Source: Roseibacillus persicicus
GTDB lineage: Bacteria > Verrucomicrobiota > Verrucomicrobiia > Verrucomicrobiales > Akkermansiaceae
Reading direction: 5' to 3'
Length of the DNA: 64,000 nucleotides
NCBI RefSeq assembly: GCF_014651675.1
Contig: NZ_BMXI01000004.1
Coordinates: 124,001 to 188,000 of the forward strand
A program made the position numbers and the translations under genes. How positions within the stretch are numbered: the stretch's first letter is position 1; each line of letters starts with the position of its first letter. This document shows positions 1 through 64,000 of the stretch, in pieces. Under the pieces are notes generated by a model. The model had not been told where the DNA came from. It did no database searches and saw nothing but the letters and a program-made list of their open reading frames with translations.

Positions 1-152
1 GCTGCGATGTCAGGGGCGGCGTTGATCTTGGTGACCCAAGCATTCACCTCGGCCTCGTATTGATCGATTACCTTTTTTGCGCCGGCCTCGTCAGCATGGA
101 GACTTGGCAGGCAAAGAACGGAGAGAAGAATGGTGAAGATAAAGTGTTTCAT
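1..152 (-). CDS. Secreted protein, N-terminal part only
   Basis: The ATG lies at 150-152 and the frame is open to the window edge, giving about 50 residues. The first 18-20 residues form a signal peptide: a Lys/His start, a hydrophobic core (FIFTILLSVLCLPSLHA) and an Ala-type cleavage site. The mature part begins with a charged helical stretch (DEAGAKKVIDQYEAEV). I do not recognise the family from this fragment. No strong Shine-Dalgarno is visible. It lies just downstream of the SET-domain gene on the same strand, with about 24 bp between them, so the two may be co-transcribed. Confidence 0.6.
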   Translation of the reverse strand, partial: MKHFIFTILLSVLCLPSLHADEAGAKKVIDQYEAEVNAWVTKINAAPDIA

Positions 153-176
153 TTTGAAAGGGGTAAGCGAGACCGC

Positions 177-764
177 TCATTTCTTTTTCTTAAGGAGCTT
201 CCGGAGTTCTGGCCATTGCTCCTGGCTCACGATGTAACCAATGCAATTGGGTGAGCCACATCGACAAGGGTGATCCTCGTAGCACTCCAAGTCAAAGCCG
301 TAATCGAAGCTTAGTTCTTCGCCGGCTTCGATGTCGCGCAAAGCATAGATCACGATTCGATCTTCGTCTTCGCCCTCCTCGGTATAGGCTACGCAATTCG
401 GGTCGCAGGAATGGTTGATGAGGCGGGCGGTGTTCCACTCCACGCTTCCATCCAAGTCCCAGTCGTCATTGAGCGTAAAGATATAGACCGCGGCATCGCC
501 ATCGGTTTCCGCCTTGGCCATCTGGACCCAAGCCCGGCGCTCGCTCTCTTCCTTGTCAATGGGTTCACCAACATACTCAATAATCTCGGTGTCCTCGGGG
601 ATGTCGCAAGCTGCGTAAACGCCGCGTCCATGAATCTCCGATCCCCGCACTTCGACCCATTCGCTCTCTCCACGTTTTTTGAGCTCCTCCACTCTCTTCA
701 AGGCGGCGCGAGCCTTTTCGTAGGACTTGAATTTACGGCTCTTCTTTTTTTCGGATTTCGACAT
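177..764 (-). CDS. SET-domain protein lysine methyltransferase-like protein
   Basis: The 195-residue protein consists of a Lys/Arg-rich N-terminal helix (about residues 1-32), then a SET domain, then a post-SET cysteine cluster. Visible SET motifs are GRGVY (46-50), RLINHSCDPNC (114-124) and LSFDYG (151-156), which supply the SAM-binding Asn-His pair and the catalytic Tyr. A zinc-binding post-SET motif can be formed by C124 with C167, C169 and C174 (CRCG then NC). SET enzymes transfer methyl groups from SAM to lysines; bacterial members modify host histones in some pathogens and unknown or ribosomal/DNA-binding proteins elsewhere. The substrate here is unknown. The start is the first ATG of the frame. 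Family assignment is firm, cellular role is not. Confidence 0.88.
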   Translation of the reverse strand: MSKSEKKKSRKFKSYEKARAALKRVEELKKRGESEWVEVRGSEIHGRGVYAACDIPEDTEIIEYVGEPIDKEESERRAWVQMAKAETDGDAAVYIFTLNDDWDLDGSVEWNTARLINHSCDPNCVAYTEEGEDEDRIVIYALRDIEAGEELSFDYGFDLECYEDHPCRCGSPNCIGYIVSQEQWPELRKLLKKKK

Positions 765-857
765 GACGAAGGGTGAACGGGGACAAGATCAACAATTCAG
801 GATCAAGCGCGAGCCTTAAGCATGTTCGCAAAAGGCTTGGGAGGAAAATTCGTCGGG

Positions 858-1478
858 CTACTTGACCCGGCGAGCACCCTTTTCGGGCACGGCAAACTCT
901 TCGATATCGGCAGGAAGCGTTGGAAAGAGCGCGCGCAATTCCTGCATATTGAGGGTTGAGCCATTGAGGAAGGACCAGCTGGAGCCTTCGGTCTTTTTCC
1001 GGATGGCGACCTGGTAGTCCTTGATCTCCATCCGCTCGACCAATCCGGTTGCCGGATCGATGCGGCGAACCAGGCGGGTGGTCGGAACGAAGACCAACCA
1101 CTCGCGGAATTCAGGGATGTCAAAACCATGGAGGGCGGGCTCGGCCACAAACTTGGTGATGGTGATTCCCGATGCCGCGAGATCGTCCACCATCTTCTTC
1201 ATTGTTGCTGCCATTTCCTCGTTGCCGCCGAGCTTCTTGGCGGCCCGGTGGCGATAGCGGGGATAGAGCTTGTCGACTACTCCCATGAAGTCCCCCTTCA
1301 AGGTCAAATCTCCGACTTGCTGCACCTCCTTGACTGCGTCGGCGAGGACATCCGCAGGGACAGCCTGACGAACGATCGCACGTTCCAAAACCTCCGCATC
1401 TTCGACCACCCCGGCTTGGCCTAGGCCTGAATTTGCAACCGCGAAACTAATCGTTAGAGAAAGAAAAAAAGTGCGCAC
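858..1478 (-). CDS. Exported protein of unknown function
   Basis: About 206 residues. The frame is open well upstream, but the best start is one of two adjacent GTG codons (1481 or 1478), because a signal peptide follows directly (VRTFFLSLTISFAVANSGLGQA). The mature part is mixed alpha/beta with a basic stretch (YPRYRHRAAKKLGG) and a C-terminal half resembling no family I know. Neither GTG has a Shine-Dalgarno. Instead a strong one (AGGAGG) lies at 1535-1543 ahead of an out-of-frame ATG at 1530, which opens only six codons before TGA. That could be a leader mini-ORF or the mark of an indel. The gene diverges from parB; their 5' regions are separated by about 150 bp. Confidence 0.6.
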   Translation of the reverse strand: MRTFFLSLTISFAVANSGLGQAGVVEDAEVLERAIVRQAVPADVLADAVKEVQQVGDLTLKGDFMGVVDKLYPRYRHRAAKKLGGNEEMAATMKKMVDDLAASGITITKFVAEPALHGFDIPEFREWLVFVPTTRLVRRIDPATGLVERMEIKDYQVAIRKKTEGSSWSFLNGSTLNMQELRALFPTLPADIEEFAVPEKGARRVK

Positions 1479-1633
1479 CACTGATGTTTGCACTGCGGAC
1501 CTTCTCGGGTCAAGCCAGCTTGTCGCGCATTGAACCTCCTCCTTTGAGCGCTTGGCTAAGAAGTTGGCCTTTCGAGCAATTTTAAAAACTTTCGGCTTTG
1601 CCAAAGCCCCGCCATTTGTCACTAAGCTTGCCG

Positions 1634-2554
1634 ATGGCAAAACAAGCTTTGGGTAAGGGTCTCGGTGCCCTCATTAACAATTCCGGTAGCAAGGCTCCTT
1701 CCAAGGTGTCACCGGATTCCAATGCCATGCCTTCGGACGCTACCGCATCCGTTCGGGAGGTTCCCCTCTCCCAGGTTCGCCCTTCCCCCCTGCAGCCCCG
1801 GACTCACTTCGTCGAAGGCGAATTGGACGAGTTGGTCGAGTCCATCAAGCATCACGGAGTCATCCAGCCTCTCATCGTCCGGCCGGTTGATGGAGAGTTG
1901 GAACTGATTGCTGGTGAGCGCCGCTGGCGTGCATCCAAGAAGATTGGTCTGAAGACCGTCCCCATTATCGAGCGGGAGGCTACCGACCGGGAAGTGCTGG
2001 AGATGGCTCTCATCGAGAACCTTCAGCGTGCGGATCTCAATCCCATGGAAGAGGCCATGGGTTACGTTCGACTCGCCCGCGAGTTTGGACTGAAGCAGGA
2101 AGAAATTTCAAAGACCGTCGGTAAATCGCGCGCTTCGGTGGCGAACTCGATGCGTCTGTTAGATCTTCACAAGGATGTGCAGCCCCTTGTGGCGCAGGGC
2201 TCCATTTCAGTTGGTCATGCCAAAGCGATCCTCTCCATTAAGGACGGCAAGGCGCAAAAGGTGGCCGCGCAAGAGATCATTCGGCGCAAGCTCACTGTGC
2301 GGGCCACCGAAAAGCTGATCCAAGATTACCATCGCGAAACCGATGGCAAGCAGAGGAAAACCAGGTCCAAGAAGGAAATCACTCCAGAGTTGGCGGCCCT
2401 CTATAGCCAAATCGAATCCAAGCTGCGGTCCAAATTTCAAACCCAGGTTTCGATCACTCCCGGAGCGGACAAGGGGCGAATCGAAATCGTTTACTACAAA
2501 GGTGACGACGGCTTGAACAATATCCTGGAGATTATGGGAATCAGCCTCGACTGA
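1634..2554 (+). CDS. parB: Chromosome-partitioning protein ParB
   Basis: 306 residues from ATG 1634; the frame is open from 1598, but the family start is the conserved KGLGALI segment that immediately follows this ATG. ParB binds parS sites near the origin, is a CTP-dependent DNA clamp, and works with the ATPase ParA in chromosome segregation. Visible are the N-terminal ParA-interaction peptide, the ParB/sulfiredoxin-like domain with GERRWRAS (CTP-binding and spreading motif), a central helix-turn-helix (QEEISKTVGKSRASVANSMRLL region), and a C-terminal dimerisation domain. parA is not next to it: the upstream neighbour is divergent and the downstream gene is a peptidase. No parS-like 16-mer was noticed in the window. 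Confidence 0.95.
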   Translation: MAKQALGKGLGALINNSGSKAPSKVSPDSNAMPSDATASVREVPLSQVRPSPLQPRTHFVEGELDELVESIKHHGVIQPLIVRPVDGELELIAGERRWRASKKIGLKTVPIIEREATDREVLEMALIENLQRADLNPMEEAMGYVRLAREFGLKQEEISKTVGKSRASVANSMRLLDLHKDVQPLVAQGSISVGHAKAILSIKDGKAQKVAAQEIIRRKLTVRATEKLIQDYHRETDGKQRKTRSKKEITPELAALYSQIESKLRSKFQTQVSITPGADKGRIEIVYYKGDDGLNNILEIMGISLD

Positions 2555-2590
2555 GTCCGTTTCGTTCTTTTTCCCAAGACCTTCTTTTTC

Positions 2591-3514
2591 ATGCGCCTGT
2601 CACTCCCCTTGCTTCTCGCTCTCTGTTTGGTCGGTTGCAAAGAGAAAGAAACCACCAGTCCGCCTGTCAGTCTCGATCACTCCGGCACTCCGTTTGCCCA
2701 CACCTCCAATATCCTGTCCTTTGGCCCGCGCTATCCAGGTTCACAGGGCGCGGTTGAGGTCAGAAATTACGTGACCGAGGTATTGGAAGAGACCGGCTGG
2801 ACGGTGGGAGCCCAGACTTTTCAATCCCAGACACCCATAGGTCCCCGGACCTTCACCAACCTCATCGCCCGCTTCCCAGCTTCACCAAATGAAGATCCTT
2901 GGAAAGCCAGAATCGATGGCCTGCTCTGCGCTCATTTGGATTCCAAATACTATTCCAACCAACGTTTTCTCGGTGCAGATGATGCGGGTTCCGCTTGTGG
3001 GCTCATTCTCACCATGGCCCGGGAAATGGCTGAGACGCCCGAGAAGGCGTCCCGAATGGAGCTGATTTTCTTTGATGGTGAAGAAGCTTTTACCGAGAAC
3101 ATGGGACCGAAGGCAGGCGGTCTTTTTGACGGAATCTATGGCTCGCGGGCCTATGCTGCTCGTTGGAATGGCGCATCATACAAACCCTCTTTTGGTATTC
3201 TTCTCGATATGGTGGGACATAAGAATCTTTCCATCAAAGTTCCCGCCGATTCTCCCGCTCATTTGGTTCGAGTCATGAATGCGGCGGTCGATAAACTGGG
3301 TCACAACAAACACTTCGGGATGGCGGCCGGAGAGATTTTGGACGACCACGTTCCTCTCAACGATGCCGGGATTCCCACCATCGATATCATCGGCGACTTT
3401 CAGCGCAGCGGCTGGTGGCACACTCCCAAGGACAACCTGTCCATCATTTCTCCTGAATCACTCGCCATTACCAAATCGGTGGTTGAGGAAATGTTGCGCG
3501 AGCTTCTCAAATAG
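2591..3514 (+). CDS. M28-family peptidase / glutaminyl cyclase-like lipoprotein
   Basis: 307 residues. A lipoprotein signal with lipobox LVGC (Cys16) predicts membrane anchoring outside the cytoplasm. The rest is an M28 zinc-peptidase fold of the glutaminyl-peptide cyclotransferase type: AHLDSK (H115), GADDAGSA (D130/D131), FFDGEEAF (E164/E165), LLDMVG and a C-terminal WHTPKDN histidine. These residues match the metal ligands and general base of the family. Activity may be aminopeptidase or N-terminal glutamine cyclisation; the metal-site spacing and the WHTPKD ending favour the cyclase-like group, but sequence inspection cannot settle it. It starts 36 bp after parB on the same strand. Confidence 0.88.
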   Translation: MRLSLPLLLALCLVGCKEKETTSPPVSLDHSGTPFAHTSNILSFGPRYPGSQGAVEVRNYVTEVLEETGWTVGAQTFQSQTPIGPRTFTNLIARFPASPNEDPWKARIDGLLCAHLDSKYYSNQRFLGADDAGSACGLILTMAREMAETPEKASRMELIFFDGEEAFTENMGPKAGGLFDGIYGSRAYAARWNGASYKPSFGILLDMVGHKNLSIKVPADSPAHLVRVMNAAVDKLGHNKHFGMAAGEILDDHVPLNDAGIPTIDIIGDFQRSGWWHTPKDNLSIISPESLAITKSVVEEMLRELLK

Positions 3515-3590
3515 AAGGAAGCCCGCTTCCAGATTGGCGAGTTCAGCCAGAAAACGAAACGAGCGAAAAGAGAACCTTTACTACTGAAGG

Positions 3591-4493
3591 CTAAATTCCC
3601 TTTTCAAGAAGGGCCTTCACCCGTTCTTCGCCTTCCCGGTCGCCCACGTTCTTCAAGAGCTGAAGATAGTTCTCGCAAACCGCCTCAAAGTCTTCGCTCC
3701 ACTCGCTACCGACACTTTGGAAATTGGCCAAGGCAGATTCAAAGTGGCTGCGGGACTCCTTCTCGTTCCCTTCCTCCGCAAAGACGATTGCAAGGTTTCC
3801 GTGCGATTGGGCGATGTCCGCCTTGTTGCCGCCGTCTTCTTTCCGTCCTTCCAACGCCATGACATGCATCTCACGGGCTTGCTCCAGGTGCCCTGCCTTC
3901 TGGTAAAGCGCCCCGACATTATTGCAGACGCCCGTGGTGTCGGGATCGGAAGCGCCTAGCTCACCGTGTGCAAGCTTCAGAGCTTTAAGAAACAGGGTTT
4001 CAGCCTGATCGAAATCGTCTTTCGCCGCATAAAGAAAGGCCAAATTGTTAGAGAGGCGGACCTCGTCAATGACAGCCGGATGGCGTAGTCGGCCCAATTG
4101 CTCGAGCGCGCGCTCGTAGGCATCGATCGCCTCATCAAACTTTTCGGTGCTTTCGAAGAGGTAGCCCAGACTGCCGTAGAGACGTCCAACCGCTCCCTCC
4201 TGGCCCGACTTCCCTGCTACCAGCGAAATGGCTTCCAAGTAATCGTCCTTGGCATCCAGGTAGTTCCCCTGCCGGCTGGACCAGTCAGCCCGGGCCTCCA
4301 AACAAAAGAGGAGGCGTTCGGCATCCTTGTGGCTGCCATTCTGATTCGAACGCGCATCCTGCACCGCCGTATCGGCAATCTCTTGAGCTCCGGAAAGGTC
4401 CCCTTCGGCCTCGGCCGCACGAATTCGATCGTCGGTCTCGGTCCAGTCGAAATTCCCTCCCACCTCAATGAATGGTAGTTGTTGTTCAATCAT
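3591..4493 (-). CDS. Tetratricopeptide-repeat protein
   Basis: 300 residues from the ATG at 4493 (peptide MIEQQLPFIEV); an in-frame ATG at 4544 would add 17 residues, and neither start has a convincing ribosome-binding site. The protein is almost entirely helical, with at least five TPR-like units of the kinesin-light-chain style (for example YGSLGYLFESTEKFDEAIDAYERAL and SNNLAFLYAAKDDFDQAETLFLKAL segments). No signal peptide or membrane helix is visible, so it is probably cytosolic and acts as a protein-binding scaffold; partners are unknown. It converges with the M28 peptidase gene. A perfect inverted repeat lies upstream at 4571-4587. Confidence 0.8.
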   Translation of the reverse strand: MIEQQLPFIEVGGNFDWTETDDRIRAAEAEGDLSGAQEIADTAVQDARSNQNGSHKDAERLLFCLEARADWSSRQGNYLDAKDDYLEAISLVAGKSGQEGAVGRLYGSLGYLFESTEKFDEAIDAYERALEQLGRLRHPAVIDEVRLSNNLAFLYAAKDDFDQAETLFLKALKLAHGELGASDPDTTGVCNNVGALYQKAGHLEQAREMHVMALEGRKEDGGNKADIAQSHGNLAIVFAEEGNEKESRSHFESALANFQSVGSEWSEDFEAVCENYLQLLKNVGDREGEERVKALLEKGI

Positions 4494-4570
4494 CGTCGTA
4501 GAGCCCATGGGCAAAGGATGGCGACTTCCAGCCTCCTTCCCCATCTTAAATTAGGGCATACATTCACATT

Positions 4571-4587
4571 TCTGTCAGCGTGACAGA
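4571..4587. promoter_or_regulatory. Inverted repeat upstream of the TPR gene
   Basis: The 17-base sequence TCTGTCA-GCG-TGACAGA is a perfect 7-bp inverted repeat with a 3-bp centre. It sits between the stop of the FecR/LamG gene and the start of the TPR gene. It could be an operator for the TPR gene or a small hairpin ending the FecR transcript; no T-run follows on either strand. Confidence 0.35.
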
Positions 4588-4640
4588 CCCCAATTTTCAG
4601 TCAAAAGGAAAAAGCGAGAGCATTGCACTCCCGCATCCCA

Positions 4641-6296
4641 TCATTTCTCGATTCTGACGTCAGGCGCTGGGAACGTCGCGTTGCGACGGGGAGTTGCGAT
4701 GACCTCGGGAGTTCTGCCCATCAAGAGCATGGAAGGAGTGCCGGCATGAGTCAGTTCCTTGATTTCGTCCCCAGTCAAAGCGCGGTCCCAAATGGCGAGC
4801 TCGTCGATTTTCCCGCGGAAATTCCGCTTCACGTAGCGGTCATCGGCCTCCTGCTTCCAGTCACCCATCCAGACTTTGCCCGGTTTCACCAAGGCATCGG
4901 CAGGGAGCTTGTTCTCTTGGGCAAGGTGGCCATCGACGTAAAAGCGGGTTCTCCGTTCCGTCTTGCTGACGACTGCAACAAGATGAATCCAACGACCCAA
5001 CTCGATAGGCTTCACCAACAAGGAACCGGTCTCCGCGATCTCGTGGATCGCCAGAATAGGATCCTGCGAGCGCAGGATTTGCCAGTGCAGGTCTCCTGGG
5101 CTCCAGCCCGTGCTGGTCATAATCGCATTCAAGGAATTATCCAAGTGATCGATATTGGCCCACACGGATAGCGTGATTTCTTCATACTCCCCCGGGATTT
5201 CGAACTCGGCGTGTTCGCCTTGTTGATTGAACAGGAGGGCGTCTTTCTCCGACCAGCGGCCGGAGACCCAACGTGCGCCCATCACGAGCCCGTCAGCCAT
5301 CATGCGATGGGAGGGCACATTGGATGCCTCATTTTTAAGTACTTCCGGGAGCTCCGGATCGTAATTGAATGGATAATAGGCGATCAGCCCGTCGGGAATG
5401 ATGGTCGATGGTTGCTGGCTCAACCATCCGCCAAAACCGACATCCTCTGGCAAGGGAAACTCCATTTCAGGCTCCGAGACATCAACCGTGAAGTTCGGTC
5501 CCTCCTGACGCAAGGACTCGCCATCATAGACTGAAGCCACCTTGCTGTTGGTGCTGATTTGGTGAGCGTCGACTTGGCCGTTGAAGACGTGCATCTCGCT
5601 GCGTCCATCCTGGACAAAGACCCCGAATTCAGTTCCCAAATCCTCGTAGGCCATCTCGGGAGACTGCACCGTAAACCCTTTGCCGCTGTTGGGAACGATT
5701 GCGCGCAGAGCGCCATTTTCCAAAGTCATCAATTTGGGATCGTGTAATCCAAAGGTTGCCGGCCCACGCATGACGACATCGACGCCATTGGTCATCCGTA
5801 GATGAACAATCCCGCTCTCCAGTTGGTATTTGCCGGGACCGAACCGAATGGGCATGTCATCCTCCAGGCCTGCGAACTGGGCACCCGAGTGATTGACCAT
5901 CAGGCCAACAGTAGGCGAAGGCACTTCGATCGACTGGGATTCAGCTGCGGCAATGGGCTTCTCAGCTTTGCGCGAGGCCAGTTGCAGCATCAAAGCCGAA
6001 ATTGCAACCGAGGCAGCCACAGCCCACCCTCCCCAGGCAAAGATGCGATTGCGGTTCTTTCCCTTGGTAGGCAGCGTGATGACCTTCTGGTTTTCCACCG
6101 CGCTTTCTGATTGTTCATGCAACTCGGCGTGAATGTTCATCATCCGCCGGTAGTAATGACGAGCCTCGTAGTCATCGAGGAGGAGCTCCTCCAGACGTTG
6201 AACCTGGTCGGCACCACACTGGCGGTTGCACCAATCATTCACCAATCCCTCCAACTCGTCGCTGGCGTTCCAATTTTGTGTTTGTTCGGGCTTCAT
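4641..6296 (-). CDS. FecR-type anti-sigma protein with LamG domain
   Basis: 551 residues with three parts. An N-terminal cytoplasmic segment (about 1-65) resembles the sigma-binding region of this group. A single transmembrane helix (about 80-97, WGGWAVAASVAISALMLQLA) follows. Outside the membrane there is a FecR domain (about 120-245, with the typical RGPATFGL, FTVQSPEMAYEDLGTEFGV and HVFNGQVD-type features) and a C-terminal LamG/concanavalin-like domain (about 300-520; FYVDG, GKIDELAIWDRAL). It overlaps the upstream sigma-factor gene by four bases (ATGA), so translation is coupled. This sigma/FecR/LamG pairing is common in Planctomycetes and Verrucomicrobia; the LamG part probably senses or binds carbohydrate, which is inference. 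Confidence 0.88.
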   Translation of the reverse strand: MKPEQTQNWNASDELEGLVNDWCNRQCGADQVQRLEELLLDDYEARHYYRRMMNIHAELHEQSESAVENQKVITLPTKGKNRNRIFAWGGWAVAASVAISALMLQLASRKAEKPIAAAESQSIEVPSPTVGLMVNHSGAQFAGLEDDMPIRFGPGKYQLESGIVHLRMTNGVDVVMRGPATFGLHDPKLMTLENGALRAIVPNSGKGFTVQSPEMAYEDLGTEFGVFVQDGRSEMHVFNGQVDAHQISTNSKVASVYDGESLRQEGPNFTVDVSEPEMEFPLPEDVGFGGWLSQQPSTIIPDGLIAYYPFNYDPELPEVLKNEASNVPSHRMMADGLVMGARWVSGRWSEKDALLFNQQGEHAEFEIPGEYEEITLSVWANIDHLDNSLNAIMTSTGWSPGDLHWQILRSQDPILAIHEIAETGSLLVKPIELGRWIHLVAVVSKTERRTRFYVDGHLAQENKLPADALVKPGKVWMGDWKQEADDRYVKRNFRGKIDELAIWDRALTGDEIKELTHAGTPSMLLMGRTPEVIATPRRNATFPAPDVRIEK

Positions 6297-6853
6297 GCCG
6301 TCTTCATCTTCATGGTGACGCAGTCCAAAAGGCGTTTGCGCAACCGGTTTAATCTTTTGTAAAGGCTCGAAGCAGTCAACCCGGAGGCTTCTGCAATTTC
6401 GTTGATTCTTAAATCTTTTCCGTAAGCGGTCAAAATGAGCTCGCGCTCACTCGCCGGCAACCGTTCCAGACAGGCTGCCAAAGCGTGGCGCTCGTCTTCC
6501 AGAACTTGCCGTTCCTCCTCGTATTCGTTGGCGAGGAGCTCCAAGAGGTTCTCGCTGAAGCAAAGGCGATCCCGTGCCTTTTTCCGACGGTAAGCGAGAA
6601 CTTCAAAACGCGCGACGGCGTAAGCCCAGCGGATGAACTCGGTTCCCGGCTCGAATTTGTCGAACTTTTTCCAAAGGACGATCGAGACCTCCTGCATCAC
6701 CTCATCGACATCTTGCTGGCTGGGCACCATGCCATAAACGAAGGCTCGAAGGCGTCGTTCACTCGCCATAAAGAGCGGGATAAAGAGATCCCGGCCGTCG
6801 CCGCTGGGTTCTTCGTTACCGATTCGGGGTGTGTCTTTCTCGTTCTCCTCCAT
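6293..6853 (-). CDS. ECF-like RNA polymerase sigma factor
   Basis: 186 residues from ATG 6853, chosen over an upstream ATG because a Shine-Dalgarno (GGAAGG) sits just before it. Sigma-70 region 2 is visible (ERRLRAFVYGMVPSQQDVDEVMQEV, then FIRWAYAVARFEVLAYRRK), followed by region 4 with a helix-turn-helix (LPASERELILTAYGKDLRINEIAEASGLTASSLYKRLNRLR region). It matches the group of ECF sigma factors found with FecR/LamG proteins in this phylum. The stop overlaps the start of the downstream FecR gene (ATGA), so the pair forms a cell-surface signalling operon. The regulon is unknown. Confidence 0.92.
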   Translation of the reverse strand: MEENEKDTPRIGNEEPSGDGRDLFIPLFMASERRLRAFVYGMVPSQQDVDEVMQEVSIVLWKKFDKFEPGTEFIRWAYAVARFEVLAYRRKKARDRLCFSENLLELLANEYEEERQVLEDERHALAACLERLPASERELILTAYGKDLRINEIAEASGLTASSLYKRLNRLRKRLLDCVTMKMKTA

Positions 6854-7023
6854 TTTCCTTCCCTTTCTTACTGCCTTTAGCACCTAAAATTGCCCTGCAA
6901 AATGATGTATTGTAAAAATATGTCACTCATTAAGGACGCTTTCACGAAAGAATAACTGATTCGCTCCGGTTCGCATCGAATGAAAGGTCCCGACAATGGT
7001 GATGCCGCCCAATACCCCCGCCT

Positions 7024-7506
7024 CTAGGTTTTAGGGCGTCGGGGGGTGAATTTGCGGGTGGAGCGCTCGCTGGTGAACCATTTTGGACCGCCATGAGAAT
7101 CCTCTCCCATGGCGTCGAAGCGAGCCCCTCCAATGGTAAGAAAGACGTGTCCATCCCGCACCCAGACTGTGATCCAATCCCCCGCTCCCCGTCGGCCATA
7201 TCGATAGAATCCCTTGGATGGCAGAGAGCCGTTCAGCAATCCCGCCTCGCGCAGCACATAACTGGTTGCACCCGAGCAATCGTAACCACTGTCGATGTGA
7301 GTGCCGTGCCCGCCGCCCCACTTGTAGGGTTTGCCCGCGATGCGATTGGCGGCCGCTACCGCTTTCTTGACGTAGGGCGGAGCACTTCGCGCCACCAGGC
7401 CGCGACCGTTTCGGACAATGACCCCATCCCGCGATTTGGCTGAAGGGCCGAACGAACAGCCCGGAATCAATAAACAAAGGGCGATCCCAATCATCAAATG
7501 CCTCAT
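7024..7506 (-). CDS. NlpC/P60 (C40) peptidase lipoprotein
   Basis: 160 residues from ATG 7506, chosen because a lipoprotein signal follows at once (lipobox LIPGC, Cys17). The catalytic pattern of C40 cell-wall peptidases is present: DCSGATSY (nucleophile Cys77) and RDGHVFL (His120). Such enzymes cleave within the peptide stem of peptidoglycan. The domain (about residues 45-150) is short but complete in its core. It is divergent from mgtE, with about 130 bp between the starts. Confidence 0.85.
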   Translation of the reverse strand: MRHLMIGIALCLLIPGCSFGPSAKSRDGVIVRNGRGLVARSAPPYVKKAVAAANRIAGKPYKWGGGHGTHIDSGYDCSGATSYVLREAGLLNGSLPSKGFYRYGRRGAGDWITVWVRDGHVFLTIGGARFDAMGEDSHGGPKWFTSERSTRKFTPRRPKT

Positions 7507-7633
7507 CGGGTGAAAGCCTACTGCTCCACGCGGGCCAGAGAAGCTCCAGCCGTGACCGCCTAAGAGAAATTCCCTGTGTCCGCCAGGCAAGCAAGGATGG
7601 CCAAGCGCTACCTTCCGGTCTAGCCTCGTACCA

Positions 7634-9019
7634 ATGACTCCACCCTCTGAGGAGACCCCTCCAGAAGAAACCGAAGCTTGGGAAACGCTCGACGAAGCGC
7701 TTCAGGCTCAAGATACCGTTCTCACCAAGAGCATCCTCGATGGCTTGGAAGCCGAGGACCAGGCCCGGGCAGTTTCCCTCCTCTCCCAGGAAAATCGGGA
7801 AGCTCTGTTAGTCACTCTCCCCAGCAAGGATTTTGCCCAATTGCTTCAGGAGCTACCTGAGGCTCAAGCCGTGGAATTGCTGGAAACTCTACCCAGCGAG
7901 CAAACTGCTGCGGCGGTCGAGTGTCTGCCGGCGGAAACCAGTAGCCGGCTCCTGCGCGAGTTGGAAGATCAGGACTCGGCTCAGATCCTCCATGAGATTC
8001 AGGACGGAGAGAGCCTGAGCGAACTGAAAGCGCGCTTGGAGTATCCGGAAGGGTGCGCGGGTAGCCTGATGCGGGGCAGTCCGGTTTCTTTTCCTCAGGA
8101 GACAACGGTGCAGGAGCTTCTCAACGATCTCTACAATCATGCGGATGATTACTCGGACCGGGACATTCAATACCTCTATGTGGTGGACGAAGAAAAGCGG
8201 CTTGTTGGCGTGCTCCAGCTACGACAGCTGTTCTGGGCTCCGCGCTCAAAGACCATCGGGGAACTGATGATTCCCGATCCGCTCTCAGTATCGGATCAAA
8301 TGGACTTTCATGATTTGGCTGAGATTTTTACCAAACGAGCCTTCCTGGGCCTTCCCGTCGTCGACGATGCCGGCCGTTTGGTCGGGGTTGTGCCGCGCGA
8401 TACCGTCCAGCGGGAGACCTCGGACGAACAGACTGAGCAATACTTGCAATCGCAGGGTATTGTAGACGGTGAGGAGTTGCGGTCGATGCCTCTCTTCGAC
8501 CGCTGCCGCAAGCGCCTGGCTTGGCTTGCTCCCAATATTGTTCTGAATCTAGCAGCGGCCAGCGTGATTGCGGCGAACGAGGCCACCCTCCAGGAAGTCA
8601 TCGCTTTGGCGGTCTTTCTCCCCATTGTTTCGGACATGTCGGGATGCAGCGGAAATCAAGCGGTAGCAGTAAGCATCCGCGAGCTCACCCTGGGGATTCT
8701 GAAGCCCAAGGACTTCGTGAGAGTTCTCAGCAAAGAAGGACTGGTCGGAATCATCAATGGCTCCTTGCTGGGGATCCTTTTAGGGGTGGTAGCCGCCATT
8801 TGGAAAGGGAACTTGGTATTGGGTGCAGTGGTTGCCTCTGCTCTTGCGTTGAACACGGTGCTCTCTGTTCTTCTGGGCGGTCTGGTCCCCCTCTTTTTGA
8901 AAAGCAGAAAGGTGGACCCCGCGTTGGCGAGCGGCCCGATTCTGACCACCTGCACCGACATGTGTGGCTTCTTCCTCGTGCTTTCTCTGGCCTCTGCGGT
9001 TCTCGACAAACTTACCTGA
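7634..9019 (+). CDS. mgtE: Magnesium transporter MgtE
   Basis: 461 residues, close to the family length. The order is: N-terminal superhelical MgtE_N domain with acidic repeats (about 1-130), a pair of CBS domains (about 135-265) that sense cytosolic Mg2+, a plug helix, and a five-helix membrane channel (about 295-460). Membrane signatures are visible: PIVSDMSGCSGNQAVAVSIREL and, near the end, DPALASGPILTTCTDMCGFF, where the Asp residues line the pore. The usual MGGNAG motif is MSGCSG here, a mild deviation. It is divergent from the NlpC/P60 gene and followed on the same strand by a histidine kinase. Confidence 0.94.
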   Translation: MTPPSEETPPEETEAWETLDEALQAQDTVLTKSILDGLEAEDQARAVSLLSQENREALLVTLPSKDFAQLLQELPEAQAVELLETLPSEQTAAAVECLPAETSSRLLRELEDQDSAQILHEIQDGESLSELKARLEYPEGCAGSLMRGSPVSFPQETTVQELLNDLYNHADDYSDRDIQYLYVVDEEKRLVGVLQLRQLFWAPRSKTIGELMIPDPLSVSDQMDFHDLAEIFTKRAFLGLPVVDDAGRLVGVVPRDTVQRETSDEQTEQYLQSQGIVDGEELRSMPLFDRCRKRLAWLAPNIVLNLAAASVIAANEATLQEVIALAVFLPIVSDMSGCSGNQAVAVSIRELTLGILKPKDFVRVLSKEGLVGIINGSLLGILLGVVAAIWKGNLVLGAVVASALALNTVLSVLLGGLVPLFLKSRKVDPALASGPILTTCTDMCGFFLVLSLASAVLDKLT

Positions 9020-9152
9020 TCCCCTTCGGCCAGCAGGCTCTTGGTGACGAAGCGATTTTCACGGAGGCAAAAAAATGGAGGGAGCCCTCTTGCCAAGTAG
9101 CTCTTCAGGCGCAAAGCTAACGGATATCATTTGGGGTTCTTGATGAGCCCCG

Positions 9153-10355
9153 TTGGCAGAAACTCCCCGGCAATCAGTGTCTTCACACCGAGTTGCCTTC
9201 AAACCTCTTACCGTGATCGAGCAAGAAATCGCAACAACCTTTGTGGAAAGCCTGAGTCGCTCGGCGATGGGCGAGTTTGATCGGATCACCAAACTGGGCG
9301 CACGGGTGCTGAATGTTCCGGTGTGCCTGGTTTCAATTGTTGAGAAAGAGCGACAGGTTTTTGCGGGGCAAGTGGGGCTAACGGCCCCGTATTGCGATTT
9401 GCGCGAGACTCCCATCAGTCATTCCTTTTGTCAGACCGTGGTGTCTTCCCGTCGCGTGGTGGTGGTCAATGATTCGCGAAATGACGATCGTTTTTGCAAC
9501 AATCCGGCTGTCGTTGATTTGGGGGTAATCGCCTACCTCGGCTTCCCTCTGTCGGACCGGTTTGGGAACATCCTCGGAGCTTTTTGCCTCATTGATTCCA
9601 TTGAAAGAGACTGGACCGAAGAAGAAGTCGATCGAGCTCGCGACTTTGCAGCCATTGCCGCAACCCAAGTGCAGTTCCAGATGGAGAAGGCGCGTTGGCG
9701 GAGTCTGCTGGATGTCATGATCCATGATCTCAAGAGTCCCCTGGCAGCTGCCGACTTCTCGGCCCGACTTCTTCTGGAAAGAAAATCCAGCTTCCCACCC
9801 GAGACCTATCCATTGCTCGACGGCATTCTCTCGTCTACCGGGCAGGCGGTGGAGCTTTTGAAGGAGGCAAACTCTCTCGAGCGGAGACGTTCCGAAGAGA
9901 ACTCCTGCGACCTATCCTCGGTCCTTCAAAATATTGTGGAAAACCAAAAGGCGACCGCTGAACTTAAATCAATTTCGTTGAAATCGACTCTGACCGATTC
10001 TTCGGCTCTTACCAATGCGGACCATTGGTTGGTGGAGCGGGTTCTCGACAACCTCATTGACAACGCGATCAAGTATTCACCCCGTGGCGGAGAGGTTCAT
10101 ATCTCCATCTTTGAGCGCGAAGACATGATTGGCATCCGAGTCCGCGACTCCGGGCCCGGCTTCAGCGAAGACGACCTCACACGCCTTTACCAGCGATATT
10201 CCCGCTTGAGCGCCAACCCTACAGCCGAAGAGACATCCACGGGTTTGGGTCTATCCATCGCCCGCAGGCTCGCCAGTCAAACGGGAGGCTCGCTTGAGCT
10301 GGTGAGCGAAGTCGGGCAAAGCGCGGAATTCGAGACTCTCTTCCCACGAGCCTAA
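9153..10355 (+). CDS. GAF-domain sensor histidine kinase
   Basis: About 400 residues from a TTG at 9153; an in-frame GTG at 9213 is an alternative and no ribosome-binding site decides between them. A GAF domain (about 40-170) has the typical SIVEKERQVFAG and PISHSFCQTVV features. The kinase core follows: phosphoacceptor H191 in MIHDLKSPLAAA, N box DNLIDNAIKYSP (about 299-310), DSGPGFS and STGLGLSIA. No transmembrane helix is present, so this is a soluble sensor; GAF ligands may be small molecules or chromophores. No response regulator is adjacent, so it is an orphan kinase here. Confidence 0.9.
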   Translation: MAETPRQSVSSHRVAFKPLTVIEQEIATTFVESLSRSAMGEFDRITKLGARVLNVPVCLVSIVEKERQVFAGQVGLTAPYCDLRETPISHSFCQTVVSSRRVVVVNDSRNDDRFCNNPAVVDLGVIAYLGFPLSDRFGNILGAFCLIDSIERDWTEEEVDRARDFAAIAATQVQFQMEKARWRSLLDVMIHDLKSPLAAADFSARLLLERKSSFPPETYPLLDGILSSTGQAVELLKEANSLERRRSEENSCDLSSVLQNIVENQKATAELKSISLKSTLTDSSALTNADHWLVERVLDNLIDNAIKYSPRGGEVHISIFEREDMIGIRVRDSGPGFSEDDLTRLYQRYSRLSANPTAEETSTGLGLSIARRLASQTGGSLELVSEVGQSAEFETLFPRA

Positions 10356-10389
10356 CCGACCGCTCGTCAGGGGAGCTCTTCCCCGTCAA

Positions 10390-11766
10390 CTATTCTTCAT
10401 CCAACCGAATCTGAAGATCCGAAAGAGCGTTCATAAAGTAGAGGTAGGCTTCATAAGCGCTGGGGTATGGACGCAAACGTTCGTGAACCTTACCCGATTC
10501 GCCTCCCTTGGTGCTCATGAAGTAGAAGTGCTCTGCAGTCTGCATCTTGCGCCACTGGTGAAGGAGCTCAGGATTATTTTTGGACTTCACCTGCTTCTCA
10601 ATGATGAGGATTTTGCGGCGGGCTTCTTCCTGCATGGCGTTCCCTTTCCAAGGCGACAGGTCTTTCTCCGTGTCTGCCCAGGAAGTGGGTTCGTGACAAT
10701 CATACTCCCCGGCAACCTCGAGTTCTGCCGCAGATTCAGACACCGTGACGAAGCGCCCGCCTAGCTTTTCCCAAGCCGCAGGAAAGGCCCGGAAGAACTC
10801 AAAGATGCCCGTGTCCTTGTCCTGATGCTTGCCGATGCACTCATAGTCCATGAAGAGGTTCACCACTTCCCCGCCATTCGTTTGGCACCAAGTCGCGAAT
10901 TTCTCAGCGGTAAGCGGATGTTGCGGCCAAGCGTGGTTGCCGAACCGGAAGGCCACATCGTCGGAAAGAATCCCGTTGCGAAGGTGCGCCTTCAAAGTCG
11001 TACAGTTGGGAGAGCGATAGAGACGGTTGGCTTCCCGCCCATGCAAGATCCACCCGACGGCCTCACCTAACATGGACTCGAAACCCATGCTTTCCACAAA
11101 GGCTGCGAGCTCGTTGTAATAGACACAAGCTGTGTGGCGAAAGGCTTTGGGTCGCACGCCAAAGACCTCTTTGATCTTCTCCAGCTGCTTCTCGACCTGC
11201 TCTTTGAACTCCTCTTTGCTGCGGTGGAAACCCATCGAGTGATAGTAGGTTTCCGCAACGATCTCGACCCCGCCAGTAGCGTGAAGGTCCTGAAAGCTTT
11301 TCAAGACGTCAGGGCGATTCAGCTCGAGTTGCTCAAGGAGGACTCCACTCACCGACAAAGAGATTCGGAATTGGCCTTTCCCCTCTTTGATCAACTCGGT
11401 CATCATCTTGTTGGCTGGGAGGTAGGATACCTCACAAACCTCGTCCAAGAGCTTCCGGTTCAGCTCGTCGTCTTCATAGAAAGGATCATTGCCGATGTCG
11501 AAGAAGCTGTAGGGCTTGAGACGGTTCGGCTGATGGGCCTCAAAGAAAAAGCAAATGGGCTGCAAGCTTGGGTCCACCTGAATCTTGGAAACCTTCTTCT
11601 CTTCCTTGGGAGCCTTTTTCTTTTTGGTATTCGCGACTTTGTCCGGCACGGCGGGAGGCTGGGTCGTCTCCTCCGCGGCTTTCGCGGCTTTCGCGTTCTT
11701 GTCGCTTCCCTCGGAGCTATCGCTAGCGAGGACCTTGCTGAGTCTGGTTAGAAAACCTTTCATCAT
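10390..11766 (-). CDS. Glycoside hydrolase family 57 (alpha-amylase-like)
   Basis: 458 residues from the ATG at 11766, five bases after the stop of the upstream glycosyltransferase; a TTG at 11787 is less likely. The first ~55 residues are low-complexity, rich in Lys/Ala/Glu. The GH57 barrel then starts at the strand ending in FFFEAHQPNRL. The catalytic nucleophile is probably the Glu in EIVAETYYHS and the acid the Asp in NLFMDYECIG. GH57 enzymes include amylases, 4-alpha-glucanotransferases and branching enzymes acting on glycogen or maltodextrin. The tight pairing with a GT4 synthase-like gene and the divergent GH31 gene indicates storage or intracellular alpha-glucan metabolism. Confidence 0.88.
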   Translation of the reverse strand: MMKGFLTRLSKVLASDSSEGSDKNAKAAKAAEETTQPPAVPDKVANTKKKKAPKEEKKVSKIQVDPSLQPICFFFEAHQPNRLKPYSFFDIGNDPFYEDDELNRKLLDEVCEVSYLPANKMMTELIKEGKGQFRISLSVSGVLLEQLELNRPDVLKSFQDLHATGGVEIVAETYYHSMGFHRSKEEFKEQVEKQLEKIKEVFGVRPKAFRHTACVYYNELAAFVESMGFESMLGEAVGWILHGREANRLYRSPNCTTLKAHLRNGILSDDVAFRFGNHAWPQHPLTAEKFATWCQTNGGEVVNLFMDYECIGKHQDKDTGIFEFFRAFPAAWEKLGGRFVTVSESAAELEVAGEYDCHEPTSWADTEKDLSPWKGNAMQEEARRKILIIEKQVKSKNNPELLHQWRKMQTAEHFYFMSTKGGESGKVHERLRPYPSAYEAYLYFMNALSDLQIRLDEE

Positions 11767-11770
11767 TGTC

Positions 11771-13123
11771 TTAATTATGGATTCCAAGTTGGTCGCGATA
11801 GAGTTCGATGATTCGTTCGGTAGCTGCTTCCCAGGTGCAGTTCTTCTGATCTTCCAGAGAATACTGGATGGCTTCCTCTCTGGCCTTGGGATCCGTTAGA
11901 AGCTCGTTGATGTGCTCCGCCATCATGTTGACATCCCAGAAATCAGCGTGCCGGGCGTGAGTCATCACCTCGGCCACCCCGGACTGCTTGGAAATAACGG
12001 CGGGGATCCCGTATTGAGCGGCCTCAATTGCCGAAAGACCGAAGGGTTCGCTTACGGAAGGCATGCAGTAGACATCGGTCATCGAAAGAAGCTTGTTCAC
12101 CTTTTCCTTGTTTAGGAAACCCGTGAAGTGAAGGCGGTCGCCGACATCCTTGAAAGCGCCGTATTCAATCAGTTCGCGCATCTTTTCTCCGGTGCCAGCC
12201 ATTACGAAATAGACGCCCGGATTTTTCTCTAGAACCTTGGCTGCTATCTCCAGGAAGAAGCGAGGTCCCTTCTGCCCGGTGAGACGCCCAAGAAAGAGAA
12301 CGAGACCATGTTTGAAAGGGCTCTTGCTGCGGTAGGTCTTCACAGGGTCGGCCCCATTGTGGACAAAGTGCACCTTACTGGCATCGATTCCGTAGTGCCC
12401 CGTACAAATCGTCCCTGTATACCGACTCACAGGAATCACCAGATCAGCTGCTTCCATCGCACTCTTTTCAATATCGTAGATCCAACCTCGGGCATCTGGA
12501 CCACCCCGATCGTAGTTGAGTGAATGGACATGGAGAACCAGAGGTTTTCCGGTCCGCTTCTTGATTTCCATCCCTGCGACAAAGGTCATCCAGTCGTGTG
12601 CGTGCACGATGTCGAAGTCCATATCCTCCGCAAGTGAGGCCGCCACTTGGGCATAGGCCCAGACCCGCTCACCCACGTCATCCCCGTAAAGAGTATCGTC
12701 ACGAAACATTGCCAAGCGTTCGTCGAGTCCCACCGCCCGAAGCCGGTCGATGACCTTCTCGCCAGCGAGGGATTTCTTCGATTCTTCGACCGTGGTGAAG
12801 GTCGTTTCGCTGTGACCCTGGGCCCTTTCCACTTCCTCAAGTTGGTAAGGAAGCATTCGGGAAGCGACCTCCCCCTCAACCCATTTGACGTTTGCCACAT
12901 CTGCCAAACTTTGTTCGACCTTTTCTCTATCAATCGTTCTATCTTCGAGATGATTGAGTCCGATCAATTCCAGCTGATCCACTAGGAAAGCCGGGTCAAC
13001 TTTGGGAAGGATAAAGCTGAGTTCAACCTGCTGTGCCATCGCCCGACCAAGCCCCAGACAAGCAATGCCAAGGCCTCCGTTAATCAACGGGGGGAATTCC
13101 CACCCCAACATCAGTACTTTCAT
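11771..13123 (-). CDS. Glycosyltransferase family 4, glycogen synthase-like
   Basis: 450 residues. The N-terminal half starts with the nucleotide-sugar transferase opening GWEFPP followed by NGGLG, the equivalent of the KxGGL loop of glycogen/starch synthases. The C-terminal half has the GT-B donor site with SEPFGLSAIEAAQYGIP (E-x7-E motif) and FLGRLTGQKGP. The likely reaction is transfer of glucose from an NDP-glucose to an alpha-glucan. It is the first gene of a two-gene unit with the GH57 enzyme; GT4-GH57 pairs of this type also occur in Bacteroidetes. It is divergent from the GH31 gene, with a shared 148-bp control region. Confidence 0.85.
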   Translation of the reverse strand: MKVLMLGWEFPPLINGGLGIACLGLGRAMAQQVELSFILPKVDPAFLVDQLELIGLNHLEDRTIDREKVEQSLADVANVKWVEGEVASRMLPYQLEEVERAQGHSETTFTTVEESKKSLAGEKVIDRLRAVGLDERLAMFRDDTLYGDDVGERVWAYAQVAASLAEDMDFDIVHAHDWMTFVAGMEIKKRTGKPLVLHVHSLNYDRGGPDARGWIYDIEKSAMEAADLVIPVSRYTGTICTGHYGIDASKVHFVHNGADPVKTYRSKSPFKHGLVLFLGRLTGQKGPRFFLEIAAKVLEKNPGVYFVMAGTGEKMRELIEYGAFKDVGDRLHFTGFLNKEKVNKLLSMTDVYCMPSVSEPFGLSAIEAAQYGIPAVISKQSGVAEVMTHARHADFWDVNMMAEHINELLTDPKAREEAIQYSLEDQKNCTWEAATERIIELYRDQLGIHN

Positions 13124-13271
13124 AGTTCCCTTGCGCTTAATGCTTCGCAGTTTCCGCGCCAGCCGCTTCCACCTGCATCAAAATATTTGCAACTCTTTTT
13201 TTCGAAGCAAATTAAGTTCACGTAGCTGGACACTGGCCTATCACATGCTAATGCCATAACAATTAACCCCA

Positions 13272-15707
13272 ATGAGCGACAGTAACGAGGATAAATCACT
13301 AGAAAACGACACCTTCGAAAAGGAGAACTATATGGACTCCAAAAAGAAGGAGGAAGTGCTCGACCTCTTCCCCGGACGGGTGAAGGAAATTGCAGCTGGC
13401 GAAGGCTGCAAGGTCCTTCTTTGCGACAACAAGGTGAAGCTGGCGGTGTGCGCTCTGAGTGACGAAATCCTGCACTTCAAATTCGCTCCCGACGGCCACC
13501 TGGGAGATGGTTTTTCCTATGCCGCCATGCCGGAAAACTTTCCGGATCGGGGTGCGCCCGAGATGACAGAGGACGAAGAGTTCGTCCACTTTTCAACCAA
13601 CTCTCTGCAGGTAAAAATTTCCCTCCAAGGGTTGCTCTTAACTATTTCCGACTCCGAAGGAAATGTCATGAGCGAGGACGAGAAGGGTTTTCACTGGGAA
13701 GGCAATCGTGCATTTGGCGGGAACATCGTGCAATATTCGCGACGCATCCAACCGCGGGAGCACTTCTACGGGTTGGGTGACAAATCCTGCCATCCCGAGA
13801 TTCGGGGTCGTCGCTTTGAGCTCTGGGGCTCCGACACCTATGCTTATGGTTCGGAGACGGACCCGTTGTATAAGAACATCCCCTTCTTCATTGGCATTCA
13901 CCATGGGCAAGCCTACGGAATTTTCTTCGATAACACCCACCGCTCTTTCTTTGATTTCGGCAAAGAAAGAAAAGAGACCTCTTCCTTTTGGGCGCAGGGA
14001 GGTTTGATGGATTTTTACTACATTCACGGGCCAACTGTTAGAGACGTGGTCAGGCGATTCGCGCAACTAACAGGGGTGCCGGAGCTTCCCCCTCTCTGGT
14101 CCCTCGGCTTCCATCAGTGCAAGTGGTCTTATAAAACCGAGAAGGAGTTCACCGACTTGGCGCAAGGCTTTCTCGACAATCGAATTCCCTGCGATGCGCT
14201 CTATGTCGATATCGACTATATGGATGGCTACCGCTGTTTCACTTGGAACCTCGAGTCCTTTCCGAAGCCGGGTGAGATGATTCGAAAACTGGAAGCAAAG
14301 GGGTTCAAGACTGTGGCTATTATCGACCCGGGCATCAAGGTGGACCCTGGCTACTTCGTCTATGACGAAGGCGTCGCAGGAGATCACTTTTGCCGCCAGA
14401 TGGATGGCGATATCTACACGGGCAAGGTGTGGCCTGGTGACTGTCACTTTCCTGATTTCACCAAGCCTTCAGTGAGAATCTGGTGGTCCGGTTTGTTTGA
14501 AGGCCTCATCGCCGAGGATGGGATTGCTGGAATCTGGAACGACATGAATGAGCCAGCTGACTTCAATGAGGATAAGACGTTCCCCCGCCACATCCGGCAT
14601 GATTATGATGGTCACCCCTGCTCCCACCGCAGGGCCCACAATATCTATGGCACACAGATGATTCGCGCCACCCGGGAGGGCATTGCGAAGTTCAATGACG
14701 GCAAGCGTCCTTTCGCCATCACTCGCTCAGCTTACGCCGGTGCCTGGCGATACGCCTCCGCTTGGACAGGCGACAACATCTCGACTTGGGAACACTTGCG
14801 GATGGCGAATATCCAGTGCCAGCGCCTCAATCTCTCCGGCTATAGCTTTGTCGGCTCCGACATTGGGGGCTTTCTCGACAAGACCAATGGCGAACTCTTT
14901 ACCCGCTGGGTTCAACTTGGGATTTTTCACCCATTCTGCCGAGTCCACTCGTCGGGAGAACATGGCAGTCAGGAGCCCTGGTCCTTTGGCGAGCCTTACA
15001 CAAGTATCATGCGCAAGTTTATTGAACTGCGCTACCGATTGCTTCCCTATATCTACACTTCTTTCTATCAGCACATTCAGACCGGAGATCCAATTCTCCG
15101 GCCCCTCATTTACTTGGACCATGAGGATACGGAAACCTTTCACCGGGCTGACGAGTTCACCCTCGGAGACAATCTCGTCGTTTGTCCGATTACGGAAGCA
15201 GGAAGCGAAGGTCGCTGGATGTATCTCACCAAAGGCCACTACTACAATTACTGGAACGATGAACTCGTTGCGGGTGGAGAGGAAATCTTTTGTCAGGCCA
15301 AGCTCGATCAGATTCCTTTCTTCGTGAGAGCGGGCGCCCTCCTTCCTCTCGACCCGGTGAGGCAATATTCGTGGGAAAAAGTGGATGGTCCCCAAGAGCA
15401 CCATCTCTACCTCCCAACCGAAGAGTGTGGAGCGGTTCAGTCGCAGATTTACGCCGACGCGGGCGACCACTACGATTATCAAAAAGGAGACTTCGCGCTA
15501 GCGACCTATACCGTTCGAAGGACTGCCGCAGACCAAGTTGAGGTTCAGGTGACCCGCGAGGGAACCCATCCCCTTCCCCCGACCCGGATCCACCTTCACG
15601 GAACCAATGGCAAGCCAAAGAGTGTAACCGTTGATGGGGTCCCTGTTGCTGCGGAGCAAATCGTGGAAGCTCCTGCTGACTACCGGAAAATCGAGATCGC
15701 GTTGTAG
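13272..15707 (+). CDS. Glycoside hydrolase family 31 alpha-glucosidase
   Basis: 811 residues from ATG 13272; an internal ATG at 13332 could also serve. The N-terminal beta-sandwich (to about 250) is followed by the TIM barrel. The nucleophile is the Asp of GIWNDMNEPADF and the acid/base is the Asp of VGSDIGGF, both standard for GH31 alpha-glucosidases. C-terminal beta domains follow. No signal peptide is visible, which suggests a cytosolic enzyme releasing glucose from maltodextrins. It is divergent from the GT4-GH57 pair, so the three genes plausibly form an alpha-glucan metabolism locus. Confidence 0.93.
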   Translation: MSDSNEDKSLENDTFEKENYMDSKKKEEVLDLFPGRVKEIAAGEGCKVLLCDNKVKLAVCALSDEILHFKFAPDGHLGDGFSYAAMPENFPDRGAPEMTEDEEFVHFSTNSLQVKISLQGLLLTISDSEGNVMSEDEKGFHWEGNRAFGGNIVQYSRRIQPREHFYGLGDKSCHPEIRGRRFELWGSDTYAYGSETDPLYKNIPFFIGIHHGQAYGIFFDNTHRSFFDFGKERKETSSFWAQGGLMDFYYIHGPTVRDVVRRFAQLTGVPELPPLWSLGFHQCKWSYKTEKEFTDLAQGFLDNRIPCDALYVDIDYMDGYRCFTWNLESFPKPGEMIRKLEAKGFKTVAIIDPGIKVDPGYFVYDEGVAGDHFCRQMDGDIYTGKVWPGDCHFPDFTKPSVRIWWSGLFEGLIAEDGIAGIWNDMNEPADFNEDKTFPRHIRHDYDGHPCSHRRAHNIYGTQMIRATREGIAKFNDGKRPFAITRSAYAGAWRYASAWTGDNISTWEHLRMANIQCQRLNLSGYSFVGSDIGGFLDKTNGELFTRWVQLGIFHPFCRVHSSGEHGSQEPWSFGEPYTSIMRKFIELRYRLLPYIYTSFYQHIQTGDPILRPLIYLDHEDTETFHRADEFTLGDNLVVCPITEAGSEGRWMYLTKGHYYNYWNDELVAGGEEIFCQAKLDQIPFFVRAGALLPLDPVRQYSWEKVDGPQEHHLYLPTEECGAVQSQIYADAGDHYDYQKGDFALATYTVRRTAADQVEVQVTREGTHPLPPTRIHLHGTNGKPKSVTVDGVPVAAEQIVEAPADYRKIEIAL

Positions 15708-15735
15708 GCGGAATCCGACGGCAAGCGAGTGTGCC

Positions 15736-15771
15736 AACCCTTTCGCGGCAGTGAGAACGCGGGAAAGGGTT
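15736..15771. terminator. Hairpin between convergent genes
   Basis: AACCCTTTCGCG pairs with CGCGGGAAAGGGTT with one bulge around a short loop. It lies between the convergent GH31 and plsC genes, where a two-way terminator is expected. No T-run longer than three is present, so it is a weak intrinsic terminator at best. Confidence 0.4.
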
Positions 15772-15784
15772 TGCGGCTCAATCC

Positions 15785-16423
15785 TTAGCGCACTTCAGGC
15801 AACTCAATGGCCGCAATCTCGCTCATGACCTTGTCGGCGATGGCTTGGTAGGCATCGCGACCCTTCGCCTTGAGCTCCTCTTCCGTAAATTCGATAGGCT
15901 CTCCGACAACCAGAGTCACCTGCTGAATTTTCCAAAAAGCAGCTCCACGCGGAAGGGCTTCATGGGCACCGAACAAGCGCACGGGGAGAACTGGAACTTT
16001 GGCTTTCGAGACGATGAGCCCCACTCCCGCCTTGGCCTCTAACATCTGGCCATCCCACGAGCGCTCGCCCTCAGGAAACATGACAACCCGCTCACCGGAT
16101 TTCAGAATCTTAATCGTCTTCTTGAGGCTGCTCATGTCCGGATTCTCCTGGTCGATCGGGATGGAGTTCCACCGGGGGTAGAGCCACGCGCAGAAGCCCT
16201 TGAAGAGAGTCTTACGGGCCAGGAAGTAAACTCCATTGTCGTGAGCAATACCCACCAGAGGAGGATCGAGGAAGCTCACGTGATTGCAGACGACAAGGGC
16301 TCCGCCTTCTTCAATCAGGCGCTCCTTGCCGACGACTTCATAGTTAAACGAGGCCTTGGCCACGCCCCGGAACCAGCTCCAGCCGGCCCAGTAAATCCAG
16401 TTCATGTTTTGAATCAGCTTCAT
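15785..16423 (-). CDS. plsC: 1-acyl-sn-glycerol-3-phosphate acyltransferase
   Basis: 212 residues from ATG 16423, which overlaps the cmk stop as ATGA and has GGAAGGA immediately before it. PlsC acylates lysophosphatidic acid to phosphatidic acid at the inner membrane. Both family motifs are present: NHVSFLDPP (the HX4D catalytic box) and FPEGERSWDG (acceptor binding). A hydrophobic N-terminal segment (about 5-25) anchors it. Third gene of the aroA-cmk-plsC operon. Confidence 0.92.
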   Translation of the reverse strand: MKLIQNMNWIYWAGWSWFRGVAKASFNYEVVGKERLIEEGGALVVCNHVSFLDPPLVGIAHDNGVYFLARKTLFKGFCAWLYPRWNSIPIDQENPDMSSLKKTIKILKSGERVVMFPEGERSWDGQMLEAKAGVGLIVSKAKVPVLPVRLFGAHEALPRGAAFWKIQQVTLVVGEPIEFTEEELKAKGRDAYQAIADKVMSEIAAIELPEVR

Positions 16424-17070
16424 TCCTTCCAACCTAGTTGAATTAACTCATCTTTGACTTGTGCGACGACCTCGTCAATGGCCAGCTCCGAGCTATCGAC
16501 AACCACGGCTCCCTCGGCAACTCGCAGGGGTGAGGCCTTGCGCTGGGAGTCCAGTTTATCCCGCTCCTCCACCGCATCTTCCGCGCCTTCGGCCGCGCGT
16601 CGCTGCCGGCGAACTTCCTCACTGGCGGTGACAAACACTTTATAAGGAGTGTCGGGGAAAACCACGGTTCCAATATCCCTGCCCTCCATGACCAAATCCC
16701 CCTTCGTCAAAAATTCACGCTGCTTCTGAACCAACAGCTCGCGGACCTCAGGAATGGCGGCAATCAGAGAGACCGCACCGTTCACTTCGTCCGCTTTCAA
16801 TTGTTTCATGGTGGGTTCGACGTCCCCGACCTGCATCACGGTCTGACCGTTACGAACCAGACAGCCCCAATCCACTTCGGATAGAAGGGCGATGACTTCC
16901 CCAGTGGCAGAGGGGTTGATTCCACGTCTAAGCACCTCCCAAGTGACTGCGCGATACATCGCTCCGGAGTTGACCATGGTCATTCCCCAGTCCTCGGCCA
17001 GACGGCGGGCAACAGTACTTTTGCCGGAGGCTGCAGGACCGTCGATCGCGATTGCTCGAAACTCGCTCAT
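16420..17070 (-). CDS. cmk: Cytidylate kinase
   Basis: 216 residues, standard length. CMP/dCMP kinase for nucleotide recycling. The P-loop DGPAASGKST (about 9-18), NSGAMYRAVT, the substrate-binding EGRDIGTVVFPD and an Arg-rich lid (RRQRRAAEG) are all present. Start and stop both form ATGA overlaps, with aroA upstream and plsC downstream, so the three genes are translated from one message. The aroA-cmk order is widespread in bacteria. Confidence 0.95.
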   Translation of the reverse strand: MSEFRAIAIDGPAASGKSTVARRLAEDWGMTMVNSGAMYRAVTWEVLRRGINPSATGEVIALLSEVDWGCLVRNGQTVMQVGDVEPTMKQLKADEVNGAVSLIAAIPEVRELLVQKQREFLTKGDLVMEGRDIGTVVFPDTPYKVFVTASEEVRRQRRAAEGAEDAVEERDKLDSQRKASPLRVAEGAVVVDSSELAIDEVVAQVKDELIQLGWKE

Positions 17071-18389
17071 AAAATCTTAACTTCGCCTCCTGTCCGCATG
17101 GTATTGAGCGCGTCACGAAATCCAGGATAGGAGGTCGCAATGCACTTGGAATTTTGGATATCGATCTCTCCTTCGGAGAGAAAGAGTCCCGCTATTGCAA
17201 AGGCCATCGCAATCCGATGGTCACCGTAGCTTTCAATCTCGGCCCCCTTCAAGGGATTCCCTCCCTCGATGACCATGCCGTCTTGGAATTCTTCAACGGA
17301 CACTCCGATGCGCTTCAGGTTGTCGACCACCGCCATGATACGGTCCGTCTCTTTGACCCTCAGCTCTTCGGCATTGCGAATGGTAGTCGTGCCTTCCGCA
17401 AGGGCCGCTGCGATGGCGAGGATGGGAACCTCATCGATGAGGTTGGGAACTTCTTCCTCTAAAATTTCCGTGCCTTTCAAGCCCTTGCCTTTGACCAAAA
17501 TGTTGCCAATTGGCTCACCTCCGTTGGAACCCAGTTCTTCAATCTCAAACTGTGCTCCCATCCGCTCCAGAACCGTCATGAGCGCGGTGCGGGTCGGGTT
17601 TAGACCCACCGTGTTGATGCGAAGCTCGCTACCCGGATGCGCCGCAGCAGCGACAAGCCAGAAAGCAGCGCTAGAGAAATCCCCGGGCACCTGCAAGTCC
17701 GCGGCTTGGGGATTCTGCCCTCCTTTGACCGAGATGCTATTGCCGTCCACCTTGCACTCGATTCCGAAGTCCGCGAACATTCGCTCGGTGTGATCGCGCG
17801 TTACTGCGGGCTGAACCACAGTCGTTTCTCCCTCGGCAAAAAGACCAGCCAACAAGATTGAGCTTTTCACCTGGGCGCTGGCCACCGGCATTTCGTAGCG
17901 AATGCTTTTCAGGCTTCCTCCGCTGATCCGCAGTGGAGCGCAACCGGGTTTCTCTCCCTCGCTCTCGAACTTCGCCCCCATGGACTCCAAAGGAACTGTG
18001 ACGCGCCCCATGGGACGGGATTGCAAAGAGTCGTCACCGATGAGACGGGATTCGAAACCTTGGGCTGCAAGCACTCCCGCGAGCAGGCGCATCCCAGTGC
18101 CTGAGTTGCCGCAATCGAGATCGCCAGTGGGAGCGGTGAGCTTCATGTTGGTTCCCGTGATGCGGAGGTCAATTGGCCCCCAACAGGTGGAATTCACCTC
18201 CTCGACCTGAACTCCCAACTGCATCATCGCCTTGAGCGTGCAGAGACAGTCCTCACTAGGCAGAAAGCCTTTCACTTCACTCACTCCATCCGCGAGACCT
18301 GCCAGAATAGCCGCGCGATGCGAACAACTCTTGTCTCCCGGAACCTCTATCGCTGTCCCTAATTTTTCCAATGGCCGCACCGTCAACAT
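17067..18389 (-). CDS. aroA: 3-phosphoshikimate 1-carboxyvinyltransferase (EPSP synthase)
   Basis: 440 residues from ATG 18389, matching the family length. The open frame runs 73 codons further upstream but crosses the start region of the divergent oxidoreductase gene, so that extension is rejected. Motifs: PGDKSCSHRAAIL (substrate Lys), GNSGTGMRLLAG, RDHTERM and LRVKETDRI. It makes EPSP from shikimate-3-phosphate and PEP in the aromatic pathway. The GNSGTGMRL and DHTERM forms resemble the class II type rather than the E. coli type. First gene of the operon; its stop overlaps the cmk start. Confidence 0.94.
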   Translation of the reverse strand: MLTVRPLEKLGTAIEVPGDKSCSHRAAILAGLADGVSEVKGFLPSEDCLCTLKAMMQLGVQVEEVNSTCWGPIDLRITGTNMKLTAPTGDLDCGNSGTGMRLLAGVLAAQGFESRLIGDDSLQSRPMGRVTVPLESMGAKFESEGEKPGCAPLRISGGSLKSIRYEMPVASAQVKSSILLAGLFAEGETTVVQPAVTRDHTERMFADFGIECKVDGNSISVKGGQNPQAADLQVPGDFSSAAFWLVAAAAHPGSELRINTVGLNPTRTALMTVLERMGAQFEIEELGSNGGEPIGNILVKGKGLKGTEILEEEVPNLIDEVPILAIAAALAEGTTTIRNAEELRVKETDRIMAVVDNLKRIGVSVEEFQDGMVIEGGNPLKGAEIESYGDHRIAMAFAIAGLFLSEGEIDIQNSKCIATSYPGFRDALNTMRTGGEVKIL

Positions 18390-18531
18390 ATTCGTGGGAG
18401 ACCATGCCCCCACCTTTCGAAAAAAATCAACCCCAACCCCTGTTGTCATCGCTCTTTTAACGGCCCTTGCCAATTTGCAGCACACTTCTCGTTGGCCATG
18501 GCGCGGAATTTGACTAACTTCTCTCAATCTA

Positions 18532-20817
18532 ATGAGCAACCCGACCGAAAAACTGCCTGATGCTGAACCACCCCGCGAACTTGGTGAACTGAAGCGTAGT
18601 GAACCCAAAGCCTACGCCGTGGGTTCCGCTGCGGTGATTTCCTCTCTTGCTCAAATTCATTCGCACACCAACCCCGTGCGAGGCACCCACGCCTTGGCCA
18701 AGCTCAACCAAAAGGGAGGGTTCGATTGCCCAAGCTGTGCTTGGCCGGACCCCGACGGCAAGCGCGCCCCCACCGAGTTTTGCGAGAACGGAGCCAAGGC
18801 CATCGCTACCGAAATCACGGATCGCCGGGTGGACCGGGAGTTTTTCAAGCAGTATTCTTTGCTGGAATTGGGAGAAAAGAGCGACTTTTGGCTCAATGAC
18901 GCGGGGCGTATTACAGAGCCCTTCATTTTGGACGAAGGGGCGACACATTATCGTCCCGCCAGCTGGGAGGAGACTTTTGAGGTGCTCGCTGAGGAACTCA
19001 ATGCGTGCGCCAGCCCGCACGACGCCATTTTCTACACATCGGGTCGGGCCAGTAATGAGGCGGCCTTCCTCTATCAGCTTTTCGTTCGTCAGTTCGGCAC
19101 CAACAACCTGCCGGACTGTTCGAACATGTGTCACGAGTCGAGCGGTTCGGCTCTCAACGAAACCATCGGAATCGGGAAAGGCACCGTGACTCTTGAGGAA
19201 ATCGAAACGACCGATTGCGTGATGGTGGTCGGGCAGAACCCCGGCACCAACCACCCCCGTATGCTCACTTCCCTCGAGCAAACGGTGAAGAACGGTGGCA
19301 CCATCATCTCCGTCAACCCGCTTCGCGAAACCGGGCTCCGCGCTTTTGCCCACCCCCAGAAGATTTCGGGGATGTTGGGACATTCCACACCGCTTTCGTC
19401 TCTACATTTGCCGATTCAGTTGAATGGTGACTTGGCCCTTTTCAAAGGAATGATCAAATGCGTCTTCGAGGCCAAAGCGGTGGACGAAAAGTTCATCCAA
19501 GAACACACCGCTGGTTTCGAAGCCCTGAAGGAAGAGTCAGCTCAAGTGCAATGGTCCGATCTCGTTGAGCACTCCGGTCTATCGGAAGAACAGATCCGGG
19601 AAGCCGCTGAGATATTCATCAAGGCCAAAGAGGCTATCACCTGTTGGGCAATGGGACTGACCCAACATCACAACTCGGTCGAAATCATTCGCGAGGTGGT
19701 CAATCTCCACCTTCTGACTGGTAAAGTGGGGCGTCCGAAGAGCGGACTCTGTCCCGTGCGGGGACATAGTAACGTGCAAGGCGATCGCACTATGGGAATC
19801 TGGGAAAAGTCTCCCGAGAGCTTTCTCGCCAGCTTGGACAAGGAGTTTGGATTCACCTCCCCTCGCGCTCACGGGTACGACACTGTCGAGGCCATTCGAG
19901 CGATGCACGCTGGCAAAGGACGGGTCTTTTTCGCCCTTGGTGGCAACTTCCTATCCGCCGCGCCGGACACCCATTACACGGCCAAGGCTCTGCGCAACTG
20001 CCGACTGACTGCCCATGTTTCCACCAAGCTGAATCGCAGTCACCTGGTTACCGGTAAGCGCGCCCTCATTCTGCCTTGTCTTGGACGTAGCGAGAAAGAC
20101 GAACAAGCCAGTGGGCGTCAAATGGTCTCGGTTGAGAATTCCATGGGGGTCGTCCATAGCTCTCAGGGGGCTCTTGACCCCGCCTCCCCTTCTCTTCTCA
20201 GCGAGCCCGCCATTATTTGCCGAATGGCCAAGGCGACCCTGGGGGAACGCTCGAAGGCCCCTTGGACTGATTTCGAAATGAACTACGACCGTATCCGGGA
20301 ATCCATTGAACGTGTGATTCCAGGCTTTGATGATTTCAACCAACGCCTTCGTCAGCCCGGTGGATTCTATCTTCCCAACGGAGTGAAGGAGCGCGTCTTC
20401 AAGACCGCCACCAACAAAGCCAACTTCACGATCAACCCTCTCTCCAAGATTCAGCTCAAACCAGATCAGCTTCTACTACAAACTTTCCGAAGCCACGACC
20501 AATTCAATACAACGATTTACGGAATGGACGATCGCTACCGAGGAATCAAGAATGAGCGCCGCGTCATCTTCCTCAACCCCGAGGACATGAAAGAACGCGG
20601 CATCGAGGCGGAAGACCCCGTGGATATCACCAGCTATTTCGAAGGCGAAACCCGCACCGCCGAGCTTTTCCTCGCGATTCCATACGAGACCCCCAGGGGA
20701 AGCGCGGCGGCCTATTACCCCGAGGCCAACGTGCTGGTGCCTATCAATTCCACCGCCAAGGTGAGCCAAACGCCAACCTCGAAGTCAGTGATCATTTCTT
20801 TGGCCAAGCGGTCTTAG
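18532..20817 (+). CDS. FdhF/YdeP-family molybdopterin oxidoreductase
   Basis: 761 residues, typical for the YdeP-like branch of formate dehydrogenase H relatives. The N-terminal segment has GGFDCPSCAWPDP and a downstream CENGAKA, the distinctive cysteine set of this branch, then the molybdopterin dinucleotide domains (NMCHESSG, VVGQNPGTNHPRM, CPVRGHSNVQGDRTMG) and the C-terminal MopB/ASP-barrel domain (LLQTFRSHDQFNTTIYG). No Tat signal is visible. Substrate is unknown; some relatives aid acid resistance. There is no in-frame TGA, so this copy is not a selenoprotein. It is divergent from aroA. Confidence 0.92.
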   Translation: MSNPTEKLPDAEPPRELGELKRSEPKAYAVGSAAVISSLAQIHSHTNPVRGTHALAKLNQKGGFDCPSCAWPDPDGKRAPTEFCENGAKAIATEITDRRVDREFFKQYSLLELGEKSDFWLNDAGRITEPFILDEGATHYRPASWEETFEVLAEELNACASPHDAIFYTSGRASNEAAFLYQLFVRQFGTNNLPDCSNMCHESSGSALNETIGIGKGTVTLEEIETTDCVMVVGQNPGTNHPRMLTSLEQTVKNGGTIISVNPLRETGLRAFAHPQKISGMLGHSTPLSSLHLPIQLNGDLALFKGMIKCVFEAKAVDEKFIQEHTAGFEALKEESAQVQWSDLVEHSGLSEEQIREAAEIFIKAKEAITCWAMGLTQHHNSVEIIREVVNLHLLTGKVGRPKSGLCPVRGHSNVQGDRTMGIWEKSPESFLASLDKEFGFTSPRAHGYDTVEAIRAMHAGKGRVFFALGGNFLSAAPDTHYTAKALRNCRLTAHVSTKLNRSHLVTGKRALILPCLGRSEKDEQASGRQMVSVENSMGVVHSSQGALDPASPSLLSEPAIICRMAKATLGERSKAPWTDFEMNYDRIRESIERVIPGFDDFNQRLRQPGGFYLPNGVKERVFKTATNKANFTINPLSKIQLKPDQLLLQTFRSHDQFNTTIYGMDDRYRGIKNERRVIFLNPEDMKERGIEAEDPVDITSYFEGETRTAELFLAIPYETPRGSAAAYYPEANVLVPINSTAKVSQTPTSKSVIISLAKRS

Positions 20818-20841
20818 GGTGAAATGGAATAGGTTTGTCTG

Positions 20842-21058
20842 AACCGCAGATTGACGCAGATAAACGCAGATTTGACGGTTCGGTGGCCTTAAAGATCAGA
20901 ATAACATTTCGCTCAGATGCTACAATTGAACTTCCGTTGAAACAGCTCTGCGAACAGGTGGCTCTATTTCGTCGTCCAAAAATTATCTCCATAAATCCAA
21001 TTTCCCAAGACCTCGTCAATCTGCGTTCATCTGCGTCAATCTGCGTCAATCTGCGGTT
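20842..21058. repeat. Inverted-repeat-bounded intergenic element with CGCAGA decamers
   Basis: The 217-bp element fills most of the 326-bp gap between the oxidoreductase gene and engB. Its left end (20842-20877) has three decamer repeats of the form CGCAGATnnA. Its right end (about 21014-21058) is the reverse complement, with four copies of the same decamer. The two ends can pair over about 36 bases. The centre codes for nothing I recognise and both strands have only spurious frames. I recall similar 'ccgcagattgacgcagat' repeats from Verrucomicrobia and Planctomycetes, often flanking small genes; it may be a miniature mobile element. Confidence 0.75.
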
Positions 21059-21143
21059 TTGCTCCCTCACCGATTCCGACGACCCCAGCAGCCCCAAAAT
21101 TCTCCGCATTGCGGATCCCCTTCACCGGGGTTAGAACGCGTCT

Positions 21144-21740
21144 ATGAACATCACTCAAACCACTTTCCTTACCTCTTCTGCTGATTTGGCGGGCTGTCCG
21201 GAGACTAATCTGAATGAAGTCGCCTTCATCGGCCGCTCCAACGTGGGAAAGTCTTCGCTCCTCAACATGCTCACCAATCGCAAGGAGCTGGCCAAGACTT
21301 CCTCTCGTCCGGGAAAAACCGAACTGATCAACTTTTTCCACATTCCCCCCAAGACTGGACACTTGGTCGATCTCCCCGGGTACGGCTATGCGCGAAAGTC
21401 GAAGGAGCGGCGCGATATGTTCGCGTCCCTCATTACGGAATACATCACCGACCGCGAGCAGTTGAATCATGTCTTCGTGCTCGTGGACTCGATGATTCCG
21501 CCCCAGCAGATTGACCTCGACTTCATTCTCTGGCTCGCCGACTTGGGAAAGCCTCACACCATTCTTTTCACCAAAACCGACCGCCTGAAGAAAACAGCGC
21601 TTCAGAAAAACACGGATCTCTTCAAATCCACTCTTGGGGAACACTACAATCCCCTCCCCGAGAGCATCTTCACTTCCTCGAAGGTCAGCACCGGCAAATC
21701 CGCCATTCTCGCGGTAGTGCGAGAGGCCCTGTTGGGATAG
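21144..21740 (+). CDS. engB: Ribosome-biogenesis GTPase EngB (YsxC/YihA)
   Basis: 198 residues, full length. TRAFAC GTPase motifs are in order: G1 GRSNVGKSS, G2 region TSSRPGKTE, G3 DLPGYGYA, G4 FTKTDRL and G5 TSSKVSTGK. It assists late assembly of the large ribosomal subunit. It stands alone between the inverted-repeat element and the convergent efflux operon. Confidence 0.96.
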   Translation: MNITQTTFLTSSADLAGCPETNLNEVAFIGRSNVGKSSLLNMLTNRKELAKTSSRPGKTELINFFHIPPKTGHLVDLPGYGYARKSKERRDMFASLITEYITDREQLNHVFVLVDSMIPPQQIDLDFILWLADLGKPHTILFTKTDRLKKTALQKNTDLFKSTLGEHYNPLPESIFTSSKVSTGKSAILAVVREALLG

Positions 21741-21768
21741 CCCGTGGTCGCGGTTCGCTTCTCGCGCA

Positions 21769-24700
21769 CTAGACCGAAGGCTGCACTCCGGACTCGGGCT
21801 TGCGCCCCGTCAGTTTGCGCGCCATCCATCGACCCATCCTGATGACGTCATCCAAGACGACATAAACCGCAGGGACAAGAAACAGAGTAATCGCGGTGGC
21901 GAAAATGATACCGAAGCCCAGAGAAACGGCCATCGGAATCAAGAAGCGGGCCTGCATATCTTTCTCCGCCAACATCGGCAGAAGGCCGGCGAAGGTTGTT
22001 AGAGAGGTGAGCAAAATGGCGCGAAATCTTCGCCCCCCGGCTTGAAGGGCAGCTTCGCGGGCAGAACCCAAGTCGTCGCGATGGCGATTGACGAAGTCCA
22101 CCATCACCAGGGAATCATTCACAACCACTCCCGCTAGTGCGACGAAGCCGACCATAGACATGATGGATAGGTTCATTCCTAACAAGGCATGCCCCCAAAT
22201 CCCCCCAATCAGACCGAAGGGAATCACGCTGAGAATGATAATGGGTTGGAAGTAGCTCTTCAGCGGAATCGCGATGAGGACATACATGATGATGAGGGCA
22301 CCCAAGAAACCAATGCCAATTTCCCGCATGGAATTAGCCTGATCCTCCTGCTCTCCCTCGAAGCTCCACTGCACGCTGGGATACTTTTGCGACAACTGGC
22401 TGAGCGCTTCCTTGGTATACCGCCCGACGACCTCATTGGCATTGGTGTTGGAGTCGACATCTGCGGTCACTTTGACCGAACGCTTGCGATCCGTCCGATT
22501 GATCACAGCCGGTCCACTGCCAAACTGATACTCGGCCACTTCTCCCAAGTCCACCCGTTCGCCGGTCGGGCTCACCAGCTCTAACTTTTCAATAGTTTCG
22601 ACCGAGCGGCGATCCTCCTCCGGCAAGCGAACCATGACTTTCACCTCGTCACGCCCCCGTTGCAATCGCTGAACCTCATTCCCGTAAAAAGCATCGCGAA
22701 CCTGACGACCCACTTCACCTAAAGTGAACCCCAGCGTTTCACCCGCCCGAGTCAATTTCACAATCTGGATCTCATCCTTACCGGCCCGACTACTGTCGGC
22801 GATGTCGATCACTCCAACGTAATCCGCGAGACGCTCTTTGGCGAAAAGAGTCGCCTCATCCAACTCTCTCAAGTTTGTGCCGGTGAGACGAAGGTCAATA
22901 GCGTTTCCACCAGCAGCGGTTTCGGCCTTGAAGGAAAGCTCCACCACCCCGGGGATATCGCCGACAATCTCGCGCCAGGCGTTAACCAACTCTTCACTTC
23001 CCGCAGAACGTTCGACCGAGGGAACCAGCTCAACGGTCACCTCTCCAATATGCGTCGCCTTGGGTGGGCCGCCTGGCTGGAACCCGGTGATGAAGGGTTG
23101 GGTCCCGCTGCTGGCCAACACGTGGCGGACAACCGGGCCGCCATCGTAGCTTTGGAAGCGCTCCCCCAGCTTGTGGGCCGCGGCCTCCAACCGTTCCACG
23201 ATTCGTTCTGTTTCACTAAAAGGCACTCCTTGGGCCAGCTCCAGCTTCGCGCTCAACACATCACCCTCAACCTCGGGGAAAAACTGAAACTTAATCCTCC
23301 CCGTGCCCACTGCTGCCAAACTCACGATAAACAGCGAAAAGAAGAGCGCGATCATGGGGTAACGCCATCGCAAACCGAAATTGAGAGCAGGTTGGTAGAC
23401 CTTTTTGATGAAGAGCATCAACCCCGACGCGATTTGGTGTTGAATCCAGAAAAGTCCTTCCACGAGGAAGAAAATCCATCTAAGCGGATTCCAAGGGGCA
23501 AAGTTTCTCCAACGAGTTTGACTCCTTTCTTCCTCCGTTTTGGTCGGTCCCAGCAGCGCGAGGTGTGCGGGGAGAACCAGCTTCGATTGCACGAGGGAAA
23601 AAAGCAAAGTCGGGATCACCACCAGTGGAATGTTCGGCCAAATCTTGCCGCTGACCCCGGTCAAGCCCAGCATGGGAGTGAAGGCCACCACTGTGGTGAG
23701 AACGCCGAAAATCACAACCGTGCCCACCTCGTGAGTCCCCTTCCAAGCGGCAATGGCAGGGTGTTCTCCTCCCTGGATCCGCGAGTAGACGTTCTCCCCC
23801 GTCACAATGGCGTCGTCCACCACGATTCCTAACACGAGGATGAAGGCAAACAGCGAAATCATATTAATGGAGATCCCGGTCATAGGCATCAACCACATCC
23901 CTCCTGCAAATGAAACCGGAATTCCCAAAGCCACGAGAAGAGCAAGTGACGGACGGAGAAAGAGAGCGAGCACGACAAGCACCAGCAGCAATCCGAAGCT
24001 GGCGTTGCGAGCCAGCAAGTCGATCCGGCCTTTCAAGAGCTCGCTCTGGTCGTTCCAGATGCCGAGCGTCACTCCCTCAATGGACTGGGAGTTCTTCCAG
24101 TCGACATATTCTTCCACCAGCTTGGCCAGTCGAGTGGTGTCCTGTTCGCCAACGCGATAGACATTCACCACCATCGCTTCCTGCTGGTCATATTTGACAC
24201 TCAGATCGACGTCTTCAAAGCCGTCAATCAAGCTCGCCACCTGTTCCAACCGGACCACTGAGCCGTCGGATAAAGTTTTGACAGGAGCATCTGCAAAGTC
24301 GACCGCGCGGTATTTCTTCCCGACAGTTCGGACGATGAGTTCCCCCCCGTCGGTGCGAATCGAGCCCGCCGGAAGGTCTACGGAATAACGACGCACCGCA
24401 TCGGCGACATCGCCCAGGGTCAGTTCCAATTCGGTGAGCCGTTCTTCACTCAACTCAATGGAAATCTCGTAAGGCCTCGTGCCGGCGATGGAGACCTTGG
24501 TGATTCGCGGTTCCCCGGCCAGAGCATTGCCGATGAACTCCATCAGAGTCGGTTTTTTTCGGGTTTCAAATGCGAGGAGCTCGTCCTTCATCTCCTCGGC
24601 CATCCGGGTCAAGGTCGTCTCGTCGGCTCCGTTTGCCACCAAGGTAATGGCCATCACCGGGGAGGTGATCACAATTTCTTCCAAGACTGGTTTCTCAGCC

Positions 24701-25065
24701 TCTTCCGGGAAGTTGTCGATGGCGTCGACCCGCGTCTTCACGTCGTCCATGACATCGCGGACCTCATACCCGACCTCGACCTCGATGGTCACGCCCCCGC
24801 CGTTTTGCGAGGAACTCGACGTCATTTTCTTGATTCCCAGGACATCGGCCACCGCCTCCTCCACGGGAATCACCACCCCCCGTTCCACCTCCTCAGGAGT
24901 CGCGTTGGGATAGGGTATGGTGACGGTCAGAGCATCGAATGCAGTGTCGGGGAAAATCTCTTTCCTGACCTTGAACCAAGTGGTGAAACCCGCCAGAAGA
25001 ACCGCGAGCATCAGGAAATTTCCCGCAACATGGTTGCGAGTGAACCATCGGACGGCGGCTTCCAT
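21769..25065 (-). CDS. RND efflux transporter permease (HAE1/AcrB type)
   Basis: 1098 residues. The architecture is the usual duplicated RND one: TM1 near residue 15-33, a large periplasmic porter domain, TM2-6, a second periplasmic domain, TM8-12. The proton-relay Asp pair is in GIVVDDAIVTGENV (TM4), and the second repeat has GVVVNDSLVMVDFVN. Its ATG overlaps the stop of the adaptor gene by one base (TAATG), so the two are coupled. It is the last gene of the tetR-OMF-MFP-RND operon. The substrate is unknown; the porter sequence suggests hydrophobic drugs or metabolites rather than metals, which is a guess. Confidence 0.94.
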   Translation of the reverse strand: MEAAVRWFTRNHVAGNFLMLAVLLAGFTTWFKVRKEIFPDTAFDALTVTIPYPNATPEEVERGVVIPVEEAVADVLGIKKMTSSSSQNGGGVTIEVEVGYEVRDVMDDVKTRVDAIDNFPEEAEKPVLEEIVITSPVMAITLVANGADETTLTRMAEEMKDELLAFETRKKPTLMEFIGNALAGEPRITKVSIAGTRPYEISIELSEERLTELELTLGDVADAVRRYSVDLPAGSIRTDGGELIVRTVGKKYRAVDFADAPVKTLSDGSVVRLEQVASLIDGFEDVDLSVKYDQQEAMVVNVYRVGEQDTTRLAKLVEEYVDWKNSQSIEGVTLGIWNDQSELLKGRIDLLARNASFGLLLVLVVLALFLRPSLALLVALGIPVSFAGGMWLMPMTGISINMISLFAFILVLGIVVDDAIVTGENVYSRIQGGEHPAIAAWKGTHEVGTVVIFGVLTTVVAFTPMLGLTGVSGKIWPNIPLVVIPTLLFSLVQSKLVLPAHLALLGPTKTEEERSQTRWRNFAPWNPLRWIFFLVEGLFWIQHQIASGLMLFIKKVYQPALNFGLRWRYPMIALFFSLFIVSLAAVGTGRIKFQFFPEVEGDVLSAKLELAQGVPFSETERIVERLEAAAHKLGERFQSYDGGPVVRHVLASSGTQPFITGFQPGGPPKATHIGEVTVELVPSVERSAGSEELVNAWREIVGDIPGVVELSFKAETAAGGNAIDLRLTGTNLRELDEATLFAKERLADYVGVIDIADSSRAGKDEIQIVKLTRAGETLGFTLGEVGRQVRDAFYGNEVQRLQRGRDEVKVMVRLPEEDRRSVETIEKLELVSPTGERVDLGEVAEYQFGSGPAVINRTDRKRSVKVTADVDSNTNANEVVGRYTKEALSQLSQKYPSVQWSFEGEQEDQANSMREIGIGFLGALIIMYVLIAIPLKSYFQPIIILSVIPFGLIGGIWGHALLGMNLSIMSMVGFVALAGVVVNDSLVMVDFVNRHRDDLGSAREAALQAGGRRFRAILLTSLTTFAGLLPMLAEKDMQARFLIPMAVSLGFGIIFATAITLFLVPAVYVVLDDVIRMGRWMARKLTGRKPESGVQPSV

Positions 25066-26345
25066 TATTGTTCCTCTCTGGGTTTGGGTTCTCCCGGTTG
25101 TTTGGGCTCTTCCACTTCGACTTCCATCCCTTGAACAGCTCCGGCCAAGCGGGTTAAGATCACCCGCTCACCGGCCACGACTCCTTCTGAGACCAAGACC
25201 TCGGTTGCGTTGGATCGGACGACCTGAAGATCGCGATAATCAATCGTATTGCTGGGAGTCACCACCGCTACCCGGTTGCCTTCCCGAACCGCCTCTCGGG
25301 GAACGACCAGATTCTCTTCGAGACTGCGTCCCGTTAACTCCGCGCGCACAAACATTCCCGGGGGAGGGAGCCTCAGTTCCCCTTCTCCATCCGTTGCTTC
25401 GATTGCCACCACCACTCCCGCAGTGAGCGCACCGCGCTCAACTTCTCCGGTCGTCCTGACAATTTCCCCCGGCCACTGAATCGTTCGTGTTCCTAGAGTT
25501 CCCTGGAGAACCACTCGTCCAAAGACCCGCCCATTTTCATCCCGTCTGAGGAGCGCGTAGTCTTCAAGCTTGAGTGGGAGTTCGACCTCCAGACTCCGTT
25601 CCGAAAAGAGCGTGGCCAAGGTCGTCCCTGGCGCGAGAACTGCACCCACTTCCACAGACTCCTGTCTCACCACGGCATCGAAGGGAGCGCGGATGATTGT
25701 GCGTTCCAGATTACGGGATGCCCTCTCGACTTCCGCCTTGGCGCTTTCGACATCGGCGCGGGCGCTCGCCAGCCGGGCTTCAGCACTGGCAATCTGGGGG
25801 ACGCGGGAAAGAAGCTCGCTTGGCTTCCCTTTTCCTAATTTTTGCCAGTCGCGGAGAGCTTGGTCTCGCCGGGCTTCTTCCTGTTGAAGTGCGAGCTCCG
25901 CGTCGGCAACGGCAGAGAGGGCCCGTTCCTTGGCGGCCTTGGTTTGTTCCAGAGCAGCCCGGTAGTCGGCCGACTCGATAGCGGTCAGAATCTCTCCCTC
26001 GCGAACTCTCCCTCCGGCTACCAGATTGGGACTCACCTCCACCAGCTTGCCGGTAACTTCTGCGGTCAAGGTAACCACCCGCTGGCTTTCAACGACCCCT
26101 TCCGCTGAGATTGAGGCTCCGCCTTTGGCTGGTTCGACGATCGCCACTTCAACCGTCCGAGCCATTTTAGCTTCGTCCGTTTTCTTTGCCGCGCTGGGCT
26201 TGCTGATGACTAAAAACCAGACCACGAGAAACAGGCCTCCCAGAATGGCGAGAACCGCCACGAAGCTCATCACCGCATGCAGGGCCTGTCGCCGTTCGGT
26301 TTCCAAATTTTCGAAGCTTTCTTCGGTCTCTTTTAAACTACTCAT
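25065..26345 (-). CDS. RND efflux periplasmic adaptor (membrane fusion protein)
   Basis: 426 residues. A transmembrane anchor (about 27-48) is followed by the lipoyl half-motifs, a long coiled-coil hairpin (about 130-215, Ala/Glu/Arg rich, RALSAVADAELALQQEE) and beta-barrel and membrane-proximal domains. Unlike many adaptors it has an uncleaved anchor rather than a lipobox. It connects the inner-membrane RND pump to the outer-membrane channel encoded 21 bp upstream. Confidence 0.92.
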   Translation of the reverse strand: MSSLKETEESFENLETERRQALHAVMSFVAVLAILGGLFLVVWFLVISKPSAAKKTDEAKMARTVEVAIVEPAKGGASISAEGVVESQRVVTLTAEVTGKLVEVSPNLVAGGRVREGEILTAIESADYRAALEQTKAAKERALSAVADAELALQQEEARRDQALRDWQKLGKGKPSELLSRVPQIASAEARLASARADVESAKAEVERASRNLERTIIRAPFDAVVRQESVEVGAVLAPGTTLATLFSERSLEVELPLKLEDYALLRRDENGRVFGRVVLQGTLGTRTIQWPGEIVRTTGEVERGALTAGVVVAIEATDGEGELRLPPPGMFVRAELTGRSLEENLVVPREAVREGNRVAVVTPSNTIDYRDLQVVRSNATEVLVSEGVVAGERVILTRLAGAVQGMEVEVEEPKQPGEPKPREEQ

Positions 26346-26366
26346 TTTCTCATCACTACTTGGAAA

Positions 26367-27806
26367 TCACTTGCTTCGAACCTGAAAGTCACCTCCCAGC
26401 GCGAGGTGCAAATTCACTCGGTTTTCCAAACGTTGCCGACGTAGGGTCACCAATTGACTGGCGATTTGAATCCGTTGGCCACGCGCCTGCAACACCGTTA
26501 AAATGTTATCAACCCCTTCAGCGTAGTCCTGCGCTGAGGCGGAATCCGCTTCCTTTGCTTCATTCAATGCTCGACGAGCCGCTGCAATCCGCTGGTCGTA
26601 AAAGTAGTCGGCGATCAGCGCTTGCTCAACCTCCCCGAAGGCATCGAGAACTTTGCGCTGCAAATCCGCAAGCGCACCCCGCTCCCGGCTTCCGGCATTC
26701 TCAAACTCCGCTTTCAAACTTCCCCCGGAAAGAATGGGCGCGGTGAGATTGCCACCCAGAGACCAAACTCCAAAATCACTATCTAACAAGTCCCCCAACT
26801 TCGAAGATGATCGTCCCGCGCTACTGGTAAGCGAAAAGCTGGGGAAGCGGGCCAAATCGGCGACTTTTGTATCCTGAATCGCGGCTGCAAACCGGCGCTC
26901 GGCCTCGAGCACGTCGGGGCGTCGCTTGAGGAGTTCACTGGGTAGTCCGGTCGGAGGCTTGGGTGGGAGCTTTGGGAGAGTGACTCCGGCACCGACTTTT
27001 CCGGCCGGATATCGACCCGCCAAGAGCTCCAGCTGACGGCGGGCTCTTGCACTCTCCGCCTTCCAACGCTCGATTACCTCTTGGGTATTCGCCGTATCGG
27101 TGCGAGCGAGGCGGAGTTGAGCCGCTGTCCCTCCCTCGTCATCCAAGGACTGGGCGAAGCGGTCCTCAATTGCAGTCTCGGTGTCCCGGCGAATCTGCAG
27201 AGACTCTTCAGCTAAAGTGATTTGCTCATTAGCCTCGCCCAAGGCCAGCCAAGCTTTTACGACCTGTCCCGCCAAGCTGGCGCGCGCTGCTTGGTAAGCA
27301 TTCTTCTCCGCACCCAATCGCGCGAGTTCTGCCGATTGGCTGGCCGCAACTTTTCCCCACACATCGGGTTCCCAGCTCACATCCAGCGACGCACCCAAGC
27401 TTGAGGAAAGGGATGAGAGCGGGCCGGACGCTCCGGGGATGGGGAGACCGACAAACACTTGCTTATTCCGGGTTCCGCTCAAGCCAGCGCTGGCTTGCGG
27501 CAAGGAGGGTGCATTCGCACTCTTGGCCAAAATGACGGCTCGCCTGACCTTTTCCTCAGCAGAGCGCATACTCGGATTTGCAGCGACGGCCTCACTCACC
27601 AGAGTCGCCAATCGACGGTCACCGAAACGGCTCACCCAGCGTTCATCGACTCCGGCCTTACCCGCCTGACTTGCAGCCCAATTCCCAGGCGTGATGTCGG
27701 CCACTTTTTTCACCTGGGAGTCGGGGACGGTTCCCACCCCGCAGCCAGCTACTAGAACGATAGTAGTCGAGACCAGGAAAGGGCCCAGAGAGTTTCGAAT
27801 TTTCAT
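26367..27806 (-). CDS. Outer-membrane efflux lipoprotein (TolC/NodT family)
   Basis: 479 residues from ATG 27806, which overlaps the tetR stop as ATGA. The signal ends in a lipobox (LVAGC), typical for NodT-type channels. Two homologous TolC repeats are seen, with long helices and the repeated pattern RPDVLEAERRFAAA near residue 300. It forms the outer-membrane exit of the pump. The operon order tetR-OMF-MFP-RND shows all four proteins act together. Confidence 0.92.
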   Translation of the reverse strand: MKIRNSLGPFLVSTTIVLVAGCGVGTVPDSQVKKVADITPGNWAASQAGKAGVDERWVSRFGDRRLATLVSEAVAANPSMRSAEEKVRRAVILAKSANAPSLPQASAGLSGTRNKQVFVGLPIPGASGPLSSLSSSLGASLDVSWEPDVWGKVAASQSAELARLGAEKNAYQAARASLAGQVVKAWLALGEANEQITLAEESLQIRRDTETAIEDRFAQSLDDEGGTAAQLRLARTDTANTQEVIERWKAESARARRQLELLAGRYPAGKVGAGVTLPKLPPKPPTGLPSELLKRRPDVLEAERRFAAAIQDTKVADLARFPSFSLTSSAGRSSSKLGDLLDSDFGVWSLGGNLTAPILSGGSLKAEFENAGSRERGALADLQRKVLDAFGEVEQALIADYFYDQRIAAARRALNEAKEADSASAQDYAEGVDNILTVLQARGQRIQIASQLVTLRRQRLENRVNLHLALGGDFQVRSK

Positions 27807-28438
27807 CCTTTCAATCCTCCTACACAAAAGTTCACCACCTCTTCGAACAGAAAATCCCAATTCAAGGGGGCGTCCAGGCGCCCCTCGGAAATTTGCTCGA
27901 ATGCCCCATCCCTCATCAAGGCATCAGCCACAACCGCAAAGCAAAATTTCATTCGGCAATAGGCCTGTTCCGTGGTCATGCCGGGCACCGCTTGTTGGAA
28001 AGCTTCCACCACCATTTGGGACATCTCACGAAACTGAGGCACCACCTCCGAGGGGAGACAATTGGCGCCCTCCCCTGTCATCCGGGCCATAAACTTCGCG
28101 AAGAGAGCTTGATGGCAATCTCGTTCCAAGATGCGCTCCATCATCGGTCTGAGAAAGGCCTCCGCCACCTCGCGCACCGAGGGCTTCTTTTTCCTGGAAA
28201 GCAAGGCCTCCAGGCGCCTCATGCGCTCCTGATTGATGGGGACCGCATGCCGGACCATTACCGCAGTGATGAGCTTGTCCTTACTCCCAAAGTGATAGTT
28301 GACCGCCGCGACATTGGCCTCTGCGGCAGTAGTAATTTCGCGGAGAGAGACCGCTTCAAAGCCCTTTCCGGCGAAGAGAGCTTCGGCTGCATCCAGGAGC
28401 CGTTCCCGCGTTTCCGTTCCGTCCCGCTCAGTCTGCAC
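27803..28438 (-). CDS. TetR-family transcriptional regulator
   Basis: 211 residues from a GTG at 28438. The N-terminal helix-turn-helix is clear (ERLLDAAEALFAGKGFEAVSLREITTAAEANVAAVNYHFGSKDKL region), followed by a helical ligand-binding domain, of the CerR/YbiH-like C-terminal type by appearance. Being first in the efflux operon and overlapping the next gene, it is probably an autoregulated repressor released by pump substrates. A perfect inverted repeat overlapping a -35-like TTGACA lies just upstream (28469-28484). Confidence 0.92.
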   Translation of the reverse strand: MQTERDGTETRERLLDAAEALFAGKGFEAVSLREITTAAEANVAAVNYHFGSKDKLITAVMVRHAVPINQERMRRLEALLSRKKKPSVREVAEAFLRPMMERILERDCHQALFAKFMARMTGEGANCLPSEVVPQFREMSQMVVEAFQQAVPGMTTEQAYCRMKFCFAVVADALMRDGAFEQISEGRLDAPLNWDFLFEEVVNFCVGGLKG

Positions 28439-28468
28439 CGCCGCAAGCTACCCAATAGAAAGGCGCTG

Positions 28469-28484
28469 TCAAACACTTGTTTGA
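28469..28484. promoter_or_regulatory. Probable TetR operator
   Basis: TCAAAC-ACTT-GTTTGA is a 6-bp perfect inverted repeat 31 bp before the tetR start. On the minus strand it overlaps TTGACA at 28473-28468, which could be the -35 element of the operon, so bound repressor would block the promoter. A further GTTTG half-site lies at 28491-28495. Confidence 0.55.
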
Positions 28485-28558
28485 ATCGAACGTTTGCCTA
28501 CTGACCTAGATAGACTTTTGAGGCTTGAGAGATCTTTAAGAAAGAGAGACTTGCGGCC

Positions 28559-29815
28559 CTACACTCCACGCATGCGCATGACAGCGAGAAAAGCCCCGGC
28601 TACAACGATCAAGCCCGCGATCACTCCCAGCAGTTGGTCGGTCCGGGTGGCTCGGGGCCGATGAGGAGAGCTGGACTTGGGAAAGACAATCGCGGCGTAA
28701 ATTCCTCCCGCCAACAAACCTCCTCCATGCGCCCAGTTGTCGATGAATTGGTAACCGACAAAGCCTACCACAAAGGTGAATATCAAGGCTGCGCAGAGTC
28801 GCCGGGTGGCTCGCTGGGGTACGAGACGGCCATGCAAATACTCGAACACCAATAGAAACCCGAGCAAGCCCATAATGCCGCCCGAGGCCCCAACTGATGG
28901 CTGGGTGGGCAAGCCGTATGCCGAGGCAATTCCTCCGGCCAACATTGACACCAGAAACACCAGGGCCAGGTGAGGCCAGCTCGCCATCACCTCGGTCCTG
29001 CGGCCCAGGTAGAGAAGGCCCAGGCCATTCATCACGATATGAATGAGCTGACCGTGCAACATGGGCGCGGTCAAAAGGCGCCACCATTCTCCGTGAAAAT
29101 ACCCGATGCCATCCCGGCTCTTGACCAAGCCTGCTTCGGCAAGTCCGGCCAAGTCCGGTTGACCTCCTCGAATCTCCAGCGGCAGCCACAGCGCGGAAAG
29201 AAGTCCTCCGCTTTGGGCCATTCCCTTGAGAACTTGAACAAAGTAAACCCCTACCACGACCCCCAAAAGGATCTTGGTGAATGGGATATGCTGTCGGCGT
29301 ATCCAAATCTCGAAGCGAACTTCTTCCGCCTCCCCTGCGAGATTCTCCGCATTCAGGCGCAGCGCGCGTCGCGACCGTTTCCACGCTTCATAGGCCGGGA
29401 TTCCGGCAAACATCAGCCAGAGAACAGCGTAAATTCCCAGCTCCTGTGAGTGCAAAACCCGTCCCGAAGCCAAGGCGCTCCAGAAAAGATAAACAATGGG
29501 AAGGGCGAAAAGAAAGGCTCTGAATCGCAGGCTGCTCCAATCGACTTCAGAAAGAGCGGCCTTTCTCTTGCGGAGCGCATTGAGCAAGCGGGCGTCCTCT
29601 TCGGGTGGGAAACAACGCTCCCGGTCAGGAGTCCAGATTAGCCCGGCAGGTTCGCGCCACTGGGCCACATGTTCCTCTAAATCAGCGAAATTCGTAAAGG
29701 CCTTGGCCTCGTCTTTGCCAACCAGAACCCCGTAGTTACCCCCTGGCGGTTTGGCGGGGAAGATCTCTTCCCTCTGCCAGACGGGCAGGTCCGTCAATTC
29801 ATCCTGCCCATTCAT
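28559..29815 (-). CDS. Rhomboid-family intramembrane serine protease
   Basis: 418 residues. The first ~190 residues are a charged N-terminal region with two transmembrane helices (about 100-145), of a kind seen in large rhomboids. The rhomboid core has GASGGIMGLLGF (nucleophile Ser), LIHIVMNGLGL (the conserved H-x3-N region of TM2) and DNWAHGGGLLAGG (catalytic His in TM6). Substrates are unknown. It lies six bases downstream of secG on the same strand. Confidence 0.92.
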   Translation of the reverse strand: MNGQDELTDLPVWQREEIFPAKPPGGNYGVLVGKDEAKAFTNFADLEEHVAQWREPAGLIWTPDRERCFPPEEDARLLNALRKRKAALSEVDWSSLRFRAFLFALPIVYLFWSALASGRVLHSQELGIYAVLWLMFAGIPAYEAWKRSRRALRLNAENLAGEAEEVRFEIWIRRQHIPFTKILLGVVVGVYFVQVLKGMAQSGGLLSALWLPLEIRGGQPDLAGLAEAGLVKSRDGIGYFHGEWWRLLTAPMLHGQLIHIVMNGLGLLYLGRRTEVMASWPHLALVFLVSMLAGGIASAYGLPTQPSVGASGGIMGLLGFLLVFEYLHGRLVPQRATRRLCAALIFTFVVGFVGYQFIDNWAHGGGLLAGGIYAAIVFPKSSSPHRPRATRTDQLLGVIAGLIVVAGAFLAVMRMRGV

Positions 29816-29821
29816 GTGAAA

Positions 29822-30415
29822 TTAGTTTTCGCTCGGCTCCTCAGTCGTTTCAGAAGGAGTCACTTCCTCGGCTGGAGCTGGTTCTTCAACCACTTCGGGC
29901 TCGGGGGCTTCTGTTTCAGCAGGGATTTCAGTCGACTCGGTTTCCTCGGCTGGAGTCGGTGCAGTTTCTTCCGCGGCGTCTGCCTCATTGGCTTCTTCCG
30001 CCATGCGGGTTGCAGCTTCGATCTGCTCCAAGAGAGCGTCTTCTTCCCCGTCTCCCGAGCTCAAGTCAACGCCATCGGCAATACCCGGAGCAGGAGCCGC
30101 TTTTTCCTCGGTGGGAACGGGGGTCAAATCACTCAGACCCTGCTCCTTATTGGAACGACCGACCAAGATTCCAAGAATCAAGCTCAGCAAGAAGAAGAGG
30201 ATTCCGAGAACAACAGTGCTTTTTTGTAGGAAGCTCGTTGTTCCGGCACCCAGAAGTTGATCGGTCATACCTCCACCAAAGGCGGCCCCCAATCCTTCTT
30301 GTTTGGGACGTTGCATCATTACCACAAGGATCATGAGAAGACTCACCACCACCAGAACGATGATGAGAAGGGTAATGGAAATATTGAGACCTGTTGAAGC
30401 GGCTACCAGAGTCAT
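29822..30415 (-). CDS. secG: Preprotein translocase subunit SecG with long acidic tail
   Basis: 197 residues, about twice the usual SecG length. The first ~90 residues are standard: two transmembrane helices around MQRPKQEGLGAAFGGG, the conserved cytoplasmic loop. The remaining ~105 residues are a Glu/Pro/Ala-rich, probably disordered tail (many EE, PAEE and TEA units). SecG helps SecA-driven export through SecYE. The tail would lie after TM2 on the periplasmic side; its role is unknown. Confidence 0.9.
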   Translation of the reverse strand: MTLVAASTGLNISITLLIIVLVVVSLLMILVVMMQRPKQEGLGAAFGGGMTDQLLGAGTTSFLQKSTVVLGILFFLLSLILGILVGRSNKEQGLSDLTPVPTEEKAAPAPGIADGVDLSSGDGEEDALLEQIEAATRMAEEANEADAAEETAPTPAEETESTEIPAETEAPEPEVVEEPAPAEEVTPSETTEEPSEN

Positions 30416-30472
30416 GGGCGGCGGACTATGGGTAAGTGACCCCGTGTTGTCAAAAGAAGTTTAAGACAGGTT

Positions 30473-30820
30473 TTACTGTCCCGAGCGGGCGATGATTTCG
30501 TTGACCTCATTCATCACAATCCTTCGGGCTACAACTGGCCCTTCGGAAAGACCCCAGGCCATAATCGTAACACGTTCACCCTTCTTAATCCGATGGGCGG
30601 CGCCACCGTTGATGATGAACTCGATCCCGTCCGGACCCCGTTGAGCATAGGTTTCCAACCTGTTTCCGGAGGTCACCGAGGCGACGAGCACCTTCTCCCC
30701 CTCCATCAACCCGACTTCATCCATCAGGTTGCCGGGGATCTCAATGCTTCCCTCATACTCGACGTCCGCCCGGGTGATCATCGCGCGGTGGATTTTTGAT
30801 TTTAAGAATTGGCGTAACAT
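30473..30820 (-). CDS. panD: Aspartate 1-decarboxylase
   Basis: 115 residues from ATG 30820, chosen because the family begins with MLR(x)FLKSKIHRA. The pro-enzyme cleaves itself before the Ser of YEGSIEI to make the pyruvoyl cofactor; both Gly and Ser are present. NGGAAH and the Tyr/Lys residues of the active site are also seen. It makes beta-alanine for pantothenate and CoA. It lies between secG and the zinc-ribbon/HEAT protein gene. Confidence 0.95.
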   Translation of the reverse strand: MLRQFLKSKIHRAMITRADVEYEGSIEIPGNLMDEVGLMEGEKVLVASVTSGNRLETYAQRGPDGIEFIINGGAAHRIKKGERVTIMAWGLSEGPVVARRIVMNEVNEIIARSGQ

Positions 30821-30889
30821 TCGGCGCACTCTTCTACTTAGGAGGCTTCGGCGTCAACGGCTAATATTCAGCTGTCGCAGTCAGCTCCC

Positions 30890-32500
30890 CTATCGTTGCG
30901 AAACACGCTTGATGGCCTCTTCCAAGACCAGCTTGAGCTCGTCATCACTTGATTCGGCTAGCGCTTCCTGCATGGCTGGCAGCTGAGCGGAAGTTCCAAT
31001 TTTTCCAAGCATGATGGCAGCAGAGCGAGCCATCCCGACTTCTTCCGAGCGCAGGAACGGCTCGACCAAGGGAGCCGCCTGTGATCCGTAGGATTCTAGG
31101 TAACTTTGACGGGTGACAGGACTTTCGGCCCAGAGGTCGACCATCATGGAAGCGGCAGTTGGCGTTTTTCTCTCTGCGACAAAACGCAGAATCTCGTCAG
31201 GAACCGGCTGCCCCCGCAACCTCATTCTGGTCCCCATATCCGCGACAATCCGGTCGGCTCCATCGCCTTCTTCAGACCAGACCTCGATGGCTTTTGCCAA
31301 ATCGCCCAATGTCTCGGGATCGTGTTTTTCGCTCAATAGGCCGACCAGCCTTACGGTGATATCTTTGCGCATCCGAATGGGCTCGGCGGTTGCCAATCGT
31401 TTGATGGCCAGCTTTACGCGCCCTCGGTCGAGGGCAATCAACTCGGCGTAATTGAGGGAGTAAAAGGCACCATCATCGGGATTACTGAGCTTGCTGGTCA
31501 ACTCGTTGCTCACTTCGCCCAGAACGGTTGGGTTCACCTGCATCTGGATGAGACGCAACTCGGGGATGACTTGCTCAATCTCGCCAAAACGCTCAGCGAC
31601 AAATTCCACTTGATCCAAGTCCAGGGGAATTCCGCTCAGAACGAAAATTCCGCCATCGCTCAAGGTCCGGAAATCCGGGCGAATCGGGAGTTCGAGCTCC
31701 TGCTGAAGATACTTCCGGATTTGCAGGTTGTGAAACTCTTCCATGGAGCGCACCCAAATTGCCGCCACCTGATTTTCATCGCCTCGACTCACCAGAGGCA
31801 AGACCGCCGATTCCCAGCGGGTCTTTCTCATCACCTGTTGGGGCGTCAGCTTCTCCTCGGTTATTCCTGGGAAGAAGGCTGGGGCTTCTTCTTTTTCGCT
31901 CTGATCGCCAATCACACTGCTTTCGAATTCATTGGCGGAACCAACCGCAGTGGCGGAACGATGAACCGGCAAATAGTAAGCCATTGCCAAAAGGCCTGCC
32001 ATTCCCAGCAAACCAATAATGGCACCCAAGATAGGTTTACGAATATTACCCCAGGTCAAAAGGCCAAAACCCAGCAATCCAAAGAATCCCGCCAAGACAT
32101 ATCGTTGCGGTTTCTCTACATCTTGTAAGAAACCGCCCACGTTTTCTGCTCCCAGGTAGAACGCTAGAGCAGTCAGAATAAGAACGAGCAAACCGCCGAC
32201 CAAGGAAAAGTTGCGTGCCGGTGGCGCTGGTCCGATCATGGGCTGCTTTGGGATTTTGCCGTACTCCATGGTTCGGAATTCAACCGGAGCGGAAGAAATT
32301 GGAGCACGTCCGAAACGGCTCAGGTCTGCCTTTTTCCGAATCTCATCGGGATAGAAGCGGTCCCGCTCATGCGCGATCACACCCTCTGTTACCTGAAAGC
32401 GCTTCTCACAAGAGCCACATTCAACAGTCCGGCCCTTTAGCTCTTCACTCACCTCGAAGGTTTGTCTGCAGCCAGGGCACTCAATTCGCAAATTCATCAT
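30890..32500 (-). CDS. Zinc-ribbon, multi-TM, HEAT-like membrane protein
   Basis: About 536 residues; ATG at 32500 or 32497. The N-terminus is an MJ0042-type zinc ribbon (CPGC then CGSC, about residues 8-36). Three transmembrane helices follow (about 95-180). The rest is a soluble domain whose C-terminal ~200 residues have HEAT-like helical repeats (SEKHDPETLGDLAKAI, MARSAAIMLGKIGTSAQLPAM). No catalytic motif is recognised. A zinc ribbon fused to repeats in this way is common in Verrucomicrobia and Planctomycetes as scaffold proteins; function unknown. Confidence 0.8.
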   Translation of the reverse strand: MMNLRIECPGCRQTFEVSEELKGRTVECGSCEKRFQVTEGVIAHERDRFYPDEIRKKADLSRFGRAPISSAPVEFRTMEYGKIPKQPMIGPAPPARNFSLVGGLLVLILTALAFYLGAENVGGFLQDVEKPQRYVLAGFFGLLGFGLLTWGNIRKPILGAIIGLLGMAGLLAMAYYLPVHRSATAVGSANEFESSVIGDQSEKEEAPAFFPGITEEKLTPQQVMRKTRWESAVLPLVSRGDENQVAAIWVRSMEEFHNLQIRKYLQQELELPIRPDFRTLSDGGIFVLSGIPLDLDQVEFVAERFGEIEQVIPELRLIQMQVNPTVLGEVSNELTSKLSNPDDGAFYSLNYAELIALDRGRVKLAIKRLATAEPIRMRKDITVRLVGLLSEKHDPETLGDLAKAIEVWSEEGDGADRIVADMGTRMRLRGQPVPDEILRFVAERKTPTAASMMVDLWAESPVTRQSYLESYGSQAAPLVEPFLRSEEVGMARSAAIMLGKIGTSAQLPAMQEALAESSDDELKLVLEEAIKRVSQR

Positions 32501-32649
32501 CAAATATTAAAGGGAAAGTCGTTCGGTGACTTCGAGTGTCACTGTTTAACGTCCATGCATCAACTCATTCTCTAGATTTTAGAGTCTTCTTTTTCGCCCG
32601 AGGCATCACTGCTCTTGCCAGCTACCTTTCGACGCGATAACCACAGGGC

Positions 32650-33357
32650 ATGATTCCCGAAATTGAGCGTCTGATAATCTTGCAAACGCGTGATCAGGCC
32701 ATCGCTGATTTGGAAAGCGACCTCAAACGTATCCCTCACGAAAAGGAAATGGCGAGCACGCGCCTATCCAGTTCCCAGAAGGCCGTCGCTGAAGCCAAGA
32801 CCGCTCTGCAGGAAAACGAGGTCGCGATTAAAAATGTGGAGCTCGATATTGAAACGCGGAAAACGACCATCGGCCGATTGAAGACCCAGCAGTTCGAAAC
32901 TCGGAAGAACGACGAGTTTCGAGCCATCGGAACCGAGATCGAACGCTACCAGGGAGAGATCGACGAACACGAAACCACGGAATTGGAGCTGATGGAACGA
33001 AGTGACGAACTCCGCTCCAAGCTCGAGGCGGCGAAAGAGGTGTTGGCTAAAGCGGAGGCCAGCGTGGCCGAAGACTTGGCTGCTTATGACACACGGGAGA
33101 AAGAAGAACGCGCCCGCTTGGCGGAGGTTCAAACTCAACGTGAAAAGGCTGCAAGCGAGGTAGGCGACGAGGACCTGCTCGAACTCTACGACAGGTTGCG
33201 GAATGCTCGCGGAACCAAGGTGGTAGTAAGCCTTTCGGAGAGTGGGCAGTGCGGAGGCTGCCATGTGAAAGTCACGCCATCCACCCTCATCAAGGTCACC
33301 GCGGACAAGGAAGTGGTGCAGTGCGAAAACTGCGGCCGAATCCTCTTTGCGGGATAA
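32650..33357 (+). CDS. Coiled-coil protein with C-terminal zinc ribbon
   Basis: 235 residues. Residues ~10-175 form a long coiled coil (EIERLIILQTRDQAIADLESDL at the start). The last ~50 carry a C4 zinc ribbon, CGGCHVKVTPS and CENCGRILF. This matches the C4-type zinc-ribbon family (DUF164/CT398-like), whose chlamydial member interacts with sigma-54 and flagellar components; function in free-living bacteria is unclear. It stands alone, 132 bp upstream of rplS on the same strand. Confidence 0.85.
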   Translation: MIPEIERLIILQTRDQAIADLESDLKRIPHEKEMASTRLSSSQKAVAEAKTALQENEVAIKNVELDIETRKTTIGRLKTQQFETRKNDEFRAIGTEIERYQGEIDEHETTELELMERSDELRSKLEAAKEVLAKAEASVAEDLAAYDTREKEERARLAEVQTQREKAASEVGDEDLLELYDRLRNARGTKVVVSLSESGQCGGCHVKVTPSTLIKVTADKEVVQCENCGRILFAG

Positions 33358-33488
33358 AAGTGACGAAAAGGTGGCATTCGAGGACCGATTTCGAAAAAAA
33401 CAGTTGAAACCCTTCCTCGAATCCCTTAGTTCCCTCGCCCCTTCCGGACCGAAACCCTCGGCGCACCGGCAGCAAGTTTTTTCAAGCC

Positions 33489-33947
33489 ATGAGCACCATC
33501 ATCGATAAAATTGACCAAGAGCAGCAGAAGGATAACATCCCCGAATTTGGTGTCGGTGATAGCGTCAAGATTCACTGCCTCGTAAAGGAAGGCGAAAAGG
33601 AGCGGACCCAGATCTTTGCTGGTCTCGTGATTGCTCGCAAAGGTGGCGGCGTCAATGCCTCCTACACCGTTCGCAAGATTTCCTATGGTGAAGGTGTTGA
33701 GCGTGTTTTCCCTGTTCACACTCCCCGTGTTGCAAAGATTGAAGTCGTTTCCCGCGGTAAAGTCCGTCGTGCGAAGCTTCACTACTTGCGTGACCGCGTT
33801 GGTAAGCGTGCCCTTCTCGTAAAGCCTGCTGACTCCAACGCGGCAGCGAAAGCCCGTGCCGCCAAGAAGGAGGCTTCCGCAGCCAAGCGCGCGACCAAAG
33901 AGGAAGCAGCCCCCGCAGCTGAGGCAGCTGCCGAGAGCGCGGAATAA
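33489..33947 (+). CDS. rplS: 50S ribosomal protein L19
   Basis: 152 residues. The L19 fold occupies about 5-115 (IPEFGVGDSVKIHCLV, RKISYGEGVERVFPVHTP, LRDRVGKRA). The remaining ~35 residues are an Ala/Lys/Glu tail, an extension beyond the usual ~115. L19 sits at the 30S-50S interface. The usual trmD/rimM neighbours are absent. A strong terminator follows. Confidence 0.97.
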   Translation: MSTIIDKIDQEQQKDNIPEFGVGDSVKIHCLVKEGEKERTQIFAGLVIARKGGGVNASYTVRKISYGEGVERVFPVHTPRVAKIEVVSRGKVRRAKLHYLRDRVGKRALLVKPADSNAAAKARAAKKEASAAKRATKEEAAPAAEAAAESAE

Positions 33948-33979
33948 GAATTCCTCATTAAACCACACTTTTTTCAGAG

Positions 33980-34004
33980 CGGCTCCAGTTGGAGCCGTTT
34001 TTTT
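33980..34004 (+). terminator. Rho-independent terminator after rplS
   Basis: Stem CGGCTCC (33980-33986), loop AGTT, GGAGCCG (33991-33997), then seven T. It is 32 bp after the rplS stop. Confidence 0.95.
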
Positions 34005-34087
34005 GTCGTTCCGTCGCCATGTCAGGAATCGGTTATTCCGCGTGCGGCTTCGATTGCCAGACCTCGACTTTTCGGTAGGCTGTTCGC

Positions 34088-35041
34088 ATGCAAATCAATT
34101 TTCTGGATTCATCAACCCTGCATCGTGGCGACTTGGATTTCTCTCCTTTTGAAAAGTATGGCTCCCTCACTTTCCACGATACGACCTCACCTTATCAAAT
34201 CCTAGACCACGCCGCCGGTGCTGAGGTCGTGGTCACCAATAAGGTCCCCTTTTCAGCCGACACCCTGGCCCAATTGCCGGACCTCAAGCTGATTCTGATT
34301 GCTGCCACCGGATTCAACCACATCGACCTGGAGGCGGCCAAAGAACGGGGTATCCCCGTGTGCAATGTGGCGGGATACTCGACTTCGGCGGTTGCCCAGC
34401 ATGTCTTTGCGCTCCTTCTCAATCTCGTCACGAGCGCCAATCGCTATGGAGCCGAGATCCAAACCTGGCATCAGTCCCCGATTTTCACCCACCTCGACCA
34501 TCCCGTAACCGAACTGGCTGACAAAACCCTCGGAATCGTCGGCTTGGGCGAGACCGGAAGCGCAGTCGCACGGATTGCGGAAGCCTTCGGACTGTCCGTG
34601 CAGGCCCTCGCACGCGAGGGTGCAACCAGCACCAGTCGCAACCGGGTGGGCAAGGAAGAATTCTTCGCTACCTCCGACATCATTTCCCTTCACTGCCCTC
34701 TCAATCCCGAAACGGAGAAGCTTATCAACGCGGAGCCCCTTGGCCTCATGAAGCCAACCGCTCTGCTTATAAATACCGGCCGTGGCGCTCTCATCGACGA
34801 ACCCGCATTGGCGAAGGCTCTTCATGAGGACCAGATCGCGGGGGCCGGATTGGATGTGCTTTCGGTTGAACCTCCCTCGTTGGAGAATCCCCTGCTCTCT
34901 CCCGAACTCAGGGCCAAGAACCTGTTAATCACTCCCCATACCGCATGGACCGCCATTGAGGCGCGCCAACGCCTCTTGGATGGACTTCTGGGTAACCTGG
35001 AAGCTTGGCTGAATGGTGAGCCTGACAATCAGGTCAACTAA
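34088..35041 (+). CDS. D-2-hydroxyacid dehydrogenase
   Basis: 317 residues. The NAD-binding Rossmann motif is GLGETGSA; catalytic Arg is in INTGRGALID, Glu in SVEPPS and His in ITPHTAW. The sequence resembles glycerate/hydroxypyruvate reductases (VEPP and the TGFNHID segment near the start) more than phosphoglycerate dehydrogenase, since no ACT domain is present. It probably reduces hydroxypyruvate or glyoxylate with NAD(P)H. The gene stands alone, between the rplS terminator and its own likely terminator. Confidence 0.9.
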   Translation: MQINFLDSSTLHRGDLDFSPFEKYGSLTFHDTTSPYQILDHAAGAEVVVTNKVPFSADTLAQLPDLKLILIAATGFNHIDLEAAKERGIPVCNVAGYSTSAVAQHVFALLLNLVTSANRYGAEIQTWHQSPIFTHLDHPVTELADKTLGIVGLGETGSAVARIAEAFGLSVQALAREGATSTSRNRVGKEEFFATSDIISLHCPLNPETEKLINAEPLGLMKPTALLINTGRGALIDEPALAKALHEDQIAGAGLDVLSVEPPSLENPLLSPELRAKNLLITPHTAWTAIEARQRLLDGLLGNLEAWLNGEPDNQVN

Positions 35042-35045
35042 GGAG

Positions 35046-35073
35046 GAGCCGCGCGTTCCGGGGGCGGCGGCTC
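35046..35073 (+). terminator. Hairpin after the dehydrogenase gene
   Basis: GAGCCGC pairs with GCGGCTC across a GC-rich 14-base loop, followed by TTT. Strong stem but short T-run, so a moderate intrinsic terminator. Confidence 0.6.
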
Positions 35074-35226
35074 TTTCCCGACGGAGCTGTCGAAACGGAA
35101 GGGGGGCGTTCTGAATGTGATATCCCGACTGTTTTCGACTTTAGGAATTGTGAAGTCTGCTCTTCTTCTTATTCTGGGGAATGAGTTGAGAACCAACTCC
35201 TAAAAATCCATCCCCTGACCGCTCAT

Positions 35227-37275
35227 ATGACTCCGTCCCTCTTCATCACCCCATCTTTTGGACTACTAGGTCTCCTGCTGGCTTTCTTGTTCTATCGTTC
35301 GATCGCCAGGCGTTCGGGTGGAGAAGGAAAGACTGCCGAGATAGCCGAGAAGATTCATCGAGGCTCTATGGTCTTCATGAAGAGGGAATTTCTCCTCATT
35401 TCGGCCTTCGCCCTCGTGATTGGAGTCTGTCTTTTCTTTTTTCAAAAGAGCACCTACGGCCCACAACAGAGCCTGGCCTTCTTTTTGGGGGCCATTGCCT
35501 CGTCCTTTGCTGGCTTTGTGGGAATGCATACTGCCACCAAGGCCAATGTGCGCACTGCGATTGCCGCCAGCGAGGAAGGAGCGGGACCAGCTCTCACGAT
35601 CGCCTTCTTTGGTGGTTCCGTCATGGGGCTTACGGTTGCCTCCATGGGCCTGCTCGGATTGGGCGGATTGTTCTTGGTCTTTAACGACCACAAAGAACTG
35701 GCTGAGATTTTAGAAGGTTTTGCCATGGGCGCATCTCTGGTGGCTCTCTTTTATCGCGTAGGTGGCGGGATTTTCACGAAGGCCGCGGACGTGGGAGCAG
35801 ATTTGGTTGGAAAGGTGGAAGCCGGTATTCCCGAGGACGACCCTCGCAACCCGGGAGTCATTGCTGACAACGTGGGAGACAATGTGGGCGATGTGGCGGG
35901 AATGGGCTCGGACATTTTTGAGAGCTATTGTGGAGCGCAGATCGCGACCATTGCCATCGCGGCGGCTGCTGCGTCCATCGGGGCCAACTCTTTGGCAGAA
36001 TTGAGTTTCACTGGAGAAAACGCCAAGAATCTGGCGATGCAGTTGCCCCTGCTCCTGACGACCCTGGGACTGGTTTGCTCAGTTCTGGGAATCCTGGTGG
36101 TGCGGCTCATGTGTGAGCGCGATCCGGCTCAGGCTCTCCGCTTCGGCACCATTGGGTCGGCCCTATTATTCATAGTCGCCTCTTTCGGACTCATCGGCAT
36201 GTTGGGCTTGAAAGCATCTTTGGCATCCTGCGTCTTGTGCGGTGCCTTGGGAGGAATTGTCATCGGCCTCATCACCGAACACTATACGGCGGGAAAACCA
36301 ATTCGTGAATTGGCCCGACAGGGTGAAACGGGAGTCGCCACCATCATGATTGCGGGACTCTCCCTCGGTCTCAAATCGGTGGCTGTTCCCATGCTCTCTC
36401 TTGCGGCCGTCATCTATGGCTCCTTCGAACTGGCCGGACTCTATGGAGTCGGACTGGCGGCGGTGGGAATGTTGGGAACGGTGGGAATCACTATGGCCAT
36501 CGATGCCTACGGTCCCGTGGCCGATAATGCGGGTGGAATCGCCGAAATGGCGGGCTTGGGTGAGGAAACCCGAAAAATCACCGACGGCTTGGATGCGGTC
36601 GGCAATACTACCGCGGCTATTGGCAAAGGCTTCGCCATCGGAGCCGCCGGTCTCGCGGCCCTAGCCCTGATTACCGCCTTTATTGAAAAGACCCAGATTA
36701 GCTTAACCTTGGGAGAGCCCGAGGTATTGCGCACCTTTTTTGTCGGTCTTTTCATTGGTGGAGTGATTCCCTTTCTCAATGGGGCAATCACGATGGATGC
36801 GGTGGGCAAGGCGGCCTTCGATATGATTTCGGAAATCCGGCGTCAGTTCCGGGATATTCCGGGTATTCTGGAAGGAACAGGCGAGCCCGACTCCGACCGA
36901 TGCGTGGACATCGCGACCAAAGCGGCAACCAAGCGCATGATTCTCCCCGCGCTTCTCGCGGTCGGCACTCCTGTTGTGGTCGGCTTTGGCTTTGGTGCCA
37001 ATGGACCCAGTGCGCTGGCGGGCACCCTTTGCGGGGCATTGCTCGGCTGCCTTTTGCTGGCGCTGATGATGTCCAACGCGGGTGGGGCTTGGGACAATGC
37101 GAAGAAGCATGTCGAGAAAGGCCACTTTGGTGGAAAGAACTCCCAAACCCACAAAAGCTGCGTGGTCGGTGATACGGTTGGTGACCCTTTCAAAGACACC
37201 TCCGGGCCCTCCATGAACATCCTGATCAATGTGATGGCAATCGTCAGCATTGTGATAGCGCCACACTTGGGGTAA
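35227..37275 (+). CDS. hppA: Membrane-bound ion-translocating pyrophosphatase
   Basis: 682 residues with about 16 membrane helices. Pyrophosphate-binding loops are present: [39 protein letters not shown] and the late [14 protein letters not shown]. It hydrolyses cytosolic PPi while pumping H+ or Na+ out. The segment [10 protein letters not shown] has Ala where K+-independent enzymes have Lys (GNTTKA), so the enzyme should be of the K+-dependent class. Whether it moves Na+ or H+ cannot be read reliably. The start is the first ATG. It lies 14 bp upstream of a small zinc-ribbon protein gene. Confidence 0.96.
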
Positions 37276-37289
37276 TCCTGAAGCTCCCC

Positions 37290-37754
37290 ATGTCCGAGAC
37301 CCCCCGAAAGCTCCCCTATGAGCAACGAGCTCGTTCCCTTCCCCACAAGCTCCACTATCACGCCTCCCTGTGTTGGGCTGTCCTTTTCTACATGCTACTG
37401 AGCTTTATCGCCGCTGCTGGTGTCGGATTTGCTTTGGATGGTAATGAGAAGAATGCCTATTTGCTCATTGCTCTGACCTTTCTCGCCATTCCGGTATGGC
37501 TACTGGGTTATCTGTCCCGGCGAAAGGCAACCTGCCCTCTCTGCAAAGGCACCCCCCTACTCGACAGCCAAGCTTCCAAACACGTGAAGGCGTTCAGGCT
37601 TTTCCCTCTGAATTATGGGAACACAAATATCATCCGCGCAATCACGACTCGCCGAATTCGCTGTCACTTTTGTGGCACTCCCTTCGACATGCTCAAGAAC
37701 AACCTGCAACCCAGTCAGGAAGAGCAAGGCAGCAGGAACGGTCACCACTCCTAA
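37290..37754 (+). CDS. Small membrane protein with paired CxxC motifs
   Basis: 154 residues. Two transmembrane helices (about 30-53 and 60-77) are followed by a cytosolic part with CPLCKGTPL and CHFCGTPF, two CxxC knuckles able to hold one zinc ion. I do not recognise the family. It starts 14 bp after hppA and is probably co-transcribed with it; it converges with murC-murB. Confidence 0.65.
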   Translation: MSETPRKLPYEQRARSLPHKLHYHASLCWAVLFYMLLSFIAAAGVGFALDGNEKNAYLLIALTFLAIPVWLLGYLSRRKATCPLCKGTPLLDSQASKHVKAFRLFPLNYGNTNIIRAITTRRIRCHFCGTPFDMLKNNLQPSQEEQGSRNGHHS

Positions 37755-37766
37755 TATCGGGAAACC

Positions 37767-40082
37767 TTAGAACGTAGCCTCGTCCTCACCGAGGATCTGC
37801 ACTTCCGTATCGAGTTCGATTCCACGCTCTTCCTTGGCTTTGGCCTGGATTTGATTGATGAGCTCGAGGACCTCGGTCGCGGATCCTTTTCCTCCATTGA
37901 CGATGAAGTTGCCGTGCTCGTGGGAGACAATCGCCTTTCCAACGGTTGAACCCTTCAAGCCCAATTCGTCTACCAGTTGACCCGCTCCGATGCCGGCACT
38001 CTGTGGATTCTTGAAAATACAACCCGCGCTGGCTCCCCGTGGTTGGGAACTCTTTCGCTTGTCGCGTGAGAGGTCGAGCTGCTCTTGAATCTTATCGGCC
38101 TCGGCTTTTGGCTCTCCTTTGAAAATAACCCGCAAAGCATAGTTGCGTCGCAGTTCGGGAACGTTGCGATAGTGGGCCTCGATCTCGTTCCGCTTGCGGA
38201 CCCGTCGCTGACCATCTTCATCAAGAAATTCCAATTCCACGACTTGATCGAATGTCTCTGTGCCCATGGCACCCGCATTCATGCGGAGACCTCCTCCCAC
38301 GTTTCCGGGAATGCCTTCCATCCACTCGAAGCCACCGATGCCTTGCTTTTGGGCAAAGCTAGCAAGCTTCTTGAACCGGACACCGGCACCGGCCTCGATC
38401 AGGCCCTCTCCGACCACACTGAGTGCGCCAAATTCTCCTTTATTCGACGGATGAATGACCGCGCCACGGATGCCGCCGTCCCGCACCAACAAATTGGAGC
38501 CCCGCCCAACGACCCGGACGGGAAAGCCTTCTTCCTTAAAGTAATCGATCACGTTGACGAAGCCGTCGAAAGTCTCGGGCTCGACCCAAAATTGCGCCGG
38601 ACCACCGACCAACATGGTAGTGTGTCGTTTCATTGGCTCGTAGAGCTTCACCTTCAGACCTTCCTCCCCGGCATCGCGCTTCAGTTCCTCCACATAGGCG
38701 ATGTCGCGGATGATTTTGCGCCCCACCTCGTGGACGTTGCCTGCGCCGAGGGTCAGTAGAAGATCCCGCTCTTTCAACGCATTCCCCACCACGTGATGGG
38801 CGGTATCAAAGTTGGGAAGATAATAGCCCTCGGTCGGGCCCTGCCGATCCATGGCTTCCACGATGGTCGCACCAGTGACCCCTTCGATCGGATCCTCGCT
38901 CGCCGCGTAAACCGGTAGGACATAGACCAAGTCGGCCAGTTGCAGAGCTTTGCCAAACTCCTCGGCCAATCGCTGGGTGCGAGAAAAACGGTGGGGTTGG
39001 AAGACCACAACCAATCGTTCGCGGCCGAGACTCAGAGCGGTCTTCAGAGTCGCTTCAATTTCGGTAGGATGGTGGCCATAGTCATCAATGACCCGAAGCT
39101 GCGGGCTCCGCCATTTGGTCTCAAACCGACGTTTCGCGCCGGCAAAAGTCGATAGGGCACGCGCTACCAAGTCGAAATCTGCCTCGACTTCGCAGGCTAG
39201 AACGATAGCCGCCAGAGCATTGAGAACGTTGTGTCGCCCGGGAATCCCCAGCTCGACCCTACCCAGTTCTTCTCCCCTCCGAACGACCGTAAAGGCAGTC
39301 GTGCCCCGTCCTTCCAAAATGTTGGAAGCAACAAAATCGTTTCCTTCCTCCAGTCCGTAGGAAATCGCTTGTTCGCGTCCCCCGCAAACCCGTCTCGCCC
39401 CCTCATCATCGCCGCAATAGATGACCGAGTCCGAAGTCTGACCCAACAAGGTGGAGAAGACGGCATCGATCTCGTCAATTCCACTATAAAAATCCAAGTG
39501 CTCGGCCTCCACATTGAGGACGATGCTATACTTCGGCCGGTAGAGACGCAGGGTGCCATCACTCTCGTCACCTTCGGCGACCATCAACTCACCACTTTCC
39601 TCCCAATGGGCATTGGTGCCGAGCACAGGAATCTCTGCCCCAACGTAGTGGCTGGGCTTCTCGCCTGCCTTGCGCAAAACATGGGCGCACATCGCGGAAG
39701 TAGTGGTTTTCCCATGGGTGCCTGACACGACGACCCCTTCTTTGCCCCCCAAAATGGCGGCCAAACATTCCGCACGCAGAAGACAAGGGATGCCTGCAGA
39801 TTCCGCGGCAGCACGCGCCGGATTACAGGGACGAATCGCCGAAGAATAAACCACCGCATCCACGCCCTCCACCGCTTCGGCGGTATGGGGACTCGAAAAC
39901 TGAAGCCCCAGCGACTTCAAACGCTCGACTTCGCCGCTGGTCACGCGATCTGACCCACTCACCTTGTGACCCATCTGCAAAAGCAATCCTGCCAGCCCAC
40001 TCATTCCCGAGCCTGCTACCCCAATCAAGTGCACCCGCGCCGGGTTGTCCCGGTCCAAAAATCGCTCAGTCCAATCAGCCAT
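37767..40082 (-). CDS. murC-murB: MurC-MurB fusion: two steps of peptidoglycan precursor synthesis
   Basis: 771 residues from ATG 40082 (an upstream extension has no ribosome-binding site). Residues about 1-465 are UDP-MurNAc:L-alanine ligase: GVAGSGMSGLAGLL and the ATP loop GTHGKTTTSAM, then DYGHHPTEI and PHRFSR. Residues about 475-771 are UDP-N-acetylenolpyruvoylglucosamine reductase: GRGSNLLVRDGG (FAD site), MEGIPGNVGGGLRMNAGAMG, and the catalytic SAGCIFKNP region. MurB makes UDP-MurNAc and MurC adds L-Ala, so the fusion joins consecutive steps, but in reverse order along the chain. Both halves look intact. The genes are usually separate neighbours. Confidence 0.95.
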   Translation of the reverse strand: MADWTERFLDRDNPARVHLIGVAGSGMSGLAGLLLQMGHKVSGSDRVTSGEVERLKSLGLQFSSPHTAEAVEGVDAVVYSSAIRPCNPARAAAESAGIPCLLRAECLAAILGGKEGVVVSGTHGKTTTSAMCAHVLRKAGEKPSHYVGAEIPVLGTNAHWEESGELMVAEGDESDGTLRLYRPKYSIVLNVEAEHLDFYSGIDEIDAVFSTLLGQTSDSVIYCGDDEGARRVCGGREQAISYGLEEGNDFVASNILEGRGTTAFTVVRRGEELGRVELGIPGRHNVLNALAAIVLACEVEADFDLVARALSTFAGAKRRFETKWRSPQLRVIDDYGHHPTEIEATLKTALSLGRERLVVVFQPHRFSRTQRLAEEFGKALQLADLVYVLPVYAASEDPIEGVTGATIVEAMDRQGPTEGYYLPNFDTAHHVVGNALKERDLLLTLGAGNVHEVGRKIIRDIAYVEELKRDAGEEGLKVKLYEPMKRHTTMLVGGPAQFWVEPETFDGFVNVIDYFKEEGFPVRVVGRGSNLLVRDGGIRGAVIHPSNKGEFGALSVVGEGLIEAGAGVRFKKLASFAQKQGIGGFEWMEGIPGNVGGGLRMNAGAMGTETFDQVVELEFLDEDGQRRVRKRNEIEAHYRNVPELRRNYALRVIFKGEPKAEADKIQEQLDLSRDKRKSSQPRGASAGCIFKNPQSAGIGAGQLVDELGLKGSTVGKAIVSHEHGNFIVNGGKGSATEVLELINQIQAKAKEERGIELDTEVQILGEDEATF

Positions 40083-40242
40083 CTGTGCGCTCAGTGTCCG
40101 AAACTCATACGCCCCCCTCAAGCAACATTTCTTACGAGTTGTGGCACGATTCTTTCAATCCCAAATCGGATCTCTTCATGCGCGACAAACTTTTTCCCCT
40201 TCGCTCTTCTTTCGGAGCGGAAAAGAAGTCACACTCCCGCCC

Positions 40243-41244
40243 GTGGCCCTTCTGGAAGTTTCAAATCTGACGACTCGTTTTCACACCCGCAACGGTATTG
40301 TCCATGCCGTGGAGGATGTTTCCTTCTCAGTGGAAAAAGGCAAAACTCTCGGCATCGTGGGCGAGTCGGGCTCAGGAAAATCGGTGACCTGTTATTCCTT
40401 GTTGGGTCTGATTCCCAAGCCCCCTGGGAAAATTCATTCCGGAAAAGCGCTCTTCGACGGTCTTGACCTCTTGGCTAAGAACGAAAAGGACCTGCTCTCC
40501 ATTCGAGGCAAGCGCATTTCGATGATTTTCCAGGATCCGATGACTTCCCTCAATCCTTACCTGAAGATCGTCGACCAACTTACTGAACCTCTGGCTCTCC
40601 ACGAAAACATCAAAGGAGCAGAGGCTCGCGAACGGGCAATCCAAGCTCTCGCCGAGGTCGGTATCCCCAATCCCGAATCGCGCGTCGATAGCTATCCGCA
40701 CGAGTTCTCGGGTGGAATGCGCCAGCGGGTGATGATTGCGATGGCGCTCATCACCAAACCCGAACTCCTCATTGCCGACGAGCCGACAACAGCGCTCGAT
40801 GTGACCGTGCAAAAGCAGGTCCTCGACCTCATTAAGAAGCGTCAGGAAGACTTGGGTTCGGCGGTGATTCTCGTCACCCACGACCTAGCGGTTGTTTCCG
40901 AGACCTGCGACCACGTCAATGTGATGTATGCCGGCCAAGTGGTGGAGAGCGCCCCCGCCGATGTTCTTTTCCGCAATCCGCGCCACGCCTACACCCGAGC
41001 CCTGCTGAGGAGTATCCCCGCCAGCCAGGTGAAGGGTGAAAAGCTCTACACCATCCGAGGTCTTCCTCCCGCGCTGACTCAGTCGCCCACGCGGTGTTCC
41101 TTCAGCCCGCGAAACACTTTGGGCGACCCCAGCCTTTGCCTCACCGACCGTGCTCCCGTTCTCACCGAAGTTGTCCCCGGTCATTGGGTGCAGGATTGCC
41201 CAGGCTGTTTGGCTCAAGAGACTCCTGCAGCCGCGCTGGCTTAG
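40243..41244 (+). CDS. Oligopeptide/dipeptide ABC transporter ATPase (DppD/OppD type)
   Basis: 333 residues from a GTG at 40243 just before VALLEVSNL, the family start; the longer frame would overlap the murC start. Walker [10 protein letters not shown], signature FSGGMRQRV, Walker [13 protein letters not shown] and the C-terminal peptide-importer extension (RCSFSPR, DCPGC) are present. It would power peptide or nickel uptake. No permease, binding protein or second ATPase is in the window, which is unusual because these genes normally come as a five-gene set. Confidence 0.88.
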
Positions 41245-41298
41245 CATTCCATTCAACCGGATGCTTGAACGAATGGTGATTCGCGATAGCCTCGCGGC

Positions 41299-42438
41299 AT
41301 GAATGTGGTATCCAATTTGGGTTGGTTCGGGCGCATTGGACGCTCGTTTAAAGGGATTCTAGTGGGCGTCGTGATGGCCCTGGTTTCTGTCGTTCTATTG
41401 GTTGGAAATGAACGCAATGCGGTGCGTGACATCCGGGCCAATCGCGAAGTTGGCAAGGAAGTGATTCCCATCGGTAACGAAAGTGTCGATCCCGGCAAAG
41501 AGGGTAAACTGGTGCATCTCAACGGCCCAACCCTCACAAACGACCTCGTTGAAAATCCTGAGTTTGGTGTCAGCGAAAACGCCATTCGTCTGACTTGGAA
41601 TTCGGAGATCTATCAATGGGATGAGAGAAGTGAGACTAGCACCGACAAGAAAGTAGGAGGTGGAGAGACCACCAGCACGTCTTACACCTACGAAAAGAAG
41701 TGGGTGCCCAACGCCATCGATTCCAGTAAGTTTGAGGAGGCCGGACACGAGAACAACTCGGTCCAGAAATTCAGCTCGGGGCAATCACAAGCCACCAATG
41801 TCACATTGGGAGCCTTTCAACTCCCGGAAACTCTCATCAATAGAATCACTTCCTCCGAGCCCTACCCGCTTCAGGAAGTGCCAGCCGATCTTGTTAGTGA
41901 GACCGCCAATGTCACTGGTGGGGTCTTTTACACCGGCTCACCGACGGCACCCGAAATCGGCGACGAGCGAGTGACTTTCGCCCTGACCCAACCCGGCAAC
42001 GTATCGGTGATGGGGGTGCAGAAAGGAGAGAGCTTCGAGCCCTATCGCGCGAAGAATGGCAAGATTCGCTTTGAACTCAATGAAGGCCTCCTGAGCGCCA
42101 ATGAGATGGTTCAAGTCTTGGAACAAAAGGCCAAGTTCCTCCGTTGGGCGCTCCGGATCGCGGGCTTTGTTCTGATGTCGATTGGCTTCGGGCTGATCCT
42201 GAAACCACTCTCGGTTCTCGCCGACCTGGTGCCCTTCCTCGGCAATCTCGTGGGGGCTGCCACTGGTATCATCGGGATGCTCCTCGCAGGTGGAATCACC
42301 CTTATTATCGCGGCGATTTCGTGGATCACCTTCCGTCCCCTCATCGGAGTGCCTCTGCTCATCGTAGCGCTAGCAGCTCTCTTTTTCGGGATCAAAAAGC
42401 TGACGGCCAAGCCTGCGAATGCTCCTCAAACTGCCTAG
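41299..42438 (+). CDS. TMEM43 (LUMA) family membrane protein
   Basis: 379 residues. One N-terminal membrane helix (about 20-37) is followed by a ~240-residue extracytoplasmic domain and three or four C-terminal helices (about 280-370), the layout of the TMEM43 family. Features include NERNAVRD after TM1 and GFGLILKPLSVLADLVPFLG near the end, a well-kept family segment. The human member is a nuclear-envelope protein; the bacterial role is unknown. It stands between the ABC ATPase and the cyclophilin gene on the same strand. Confidence 0.85.
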   Translation: MNVVSNLGWFGRIGRSFKGILVGVVMALVSVVLLVGNERNAVRDIRANREVGKEVIPIGNESVDPGKEGKLVHLNGPTLTNDLVENPEFGVSENAIRLTWNSEIYQWDERSETSTDKKVGGGETTSTSYTYEKKWVPNAIDSSKFEEAGHENNSVQKFSSGQSQATNVTLGAFQLPETLINRITSSEPYPLQEVPADLVSETANVTGGVFYTGSPTAPEIGDERVTFALTQPGNVSVMGVQKGESFEPYRAKNGKIRFELNEGLLSANEMVQVLEQKAKFLRWALRIAGFVLMSIGFGLILKPLSVLADLVPFLGNLVGAATGIIGMLLAGGITLIIAAISWITFRPLIGVPLLIVALAALFFGIKKLTAKPANAPQTA

Positions 42439-42486
42439 CCCGCGACTTGCAACCCTACCGTTTTTGGCCAAGATTGCCTACGCAAC

Positions 42487-43182
42487 ATGAAACTGATTAC
42501 CCCTCTCCTCTCACTCTTCCTATTGGCCTCGTGCTCGGATGCTGACGAAAAGTCCGCAGCTCCCGCCGAGAAGAATGCACCCGCCGAAGCCGCCGCCGGC
42601 AAGGCTCATCCCGCGATGAAAGACCCGTCCAAGGCGACCGAAAAAGCGCCGGAGACGTTCGAAGTTGTCTTCGACACCACCAAGGGTCCCTTCGAAGTCA
42701 AAGTGAATCGCGAGTGGTCCCCGCTCGGAGCAGACCGTTTCTATAACCTGGTCAAGATCGGCTACTTTCAGGACGTCGCCTTCTTCCGCGTGATCGATGG
42801 TTTCATGGCCCAATTTGGAGTTCACGGTGATCCTGCTGTGAATGCAGTTTGGAAGGATGCGAACATCAAGGATGACGGCAAGGCGGTCGTCTCCAATACC
42901 CCGGGACGCATCACCTTTGCCAAAACAGGGGCTCCCAATTCGCGCTCGGTGCAGTTCTTCATCAACTACGGCAATAATGGCAATCTGGATGGAATGGGAT
43001 TCACTCCCTTCGGCGAAGTGACCAAGGGAATGGAAGTCGTGAAATCGCTCTACGCCGGCTACGGCGAAGGCTCTCCACAAGGGCGCGGACCGAACCAGGG
43101 ACTGTTGCAGGCCCAAGGGAACGCTTTGCTCAAAAAGAGCTTTCCCAAGATGGACTACATCAAGTCTGCCAAGTTGAAGTAG
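42487..43182 (+). CDS. Cyclophilin-type peptidyl-prolyl isomerase lipoprotein
   Basis: 231 residues. A lipobox (LASC, Cys17) and an Ala/Glu/Pro linker (to about 55) lead to a cyclophilin domain: FYNLVKIGYFQDVAFFRVIDGFMAQFG, then RSVQFFINYGNNGNLDGMGFTPFGEV. The catalytic Arg is in FFRVI and the Q-F-F-I segment forms the active-site floor. The domain is of the bacterial secreted type, so it folds exported proteins. A terminator follows. Confidence 0.92.
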   Translation: MKLITPLLSLFLLASCSDADEKSAAPAEKNAPAEAAAGKAHPAMKDPSKATEKAPETFEVVFDTTKGPFEVKVNREWSPLGADRFYNLVKIGYFQDVAFFRVIDGFMAQFGVHGDPAVNAVWKDANIKDDGKAVVSNTPGRITFAKTGAPNSRSVQFFINYGNNGNLDGMGFTPFGEVTKGMEVVKSLYAGYGEGSPQGRGPNQGLLQAQGNALLKKSFPKMDYIKSAKLK

Positions 43183-43212
43183 TCCCTTTGGCGGGACTTT
43201 CTATTTTTTTCA

Positions 43213-43237
43213 AAGGCGGGTCACAAACCCGCCTTTT
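43213..43237 (+). terminator. Rho-independent terminator after the cyclophilin gene
   Basis: AAGGCGGGT pairs with ACCCGCCTT around the loop CACAA, with TTTT at the 3' side. Confidence 0.85.
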
Positions 43238-43268
43238 CCTTTCTCTCCCGACTGCTAGCCTCTCCCTC

Positions 43269-43973
43269 ATGCCCTACGCGCTTCCCATCCTCGCCTTCAT
43301 CATCGCGGCGACTCCCTTTGGTCTCATTATCGGTCGCATGGTCAAAGGAATCGACATCCGCGAACATGGTTCCGGCAATATCGGAACCACTAACGTCTTT
43401 CGGGTTCTCGGCATGTGGCCTGGAATCATTTGTCTGATTCTCGACATTCTCAAGGGATTCATCCCGGTTGTTCTGGCCATCAATCTTTTGCAGTTTGGCG
43501 ACCGCCAGCCCATCCCTCACCTTGCCTTTCTCGATTCGATGAGGACGACGCTCCCTGAATCGAGGCAGTTCTTTGTGCAGATGGTTCACATCATCACCGC
43601 TCTCTTCGCCATCCTCGGGCACAATTATTCTCCCTGGTTGGGTTTCAAGGGAGGAAAGGGGATCGCCACATCCCTCGGGGTTCTGCTGGCTCTGATGCCC
43701 TTCGCCGCCTTGATTCTGGTTCTTCTTTTCCTCATTGTTTTCCTCATCACCCGATACGTCTCGCTCGCTTCCATCATCGCGGCAGGTTCTCTTCCCCTTC
43801 TCACGCTCTGGGGTTCCTGGCACCATGGCCGGATCCAGGATGGAACCTGGAACATTCCCCTCTTCATGTTCAGCCTCGCGATTGGAATTCTGGCCATCTG
43901 GAAACATCGTTCCAATATTCAGCGTCTCCGCAACGGCACGGAAAACAGGTTCTCGAAAAAGACAAAGGCGTAG
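43269..43973 (+). CDS. plsY: Glycerol-3-phosphate acyltransferase PlsY
   Basis: 234 residues from ATG 43269; the longer frame would cross the terminator upstream. PlsY moves an acyl group from acyl-phosphate to glycerol-3-phosphate. Family motifs are present: GSGNIGTTNVFRVLG, GHNYSPWLGFKGGKGIATSLG and a late helix set. At least five membrane helices. The loop between the first two motifs is longer than usual (about 25 residues with GDRQPIPHL). It lies 20 bp before gpsA, so substrate supply and use are linked. Confidence 0.94.
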   Translation: MPYALPILAFIIAATPFGLIIGRMVKGIDIREHGSGNIGTTNVFRVLGMWPGIICLILDILKGFIPVVLAINLLQFGDRQPIPHLAFLDSMRTTLPESRQFFVQMVHIITALFAILGHNYSPWLGFKGGKGIATSLGVLLALMPFAALILVLLFLIVFLITRYVSLASIIAAGSLPLLTLWGSWHHGRIQDGTWNIPLFMFSLAIGILAIWKHRSNIQRLRNGTENRFSKKTKA

Positions 43974-43993
43974 CCCCAGTCCACTAATACTTT

Positions 43994-44986
43994 ATGAAGA
44001 CCACCATCATCGGTTCGGGATCTTGGGGCACGGCCCTTGGCATACTCTCGGCATCCAACGGGCATGCCGTCACGCTCTTGACTCGCGAGGAGTCACAAGC
44101 CGCAACCATCAATTCCAGCCGCGCGAATGAGCGCTACCTGCCAGGGGTCAGTTTGCCCGACAACTTGATTGCCAGTGCCGATCCCGAGTCCGCTCTAACA
44201 GGAGCTGAACTCGTTCTCTTCGTGGTCCCCACCGCCCACTTCCGTTCAACCGCTGAGAGCTTTCGCTCTCTCATTCCGAAGGAGGCCGTCCTTCTTTCCT
44301 GTGCCAAAGGCATCGAGCGCGGCACCGGCAAACGCATGTCGGAGATTCTAACAGAGGTCTTTCCCAATCATCAGGTCGCGGTCCTCTCTGGCCCCAACCA
44401 CGCGGAAGAAATTGCCCGAGGACTACCTGCCTGTGCGGTGATCGGAGCCCGGAACGAGGAACTCGCAGAGCATCTGCAGGCCCAGTTCGCTACCGACACC
44501 TTTCGCACCTACACCTCCACCGACATCGCAGGAATCGAGCTCGGTGGGGCAATCAAAAACGTTTACGCCTTGGCGGCAGGTATCGCGACCGGGCTCAAGC
44601 TGGGGGACAATGCCTTGGCTGCTCTCGCGACTCGTTCGCTGGCGGAGATGACCCGCCTTGGCATTGCTCTGGGTGGGCAGGCCGAGACCTTTGCCGGGCT
44701 CTCTGGAGTCGGCGACCTCATCGCAACGTGCTTTTCAGTCCACTCGCGCAATCATCAGGTGGGGTTGGCACTCGCGGCGGGAGAAACGGCCGCCGAGGCG
44801 GAAGCCCGTCTGGGAATGGTTGCCGAGGGTGTCCCCAACACGCTCTCTATTTACGAGACCTCCCGTAGCATTGGGGCCCGGACTCCTTTGGTCGATGCTG
44901 TCCACGCCATTCTCTATTTGGACCAGCCGGCAAACAAAGTTTTGCATCAGCTCCTTACCCGCGATTATCGGCCAGAAGCTGATTAG
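43994..44986 (+). CDS. gpsA: Glycerol-3-phosphate dehydrogenase [NAD(P)+]
   Basis: 330 residues. N-terminal GSGSWGTALGI (NAD(P) loop), SCAKGIERGTGKRM, SGPNHAEEIARGLPAC, and the catalytic Lys in GGAIKNVYALAAGI are present. It reduces dihydroxyacetone phosphate to sn-glycerol-3-phosphate, the substrate of PlsY encoded just upstream. Converges with trpG. Confidence 0.96.
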   Translation: MKTTIIGSGSWGTALGILSASNGHAVTLLTREESQAATINSSRANERYLPGVSLPDNLIASADPESALTGAELVLFVVPTAHFRSTAESFRSLIPKEAVLLSCAKGIERGTGKRMSEILTEVFPNHQVAVLSGPNHAEEIARGLPACAVIGARNEELAEHLQAQFATDTFRTYTSTDIAGIELGGAIKNVYALAAGIATGLKLGDNALAALATRSLAEMTRLGIALGGQAETFAGLSGVGDLIATCFSVHSRNHQVGLALAAGETAAEAEARLGMVAEGVPNTLSIYETSRSIGARTPLVDAVHAILYLDQPANKVLHQLLTRDYRPEAD

Positions 44987-45006
44987 GAAGGACTACTGCC
45001 AGCCGA

Positions 45007-45570
45007 TTACATGGTGAGGAAGTTGCCTAACAGCTTCTTCCCTTCTGCTGTGAGAATGGACTCGGGGTGGAATTGAACGCCATGGATCTCGAAGTCCTTG
45101 TGCTTCAGCCCCATGATTTCTCCCTCGTCGGTCCAAGCCGTGACCTCCAGGCATTCTGGTAGGGTGTCCTTTTTGACGATGAGGGAGTGATAGCGAGTGG
45201 CCTCGAAGGGCTCCGGCAGATTGGCAAAAACGCTGCCACCCTCGTGATGCATCATTGAGGTTTTTCCATGCATGAGACGTTCGGCGCGCACGACATCTCC
45301 GCCAAATGCTTGCGCGATCGATTGATGTCCCAGACACACTCCCAAGATGGGAATCTTGCCTCCGAAACGCTGAACCACTCCCACGCTGACCCCTGCCTCG
45401 TTGGGCGTACAAGGACCGGGTGAGATTACAATTTTGTCCGGAGCCAGCGCTTCAATCTCGTCGAGCGTCAACTCGTCATTGCGAATGACCTTCATCTCCG
45501 CCCCCAACTCGCCAAAGTATTGCACGAGGTTGTAGGTGAATGAGTCGTAATTATCGATGACTAACAGCAT
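45007..45570 (-). CDS. trpG: Anthranilate/aminodeoxychorismate synthase glutaminase
   Basis: 187 residues. Class I glutamine amidotransferase: nucleophile Cys in [15 protein letters not shown], His-Glu in [10 protein letters not shown], and [11 protein letters not shown]. It passes ammonia to TrpE. Its ATG follows the trpE stop after one base (TGA-C-ATG). As no separate pabA is visible it might serve folate synthesis as well. Confidence 0.93.
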
Positions 45571-45571
45571 G

Positions 45572-47056
45572 TCAGGCTTCCTTTTCGGTTTTCAATAAAG
45601 TCTTCGCAAGACCAATCGCACGGAGCATGCCGGCGGCCTTGTTGGCTGTTTCCTCGAACTCAGAGGCCGGCACACTGTCCGCCACCACTCCCGCTCCCGC
45701 CTGGACGTAGGCTTTGCCCCCTTTGAGCAGAACCGTCCGCAACGCAATGCAGGAGTCATGACTGCCATCCCAACCGAAGTATCCCACCGCACCAGAATAC
45801 GCTCCGCGTTTGGTGGTCTCCAGCTCGTTGATGATTTGCATGGCCCGGATCTTCGGAGCTCCGCTCACGGTTCCGGCCGGGAAAGTCGAGCGCAGCACAT
45901 CATAACTACTATGGGTATCGTCGAGTCGTCCGCTCACATTGGAGACGATGTGCATCACATGGCTGTAGCGCTCCACGATCATGAAGTCGTCAACCGAGAC
46001 GCTACCGTGCTGCGCGATTCGACCCACATCATTGCGAGCGAGATCGACGAGCATGAGGTGCTCGGCGCACTCTTTTTTGTCAGCCAGCAGGTCTTCCGCG
46101 AGCGCTTGATCTTCTTCTTCCGTCTTCCCTCTCCAACGTGTCCCGGCAATCGGACGAATGTCGATGCGACCATCGATCGCCTTGACGTGAACCTCCGGGG
46201 AGCTACCCACCAGCGCAAAGCCGTCCAGCTCCAGGATGAAAAGATATGGAGAAGGATTCACATGTCGTAAAGCCCGGTAAAGGTCTGTCGCTCCACCCGC
46301 AAAGTCGGTTTCGAAGCGTTGGCTGGGGACCACCTGAAAGGCATCGCCGGCCCCAATGTATTCCTGGGCCTTGCGCACATTATCCTCATAGCGTTCGCGA
46401 GTGACATTGCTGCTCGCGACCGGGGTCTCGAACTCAACCAGCCCGTTGAGAGCGGGAACCTGAAGCGGGCGCTCCAACATCTCTTCCAAAGCGGCAATGC
46501 GACCGCGTGCATCAGCCCACGCCTCTTCGGGCGTTTCGTGTTCATCCAAAAAAGCGTTTGCGACCAAGATTAGGCGACGCAATTTGTGATCAAAAATGAG
46601 AACCTCCCCCGCGATCATAAAGAGAGATTCCGGGAGACCGAGATCGTCCTCGGGTGTCGTCTTGATACTTGGCTCGAAGGTTCTGACCGCATCGTATCCA
46701 AGATAACCGACAGCTCCGCCATAGAAGGGAGGAGCGTCACCGTGCTCCACCACTTGGTAGCGGCCCATCACCTTTTCCAACTCGGCCAAAGGATCCCCTT
46801 TGAGAGTCTCACTCTCCTTTCCATTCCATGACACCTCACAGTCGGTGCCATTCGAGCGAAAGACTCCCCGCGGACTGGTCCCCACCAAGGACCATCGTCC
46901 GCTTGCATCGGTGCTTTCCGCACTCTCTAACAGAAAGCCCCATTGGCCATCCCGGATCTTCAAATAAGCCGATAACGGAGTCTCGAAATCGGCCGCCAGC
47001 TGGGCGTAAACCGGCACGACATTCCCCTGCTTTGCCAACTGGCAAAACTCTTCCAT
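45572..47056 (-). CDS. trpE: Anthranilate synthase component I
   Basis: 494 residues from ATG 47056, the family length. The open frame continues upstream across the antisense strand of a tRNA, so that part is rejected. The tryptophan-feedback site is suggested by LLES near residue 40. The chorismate-binding domain has [40 protein letters not shown] and [15 protein letters not shown]. It converts chorismate and ammonia to anthranilate. No trpD, trpC or trp leader peptide with Trp codons was found near it; the ~200 bp upstream holds only a small hairpin. Confidence 0.94.
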
Positions 47057-47255
47057 CTCAGGTTTGACTGCAACCTCTCGCACGGGCGAGACCCTAGCGG
47101 GACTTTCACGAAGTCCAATCCCTGATTTTTTGGGTGGCAAAAGTTTTTTCAAGCTCCTGAAAAATCGACTGGCAAAAAAAGTTGCTGCAAAACACGACCT
47201 TTTCTTGCCCTCCTCGTCAACTTTCTCCATGTTCGCCGCTCGACGCTGAATCACC

Positions 47256-47343
47256 GGAGGGGTGGCAGAGTGGTCGAATGCACCGGTCTTGAAAACCGGC
47301 GTAGGGAAACCTACCGTGGGTTCGAATCCCACCCCCTCCGCCA
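47256..47343 (+). tRNA. tRNA-Ser (anticodon UGA)
   Basis: Acceptor stem GGAGGGG pairs with CCCCTCC (47333-47339), discriminator G340, encoded CCA at 47341-47343. The anticodon loop has TTGAAA within CTTGAAAAC (anticodon TGA), there is a long variable arm (GTAGGGAAACCTAC) and a GTTCGAATC T-loop. The long variable arm is diagnostic of serine/leucine class II tRNAs. Confidence 0.97.
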
Positions 47344-47367
47344 GTCGAATCTCTCTTTAGTCAGATT

Positions 47368-48204
47368 GTGACCGACTCCTTTCTCACCCGCTTCTCGGGA
47401 ATTGCCCGTCTCTATGGTCAGCAGGCACTGGATAATTTCGCGAACGCTCACGTGGCAATCATAGGGATTGGCGGGGTCGGTTGTTGGGTCGCGGAGGCCC
47501 TTGCGCGTTCCGGGGTTGGCACCTTCACTTTCGTCGACCTCGACGACCTCTGTGTCACCAATATCAACCGGCAGCTGCATGCGGTCGAAGAAACTATTGG
47601 TCGGTCCAAGGCCCAGGTCATGGCGGACCGACTGCGGAGCATCAATCCCGATGTGGTCGTGCATGTTCGCCAGGAGTTTTTTACCGAAAAGACCGCCGAA
47701 GATATTCTCTCCGATTCCTACGACTGGGTCATTGACGCCATTGATTCCATCAAGGCCAAGTGCTTGCTGCTGGCTCTTTGCCGGGAGAAAGAAATACCCG
47801 TAATCACTTCGGGTGGCGCGGGTGGACGCATCCGAACTGATAAAATCGAGGTTGCCGACCTATCCCGAACCCATGGCTGCGCCCTTCTTCTGCAGGTCCG
47901 CAAGAATTTACGCTCGGATTACGGCTTCCCTGCCGGTGGGAAGAAGGCCAAGAAATTCAAGATTCCTGCCGTTTTTTCCTCTGAGCAACCTCGCTATCCG
48001 ACTTCGGATGGCTGCGTGAGCACCCAGCGTCCGGATGATGTTGTGCCGGGGATTCGATGTGACGCTGGCTACGGGACAGCCACCCCCATCATTGGCAGCT
48101 TCGCGTTCGCAATCGCAGGGTTTGTATTGGACGACCTGGCTTCCGCAATTCCAGACGAACAGACTGAGACAAAATCGTCTTTGCAGACACGTCCTTCGGT
48201 TTGA
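47368..48204 (+). CDS. tcdA: tRNA threonylcarbamoyladenosine dehydratase (TcdA)
   Basis: 278 residues from GTG 47368, 25 bp after the tRNA-Ser. E1-like fold with the ATP loop IIGIGGVGCWVAEAL, and TSGGAGGRIRTDKIEVADLSRT, which is distinctive for TcdA (CsdL). It cyclises the N6-threonylcarbamoyladenosine at tRNA position 37 using ATP. The adjacent serine tRNA is not a TcdA substrate class (A37 before A-starting codons), so the closeness is probably chance. Confidence 0.9.
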   Translation: MTDSFLTRFSGIARLYGQQALDNFANAHVAIIGIGGVGCWVAEALARSGVGTFTFVDLDDLCVTNINRQLHAVEETIGRSKAQVMADRLRSINPDVVVHVRQEFFTEKTAEDILSDSYDWVIDAIDSIKAKCLLLALCREKEIPVITSGGAGGRIRTDKIEVADLSRTHGCALLLQVRKNLRSDYGFPAGGKKAKKFKIPAVFSSEQPRYPTSDGCVSTQRPDDVVPGIRCDAGYGTATPIIGSFAFAIAGFVLDDLASAIPDEQTETKSSLQTRPSV

Positions 48205-48238
48205 CCATTTCCCAGCCTTCGACCATGCTGCCGCTTCT

Positions 48239-49282
48239 GTGCTGACTTCCACTTATCCGCTTCTCAAGTCCCTTCTTTTCACCCTCGATGCCGAGAAGGC
48301 CCACCATCTTTCGCTAGCTTCCCTGCGTCTCGCCGAGCAGTCGAAAGTTTTGGCCGCAATCGCTCCCAAAATACCAGCGACCGATCCAATCGAATGCATG
48401 GGGCTGAGCTTTGCCCATCCTGTTGGATTAGCCGCCGGACTCGATAAAGAAGGCAATAGCATCGATGCCTTTGGCCGGTTGGGTTTTTCTTTTATCGAGA
48501 TTGGTACTATCACTCCCCGTCCCCAGCCGGGCAATCCTCAGCCGCGCCTCTTCCGCTTGCCGGAGCATCAGGCACTCATCAATCGGATGGGCTTTAATAA
48601 TCCGGGAATTGACACCGGGGTCGCCAATGTCCGCCACCGACAGACCTTCCAAGGTCCGGTCGGTTTCAACATTGGAAAAAATAAAATCACTCCCAATGAG
48701 AACGCGCTTGATGACTACCTCATCGCCTTCCGGGGAGCTTATCCCGTGGCCGATTACATCACCGTCAATCTTTCCTCTCCCAATACCCCGGGGCTTCGCG
48801 ATCTGCAGGCCGCAGAGCCGACCGCCAGGCTTCTGGACGCTCTCCAGCAGGAACGGGAGAAGTTGAAAGCCGCCACCGGACGCCAGGTCCCGATTGCCTT
48901 TAAAGTCGCTCCCGACCTCCAGGACGACCACATCAGGGAACTTGCCCGGGTCTTCCGCGAAGGAGGTCTGGACGCCCTCATCGCGACCAATACCACTATC
49001 GACAAGAGTGCGGTCAAGGGACACAAGTTCGCGAATGAACAAGGGGGGCTCTCGGGTGCACCGGAAACCGAGCTTTCCACCCAAGTCATCGCCGCCTTCC
49101 ATGCCGAATTAGGAAAGGAAGTCCCTATCATCGGCGTCGGTGGAATCATGACCGCTGAGGACGCCTTGGCCAAGCTGGCGGCAGGCGCCACTCTTCTTCA
49201 GCTCTATACCGGCTTTATTTATCGGGGGCCGAAATTGATTCAGGAAATCTTGAATAAACTGCCAGCAAAGAAAGTTTTATAG
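48239..49282 (+). CDS. pyrD: Dihydroorotate dehydrogenase (quinone), class 2
   Basis: 347 residues from a GTG at 48239. The upstream open frame overlaps tcdA and is rejected, and no in-frame ATG is near. The N-terminal helical extension (about 1-35) is the class 2 membrane-docking part. FMN and substrate motifs: GLAAGLDKEG, NRMGFNNPG, FNIGKNK, TVNLSSPNTPGLRDLQ (catalytic Ser) and IGVGGIMTAEDA. It oxidises dihydroorotate and passes electrons to quinone in pyrimidine synthesis. It starts 34 bp after tcdA. Confidence 0.93.
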   Translation: MLTSTYPLLKSLLFTLDAEKAHHLSLASLRLAEQSKVLAAIAPKIPATDPIECMGLSFAHPVGLAAGLDKEGNSIDAFGRLGFSFIEIGTITPRPQPGNPQPRLFRLPEHQALINRMGFNNPGIDTGVANVRHRQTFQGPVGFNIGKNKITPNENALDDYLIAFRGAYPVADYITVNLSSPNTPGLRDLQAAEPTARLLDALQQEREKLKAATGRQVPIAFKVAPDLQDDHIRELARVFREGGLDALIATNTTIDKSAVKGHKFANEQGGLSGAPETELSTQVIAAFHAELGKEVPIIGVGGIMTAEDALAKLAAGATLLQLYTGFIYRGPKLIQEILNKLPAKKVL

Positions 49283-49357
49283 CCAGCAAGGATGGAAGGA
49301 TTTCGATTTGACCAACCGGCCTGTTTAGTTAAGATTTATTAAATACCCCAAACAACT

Positions 49358-49633
49358 ATGAAAAAAATAATTACCGCAAGCTTGGCAGTCGTTTCCGCAA
49401 TCGCGTTGAGCAACTGTGCTCCTCAGAACAACATGCAACGTGATGCCGCCACTGGCGCTGCTGGCGGAGCCGTTCTGGGTGGAATCATTGGAAACAACGT
49501 CGGTGATGGCAACGCTGCCCGTGGCGCTGCGATTGGTGCGGCCTTGGGTGGACTCGGTGGTGCTGCTGTTGGCAACAACAAAGACATGCAGCAAGGCGGA
49601 GGCTACACCGGACAGCCAGCCTACGGATACTAG
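49358..49633 (+). CDS. Glycine-zipper lipoprotein
   Basis: 91 residues. A lipobox (LSNC, Cys20) follows a short signal peptide. The mature part is a glycine-zipper hairpin with repeated GxxxG spacings (TGAAGGAVLGGIIGNN, ARGAAIGAALGGLGG), which often inserts in the outer membrane. Similar to OsmB-like or YMGG-type small lipoproteins; the function is not known. A strong terminator follows. Confidence 0.8.
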   Translation: MKKIITASLAVVSAIALSNCAPQNNMQRDAATGAAGGAVLGGIIGNNVGDGNAARGAAIGAALGGLGGAAVGNNKDMQQGGGYTGQPAYGY

Positions 49634-49660
49634 GATTCAAACAGAACTATTCTCTCGAAA

Positions 49661-49686
49661 GGCTCCGCTATGGCGGGGCCTTTTTT
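49661..49686 (+). terminator. Rho-independent terminator after the glycine-zipper lipoprotein
   Basis: GGCTCCGC pairs with GCGGGGCC (one G-U pair) around TATG, followed by six T. Confidence 0.9.
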
Positions 49687-49752
49687 GTAAAATGGACAAA
49701 TGAGGGAATGAAATCGCTCCTGAAACATCGTAGGAATAAGCCAAGTTACACG

Positions 49753-51948
49753 ATGAAAGTCTTTTTCCTCCTCCTCACCACGCTCTTTTCCATCGCAAGC
49801 CCTGTCTTTGCGCAGGACGATTTTGATCCCTTGAACCTGCCAAGCGCGACGGACAAGCCGAAGAAGCAAACCACGGAAGCCAAGCTTCTCTCCGAAGTAT
49901 CCGCTGTCGCTCCCGGCCAACCATTCACCGTCGACCTGAAGCTGACCCATCCCGATGGCTGGCACAGCTACTACGTCAACACCGGTCTGATTGGCGAAGT
50001 CCTGAAAACCAAGTGGACCCTCCCCGATGGTTTCACCGCCACCTATCTGGGCTGGCCCACGCCGCACCTGAGTAACTCCTTCGGCTACCAATCCATCGGC
50101 TACGAAGGCACCGTTCACCACCTTTACCAAATCACGCCTCCCAAGGACCTCGCTCCCGGCACCACCATCGAAATCACCGCAGAAGCCAATTGGCAAATTT
50201 GCGATGACACCGGGTGCGTCCCCGAGGACACCACTCAAACTCTGACTCTCTCTGCTGCAGCCGAAGTGCAACTGGATGCTTCGGTCAGTGACAGCTTCGC
50301 GGAGGCCAGAGCGCATTACCCCAATAGTAGCAAAGACCTTTCCATCGAGGCGACCGAGACGAATAGTGTCATCACCCTGACGGTCACTCCCGCAGGTTCC
50401 CTGGATCCGGAGAAAGTCCACTTCTTCGATGAAGACGGCCAAGTCTCCGTTCAAGAACCTCATGAAGCGAGCAAAGAGGGCGACGCTCTCATTCTGAAGC
50501 TTCCCCGCAATCAAGGCAACGACTTCGCCGATGCCGGTCCAGTTCTCGAGGAACTGACCGGGATTCTCACTGATGGCAACACCAGCTATTTGGTGAAAAC
50601 CAATTTTCAAGAGCCAGAGATTGTCAAAGCACCAGTCTCCATCTCGAGCCTACTCCCCATCCTCGGCGGGATGTTTCTCGGAGGCCTCATCCTCAACCTC
50701 ATGCCCTGTGTCTTTCCCGTGATCGGAATTAAGATCATGGGCTTCGTCGACCAAGCTGGTCACGATCGAAAGAAAATCATGCTGCATGGCATCGCCTTCG
50801 CTGCAGGAGTGTTCGCTAGCTTCTGGCTTTTGACCCTTATCATGTTGTTAGGAGGGATCAAGAACTGGGGAGGACAACTGGAGAACCCTTACGTAATGTT
50901 CACCCTCATCATCGTGATGCTGCTTCTGGCGATGAACATGTATGGAGTCTTCGAAATCGGCGTGGGGGCCACCGGCGTGGGCTCCAACCTGACCCGCAAG
51001 GAAGGGTTGGGAGGCTCGTTCTTCTCCGGTGTTCTGGCCACCGTCGTCGCGACGCCTTGTTCCGCTCCTTTCCTTGGTGCCGCCCTCGGTGCTGCCGTGG
51101 CGCTGCCCACCTTCTGGTTCATTGTCGCCTTTACCGCGATGGCGGCCGGTCTCTCGCTCCCCTACCTGACCCTTTCGGCTTTCCCTGACTTGGTGAAAGC
51201 GCTTCCCCGTCCTGGAGCGTGGATGGAGTCCTTCAAGCAAGGAATGTCCTTCCTCCTCTTTGCTACTGTCGGCTACTTGTTGTGGGTCTACTCTGCCCAG
51301 GTCTTCGAACAAGACTATGGACAAAAAGGCCTCTTCGTCATGATTGGACTTTCATTGGTAGCAGCTGCGGGCTGGGTCTGGGGTCGTTGGACCACGCCGA
51401 TTCGCAAGCCCAAGGTGAAGTGGATCGGCCGCGGGATCACCGCTCTTCTTTTCATCATTGGGATCATCCTCGCCAAGCCTGGTGCCGAGTCAGACGCATC
51501 GGAAGCGGTCGTCATTGAGTGGCAAAAATGGAGTAAGGAAAAGGAACAGGAACTGTTGGCCAAGGGAACGCCAGTCTACGTCGATTTTACCGCCAAATGG
51601 TGCCTGACTTGTCAGGTGAACAAGAAGAACGCCTACACCCAGGAGGTCGTCGACCTAATGCAACGTCAGGGTGTTGTCTTCATGAAAGCGGACAAGACCA
51701 CCACCAACGAGGAAATCGATGCCGAGCTCACTCGTCTCGAACGCTCGGCGATTCCGGTCAATGTTCTCTACACTCCCGGCGACAAGACGCCCCACATCAC
51801 TCCCGAAGTTTTAACTCCCAGCTTCATGAAGAAATTCGTTAACGAAAAGCTTGGGGAGTTGCCCTCGCAGGCATTCACCCCCGAGTCCTTCGAAGAAGCA
51901 CAAGCGAGTCAGGAGCCAGTGCTCGTGAACTTCCGAGCTGACTGGTGA
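49753..51948 (+). CDS. dsbD: Thiol:disulfide interchange protein DsbD, ending at an in-frame TGA
   Basis: 731 residues from ATG 49753, chosen because a signal peptide follows directly (MKVFFLLLTTLFS, cleavage near FAQ); an in-frame ATG at 49708 would add 15 residues. The N-terminal periplasmic domain has the cysteine pair CDDTGC. Eight membrane helices follow, with Cys in LMPCVFPVIG and TPCSAPFLGAALGAA, which carry electrons from cytosolic thioredoxin. The C-terminal thioredoxin domain has WCLTC (C617, C620). A second thioredoxin-like domain then starts (EPVLVNFRADW) and the frame ends at codon 732, TGA, exactly where its active-site Cys would be. The frame continues as a typical thioredoxin fold to 52218 (see next entry). 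Confidence 0.92.
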   Translation: MKVFFLLLTTLFSIASPVFAQDDFDPLNLPSATDKPKKQTTEAKLLSEVSAVAPGQPFTVDLKLTHPDGWHSYYVNTGLIGEVLKTKWTLPDGFTATYLGWPTPHLSNSFGYQSIGYEGTVHHLYQITPPKDLAPGTTIEITAEANWQICDDTGCVPEDTTQTLTLSAAAEVQLDASVSDSFAEARAHYPNSSKDLSIEATETNSVITLTVTPAGSLDPEKVHFFDEDGQVSVQEPHEASKEGDALILKLPRNQGNDFADAGPVLEELTGILTDGNTSYLVKTNFQEPEIVKAPVSISSLLPILGGMFLGGLILNLMPCVFPVIGIKIMGFVDQAGHDRKKIMLHGIAFAAGVFASFWLLTLIMLLGGIKNWGGQLENPYVMFTLIIVMLLLAMNMYGVFEIGVGATGVGSNLTRKEGLGGSFFSGVLATVVATPCSAPFLGAALGAAVALPTFWFIVAFTAMAAGLSLPYLTLSAFPDLVKALPRPGAWMESFKQGMSFLLFATVGYLLWVYSAQVFEQDYGQKGLFVMIGLSLVAAAGWVWGRWTTPIRKPKVKWIGRGITALLFIIGIILAKPGAESDASEAVVIEWQKWSKEKEQELLAKGTPVYVDFTAKWCLTCQVNKKNAYTQEVVDLMQRQGVVFMKADKTTTNEEIDAELTRLERSAIPVNVLYTPGDKTPHITPEVLTPSFMKKFVNEKLGELPSQAFTPESFEEAQASQEPVLVNFRADW

Positions 51949-52218
51949 CTTTCTGCCAGCTACTACGAGTGGGGTCTCTTCTCGAATCAGGAAGTGGTGC
52001 GAACTCTCCAGAAGAAACGAGTGCGTGTGCTGAACGCCGACCTCACTCCGGGCTTGCGTCACCCCTCGGTTGAGCCAATTCGGGAAGAGATGGTCCGCTT
52101 GCAACGTTCTACCGTCCCCGTGCTCGCCCTCTATCGTCCTGACGACCGTCAGAACCCCCTCGTCTTCCCCGAAATCTGCACTCCTGAAACCCTTCTCAAG
52201 GCGCTCGAAGATCTCTGA
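51949..52218 (+). other. Continuation of dsbD beyond the TGA: second thioredoxin-like domain
   Basis: Read in the same frame after the TGA, 89 codons remain to a TGA at 52216-52218. They give LSASYYEWG, then a thioredoxin half with RVRVLNADLTPGL, a cis-Pro strand (STVPVLALYRPDD) and a final helix. It aligns by eye with the first thioredoxin domain of DsbD (SAIPVNVLYTPGD and so on), so it is a tandem duplicate. The active site would read W-[TGA]-L-S-A rather than W-C-L-T-C, so the resolving Cys is also absent. It is either expressed by recoding (selenocysteine) or is a relic of a truncated gene. Confidence 0.7.
51966..51984 (+). promoter_or_regulatory. Possible bacterial SECIS-like hairpin
   Basis: CGAG (51966-51969) and CTCG (51981-51984) pair around an 11-base loop TGGGGTCTCTT, starting 17 bases after the TGA. 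The loop contains GGTCT, also present in the loop of the E. coli fdhF SECIS, and its second base is G. The stem has only four pairs and adjacent bases do not extend it well, so chance is a serious alternative. Confidence 0.25.
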
Positions 52219-52271
52219 TAAAGACAGGAAAGGGTCTTCACACCTGTTAACCCAACCGCAAAGACGTCTCT

Positions 52272-53492
52272 GGAGCAGGGACATTCCTGTCCCTGAGACG
52301 GTCCGGCGCATCGAATCGTTTCTCCGAGTCACTCGATACCGCAGCACTGCCTGACGCAGGTTTTGACACTCCGAGGCTCTGCTCATGGACAGGAATGTCC
52401 ATGCTCCGGTAAGGGGTCCTTTGATAAAAAGAGACCGCGAGTGGTCTTGAGTGCTCGTAGGGGTCTCCCGCGGATGAGGGGCGAGAGCCTGAGGGCCTTC
52501 CCCGAACATTCGCGGCTGTTTTGGCAAAACAGCCCTACCGGCGGAGCAGGGACACTCCTGTCCCTGGGACGGTCCGGCGCATCGAATCGTTTCTCCGAGT
52601 CACTCGTTAATGCCGCATCGCATGACGCAGGCTTTGACACTCCGGGGCTCTGCTCATGGACAGGAATGTCCATGCTCCTGAAGGGTTCCTTTGATAAAGA
52701 GACCGCGAGTGGTCTTGAGTGCTCGTAGGGTTCTCTCCCGGATGAGGGGCGAGAGCCTGAGGATCTTCCCCGAACATTCGCGGCTGTTTTGGCAAAACAG
52801 CCCTACCGGCGGAGCAGGGACATTTCTGTCCCTGGGACGGTCCGGCGCACCGAATCGTTTCTCCGAGTCACCCGTTAATGCCGCACTGCCTGACGCAGGC
52901 TCTGACACCCCGCGGCTCAGCTCATGGACAGGAATGTCCATGCTCCGGTAAGGGTTCCTTTGATAAAGAACCCGCGAGCAGTCTGGAGTGCTCGCGGGGT
53001 TCTTCCGCGGATGAGGGGCGAGAGCCTGGGGAATCTACCCCGAACATTCGCGGCTGTTTTGGCAAAACAGCCCTACCGGCGGAGCAGGGACATTTCTGTC
53101 CCTGGGACGGTCCGGCGCACCGAATCGTTTCTCCGAGTCACCCGTTAATGCCGCACTGCCTGACGCAGGCTCTGACACCCCGGGGCTCAGCTCATGGACA
53201 GGAATGTCCATGCTCCGGTAAGGGGCCCTTTGATAAAAAGAGACCGCGAGTGGTCTGAAATGCTCGTAGGGGTCTCCCGCGGATGAGGGGCGAGAGCCTG
53301 AGGGCCTTCCCCGAACATTCGCGGCTGTTTTGGCAAAACAGCCCTACCGGCGGAGCAGGGACACTCCTGTCCCTGGGACGGTCCGGCGCATCGAATCGTT
53401 TCTCCGAGTCACTCGATACCGCAGCACTGCCTGACGCAAGCTCTGACGCTCCGGGGCTCTGCTCATGGACAGGAATGTCCATGCTCCGTTAA
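52272..53492. repeat. Tandem array of 4.5 copies of a ~270 bp palindrome-rich unit
   Basis: Units start at 52272, 52543, 52811, 53081 and 53352 (lengths 271, 268, 270, 271 and a partial ~141). Each has three palindromic parts: a hairpin GGGACA/TGTCCC near the start; an inverted counterpart TGGACAGGAATGTCCA followed by TGCTCC, so the first ~133 bp is bounded by mirror-image ends; and a long perfect hairpin (52514-52534 in unit 1: GGCTGTTTT, GGC, AAAACAGCC). Copies differ by scattered substitutions, with at least two subtypes. The long open frames on both strands (up to 96 codons) repeat with the units and look spurious. It lies between dsbD and tRNA-Ile. Confidence 0.92.
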
Positions 53493-53510
53493 CCTTGACA
53501 CCTGAAGCGC

Positions 53511-53542
53511 AAAAAAGCAGCGGTCAGACCCGCTGCTTTTTT
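53511..53542. terminator. Bidirectional Rho-independent terminator
   Basis: AAAAAAGCAGCGG (53511-53523), loop TCAGAC, CCGCTGCTTTTTT (53530-53542). With A6 on one side and T6 on the other it can end transcription in both directions: leaving the repeat array rightward and the tRNA-Ile leftward. Confidence 0.92.
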
Positions 53543-53604
53543 GATTTCCAAATGAAAGGTTGTTGTTGCTGCAAAGCCCTATGGAGAGGGCTGGTGAAAC
53601 AGGT

Positions 53605-53680
<76 letters not shown>

Positions 53681-53771
53681 CAAAAGACAAAGTGTCGAGA
53701 AATTGGGTGGACGCCTTTTAGCTCAGGACCGCCGCTTCTGACAAGCGAGGTCTTAAACTTGTTTGCGTCAG

Positions 53772-53996
53772 TTAGGCAGCGATATCGTAGTGCTTGGCGA
53801 TCTCGCGGAAAATTCGGTCACGGCGTTCGCGTGCTTTTTCAACTTCCCGGGTTTTGAGCGAAAAGCGAAGACGCTCGGCGGTAGCGTCAGGTTTGTGGAC
53901 AGTAAGGTGGCACCACCAGATTCCCCGATTGTTCCACAAGTGGTGATTGGGGTTATCTTCGTTAACCCGGACAGCTAAAACAGTTTTGCGTTTCAT
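53772..53996 (-). CDS. Small basic protein of unknown function
   Basis: 74 residues from ATG 53996 (an upstream Leu-rich extension is not needed). It starts MKRKTVLAVRVN, has a Trp-rich centre (HLWNNRGIWWCHLTVHKP) and a basic C-terminal helix (LKTREVEKARERRDRIFREIA). The pattern of a Trp-rich strand followed by an Arg/Glu helix resembles the N-terminal DNA-binding arm of tyrosine recombinases, but no catalytic domain follows. It lies 92 bp upstream of tRNA-Ile, on the same strand, which fits either a small conserved protein or a relic of an integrase that used the tRNA. Confidence 0.55.
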   Translation of the reverse strand: MKRKTVLAVRVNEDNPNHHLWNNRGIWWCHLTVHKPDATAERLRFSLKTREVEKARERRDRIFREIAKHYDIAA

Positions 53997-54087
53997 AAGG
54001 CAAGCCAAGTTCACGCCCTAAGGGTGTCATTGGACAATGTAAAATAGTCTTAAAATTTCGTATTGTTTTTAAAATTTTCAAGCGCTT

Positions 54088-55680
54088 TTAAGCCTGATTC
54101 AGTGCGATCTCTAGGCTTTTCAAGAGATAATCACCCTTCTCAACTCCTGCGGAAAGCCGTAATAAATGTGAAGGCACCCCACAACCTGCCGCCCAGTCCA
54201 ATTCACCGTAATGAGCGAGCAAAGTATAAGGACAGGCCAGCGAAAATTCGGTCCCCAAGCTGGGTCCCTTGTTCCACGCTAGAGCGTCGTAGACCTTGGA
54301 AACTTTCTTCTCATTTCGGAGGGTGAAGCTGATCAGTCCCCCGTATCCACCCGTCTTGCGGCGGATGGCATCGTAGGCTTTGCGAGCGTGATACTTTGGA
54401 TACCAAACCCTCTCCACGGCGGGATGCTCCTGCAGGAAATCGGCGAGCAGTTCCCCATTGCGATTCACGGCCTTCATTCGCCGGGGAAAGCCTTCTGCGT
54501 TCGACTTGAGAACTCGGGAATCACCCGGATACAGCCGGTTGTGACTTGGATTTCCTTCTTCCAGAGCCGCCAGAAGGTTTTCGGCAAAATGAGAGTCCGG
54601 ATTGACCCGCACGGAGCCGCCTGTGACATCACCCTTGCCCGAAATCCATTTGGTCAGACTGGTTGTCACGAGGTCCACATGCGGCAACACATCCACATTG
54701 TGGTGCGAGGCTACAGTATCGTCTGCCACCAGCGGCACGCGGCCCGCTCGAGCGGCCTCGGACAATCGGACCAAATCCACGGAGCTCAAGAGTGGATTGC
54801 TAGGCAGCTCACAAAAGACTGCCGCAAACTCGCCTTGTCGAATCCGCGAAAGGGCTTCGTCGAAGTGTTCTCCGGTCGCGTCGGGAAGAAAGACCACCCC
54901 GCTCCCAAAATTCTCCTGAACCTTGAGAGCATCCACGTAGGGAAAGTCCAGTTGTAGCGTCTTCTTGGCAGGAGCCATTCCGGTGACGGCCCGATGCACC
55001 GCGTAGAAGGAAGACATCCCTGACTCATAGAGAAAGAGCTTGGAGCGCGAGCAGACAAATTTCTTGGCGAGGAAAGCGAGCAAGTCGCCGTCGTCCCCGG
55101 GCTCGTTGTGGGCCAAGGTGTCTTCTGCCTGACGGCTGCTGACCACCTCTCCACTAAAACGCCAATACTGCAGAGCACAGCGGTAGGCTTCCTCGCTGAC
55201 CACCAGAGCCTGCAAGCCCTCGAAGCTGGCAATGCGGGAGGCTGAAGAATTTCTTTTTTCCACAAAGCGCTGGGCCCGTTGCGCAACCTCTTTGGTTGCG
55301 AAGACCACCACCCGTTCGCCTCCGTGGGCAACGCTTTCTTGCGCGGCGTCATTGAGAGCCTTGACATGCGCGTTCATGAAAAAGCGGGGATAGCCCGCGC
55401 GAAGCTTGCGCAGCACCTTGTCCCGCTCTTCTTCATATCCGAGTACACTGTCCCAGGTCGGTAGACATACCGAACAGGCGTGGGGGGAATCTGGTAAAGG
55501 CAGCCCGAGGTCCCCGCTTTCCCAAGCGGGCTCGGTCATGTAATCTCTCAACACCCCTATTTCGTCGTTTTCCGGAGCAAAGGACAAGCCTCTTTCGCTC
55601 CTGAATCCCGTCACCATTTTTTCGGCGATGTCCTGAATTCTTCTTGTGGTCGCGTCGAAGGGAGCAGATCGACCTTCCAT
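54088..55680 (-). CDS. Cystathionine gamma-synthase-like PLP enzyme with fungal-type N-terminal region
   Basis: 530 residues, about 130 longer than typical bacterial cystathionine gamma-synthase. The N-terminal ~190 residues contain SVCLPTWDSVLGYEEERDKV and AGYPRFF, a segment I associate with fungal Str2-type enzymes. The PLP domain has the cofactor Lys in TSLTKWISGKGDVTGG, an Asp in VADDTVASHHN, and a C-terminal substrate-binding domain (LLRLSAGVE). Likely reaction: joining of cysteine to an activated homoserine to make cystathionine. A palindrome GGGGAATTCCCC lies 16 bp upstream. No methionine-pathway gene is adjacent. Confidence 0.85.
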   Translation of the reverse strand: MEGRSAPFDATTRRIQDIAEKMVTGFRSERGLSFAPENDEIGVLRDYMTEPAWESGDLGLPLPDSPHACSVCLPTWDSVLGYEEERDKVLRKLRAGYPRFFMNAHVKALNDAAQESVAHGGERVVVFATKEVAQRAQRFVEKRNSSASRIASFEGLQALVVSEEAYRCALQYWRFSGEVVSSRQAEDTLAHNEPGDDGDLLAFLAKKFVCSRSKLFLYESGMSSFYAVHRAVTGMAPAKKTLQLDFPYVDALKVQENFGSGVVFLPDATGEHFDEALSRIRQGEFAAVFCELPSNPLLSSVDLVRLSEAARAGRVPLVADDTVASHHNVDVLPHVDLVTTSLTKWISGKGDVTGGSVRVNPDSHFAENLLAALEEGNPSHNRLYPGDSRVLKSNAEGFPRRMKAVNRNGELLADFLQEHPAVERVWYPKYHARKAYDAIRRKTGGYGGLISFTLRNEKKVSKVYDALAWNKGPSLGTEFSLACPYTLLAHYGELDWAAGCGVPSHLLRLSAGVEKGDYLLKSLEIALNQA

Positions 55681-55696
55681 GTAGCGCTCATTGGGT

Positions 55697-55708
55697 GGGG
55701 AATTCCCC
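55697..55708. promoter_or_regulatory. Palindrome upstream of the cystathionine gamma-synthase-like gene
   Basis: GGGGAATTCCCC is a perfect 12-bp palindrome 16 bp before the gene's ATG. It could be a regulator-binding site close to the start; no riboswitch fold was recognised in the 147-bp gap. Confidence 0.3.
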
Positions 55709-55827
55709 TTTCATTCAGCCGATTTCACCGATGATTTTTTGACCCGCTTGGCATTGTTAGCTGGCGGACATTCATCTGAATAACATAAGGTGGAGGCTGG
55801 TTTTCTGGTCGAAGGCAGAAAGGCACC

Positions 55828-57921
55828 TTAGTCGAGCATGGCACGCATCCCGCCAAGAAAATCCGCCAAGTCATCTTCGCTGGCTTCTTCCTTCATAATC
55901 GCGGCGTGATCCGTTTCCTCGATCCAATCGAAGTTCAGTTCGCCGATGAAGCTGCTGGGTTCACTACGAATCTCCTCCCCCCATTTGACCCGACTGGAGC
56001 AATAGGTGAGAGACAAGCGCTCCTGAGCGCGAGTGATACCCACATAGAGAAGACGTCTTTCCTCGTCCTTGGTCCCCTCTTCCACCGAACGCTTGTGGGG
56101 CAAGATGCCCTCTTCCAATCCAACAAGGAAGACTACCGGGTATTCCAAGCCCTTGGCGGCATGCAAGGTGATCAGGGTCACTCCTTTTTTTTCGGCGAGT
56201 TCATCGTCCTTTTGAGGATCGAGTAAAGTTTCTTCCAAGAAGGTCTGCACCGTCTTCCCTTTGGCGATAGCGCGATCGAGTCCTTCGAAAAAGAAGCCCA
56301 TCCCCGCCCGGCGTTGATCTTTTTCTTGGTCGGTCTTGGTATTTCGCATCAACCATTCGACGTAATCGGCGCTTTCCAAGACTGACTCCAAAACCTCTCG
56401 CGGATGCTCACCATCCAGCAAGCGGATATGTGCTCCTTCGATGAGGGCTTGAAACTCCCCAATCGACTTTTGGGCCTTGGTGCCCATTTGATCCAAAAAG
56501 TCCGGGTTTCCCATCGCTGACCAAATGCTGGTCTCGTGTTCCCGACTCCAATCATTGGCGATGAGAGCGGTCGAATTCCCGATTCCCCGAGGCGGAGTGT
56601 TCAGAATTCGCAACAGCGGAACGTCGGCGTGCGGATCTACAATGGTCTGCAGGTAGGCCAAGATATCGCGCACCTCTCGGCGGTCGTAGAAGCTCTGCGC
56701 TCCGACCAGACGATACGGGATCTCCTTTTCCCGCAACATCTGCTCCATTTTGCGAATCTGGGTATTGGTTCGGAAAAGGATGGCAAAGTCTTCCCACGGT
56801 CGCAGGTTCGGATCCTCGCCTCCTCCCTCCATCAGCGCTCCGGAACCGCCTCCTAGCATACGTTGCACTGCAGAGTCGATTTTAGGTTCAGCGGCTTTCC
56901 CTTTTTTGCCCAGTCGGCGCAAACGTTTCATTTCGTCCGCGACCCATTCGGCCTCTTCGTCTTCACCGCCAAAAGCCACCAATTGAATGAGATCGCCTCC
57001 AGGGATGGTTGGGCGGAGTTCCTTTTCCCGCCGCCCCACATTCACCTTGATCAATTTGTTCGCCACCTCCAGCACCGCTTGGGTGCTGCGGTAGTTCTCT
57101 TCCAAGAGAATGATTTCAGGGTTGGGAAAGAAGCGTTCGAACTGGAGAATATTGGCAACCTCCGCACCACGCCACCCGTAGATACTCTGGTCATCGTCCC
57201 CCACCACGCAGACGTTGAATGGCGTTCCCACCAAGTTCTGCAGCAAATTCATTTGCAGGGAGTTCGTGTCCTGAAACTCGTCCACCGTCACATAGCGATA
57301 GTGCTCTTGCCATTTGGCTCGCTCCTCGGGATGTTCGCGCAGGAGTTGCTCGCCCAGTAAGAGCAAGTCATCGAAGTCGACACAGTTCCGCGCGCGGAGC
57401 TCATTCTGATAATCGATCGCGATCGAACGGAAAAGTTCATCCCCGATGGAATCCATTCCGGCGGGATCGTTCTTGGCCTTCGAGATCACGCCGAGCACTT
57501 CGCCGGGTTTGATTTTTTCCTTCAATCCACCGCGCTTGACGATGAATTGCTTGATTAAAGCCTGCTGGTCGCCCGGGGTGCAGATGGAAAAATTCTTTTT
57601 GTAGCCCATCCGCTCGATCCCGCTGCGCAAAAGCCGCACACAGAGTGAGTGGAAGGTGCAGACCGTCAGCTTCTCGGCCGCAGCCTTGCTCACCATCCCG
57701 GCGACCCGCTCTTGCATTTCGCGAGCAGCCTTGTTGGTGAAGGTGACCGCAAGGATTTGTTCCGGCCGCACGCCCTGATCGATCAGGTTGGCCATGCGAC
57801 AGGTCACGGTCCGGGTCTTGCCTGTGCCTGCACCCGCCAAGATTAAGACGGGACCGTCCAAGGTCTCGACCGCTTTCCGCTGGGCAGGGTTTAGCTGCCG
57901 GATGTCAAACCCCGCTGCCAC
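55828..57921 (-). CDS. uvrD: UvrD/PcrA-family DNA helicase
   Basis: 697 residues. Superfamily 1A motifs in order: Walker A AGAGTGKTRT (about 31-40), DEFQDTN (Walker B region), GDDDQSIYGWRG, LEENYRSTQ, TLHAAKGLEYPVVF and VGITRAQERL. It is a 3'-5' helicase for repair or replication-fork clearing. The C-terminal ~50 residues are shorter than in PcrA and lack the RNA-polymerase-binding Tudor part. The start is the first ATG, and a His-rich lipoprotein gene lies just upstream. Confidence 0.94.
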   Translation of the reverse strand: MAAGFDIRQLNPAQRKAVETLDGPVLILAGAGTGKTRTVTCRMANLIDQGVRPEQILAVTFTNKAAREMQERVAGMVSKAAAEKLTVCTFHSLCVRLLRSGIERMGYKKNFSICTPGDQQALIKQFIVKRGGLKEKIKPGEVLGVISKAKNDPAGMDSIGDELFRSIAIDYQNELRARNCVDFDDLLLLGEQLLREHPEERAKWQEHYRYVTVDEFQDTNSLQMNLLQNLVGTPFNVCVVGDDDQSIYGWRGAEVANILQFERFFPNPEIILLEENYRSTQAVLEVANKLIKVNVGRREKELRPTIPGGDLIQLVAFGGEDEEAEWVADEMKRLRRLGKKGKAAEPKIDSAVQRMLGGGSGALMEGGGEDPNLRPWEDFAILFRTNTQIRKMEQMLREKEIPYRLVGAQSFYDRREVRDILAYLQTIVDPHADVPLLRILNTPPRGIGNSTALIANDWSREHETSIWSAMGNPDFLDQMGTKAQKSIGEFQALIEGAHIRLLDGEHPREVLESVLESADYVEWLMRNTKTDQEKDQRRAGMGFFFEGLDRAIAKGKTVQTFLEETLLDPQKDDELAEKKGVTLITLHAAKGLEYPVVFLVGLEEGILPHKRSVEEGTKDEERRLLYVGITRAQERLSLTYCSSRVKWGEEIRSEPSSFIGELNFDWIEETDHAAIMKEEASEDDLADFLGGMRAMLD

Positions 57922-57930
57922 GCAATCGGA

Positions 57931-58161
57931 TTAGTGGGCCTCTCCCTCTTCCTTGTGCTCCGCGGCCTTGCCGTGGTCACCGTGATCGTCGCCGTGGTGT
58001 TCACCATGCTCTCCGTGTTCGCCATGGTCGCCGCCATGCTCGCCATGATGAACATAGAGCTCTTTGGTGCCCATGTTTCCATCTTTTGATTCCCACTCGT
58101 GACGGTCACAAGCGCTCAGGAATAAGGCCGCAGCGGCAGCAATCAGGGAAAATGCTCTCAT
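57931..58161 (-). CDS. His/Gly/Glu-rich small lipoprotein
   Basis: 76 residues from ATG 58161, chosen because the lipoprotein signal (LFLSAC, Cys18) follows. The last ~40 residues are almost entirely His, Gly, Glu, Asp, in repeating units such as GEHG and HGDDHGDHG. This composition suggests binding of zinc, nickel or copper at the cell surface; that is inference from composition only. It ends 10 bp before the helicase start. Confidence 0.7.
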   Translation of the reverse strand: MRAFSLIAAAAALFLSACDRHEWESKDGNMGTKELYVHHGEHGGDHGEHGEHGEHHGDDHGDHGKAAEHKEEGEAH

Positions 58162-58221
58162 CGCGCTCCTCATAGCCCAGCGAATGCCGCTCGCCAACCC
58201 CGAAACGTGCTCTTTTGCGAC

Positions 58222-59805
58222 TTAGTTTGCTGCCGCCGTTTCGAGCCGCAGACGAAAGAACTCTCTTTCCGAGACCGGGCGTTCGACGGTGACGGTCTCA
58301 AGCTGATAATTCAGCGGAACCACGGTCATTGAGGTCTCCGTTACTTTCGTCCAATTGAGCAGGTCGGGAGAGCTTTCCAAAACCAGTTCAGCCCCCAGTT
58401 CGACGGCAAAAGCGCGCTGGGAATATCCAAGAAAGATGGCGTTGCCGGAGAAGGAAACAGCCAGAGGCCCGTTCTCCTCCGCGCGACCTCCATTGGTTCC
58501 CAAGGCGTATTCCAGCTGATTGTTGACTCCGTCTCCATCAGGATCAGCCAGCAAGTCCACCGAGGAAAGGCCCGCTGCCCAACTCTGGTAACTCTGCATC
58601 ACCTCCGTCGATTCGCTCGTCGCGAGAGTCTCGCTCCCATCCGCCTGCAGGTTCACTGACAAGGTAACCGCTCCTTCAGGCTCGTCCGGTAGATTCAAGG
58701 TCACGGTCAATGAGGTAGAGGCCTCGCTCTCCAGTGTGCCCCGCAAGGCAGTCAACGTCTCTCCTTCCTGAACGAAAATCCATCCCTCTTCCGAGCTCTC
58801 GTACGATGCGAAGTTCGCTCCCGCATCACAAGTTAGGGTAATATGCAGATTGCGCGCAATTTCGCCCTCGAAAGCATTGGAAATCGTCACCACATAATCA
58901 ACCCCATCTGACGAAAGAACAGGGTCCGCAGATTCCGCGAGAGAAAGCGCCAGGTTCGGCTGGCTTTCGTTGGAGCGCTTCACACTGTAGCCGTCCTCGG
59001 CCAGCACGGCGTCAATTCCCGCGAGGTAATGGGGTGCAAAGACGTCAAAATTGGTCTGGGTCGTCGTTCCGGATTCGCTTTCCTCTGCAATGGCTGAATG
59101 AGTTCCAACCAACGCGAAACCCTTGTCTTCCAATACCGCAGAAGGCCCACCCGAATCTCCATCGACCAAGCGGCATTCATCCCCACCGGTCCCCGGTTCG
59201 ACATAAAGAAAAGTCAGCCCCCGATTCACATTCAATACTGATCCAGACTCACCTCCAAAGTCTTCGATGGTGGCGATTGTCCCTTCTCCTGCTCTCGAAT
59301 TCCGGCCGCTTGCCACGATTGCCTGACCCACATAATCAGCTTCCGCCGGTAAATTCAGGAAAGGCACGATGCTCACCTCATCTTCTGGGCCCACAATCTC
59401 GGCCAACTCCCCGACGAAAAGATCCGAAAAAACCGCTGGCTCCTCGTCATTGAGAATATCATGGCGCGCCGCCACCGTGTAAGTCTTCGCCACTCCCTGC
59501 CGGTTCACGAAACGGATCTCTTGCCCGATGGCGGGGCGAAAGTGACGGGCACCTACGAAGTGCTTGGGAGAAATCAGGGTGAAATGCTTGCGCGTGTCCT
59601 GCACACACCAGCCGAATCCCGACCAATCTTCCTCTGCCAGGTAAAAGTTTGAATTGGAGGTGAGGTCTGACGGGAAATCCACAAACCGGTCGTGCCGAAG
59701 CGGATCGTAGGCCCGAATCTCGACCGCCCCAGCAAAGGGCGACAAAAGGCCAATGCCCCCGATCAGGAGCAAGGCTGAGCTCGGTCGAGTGAAAGCGGGC
59801 ATCAT
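58222..59805 (-). CDS. Secreted trypsin-like protease with DUF11-like and C-terminal domains
   Basis: 527 residues. A signal peptide (to about residue 27) precedes a trypsin-like domain (about 40-275). The catalytic Ser is in VDGDSGGPS and the candidate His in ISPKHFVGARH; an Asp is expected in the NDEEPAVFSDL segment but is not certain. A beta-sandwich of the DUF11 type follows (about 285-400). The C-terminus has a calcium-type DPDGDGVNNQLEYALGT motif and a final domain (LESSPDLLNWTKVTE, then EREFFRLRL) that I recognise from many secreted Verrucomicrobia proteins. Probably exported or cell-surface. Confidence 0.8.
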   Translation of the reverse strand: MMPAFTRPSSALLLIGGIGLLSPFAGAVEIRAYDPLRHDRFVDFPSDLTSNSNFYLAEEDWSGFGWCVQDTRKHFTLISPKHFVGARHFRPAIGQEIRFVNRQGVAKTYTVAARHDILNDEEPAVFSDLFVGELAEIVGPEDEVSIVPFLNLPAEADYVGQAIVASGRNSRAGEGTIATIEDFGGESGSVLNVNRGLTFLYVEPGTGGDECRLVDGDSGGPSAVLEDKGFALVGTHSAIAEESESGTTTQTNFDVFAPHYLAGIDAVLAEDGYSVKRSNESQPNLALSLAESADPVLSSDGVDYVVTISNAFEGEIARNLHITLTCDAGANFASYESSEEGWIFVQEGETLTALRGTLESEASTSLTVTLNLPDEPEGAVTLSVNLQADGSETLATSESTEVMQSYQSWAAGLSSVDLLADPDGDGVNNQLEYALGTNGGRAEENGPLAVSFSGNAIFLGYSQRAFAVELGAELVLESSPDLLNWTKVTETSMTVVPLNYQLETVTVERPVSEREFFRLRLETAAAN

Positions 59806-59900
59806 TAAATCAGACCTTTTCCCCGCCCAATGGAATTAGATAAAACAGAACCATCGATATACCCATCCTCTGGCTCCAAGCTTTTGCAAGTTCTTGAAAG

Positions 59901-60266
59901 TCAAAAGTCTCCTCGAAAGACGCAGCGCGCGGTCGGAGTCTCGTAGATGACGATCTCGCACAGTCCCGGCAAATCGGCCTCCAGTTTTCGCCAAAACCAC
60001 GCCGCCATGCGCTCAATCGTGGGGCTTTCCAGACCAGGGATATCGTTCAAGTAACCGTGATCGAGAACCTCCAGCAAGGGGTTCATGGCGTCGGAAATTC
60101 GCTTGTGATCGTAGACCCATCCGATCTCCTCGTCGACTTCCCCCTCCACGGAAATATCGATCTTGAAGGAATGACCATGCATCTGACGACACTTGTGGTC
60201 ATCCGGCAGGCTGGGCAAAGTATGAGCCGCTTCGAAGCGGAACTCTTTTGTCAATTGGGCTCGCAT
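59901..60266 (-). CDS. queD: 6-carboxy-5,6,7,8-tetrahydropterin synthase (QueD)
   Basis: 121 residues, standard length. PTPS fold with zinc ligands in EAAHTLP and MHGHSF and the catalytic Cys in DHKCRQMHGH. It converts dihydroneopterin triphosphate to 6-carboxytetrahydropterin in queuosine synthesis. queC and queE are not in the window. Confidence 0.92.
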   Translation of the reverse strand: MRAQLTKEFRFEAAHTLPSLPDDHKCRQMHGHSFKIDISVEGEVDEEIGWVYDHKRISDAMNPLLEVLDHGYLNDIPGLESPTIERMAAWFWRKLEADLPGLCEIVIYETPTARCVFRGDF

Positions 60267-60384
60267 GGGGAAAGTGTCCGGAATTTACGCCTTCCAAGCA
60301 AGACCCGCTTCTGTTCTGCCTGCCCGCTCGCACCGGGAGTCAGAAGGGGTAGGGTTCTCTTCGCCCTCCCCTCCCGTCAGCCGA

Positions 60385-61296
60385 TCACTTCGACTCTTCT
60401 TTCGGAGGATCCCACTTGGTGACAGCCCCCTCGGGACGGGTGGTGAACTTTTCAAACTCTTCCGGAAAGGATGAAATGGGACGCAGCTTGATGTCGCGAT
60501 AGAATACCTCCGCAGCCTCGGACTGAAGCTGAATTTTCCCCTTGGTGAGGGCAACCAGGCCTTTGCCCTCGGGGCCCTTTTGCGCGGTGTCGAAAAGCGC
60601 CATGTTCGGGGTCCCGTTGACCACGAAGATTGCACGGTCACCCACGGTATAAAGCTCCAACAAGTTCCACTCGCCGTGATCATTCTCTTTGCTTGGACCA
60701 TGCTGGGTATAGTTGGTGTTGGAAAATAAAGTTCCATCCGGAGAATAGACCGCCTGCTTTTGATTCAAGTAACCGTAGGGCCCGACCGGAATACTGGCCG
60801 CAGTGCCGGCAAGCGGGATGAAGTCGCCGCAATCATTCTCCTGCACTTGGAATTCCAGCGAACGCATCCAGACCTTCCAAAAGGCCCCATGCTCACCCAC
60901 ACAGTGGAAGAGAATCCCGCTATCCCGCTTGGTGTTCTCACGCGGCGGCCATTTCTTGTCTCCCCATTTGAACTCCATGCTCAGATGATAGTTCTCAAAC
61001 TCTTCTTTGGTGCTCAATCCCGCATAGATTTCGCCACTGATATGCAGCACCGGTTGGCCGTCTTCTTCCACCACCTTGAAGACCCCCAAAGGATCTTTCC
61101 CCAAGCCAATCGCGACTCCGCTCATATGGTCGGTTCCCTCCTTATGGGTATAGCCCTCTACCTTGGTGGACTTGTGAGGAACTCCCATATAGATATCCCA
61201 GAGAGACAAGTCGGCGTCCAAGAGCGGACGCCATTCATCGGCACGGAGGGAGACTGGCAAAAGGGCCGTTAGGAGTAAAATGGTTCTCAGCTTCAT
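60385..61296 (-). CDS. DUF1080 (3-keto-disaccharide hydrolase fold) secreted protein
   Basis: 303 residues. A signal peptide (about 1-19, ending LRADE) is followed by a LamG/GH16-like beta-sandwich typical of DUF1080: EWRPLLDADLSLWD, LSMEFKWGDKKWPPRENTKRDSGILFHC and VGDRAIFVVNG. Members hydrolyse 3-keto-sugars or bind carbohydrate; the family is greatly expanded in Planctomycetes and Verrucomicrobia. The substrate is unknown. Confidence 0.88.
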   Translation of the reverse strand: MKLRTILLLTALLPVSLRADEWRPLLDADLSLWDIYMGVPHKSTKVEGYTHKEGTDHMSGVAIGLGKDPLGVFKVVEEDGQPVLHISGEIYAGLSTKEEFENYHLSMEFKWGDKKWPPRENTKRDSGILFHCVGEHGAFWKVWMRSLEFQVQENDCGDFIPLAGTAASIPVGPYGYLNQKQAVYSPDGTLFSNTNYTQHGPSKENDHGEWNLLELYTVGDRAIFVVNGTPNMALFDTAQKGPEGKGLVALTKGKIQLQSEAAEVFYRDIKLRPISSFPEEFEKFTTRPEGAVTKWDPPKEESK

Positions 61297-61353
61297 CGTG
61301 GTAAAACAATCAACATTTCACCCCGAAGAAAAAGGGTAATCTCGAGAATCAGT

Positions 61354-62388
61354 TCATTCCTCGGGCACGACAATCGCGGGTTCGATACTGAATGTGTCGT
61401 GCGTCGGAAAATCCATAAAGCTGTCGATTACAGAGCCCTGCGTGATGAGGTGCTCGCGGTAGCTCCGCAGTTGTTCCGCATCCAGAATAGGCGCGAGCTC
61501 GCTCACCTGTTTTTCGATCTGTTGCTCTCTTTGCTTGCGCACCAGTTCTTTGACATCAATTTCGCCCCCTTCTTCCGCCGCCTCTTCAACCAAAGCCGAG
61601 AAATCAGTATCGAGAAACCCGTAGGGATTCACTTCGACACCAAACCCGTCGGAGATTCCGTTGTAGACCGCTGACATCACGCTCTCTTCCGAACTGTCGG
61701 TCTCGATCGCCAGACGTTGCTGATAGAAGTGTTCATAAATTGCGTCCCTCTGTTCTTCGCGAATCTCAATCACCGAATTCAAGCCTGCCAACTTCTTCAG
61801 TGCGCCGGAGTCAGCCAAGCGGTGCTGTTGCTTCTTCTCGCTTTCTTCCCAAACCTCCTTCTGTTCGGGAGTCAAGAGCTCGGACATCAGGTCGTTTAGT
61901 CCCTTTCCCTCCAAATGCTGCATCGCCTTCAGATTCTCCATCGGATCCTCTTGATTGACATCACCACCCATCAATCCCCCCGCCAGCTGGACCTGCTTGG
62001 CAAAATGCTCTTCCAAAAGGCCGATTTGGTCGGGCGACAGGTTCATCTCCTTGGACCATTTCTCGATCAGCCTGGTGGCCTTGGCCTCATTGCGCTGAGT
62101 CATGGCATCGCGCATTTGAGCCATCATTTTCTGCGTTTCTTCATCATCAGCGTGACCAAATGAGACACTTGGTGCCGAAGCTTCCGTAGGCTCCGATTTG
62201 CTGCCGAGCGGGGTTGCGGGCCCTTCCTGCTCCGCGCTCTTTCTGACAAAACCTTCACTGGCGGTGGCCTGACGTTCCTTGGTCTCTTCGCTTCCCGCGG
62301 GGCCTTGGGACGGATTGCGCAAGAGTAAGACGACAGCCAGAATGACCACGAGGGTCCCAAGTCCGACCAGGAGAGATGATTTTTTCAT
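61354..62388 (-). CDS. Membrane-anchored protein with LxPEQ repeats
   Basis: 344 residues from ATG 62388. One N-terminal membrane helix (about 6-26) leads to an outside domain that begins with a Glu/Ser/Pro linker. It is helical and contains repeated motifs like NLSPDQIGLLEEHF and LTPEQKEVWEE, and a late LDAEQLRSYREHL. Such LxxxQ patterns occur in Spy-like (LTXXQ) proteins, but I do not claim that family. Function unknown. It lies next to, and on the same strand as, the pseudokinase/OB protein. Confidence 0.65.
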   Translation of the reverse strand: MKKSSLLVGLGTLVVILAVVLLLRNPSQGPAGSEETKERQATASEGFVRKSAEQEGPATPLGSKSEPTEASAPSVSFGHADDEETQKMMAQMRDAMTQRNEAKATRLIEKWSKEMNLSPDQIGLLEEHFAKQVQLAGGLMGGDVNQEDPMENLKAMQHLEGKGLNDLMSELLTPEQKEVWEESEKKQQHRLADSGALKKLAGLNSVIEIREEQRDAIYEHFYQQRLAIETDSSEESVMSAVYNGISDGFGVEVNPYGFLDTDFSALVEEAAEEGGEIDVKELVRKQREQQIEKQVSELAPILDAEQLRSYREHLITQGSVIDSFMDFPTHDTFSIEPAIVVPEE

Positions 62389-62489
62389 AAGCACGAGCTG
62401 TTTCAGCGATAGCGCTTAAACCGCTCGTTCCAGAACAAACTTTCAAGAAGCCATCACCGCTGAAGGGGAGCCTATCTCTACCGCGAAGT

Positions 62490-64000
62490 CTATTCAATTA
62501 CCGAGAAACCCGATTCGGCTTCCAATCCGATCACCACTGCGAAGTTGGGATTTGTATCACTTGCCCGTATTCCGGTCAGCCGAACTCGACTCCCTTTGGA
62601 CTGATTGAGCTTCTCCGCAAAAGGCCGATTGGACAAAGCCCCACCTACAGGAAAACGCCCGACGATGGCGTATCCATCTTGAAAAAGAAGGTAGACGAAA
62701 TCCCCGTTTTTTCTGAAATCCGCAAAGGCTCCTTCGAAGATCACTTCTTCTCCCTCACTGACTCCCTTCAGCTCCTCGAGGTCGGCAAACTGATAGACCT
62801 TTTCCTCAGGCTCTTCGGGCTGAAAACGAATGTCGTCGATTGAACTTACTCTCAGCCAAACTCCACTTCCCCTGGCCATCTTTCCGCTGTCGACCTGAAC
62901 CGTTGCCGACACAAAGACCTCTTTCCCAACGAACTCGTCCCAATCTGCGCGCTGAACGGGCGTTTCGCTTTCGGTGTGCCTGAAAACGACAAAGGGTTGA
63001 TCGCGCCGGTCACCAAAGTCCAAATACCACAGGGTCCCTTTTCCTCCACTTTGGTTACTTTCCACGACTTTGCCGCGAAAGGAAATGGCCTGCCCGTCCA
63101 GTTGCTTGAGCTGAGCCAAGTCCTTGGGGGTGAAATAGGGGCGGTCCGGGTCGGCGACCTCCTCGTCATCGCCAAAGAGATCAATCTCCCCCTCGAGCGC
63201 TTTCTCCTCCATGACAATTGGGCGATTGCGCGGTGCGGCGGCCCCTGGTGATTCTGCCTCAGTCTCTGGTTCGGGAACCGTCTCCTCCACTTGGGCGAGC
63301 TCGACCGGAGCTTCACTTTCCCCGTCTGAGGGTATCTCAGCCAATTCTATCGAATCTTGCACGTCTTCGTCGGCGCTCGCGGCCAAGGCACTCGCGGCTG
63401 GCTCTCCCGTCGCCTGTTCCCGAACCAGCTCTTCAGACTGAGGTTCCTCTCTGGTTTGCGGAGCCTCTCCTTCAACCGAGAGCTTCTTCTCTTTCGAAAA
63501 GCTGAAAAGAAACCAGCATCCCACCCCAAGCAGCACGAAAAGGGCGGCGAGACTTCCCCACAGCAAGCCCCCGTCACTCCCTGCCTGCGCGCTTTTCAGT
63601 GGCGTGATCGGAGCCGTTTGAATCTCTGGCGAGCGCATCGCCGGCTCTGCAACGGATGCCGCAGCAGGAAATCGTTCAACCAACAGACGCAGCGCTTCTT
63701 CCTGATCCACCCTTGGAACAGTCATTCCCCCCATGGCGCCAAAGTAACGCAAAGGCGAAAGAAGTAGCATGGTGTGTAGACCGCCGGAATCATCCCGCGC
63801 GATTAGAATCTCCTCCTCCCGCAACTGAATCGCAGACCGCGCTTCCTCGGGCAAGGCCTGCAACACCGAGCGCACCTGCGCTTCGAATATTTGCCCATCT
63901 CCCGGCGAGAAAACGTTTTGCTCGTGGGCCTCGTCCAGCGACTTTCCTTCAATCCATTCCGTTACAAAAAAAGGAGTGCCATCCAGCTCGTCGAACCCAC
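62490..64000 (-). CDS. Membrane protein with degenerate kinase-like N-terminal part and OB-fold-like C-terminal part; 5' end outside the window
   Basis: The frame is open to the window edge, giving 502 visible codons. The first visible residues (FDELDGTPFFVTEWIEGKSL) look like the hinge of a Ser/Thr protein kinase. The next ~60 residues align with the catalytic loop region, but show LREEEILIARDDSG where HRDLKPENI is expected and LSPLRYFG where DFG is expected, so catalytic residues are missing. A membrane helix (about residues 155-175 of the visible part) and an acidic linker follow, then two small beta-barrel-like segments (QAISFRGKVVES and EEVIFEGAFADF), probably OB-like. A GTG near 63875 could start a shorter protein. 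Function unknown; probably a signalling or scaffolding protein. Confidence 0.6.
   Translation of the reverse strand, partial: GFDELDGTPFFVTEWIEGKSLDEAHEQNVFSPGDGQIFEAQVRSVLQALPEEARSAIQLREEEILIARDDSGGLHTMLLLSPLRYFGAMGGMTVPRVDQEEALRLLVERFPAAASVAEPAMRSPEIQTAPITPLKSAQAGSDGGLLWGSLAALFVLLGVGCWFLFSFSKEKKLSVEGEAPQTREEPQSEELVREQATGEPAASALAASADEDVQDSIELAEIPSDGESEAPVELAQVEETVPEPETEAESPGAAAPRNRPIVMEEKALEGEIDLFGDDEEVADPDRPYFTPKDLAQLKQLDGQAISFRGKVVESNQSGGKGTLWYLDFGDRRDQPFVVFRHTESETPVQRADWDEFVGKEVFVSATVQVDSGKMARGSGVWLRVSSIDDIRFQPEEPEEKVYQFADLEELKGVSEGEEVIFEGAFADFRKNGDFVYLLFQDGYAIVGRFPVGGALSNRPFAEKLNQSKGSRVRLTGIRASDTNPNFAVVIGLEAESGFSVIE

Follow-up and report, generated by a model that had tools for sequence, protein, structure and literature searches.

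We propose that dsbD of Roseibacillus persicicus is a selenoprotein gene, and we hold this with high confidence as the best explanation of an in-frame TGA at positions 51946-51948 of the window (the whole stretch of DNA analysed, 64,000 nucleotides of contig NZ_BMXI01000004.1). Judged from the sequence, the codon very probably specifies selenocysteine (Sec), a reading far likelier than a nonsense mutation. By computation, the codon lies within a continuous reading frame, at the position of the catalytic residue of a second thioredoxin domain, in a genome that carries the Sec machinery, and a SECIS-like hairpin stands behind it. A sequence-only reading of this DNA had left the choice between Sec insertion and a recent nonsense mutation; the Sec alternative is now well supported by the machinery, by two other genes with TGA at Sec-type positions and by the hairpin, which is of the bSECIS type.

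Reading frame and domain layout of dsbD

Read through its internal UGA, dsbD occupies 49708-52218 of the forward strand and encodes an N-domain, a membrane domain and two thioredoxin domains, here called TrxA and TrxB (Pfam DsbD_N, DsbD_TM and Thioredoxin_7); the read-through frame ends at a further TGA (52216-52218). The product would have 836 residues if translation begins at ATG 49708 and 821 if it begins at ATG 49753, with the internal TGA as codon 747 or codon 732, respectively. The second ATG, which opens a signal-peptide-like MKVFFLLLTTLFS, is the more likely start, and it is the one that fits the codon number and protein length given in the sequence-only reading, whose in-frame TGA is real. 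All the parts of a DsbD lie upstream of this codon: the N-domain with its Cys pair, the membrane domain with two Cys, and TrxA (51505-51858, forward strand), a C-terminal CxxC thioredoxin domain with the motif WCLTC (TGC 51601-51603, TGT 51610-51612) that is common to three genus mates.

TrxB (51859-52215, forward strand), supported by alignment, AlphaFold2 and codon usage, can be aligned to DsbD thioredoxin domains, with homology on both sides of the UGA and the UGA itself at the Cys position of the homologs. Its active site reads R-A-D-W-(TGA)-L-S-A where TrxA has T-A-K-W-C-L-T-C, so that the proposed Sec codon takes the catalytic position, and Ala (GCC 51955-51957) stands at the place of the resolving Cys. 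The cis-Pro strand is preserved, as STVP in TrxB versus SAIP in TrxA. Behind the TGA the frame runs on for 89 codons (51949-52215) with no other stop and no frame damage. The table-11 list of open reading frames, in which UGA is taken only as a stop, ends dsbD at the internal UGA and thus cuts the protein and loses TrxB. Directly behind dsbD there is an array of a 271-bp tandem unit (4.5 copies, 91% match, window positions 52272-53492), with a tRNA-Met (53605-53680) just downstream of it.

The codons behind the TGA are used as in a gene, scoring 0.25 bits per codon in frame; the two other forward frames each give -0.28, and 149 length-matched gene pieces have a mean of 0.29 (SD 0.09). AlphaFold2, run on TrxB with Sec entered as Cys and with 18 homologs, returned a model with a pLDDT of 92.9, whose best PDB matches are the DsbD-gamma structures 2FWH and 1UC7. 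The alignment with the first domain, the replacement of the resolving Cys by Ala, the cis-Pro strand and the well-preserved thioredoxin half over 89 open codons, all of them pointed out from the letters alone, are thus borne out. When the window was scanned for frames that a TGA splits and whose codon usage is gene-like before and after it, eight places were found, and the dsbD TGA is the only one at which thioredoxin homology runs across the codon, the other seven having been assessed by eye only.

Selenium machinery and further candidate selenoproteins

The sequence-only reading had proposed a search of the genome for selA, selB, selC and selD, and this search came out in favor of Sec. SelA (459 bits), SelB (324 bits) and SelD (374 bits) are all encoded, and a tRNA-Sec lies on contig C16 (Rfam 59.6 bits, with ARAGORN in agreement); selA is also found in the three genus mates. 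ARAGORN calls a second tRNA-SeC inside the window (63774-63861, reverse strand), which we take as a false positive because it lacks Rfam support and a good tRNA-Sec exists on C16.

TGA occurs at Sec-type positions in two further genes of this genome. One is selD, which has a single in-frame TGA in the motif CAGU; the other encodes a TlpA-like protein with the motif WUGPC and adjoins the tRNA-Sec gene (locus L013, minus strand, with the TGA some 885 bases from the start of the reverse complement). By its sequence, the TlpA-like gene probably encodes a further selenoprotein. Both genes have hairpins with the same type of loop as that in dsbD.

A bSECIS-type hairpin behind the UGA

The strongest evidence for Sec insertion is the hairpin CGAGUGG(GGUCU)CUUCUCG at 51966-51984 of the forward strand (loop 51973-51977), which was identified by a covariance model and by pairing in register. 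Published bSECIS elements carry a G within the first two positions of the loop and lie 16-37 nt from the UGA (PMC13188914); the dsbD hairpin agrees with this rule, with a spacing of 24 nt between UGA and loop. Our own rule for the loop type that dsbD shares with selD and the TlpA-like gene was drawn up post hoc, with the sequences already seen, and 1.4% of the window's TGAs conform to it. In register, six of the seven pairs form in dsbD, and at most five form in any of 124 homologous domains without a TGA. Relatives of R. persicicus possess DsbD proteins with Sec in their thioredoxin domain (Sec-DsbDs), and their TGA is followed by a seven-pair hairpin whose 5-nt loop is mostly xGUxx; two of the pairs show changes on both sides. 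The nearest sequence to the dsbD hairpin is that of one of these Sec-DsbDs (L188), with 16 of 19 bases identical, compared with 11 or fewer in domains without a TGA.

To build a covariance model, R1, we used 22 Sec-DsbD genes from other genomes and left the window out. In an unfiltered scan of the window the dsbD hairpin ranks first, with 20.5 bits and an E-value of 1.6e-4, in a match that covers the hairpin side only; over the 5.28-Mb genome it is the sole match with an E-value of 1 or less (E 0.013), all R1 E-values being rough. Cys-type DsbD genes score no higher than 15.1 bits, and on the window's own TrxA the model aligns to coding sequence surrounding the Cys, skipping the hairpin. Weaker matches turned up in two genus mates, G002 and G003 (E 0.04-0.14); no thioredoxin frame with a UGA was seen at these places, and we take the matches as chance. 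Relative to shuffled sequences, the region of the hairpin folds with no unusual stability (z 0.22).

Distribution and origin of the second thioredoxin domain

It had been proposed that Cys at the TGA codon in close relatives would support Sec. They do not have it: the DsbD of all three genus mates (G001, G002 and G003) ends after TrxA and has no second domain at all, so that the proposed alignment with relatives does not work as a test. In G001, DsbD looks identical to its counterpart in Roseibacillus ishigakijimensis (L021). No ortholog of TrxB was found in 260 genomes of the family or 384 of the class, the best other score being 57 bits against 252 for TrxB itself. More distant relatives often carry a different DsbD, the Sec-DsbD introduced above, with the TGA in its sole thioredoxin domain (DYTADWUxxC). 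This family, with its conserved bSECIS-type hairpin, is represented in Akkermansiaceae and other Verrucomicrobiota by L131, L144, L188, L195 and some 20 further loci. A smaller group of Sec-DsbDs (L139, L140 and L141) branches apart and has a different hairpin; it is perhaps a second origin of Sec. No separate Sec-DsbD that could have served as a donor was found within the genus.

The ancestry of TrxB appears mixed. At the protein level it is 36% identical to TrxA and 25-30% identical to the Sec types, and hence nearer to the Cys type. In the free tree a very long branch joins it to the Sec domains, and an AU test, constrained to unite TrxB with the 100-row side of the Cys-type group, does not reject its grouping with the Cys type (p 0.58). 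When TrxB is scored by segment, the residues from -3 to +16 relative to Sec are Sec-like (+29 bits) and the two flanks lean weakly toward the Cys type (-14 and -30 bits). This pattern would be produced either by a recombination mosaic or by a Cys-type copy that gained a SECIS element under RNA constraint; the Sec-like Asp before the Trp and the Sec-like Asn-Gln that follows the stem-loop are not part of the hairpin itself, which favors recombination. A possible, if rather doubtful, history is that the active-site stretch and the SECIS were recombined from a Sec-DsbD into an otherwise Cys-type copy, giving a selenium-switched long form of DsbD with a lone selenol (UxxA).

Alternative explanations

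The main rival to Sec insertion is that TrxB arose by duplication of a Cys-type domain, that its catalytic Cys codon recently mutated to TGA and that its remnant has yet to decay, the cell making a DsbD with TrxA only. The domain was indeed found in one species only and is highly diverged, its resolving Cys is missing, and apart from the active-site stretch it resembles the Cys type. However, 42 single-base routes lead from TrxB codons to a stop and only one of them reaches the catalytic position, so a chance stop would have had to fall exactly there, and a hairpin of Sec-DsbD type would have had to lie behind it, again by chance, with the Sec machinery present in the same genome; nor has any other stop or frame damage accrued over the remaining 89 codons. 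We therefore regard a nonsense mutation as very unlikely. An error of sequencing or assembly, with TGC, TGT or TGG as the true codon, is more improbable still. The species is represented by a single genome, which leaves room for such an error, but the SECIS-type hairpin, absent from homologous domains without a TGA, would not arise in this way.

A different kind of alternative accepts the Sec codon and supposes that the function of TrxB is fading, Sec being inserted into a UxxA site that is catalytically dead or on its way out. The long branch and the lost resolving Cys would fit this, and there is precedent for such decay: separate DsbD-gamma-like genes behind the Sec-DsbD genes of three relatives (L131:2647-2982, L133:2611-2946 and L085:3764-4099) have lost both active-site Cys, with motifs such as WDMTG and WGLIS. 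At a fourth locus (L137) a broken DsbD-gamma-like stretch (WDVSD) follows the Sec-DsbD. In R. persicicus, however, codon usage and predicted fold are intact and the hairpin has been kept, and sites with one selenol (UxxT, UxxS and UxxG) are known in other selenoproteins (PMC13188914). A fading domain thus seems unlikely, though a good deal less so than a nonsense mutation. Several points speak against Sec: TrxB was found in one genome only, no conservation of the UGA was seen in any ortholog, the long branch and the Ala at the resolving position also fit decay, the fold of the hairpin region is of ordinary stability, and the loop-type rule is post hoc.

Proposed mechanism

We infer Sec insertion, the two protein forms and the function of TrxB as follows. 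SelB and Sec-tRNA would bind the hairpin directly behind the UGA, and the UGA would be decoded as selenocysteine, yielding an extended DsbD with a periplasmic N-domain, a membrane electron carrier, the CxxC domain TrxA and the lone-selenol UxxA domain TrxB. Where Sec is not inserted, termination would leave a DsbD that ends about 30 residues past TrxA and retains all the usual parts; since this product would be a complete ordinary DsbD, both forms may be made. The membrane domain would pass electrons to TrxA, and oxidised TrxB would receive them from either TrxA or the N-domain. We suggest that TrxB, supplied in this way, may use its single selenol as a reductase or peroxidase-like site on periplasmic peroxides, sulfenic acids or mixed disulfides; with no resolving Cys at the usual place, its selenenyl sulfide would be resolved by a thiol of another domain.

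If this proposal is true, dsbD is a young selenoprotein gene, with the Sec domain as an optional addition to a complete enzyme, an example of a Sec site and its SECIS arising or moving within a gene family, and a case in which the decoding of UGA picks between two forms of one membrane reductase.

Comparison with known systems

Sec in the thioredoxin domain of a DsbD is not new in itself, given that the UxxC Sec-DsbD family is already widespread in distant relatives. Our literature search found no paper on Sec-DsbD in Verrucomicrobia, and a "thiol:disulfide interchange protein" with UxxC stands on published lists of selenoproteins (PMC1794560, PMC13188914). What is new here is that a putative Sec domain is fused behind a Cys-type DsbD that is itself intact, that its UxxA site has no resolving Cys, and that its make-up is apparently mosaic. 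The R. persicicus gene is like the Sec-DsbDs of its Verrucomicrobiota relatives in the position of the TGA, in the hairpin, and in its loop type and register. It differs from them in that they have one thioredoxin domain, with UxxC, and here the proposed Sec lies in a second domain behind an intact CxxC, in the motif W-U-L-S-A, with flanks that resemble the Cys type.

The listed thiol:disulfide interchange protein family (PF13098) is likewise a thioredoxin-like selenoprotein, with one Sec in UxxC rather than UxxA, as compared by listing and not by the sequence of a reference protein; UxxA does not occur in the selenoprotein review (PMC13188914). The best NCBIfam match is TsoB, a rhodanese/DsbD fusion-like selenoprotein (NF045694), through its DsbD-like core. 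We rejected membership in that family, the score being 174.8 bits against a curated cut-off of 805; TsoB also has two Sec residues in UxxxxU (PMC13188914), unlike the dsbD product. With classical DsbD (PRK00293; DsbD-gamma 2FWH), the protein shares the N-domain, the membrane domain and the CxxC C-terminal domain, and it differs by the extra, putative Sec domain that follows behind this usual C-terminal domain.
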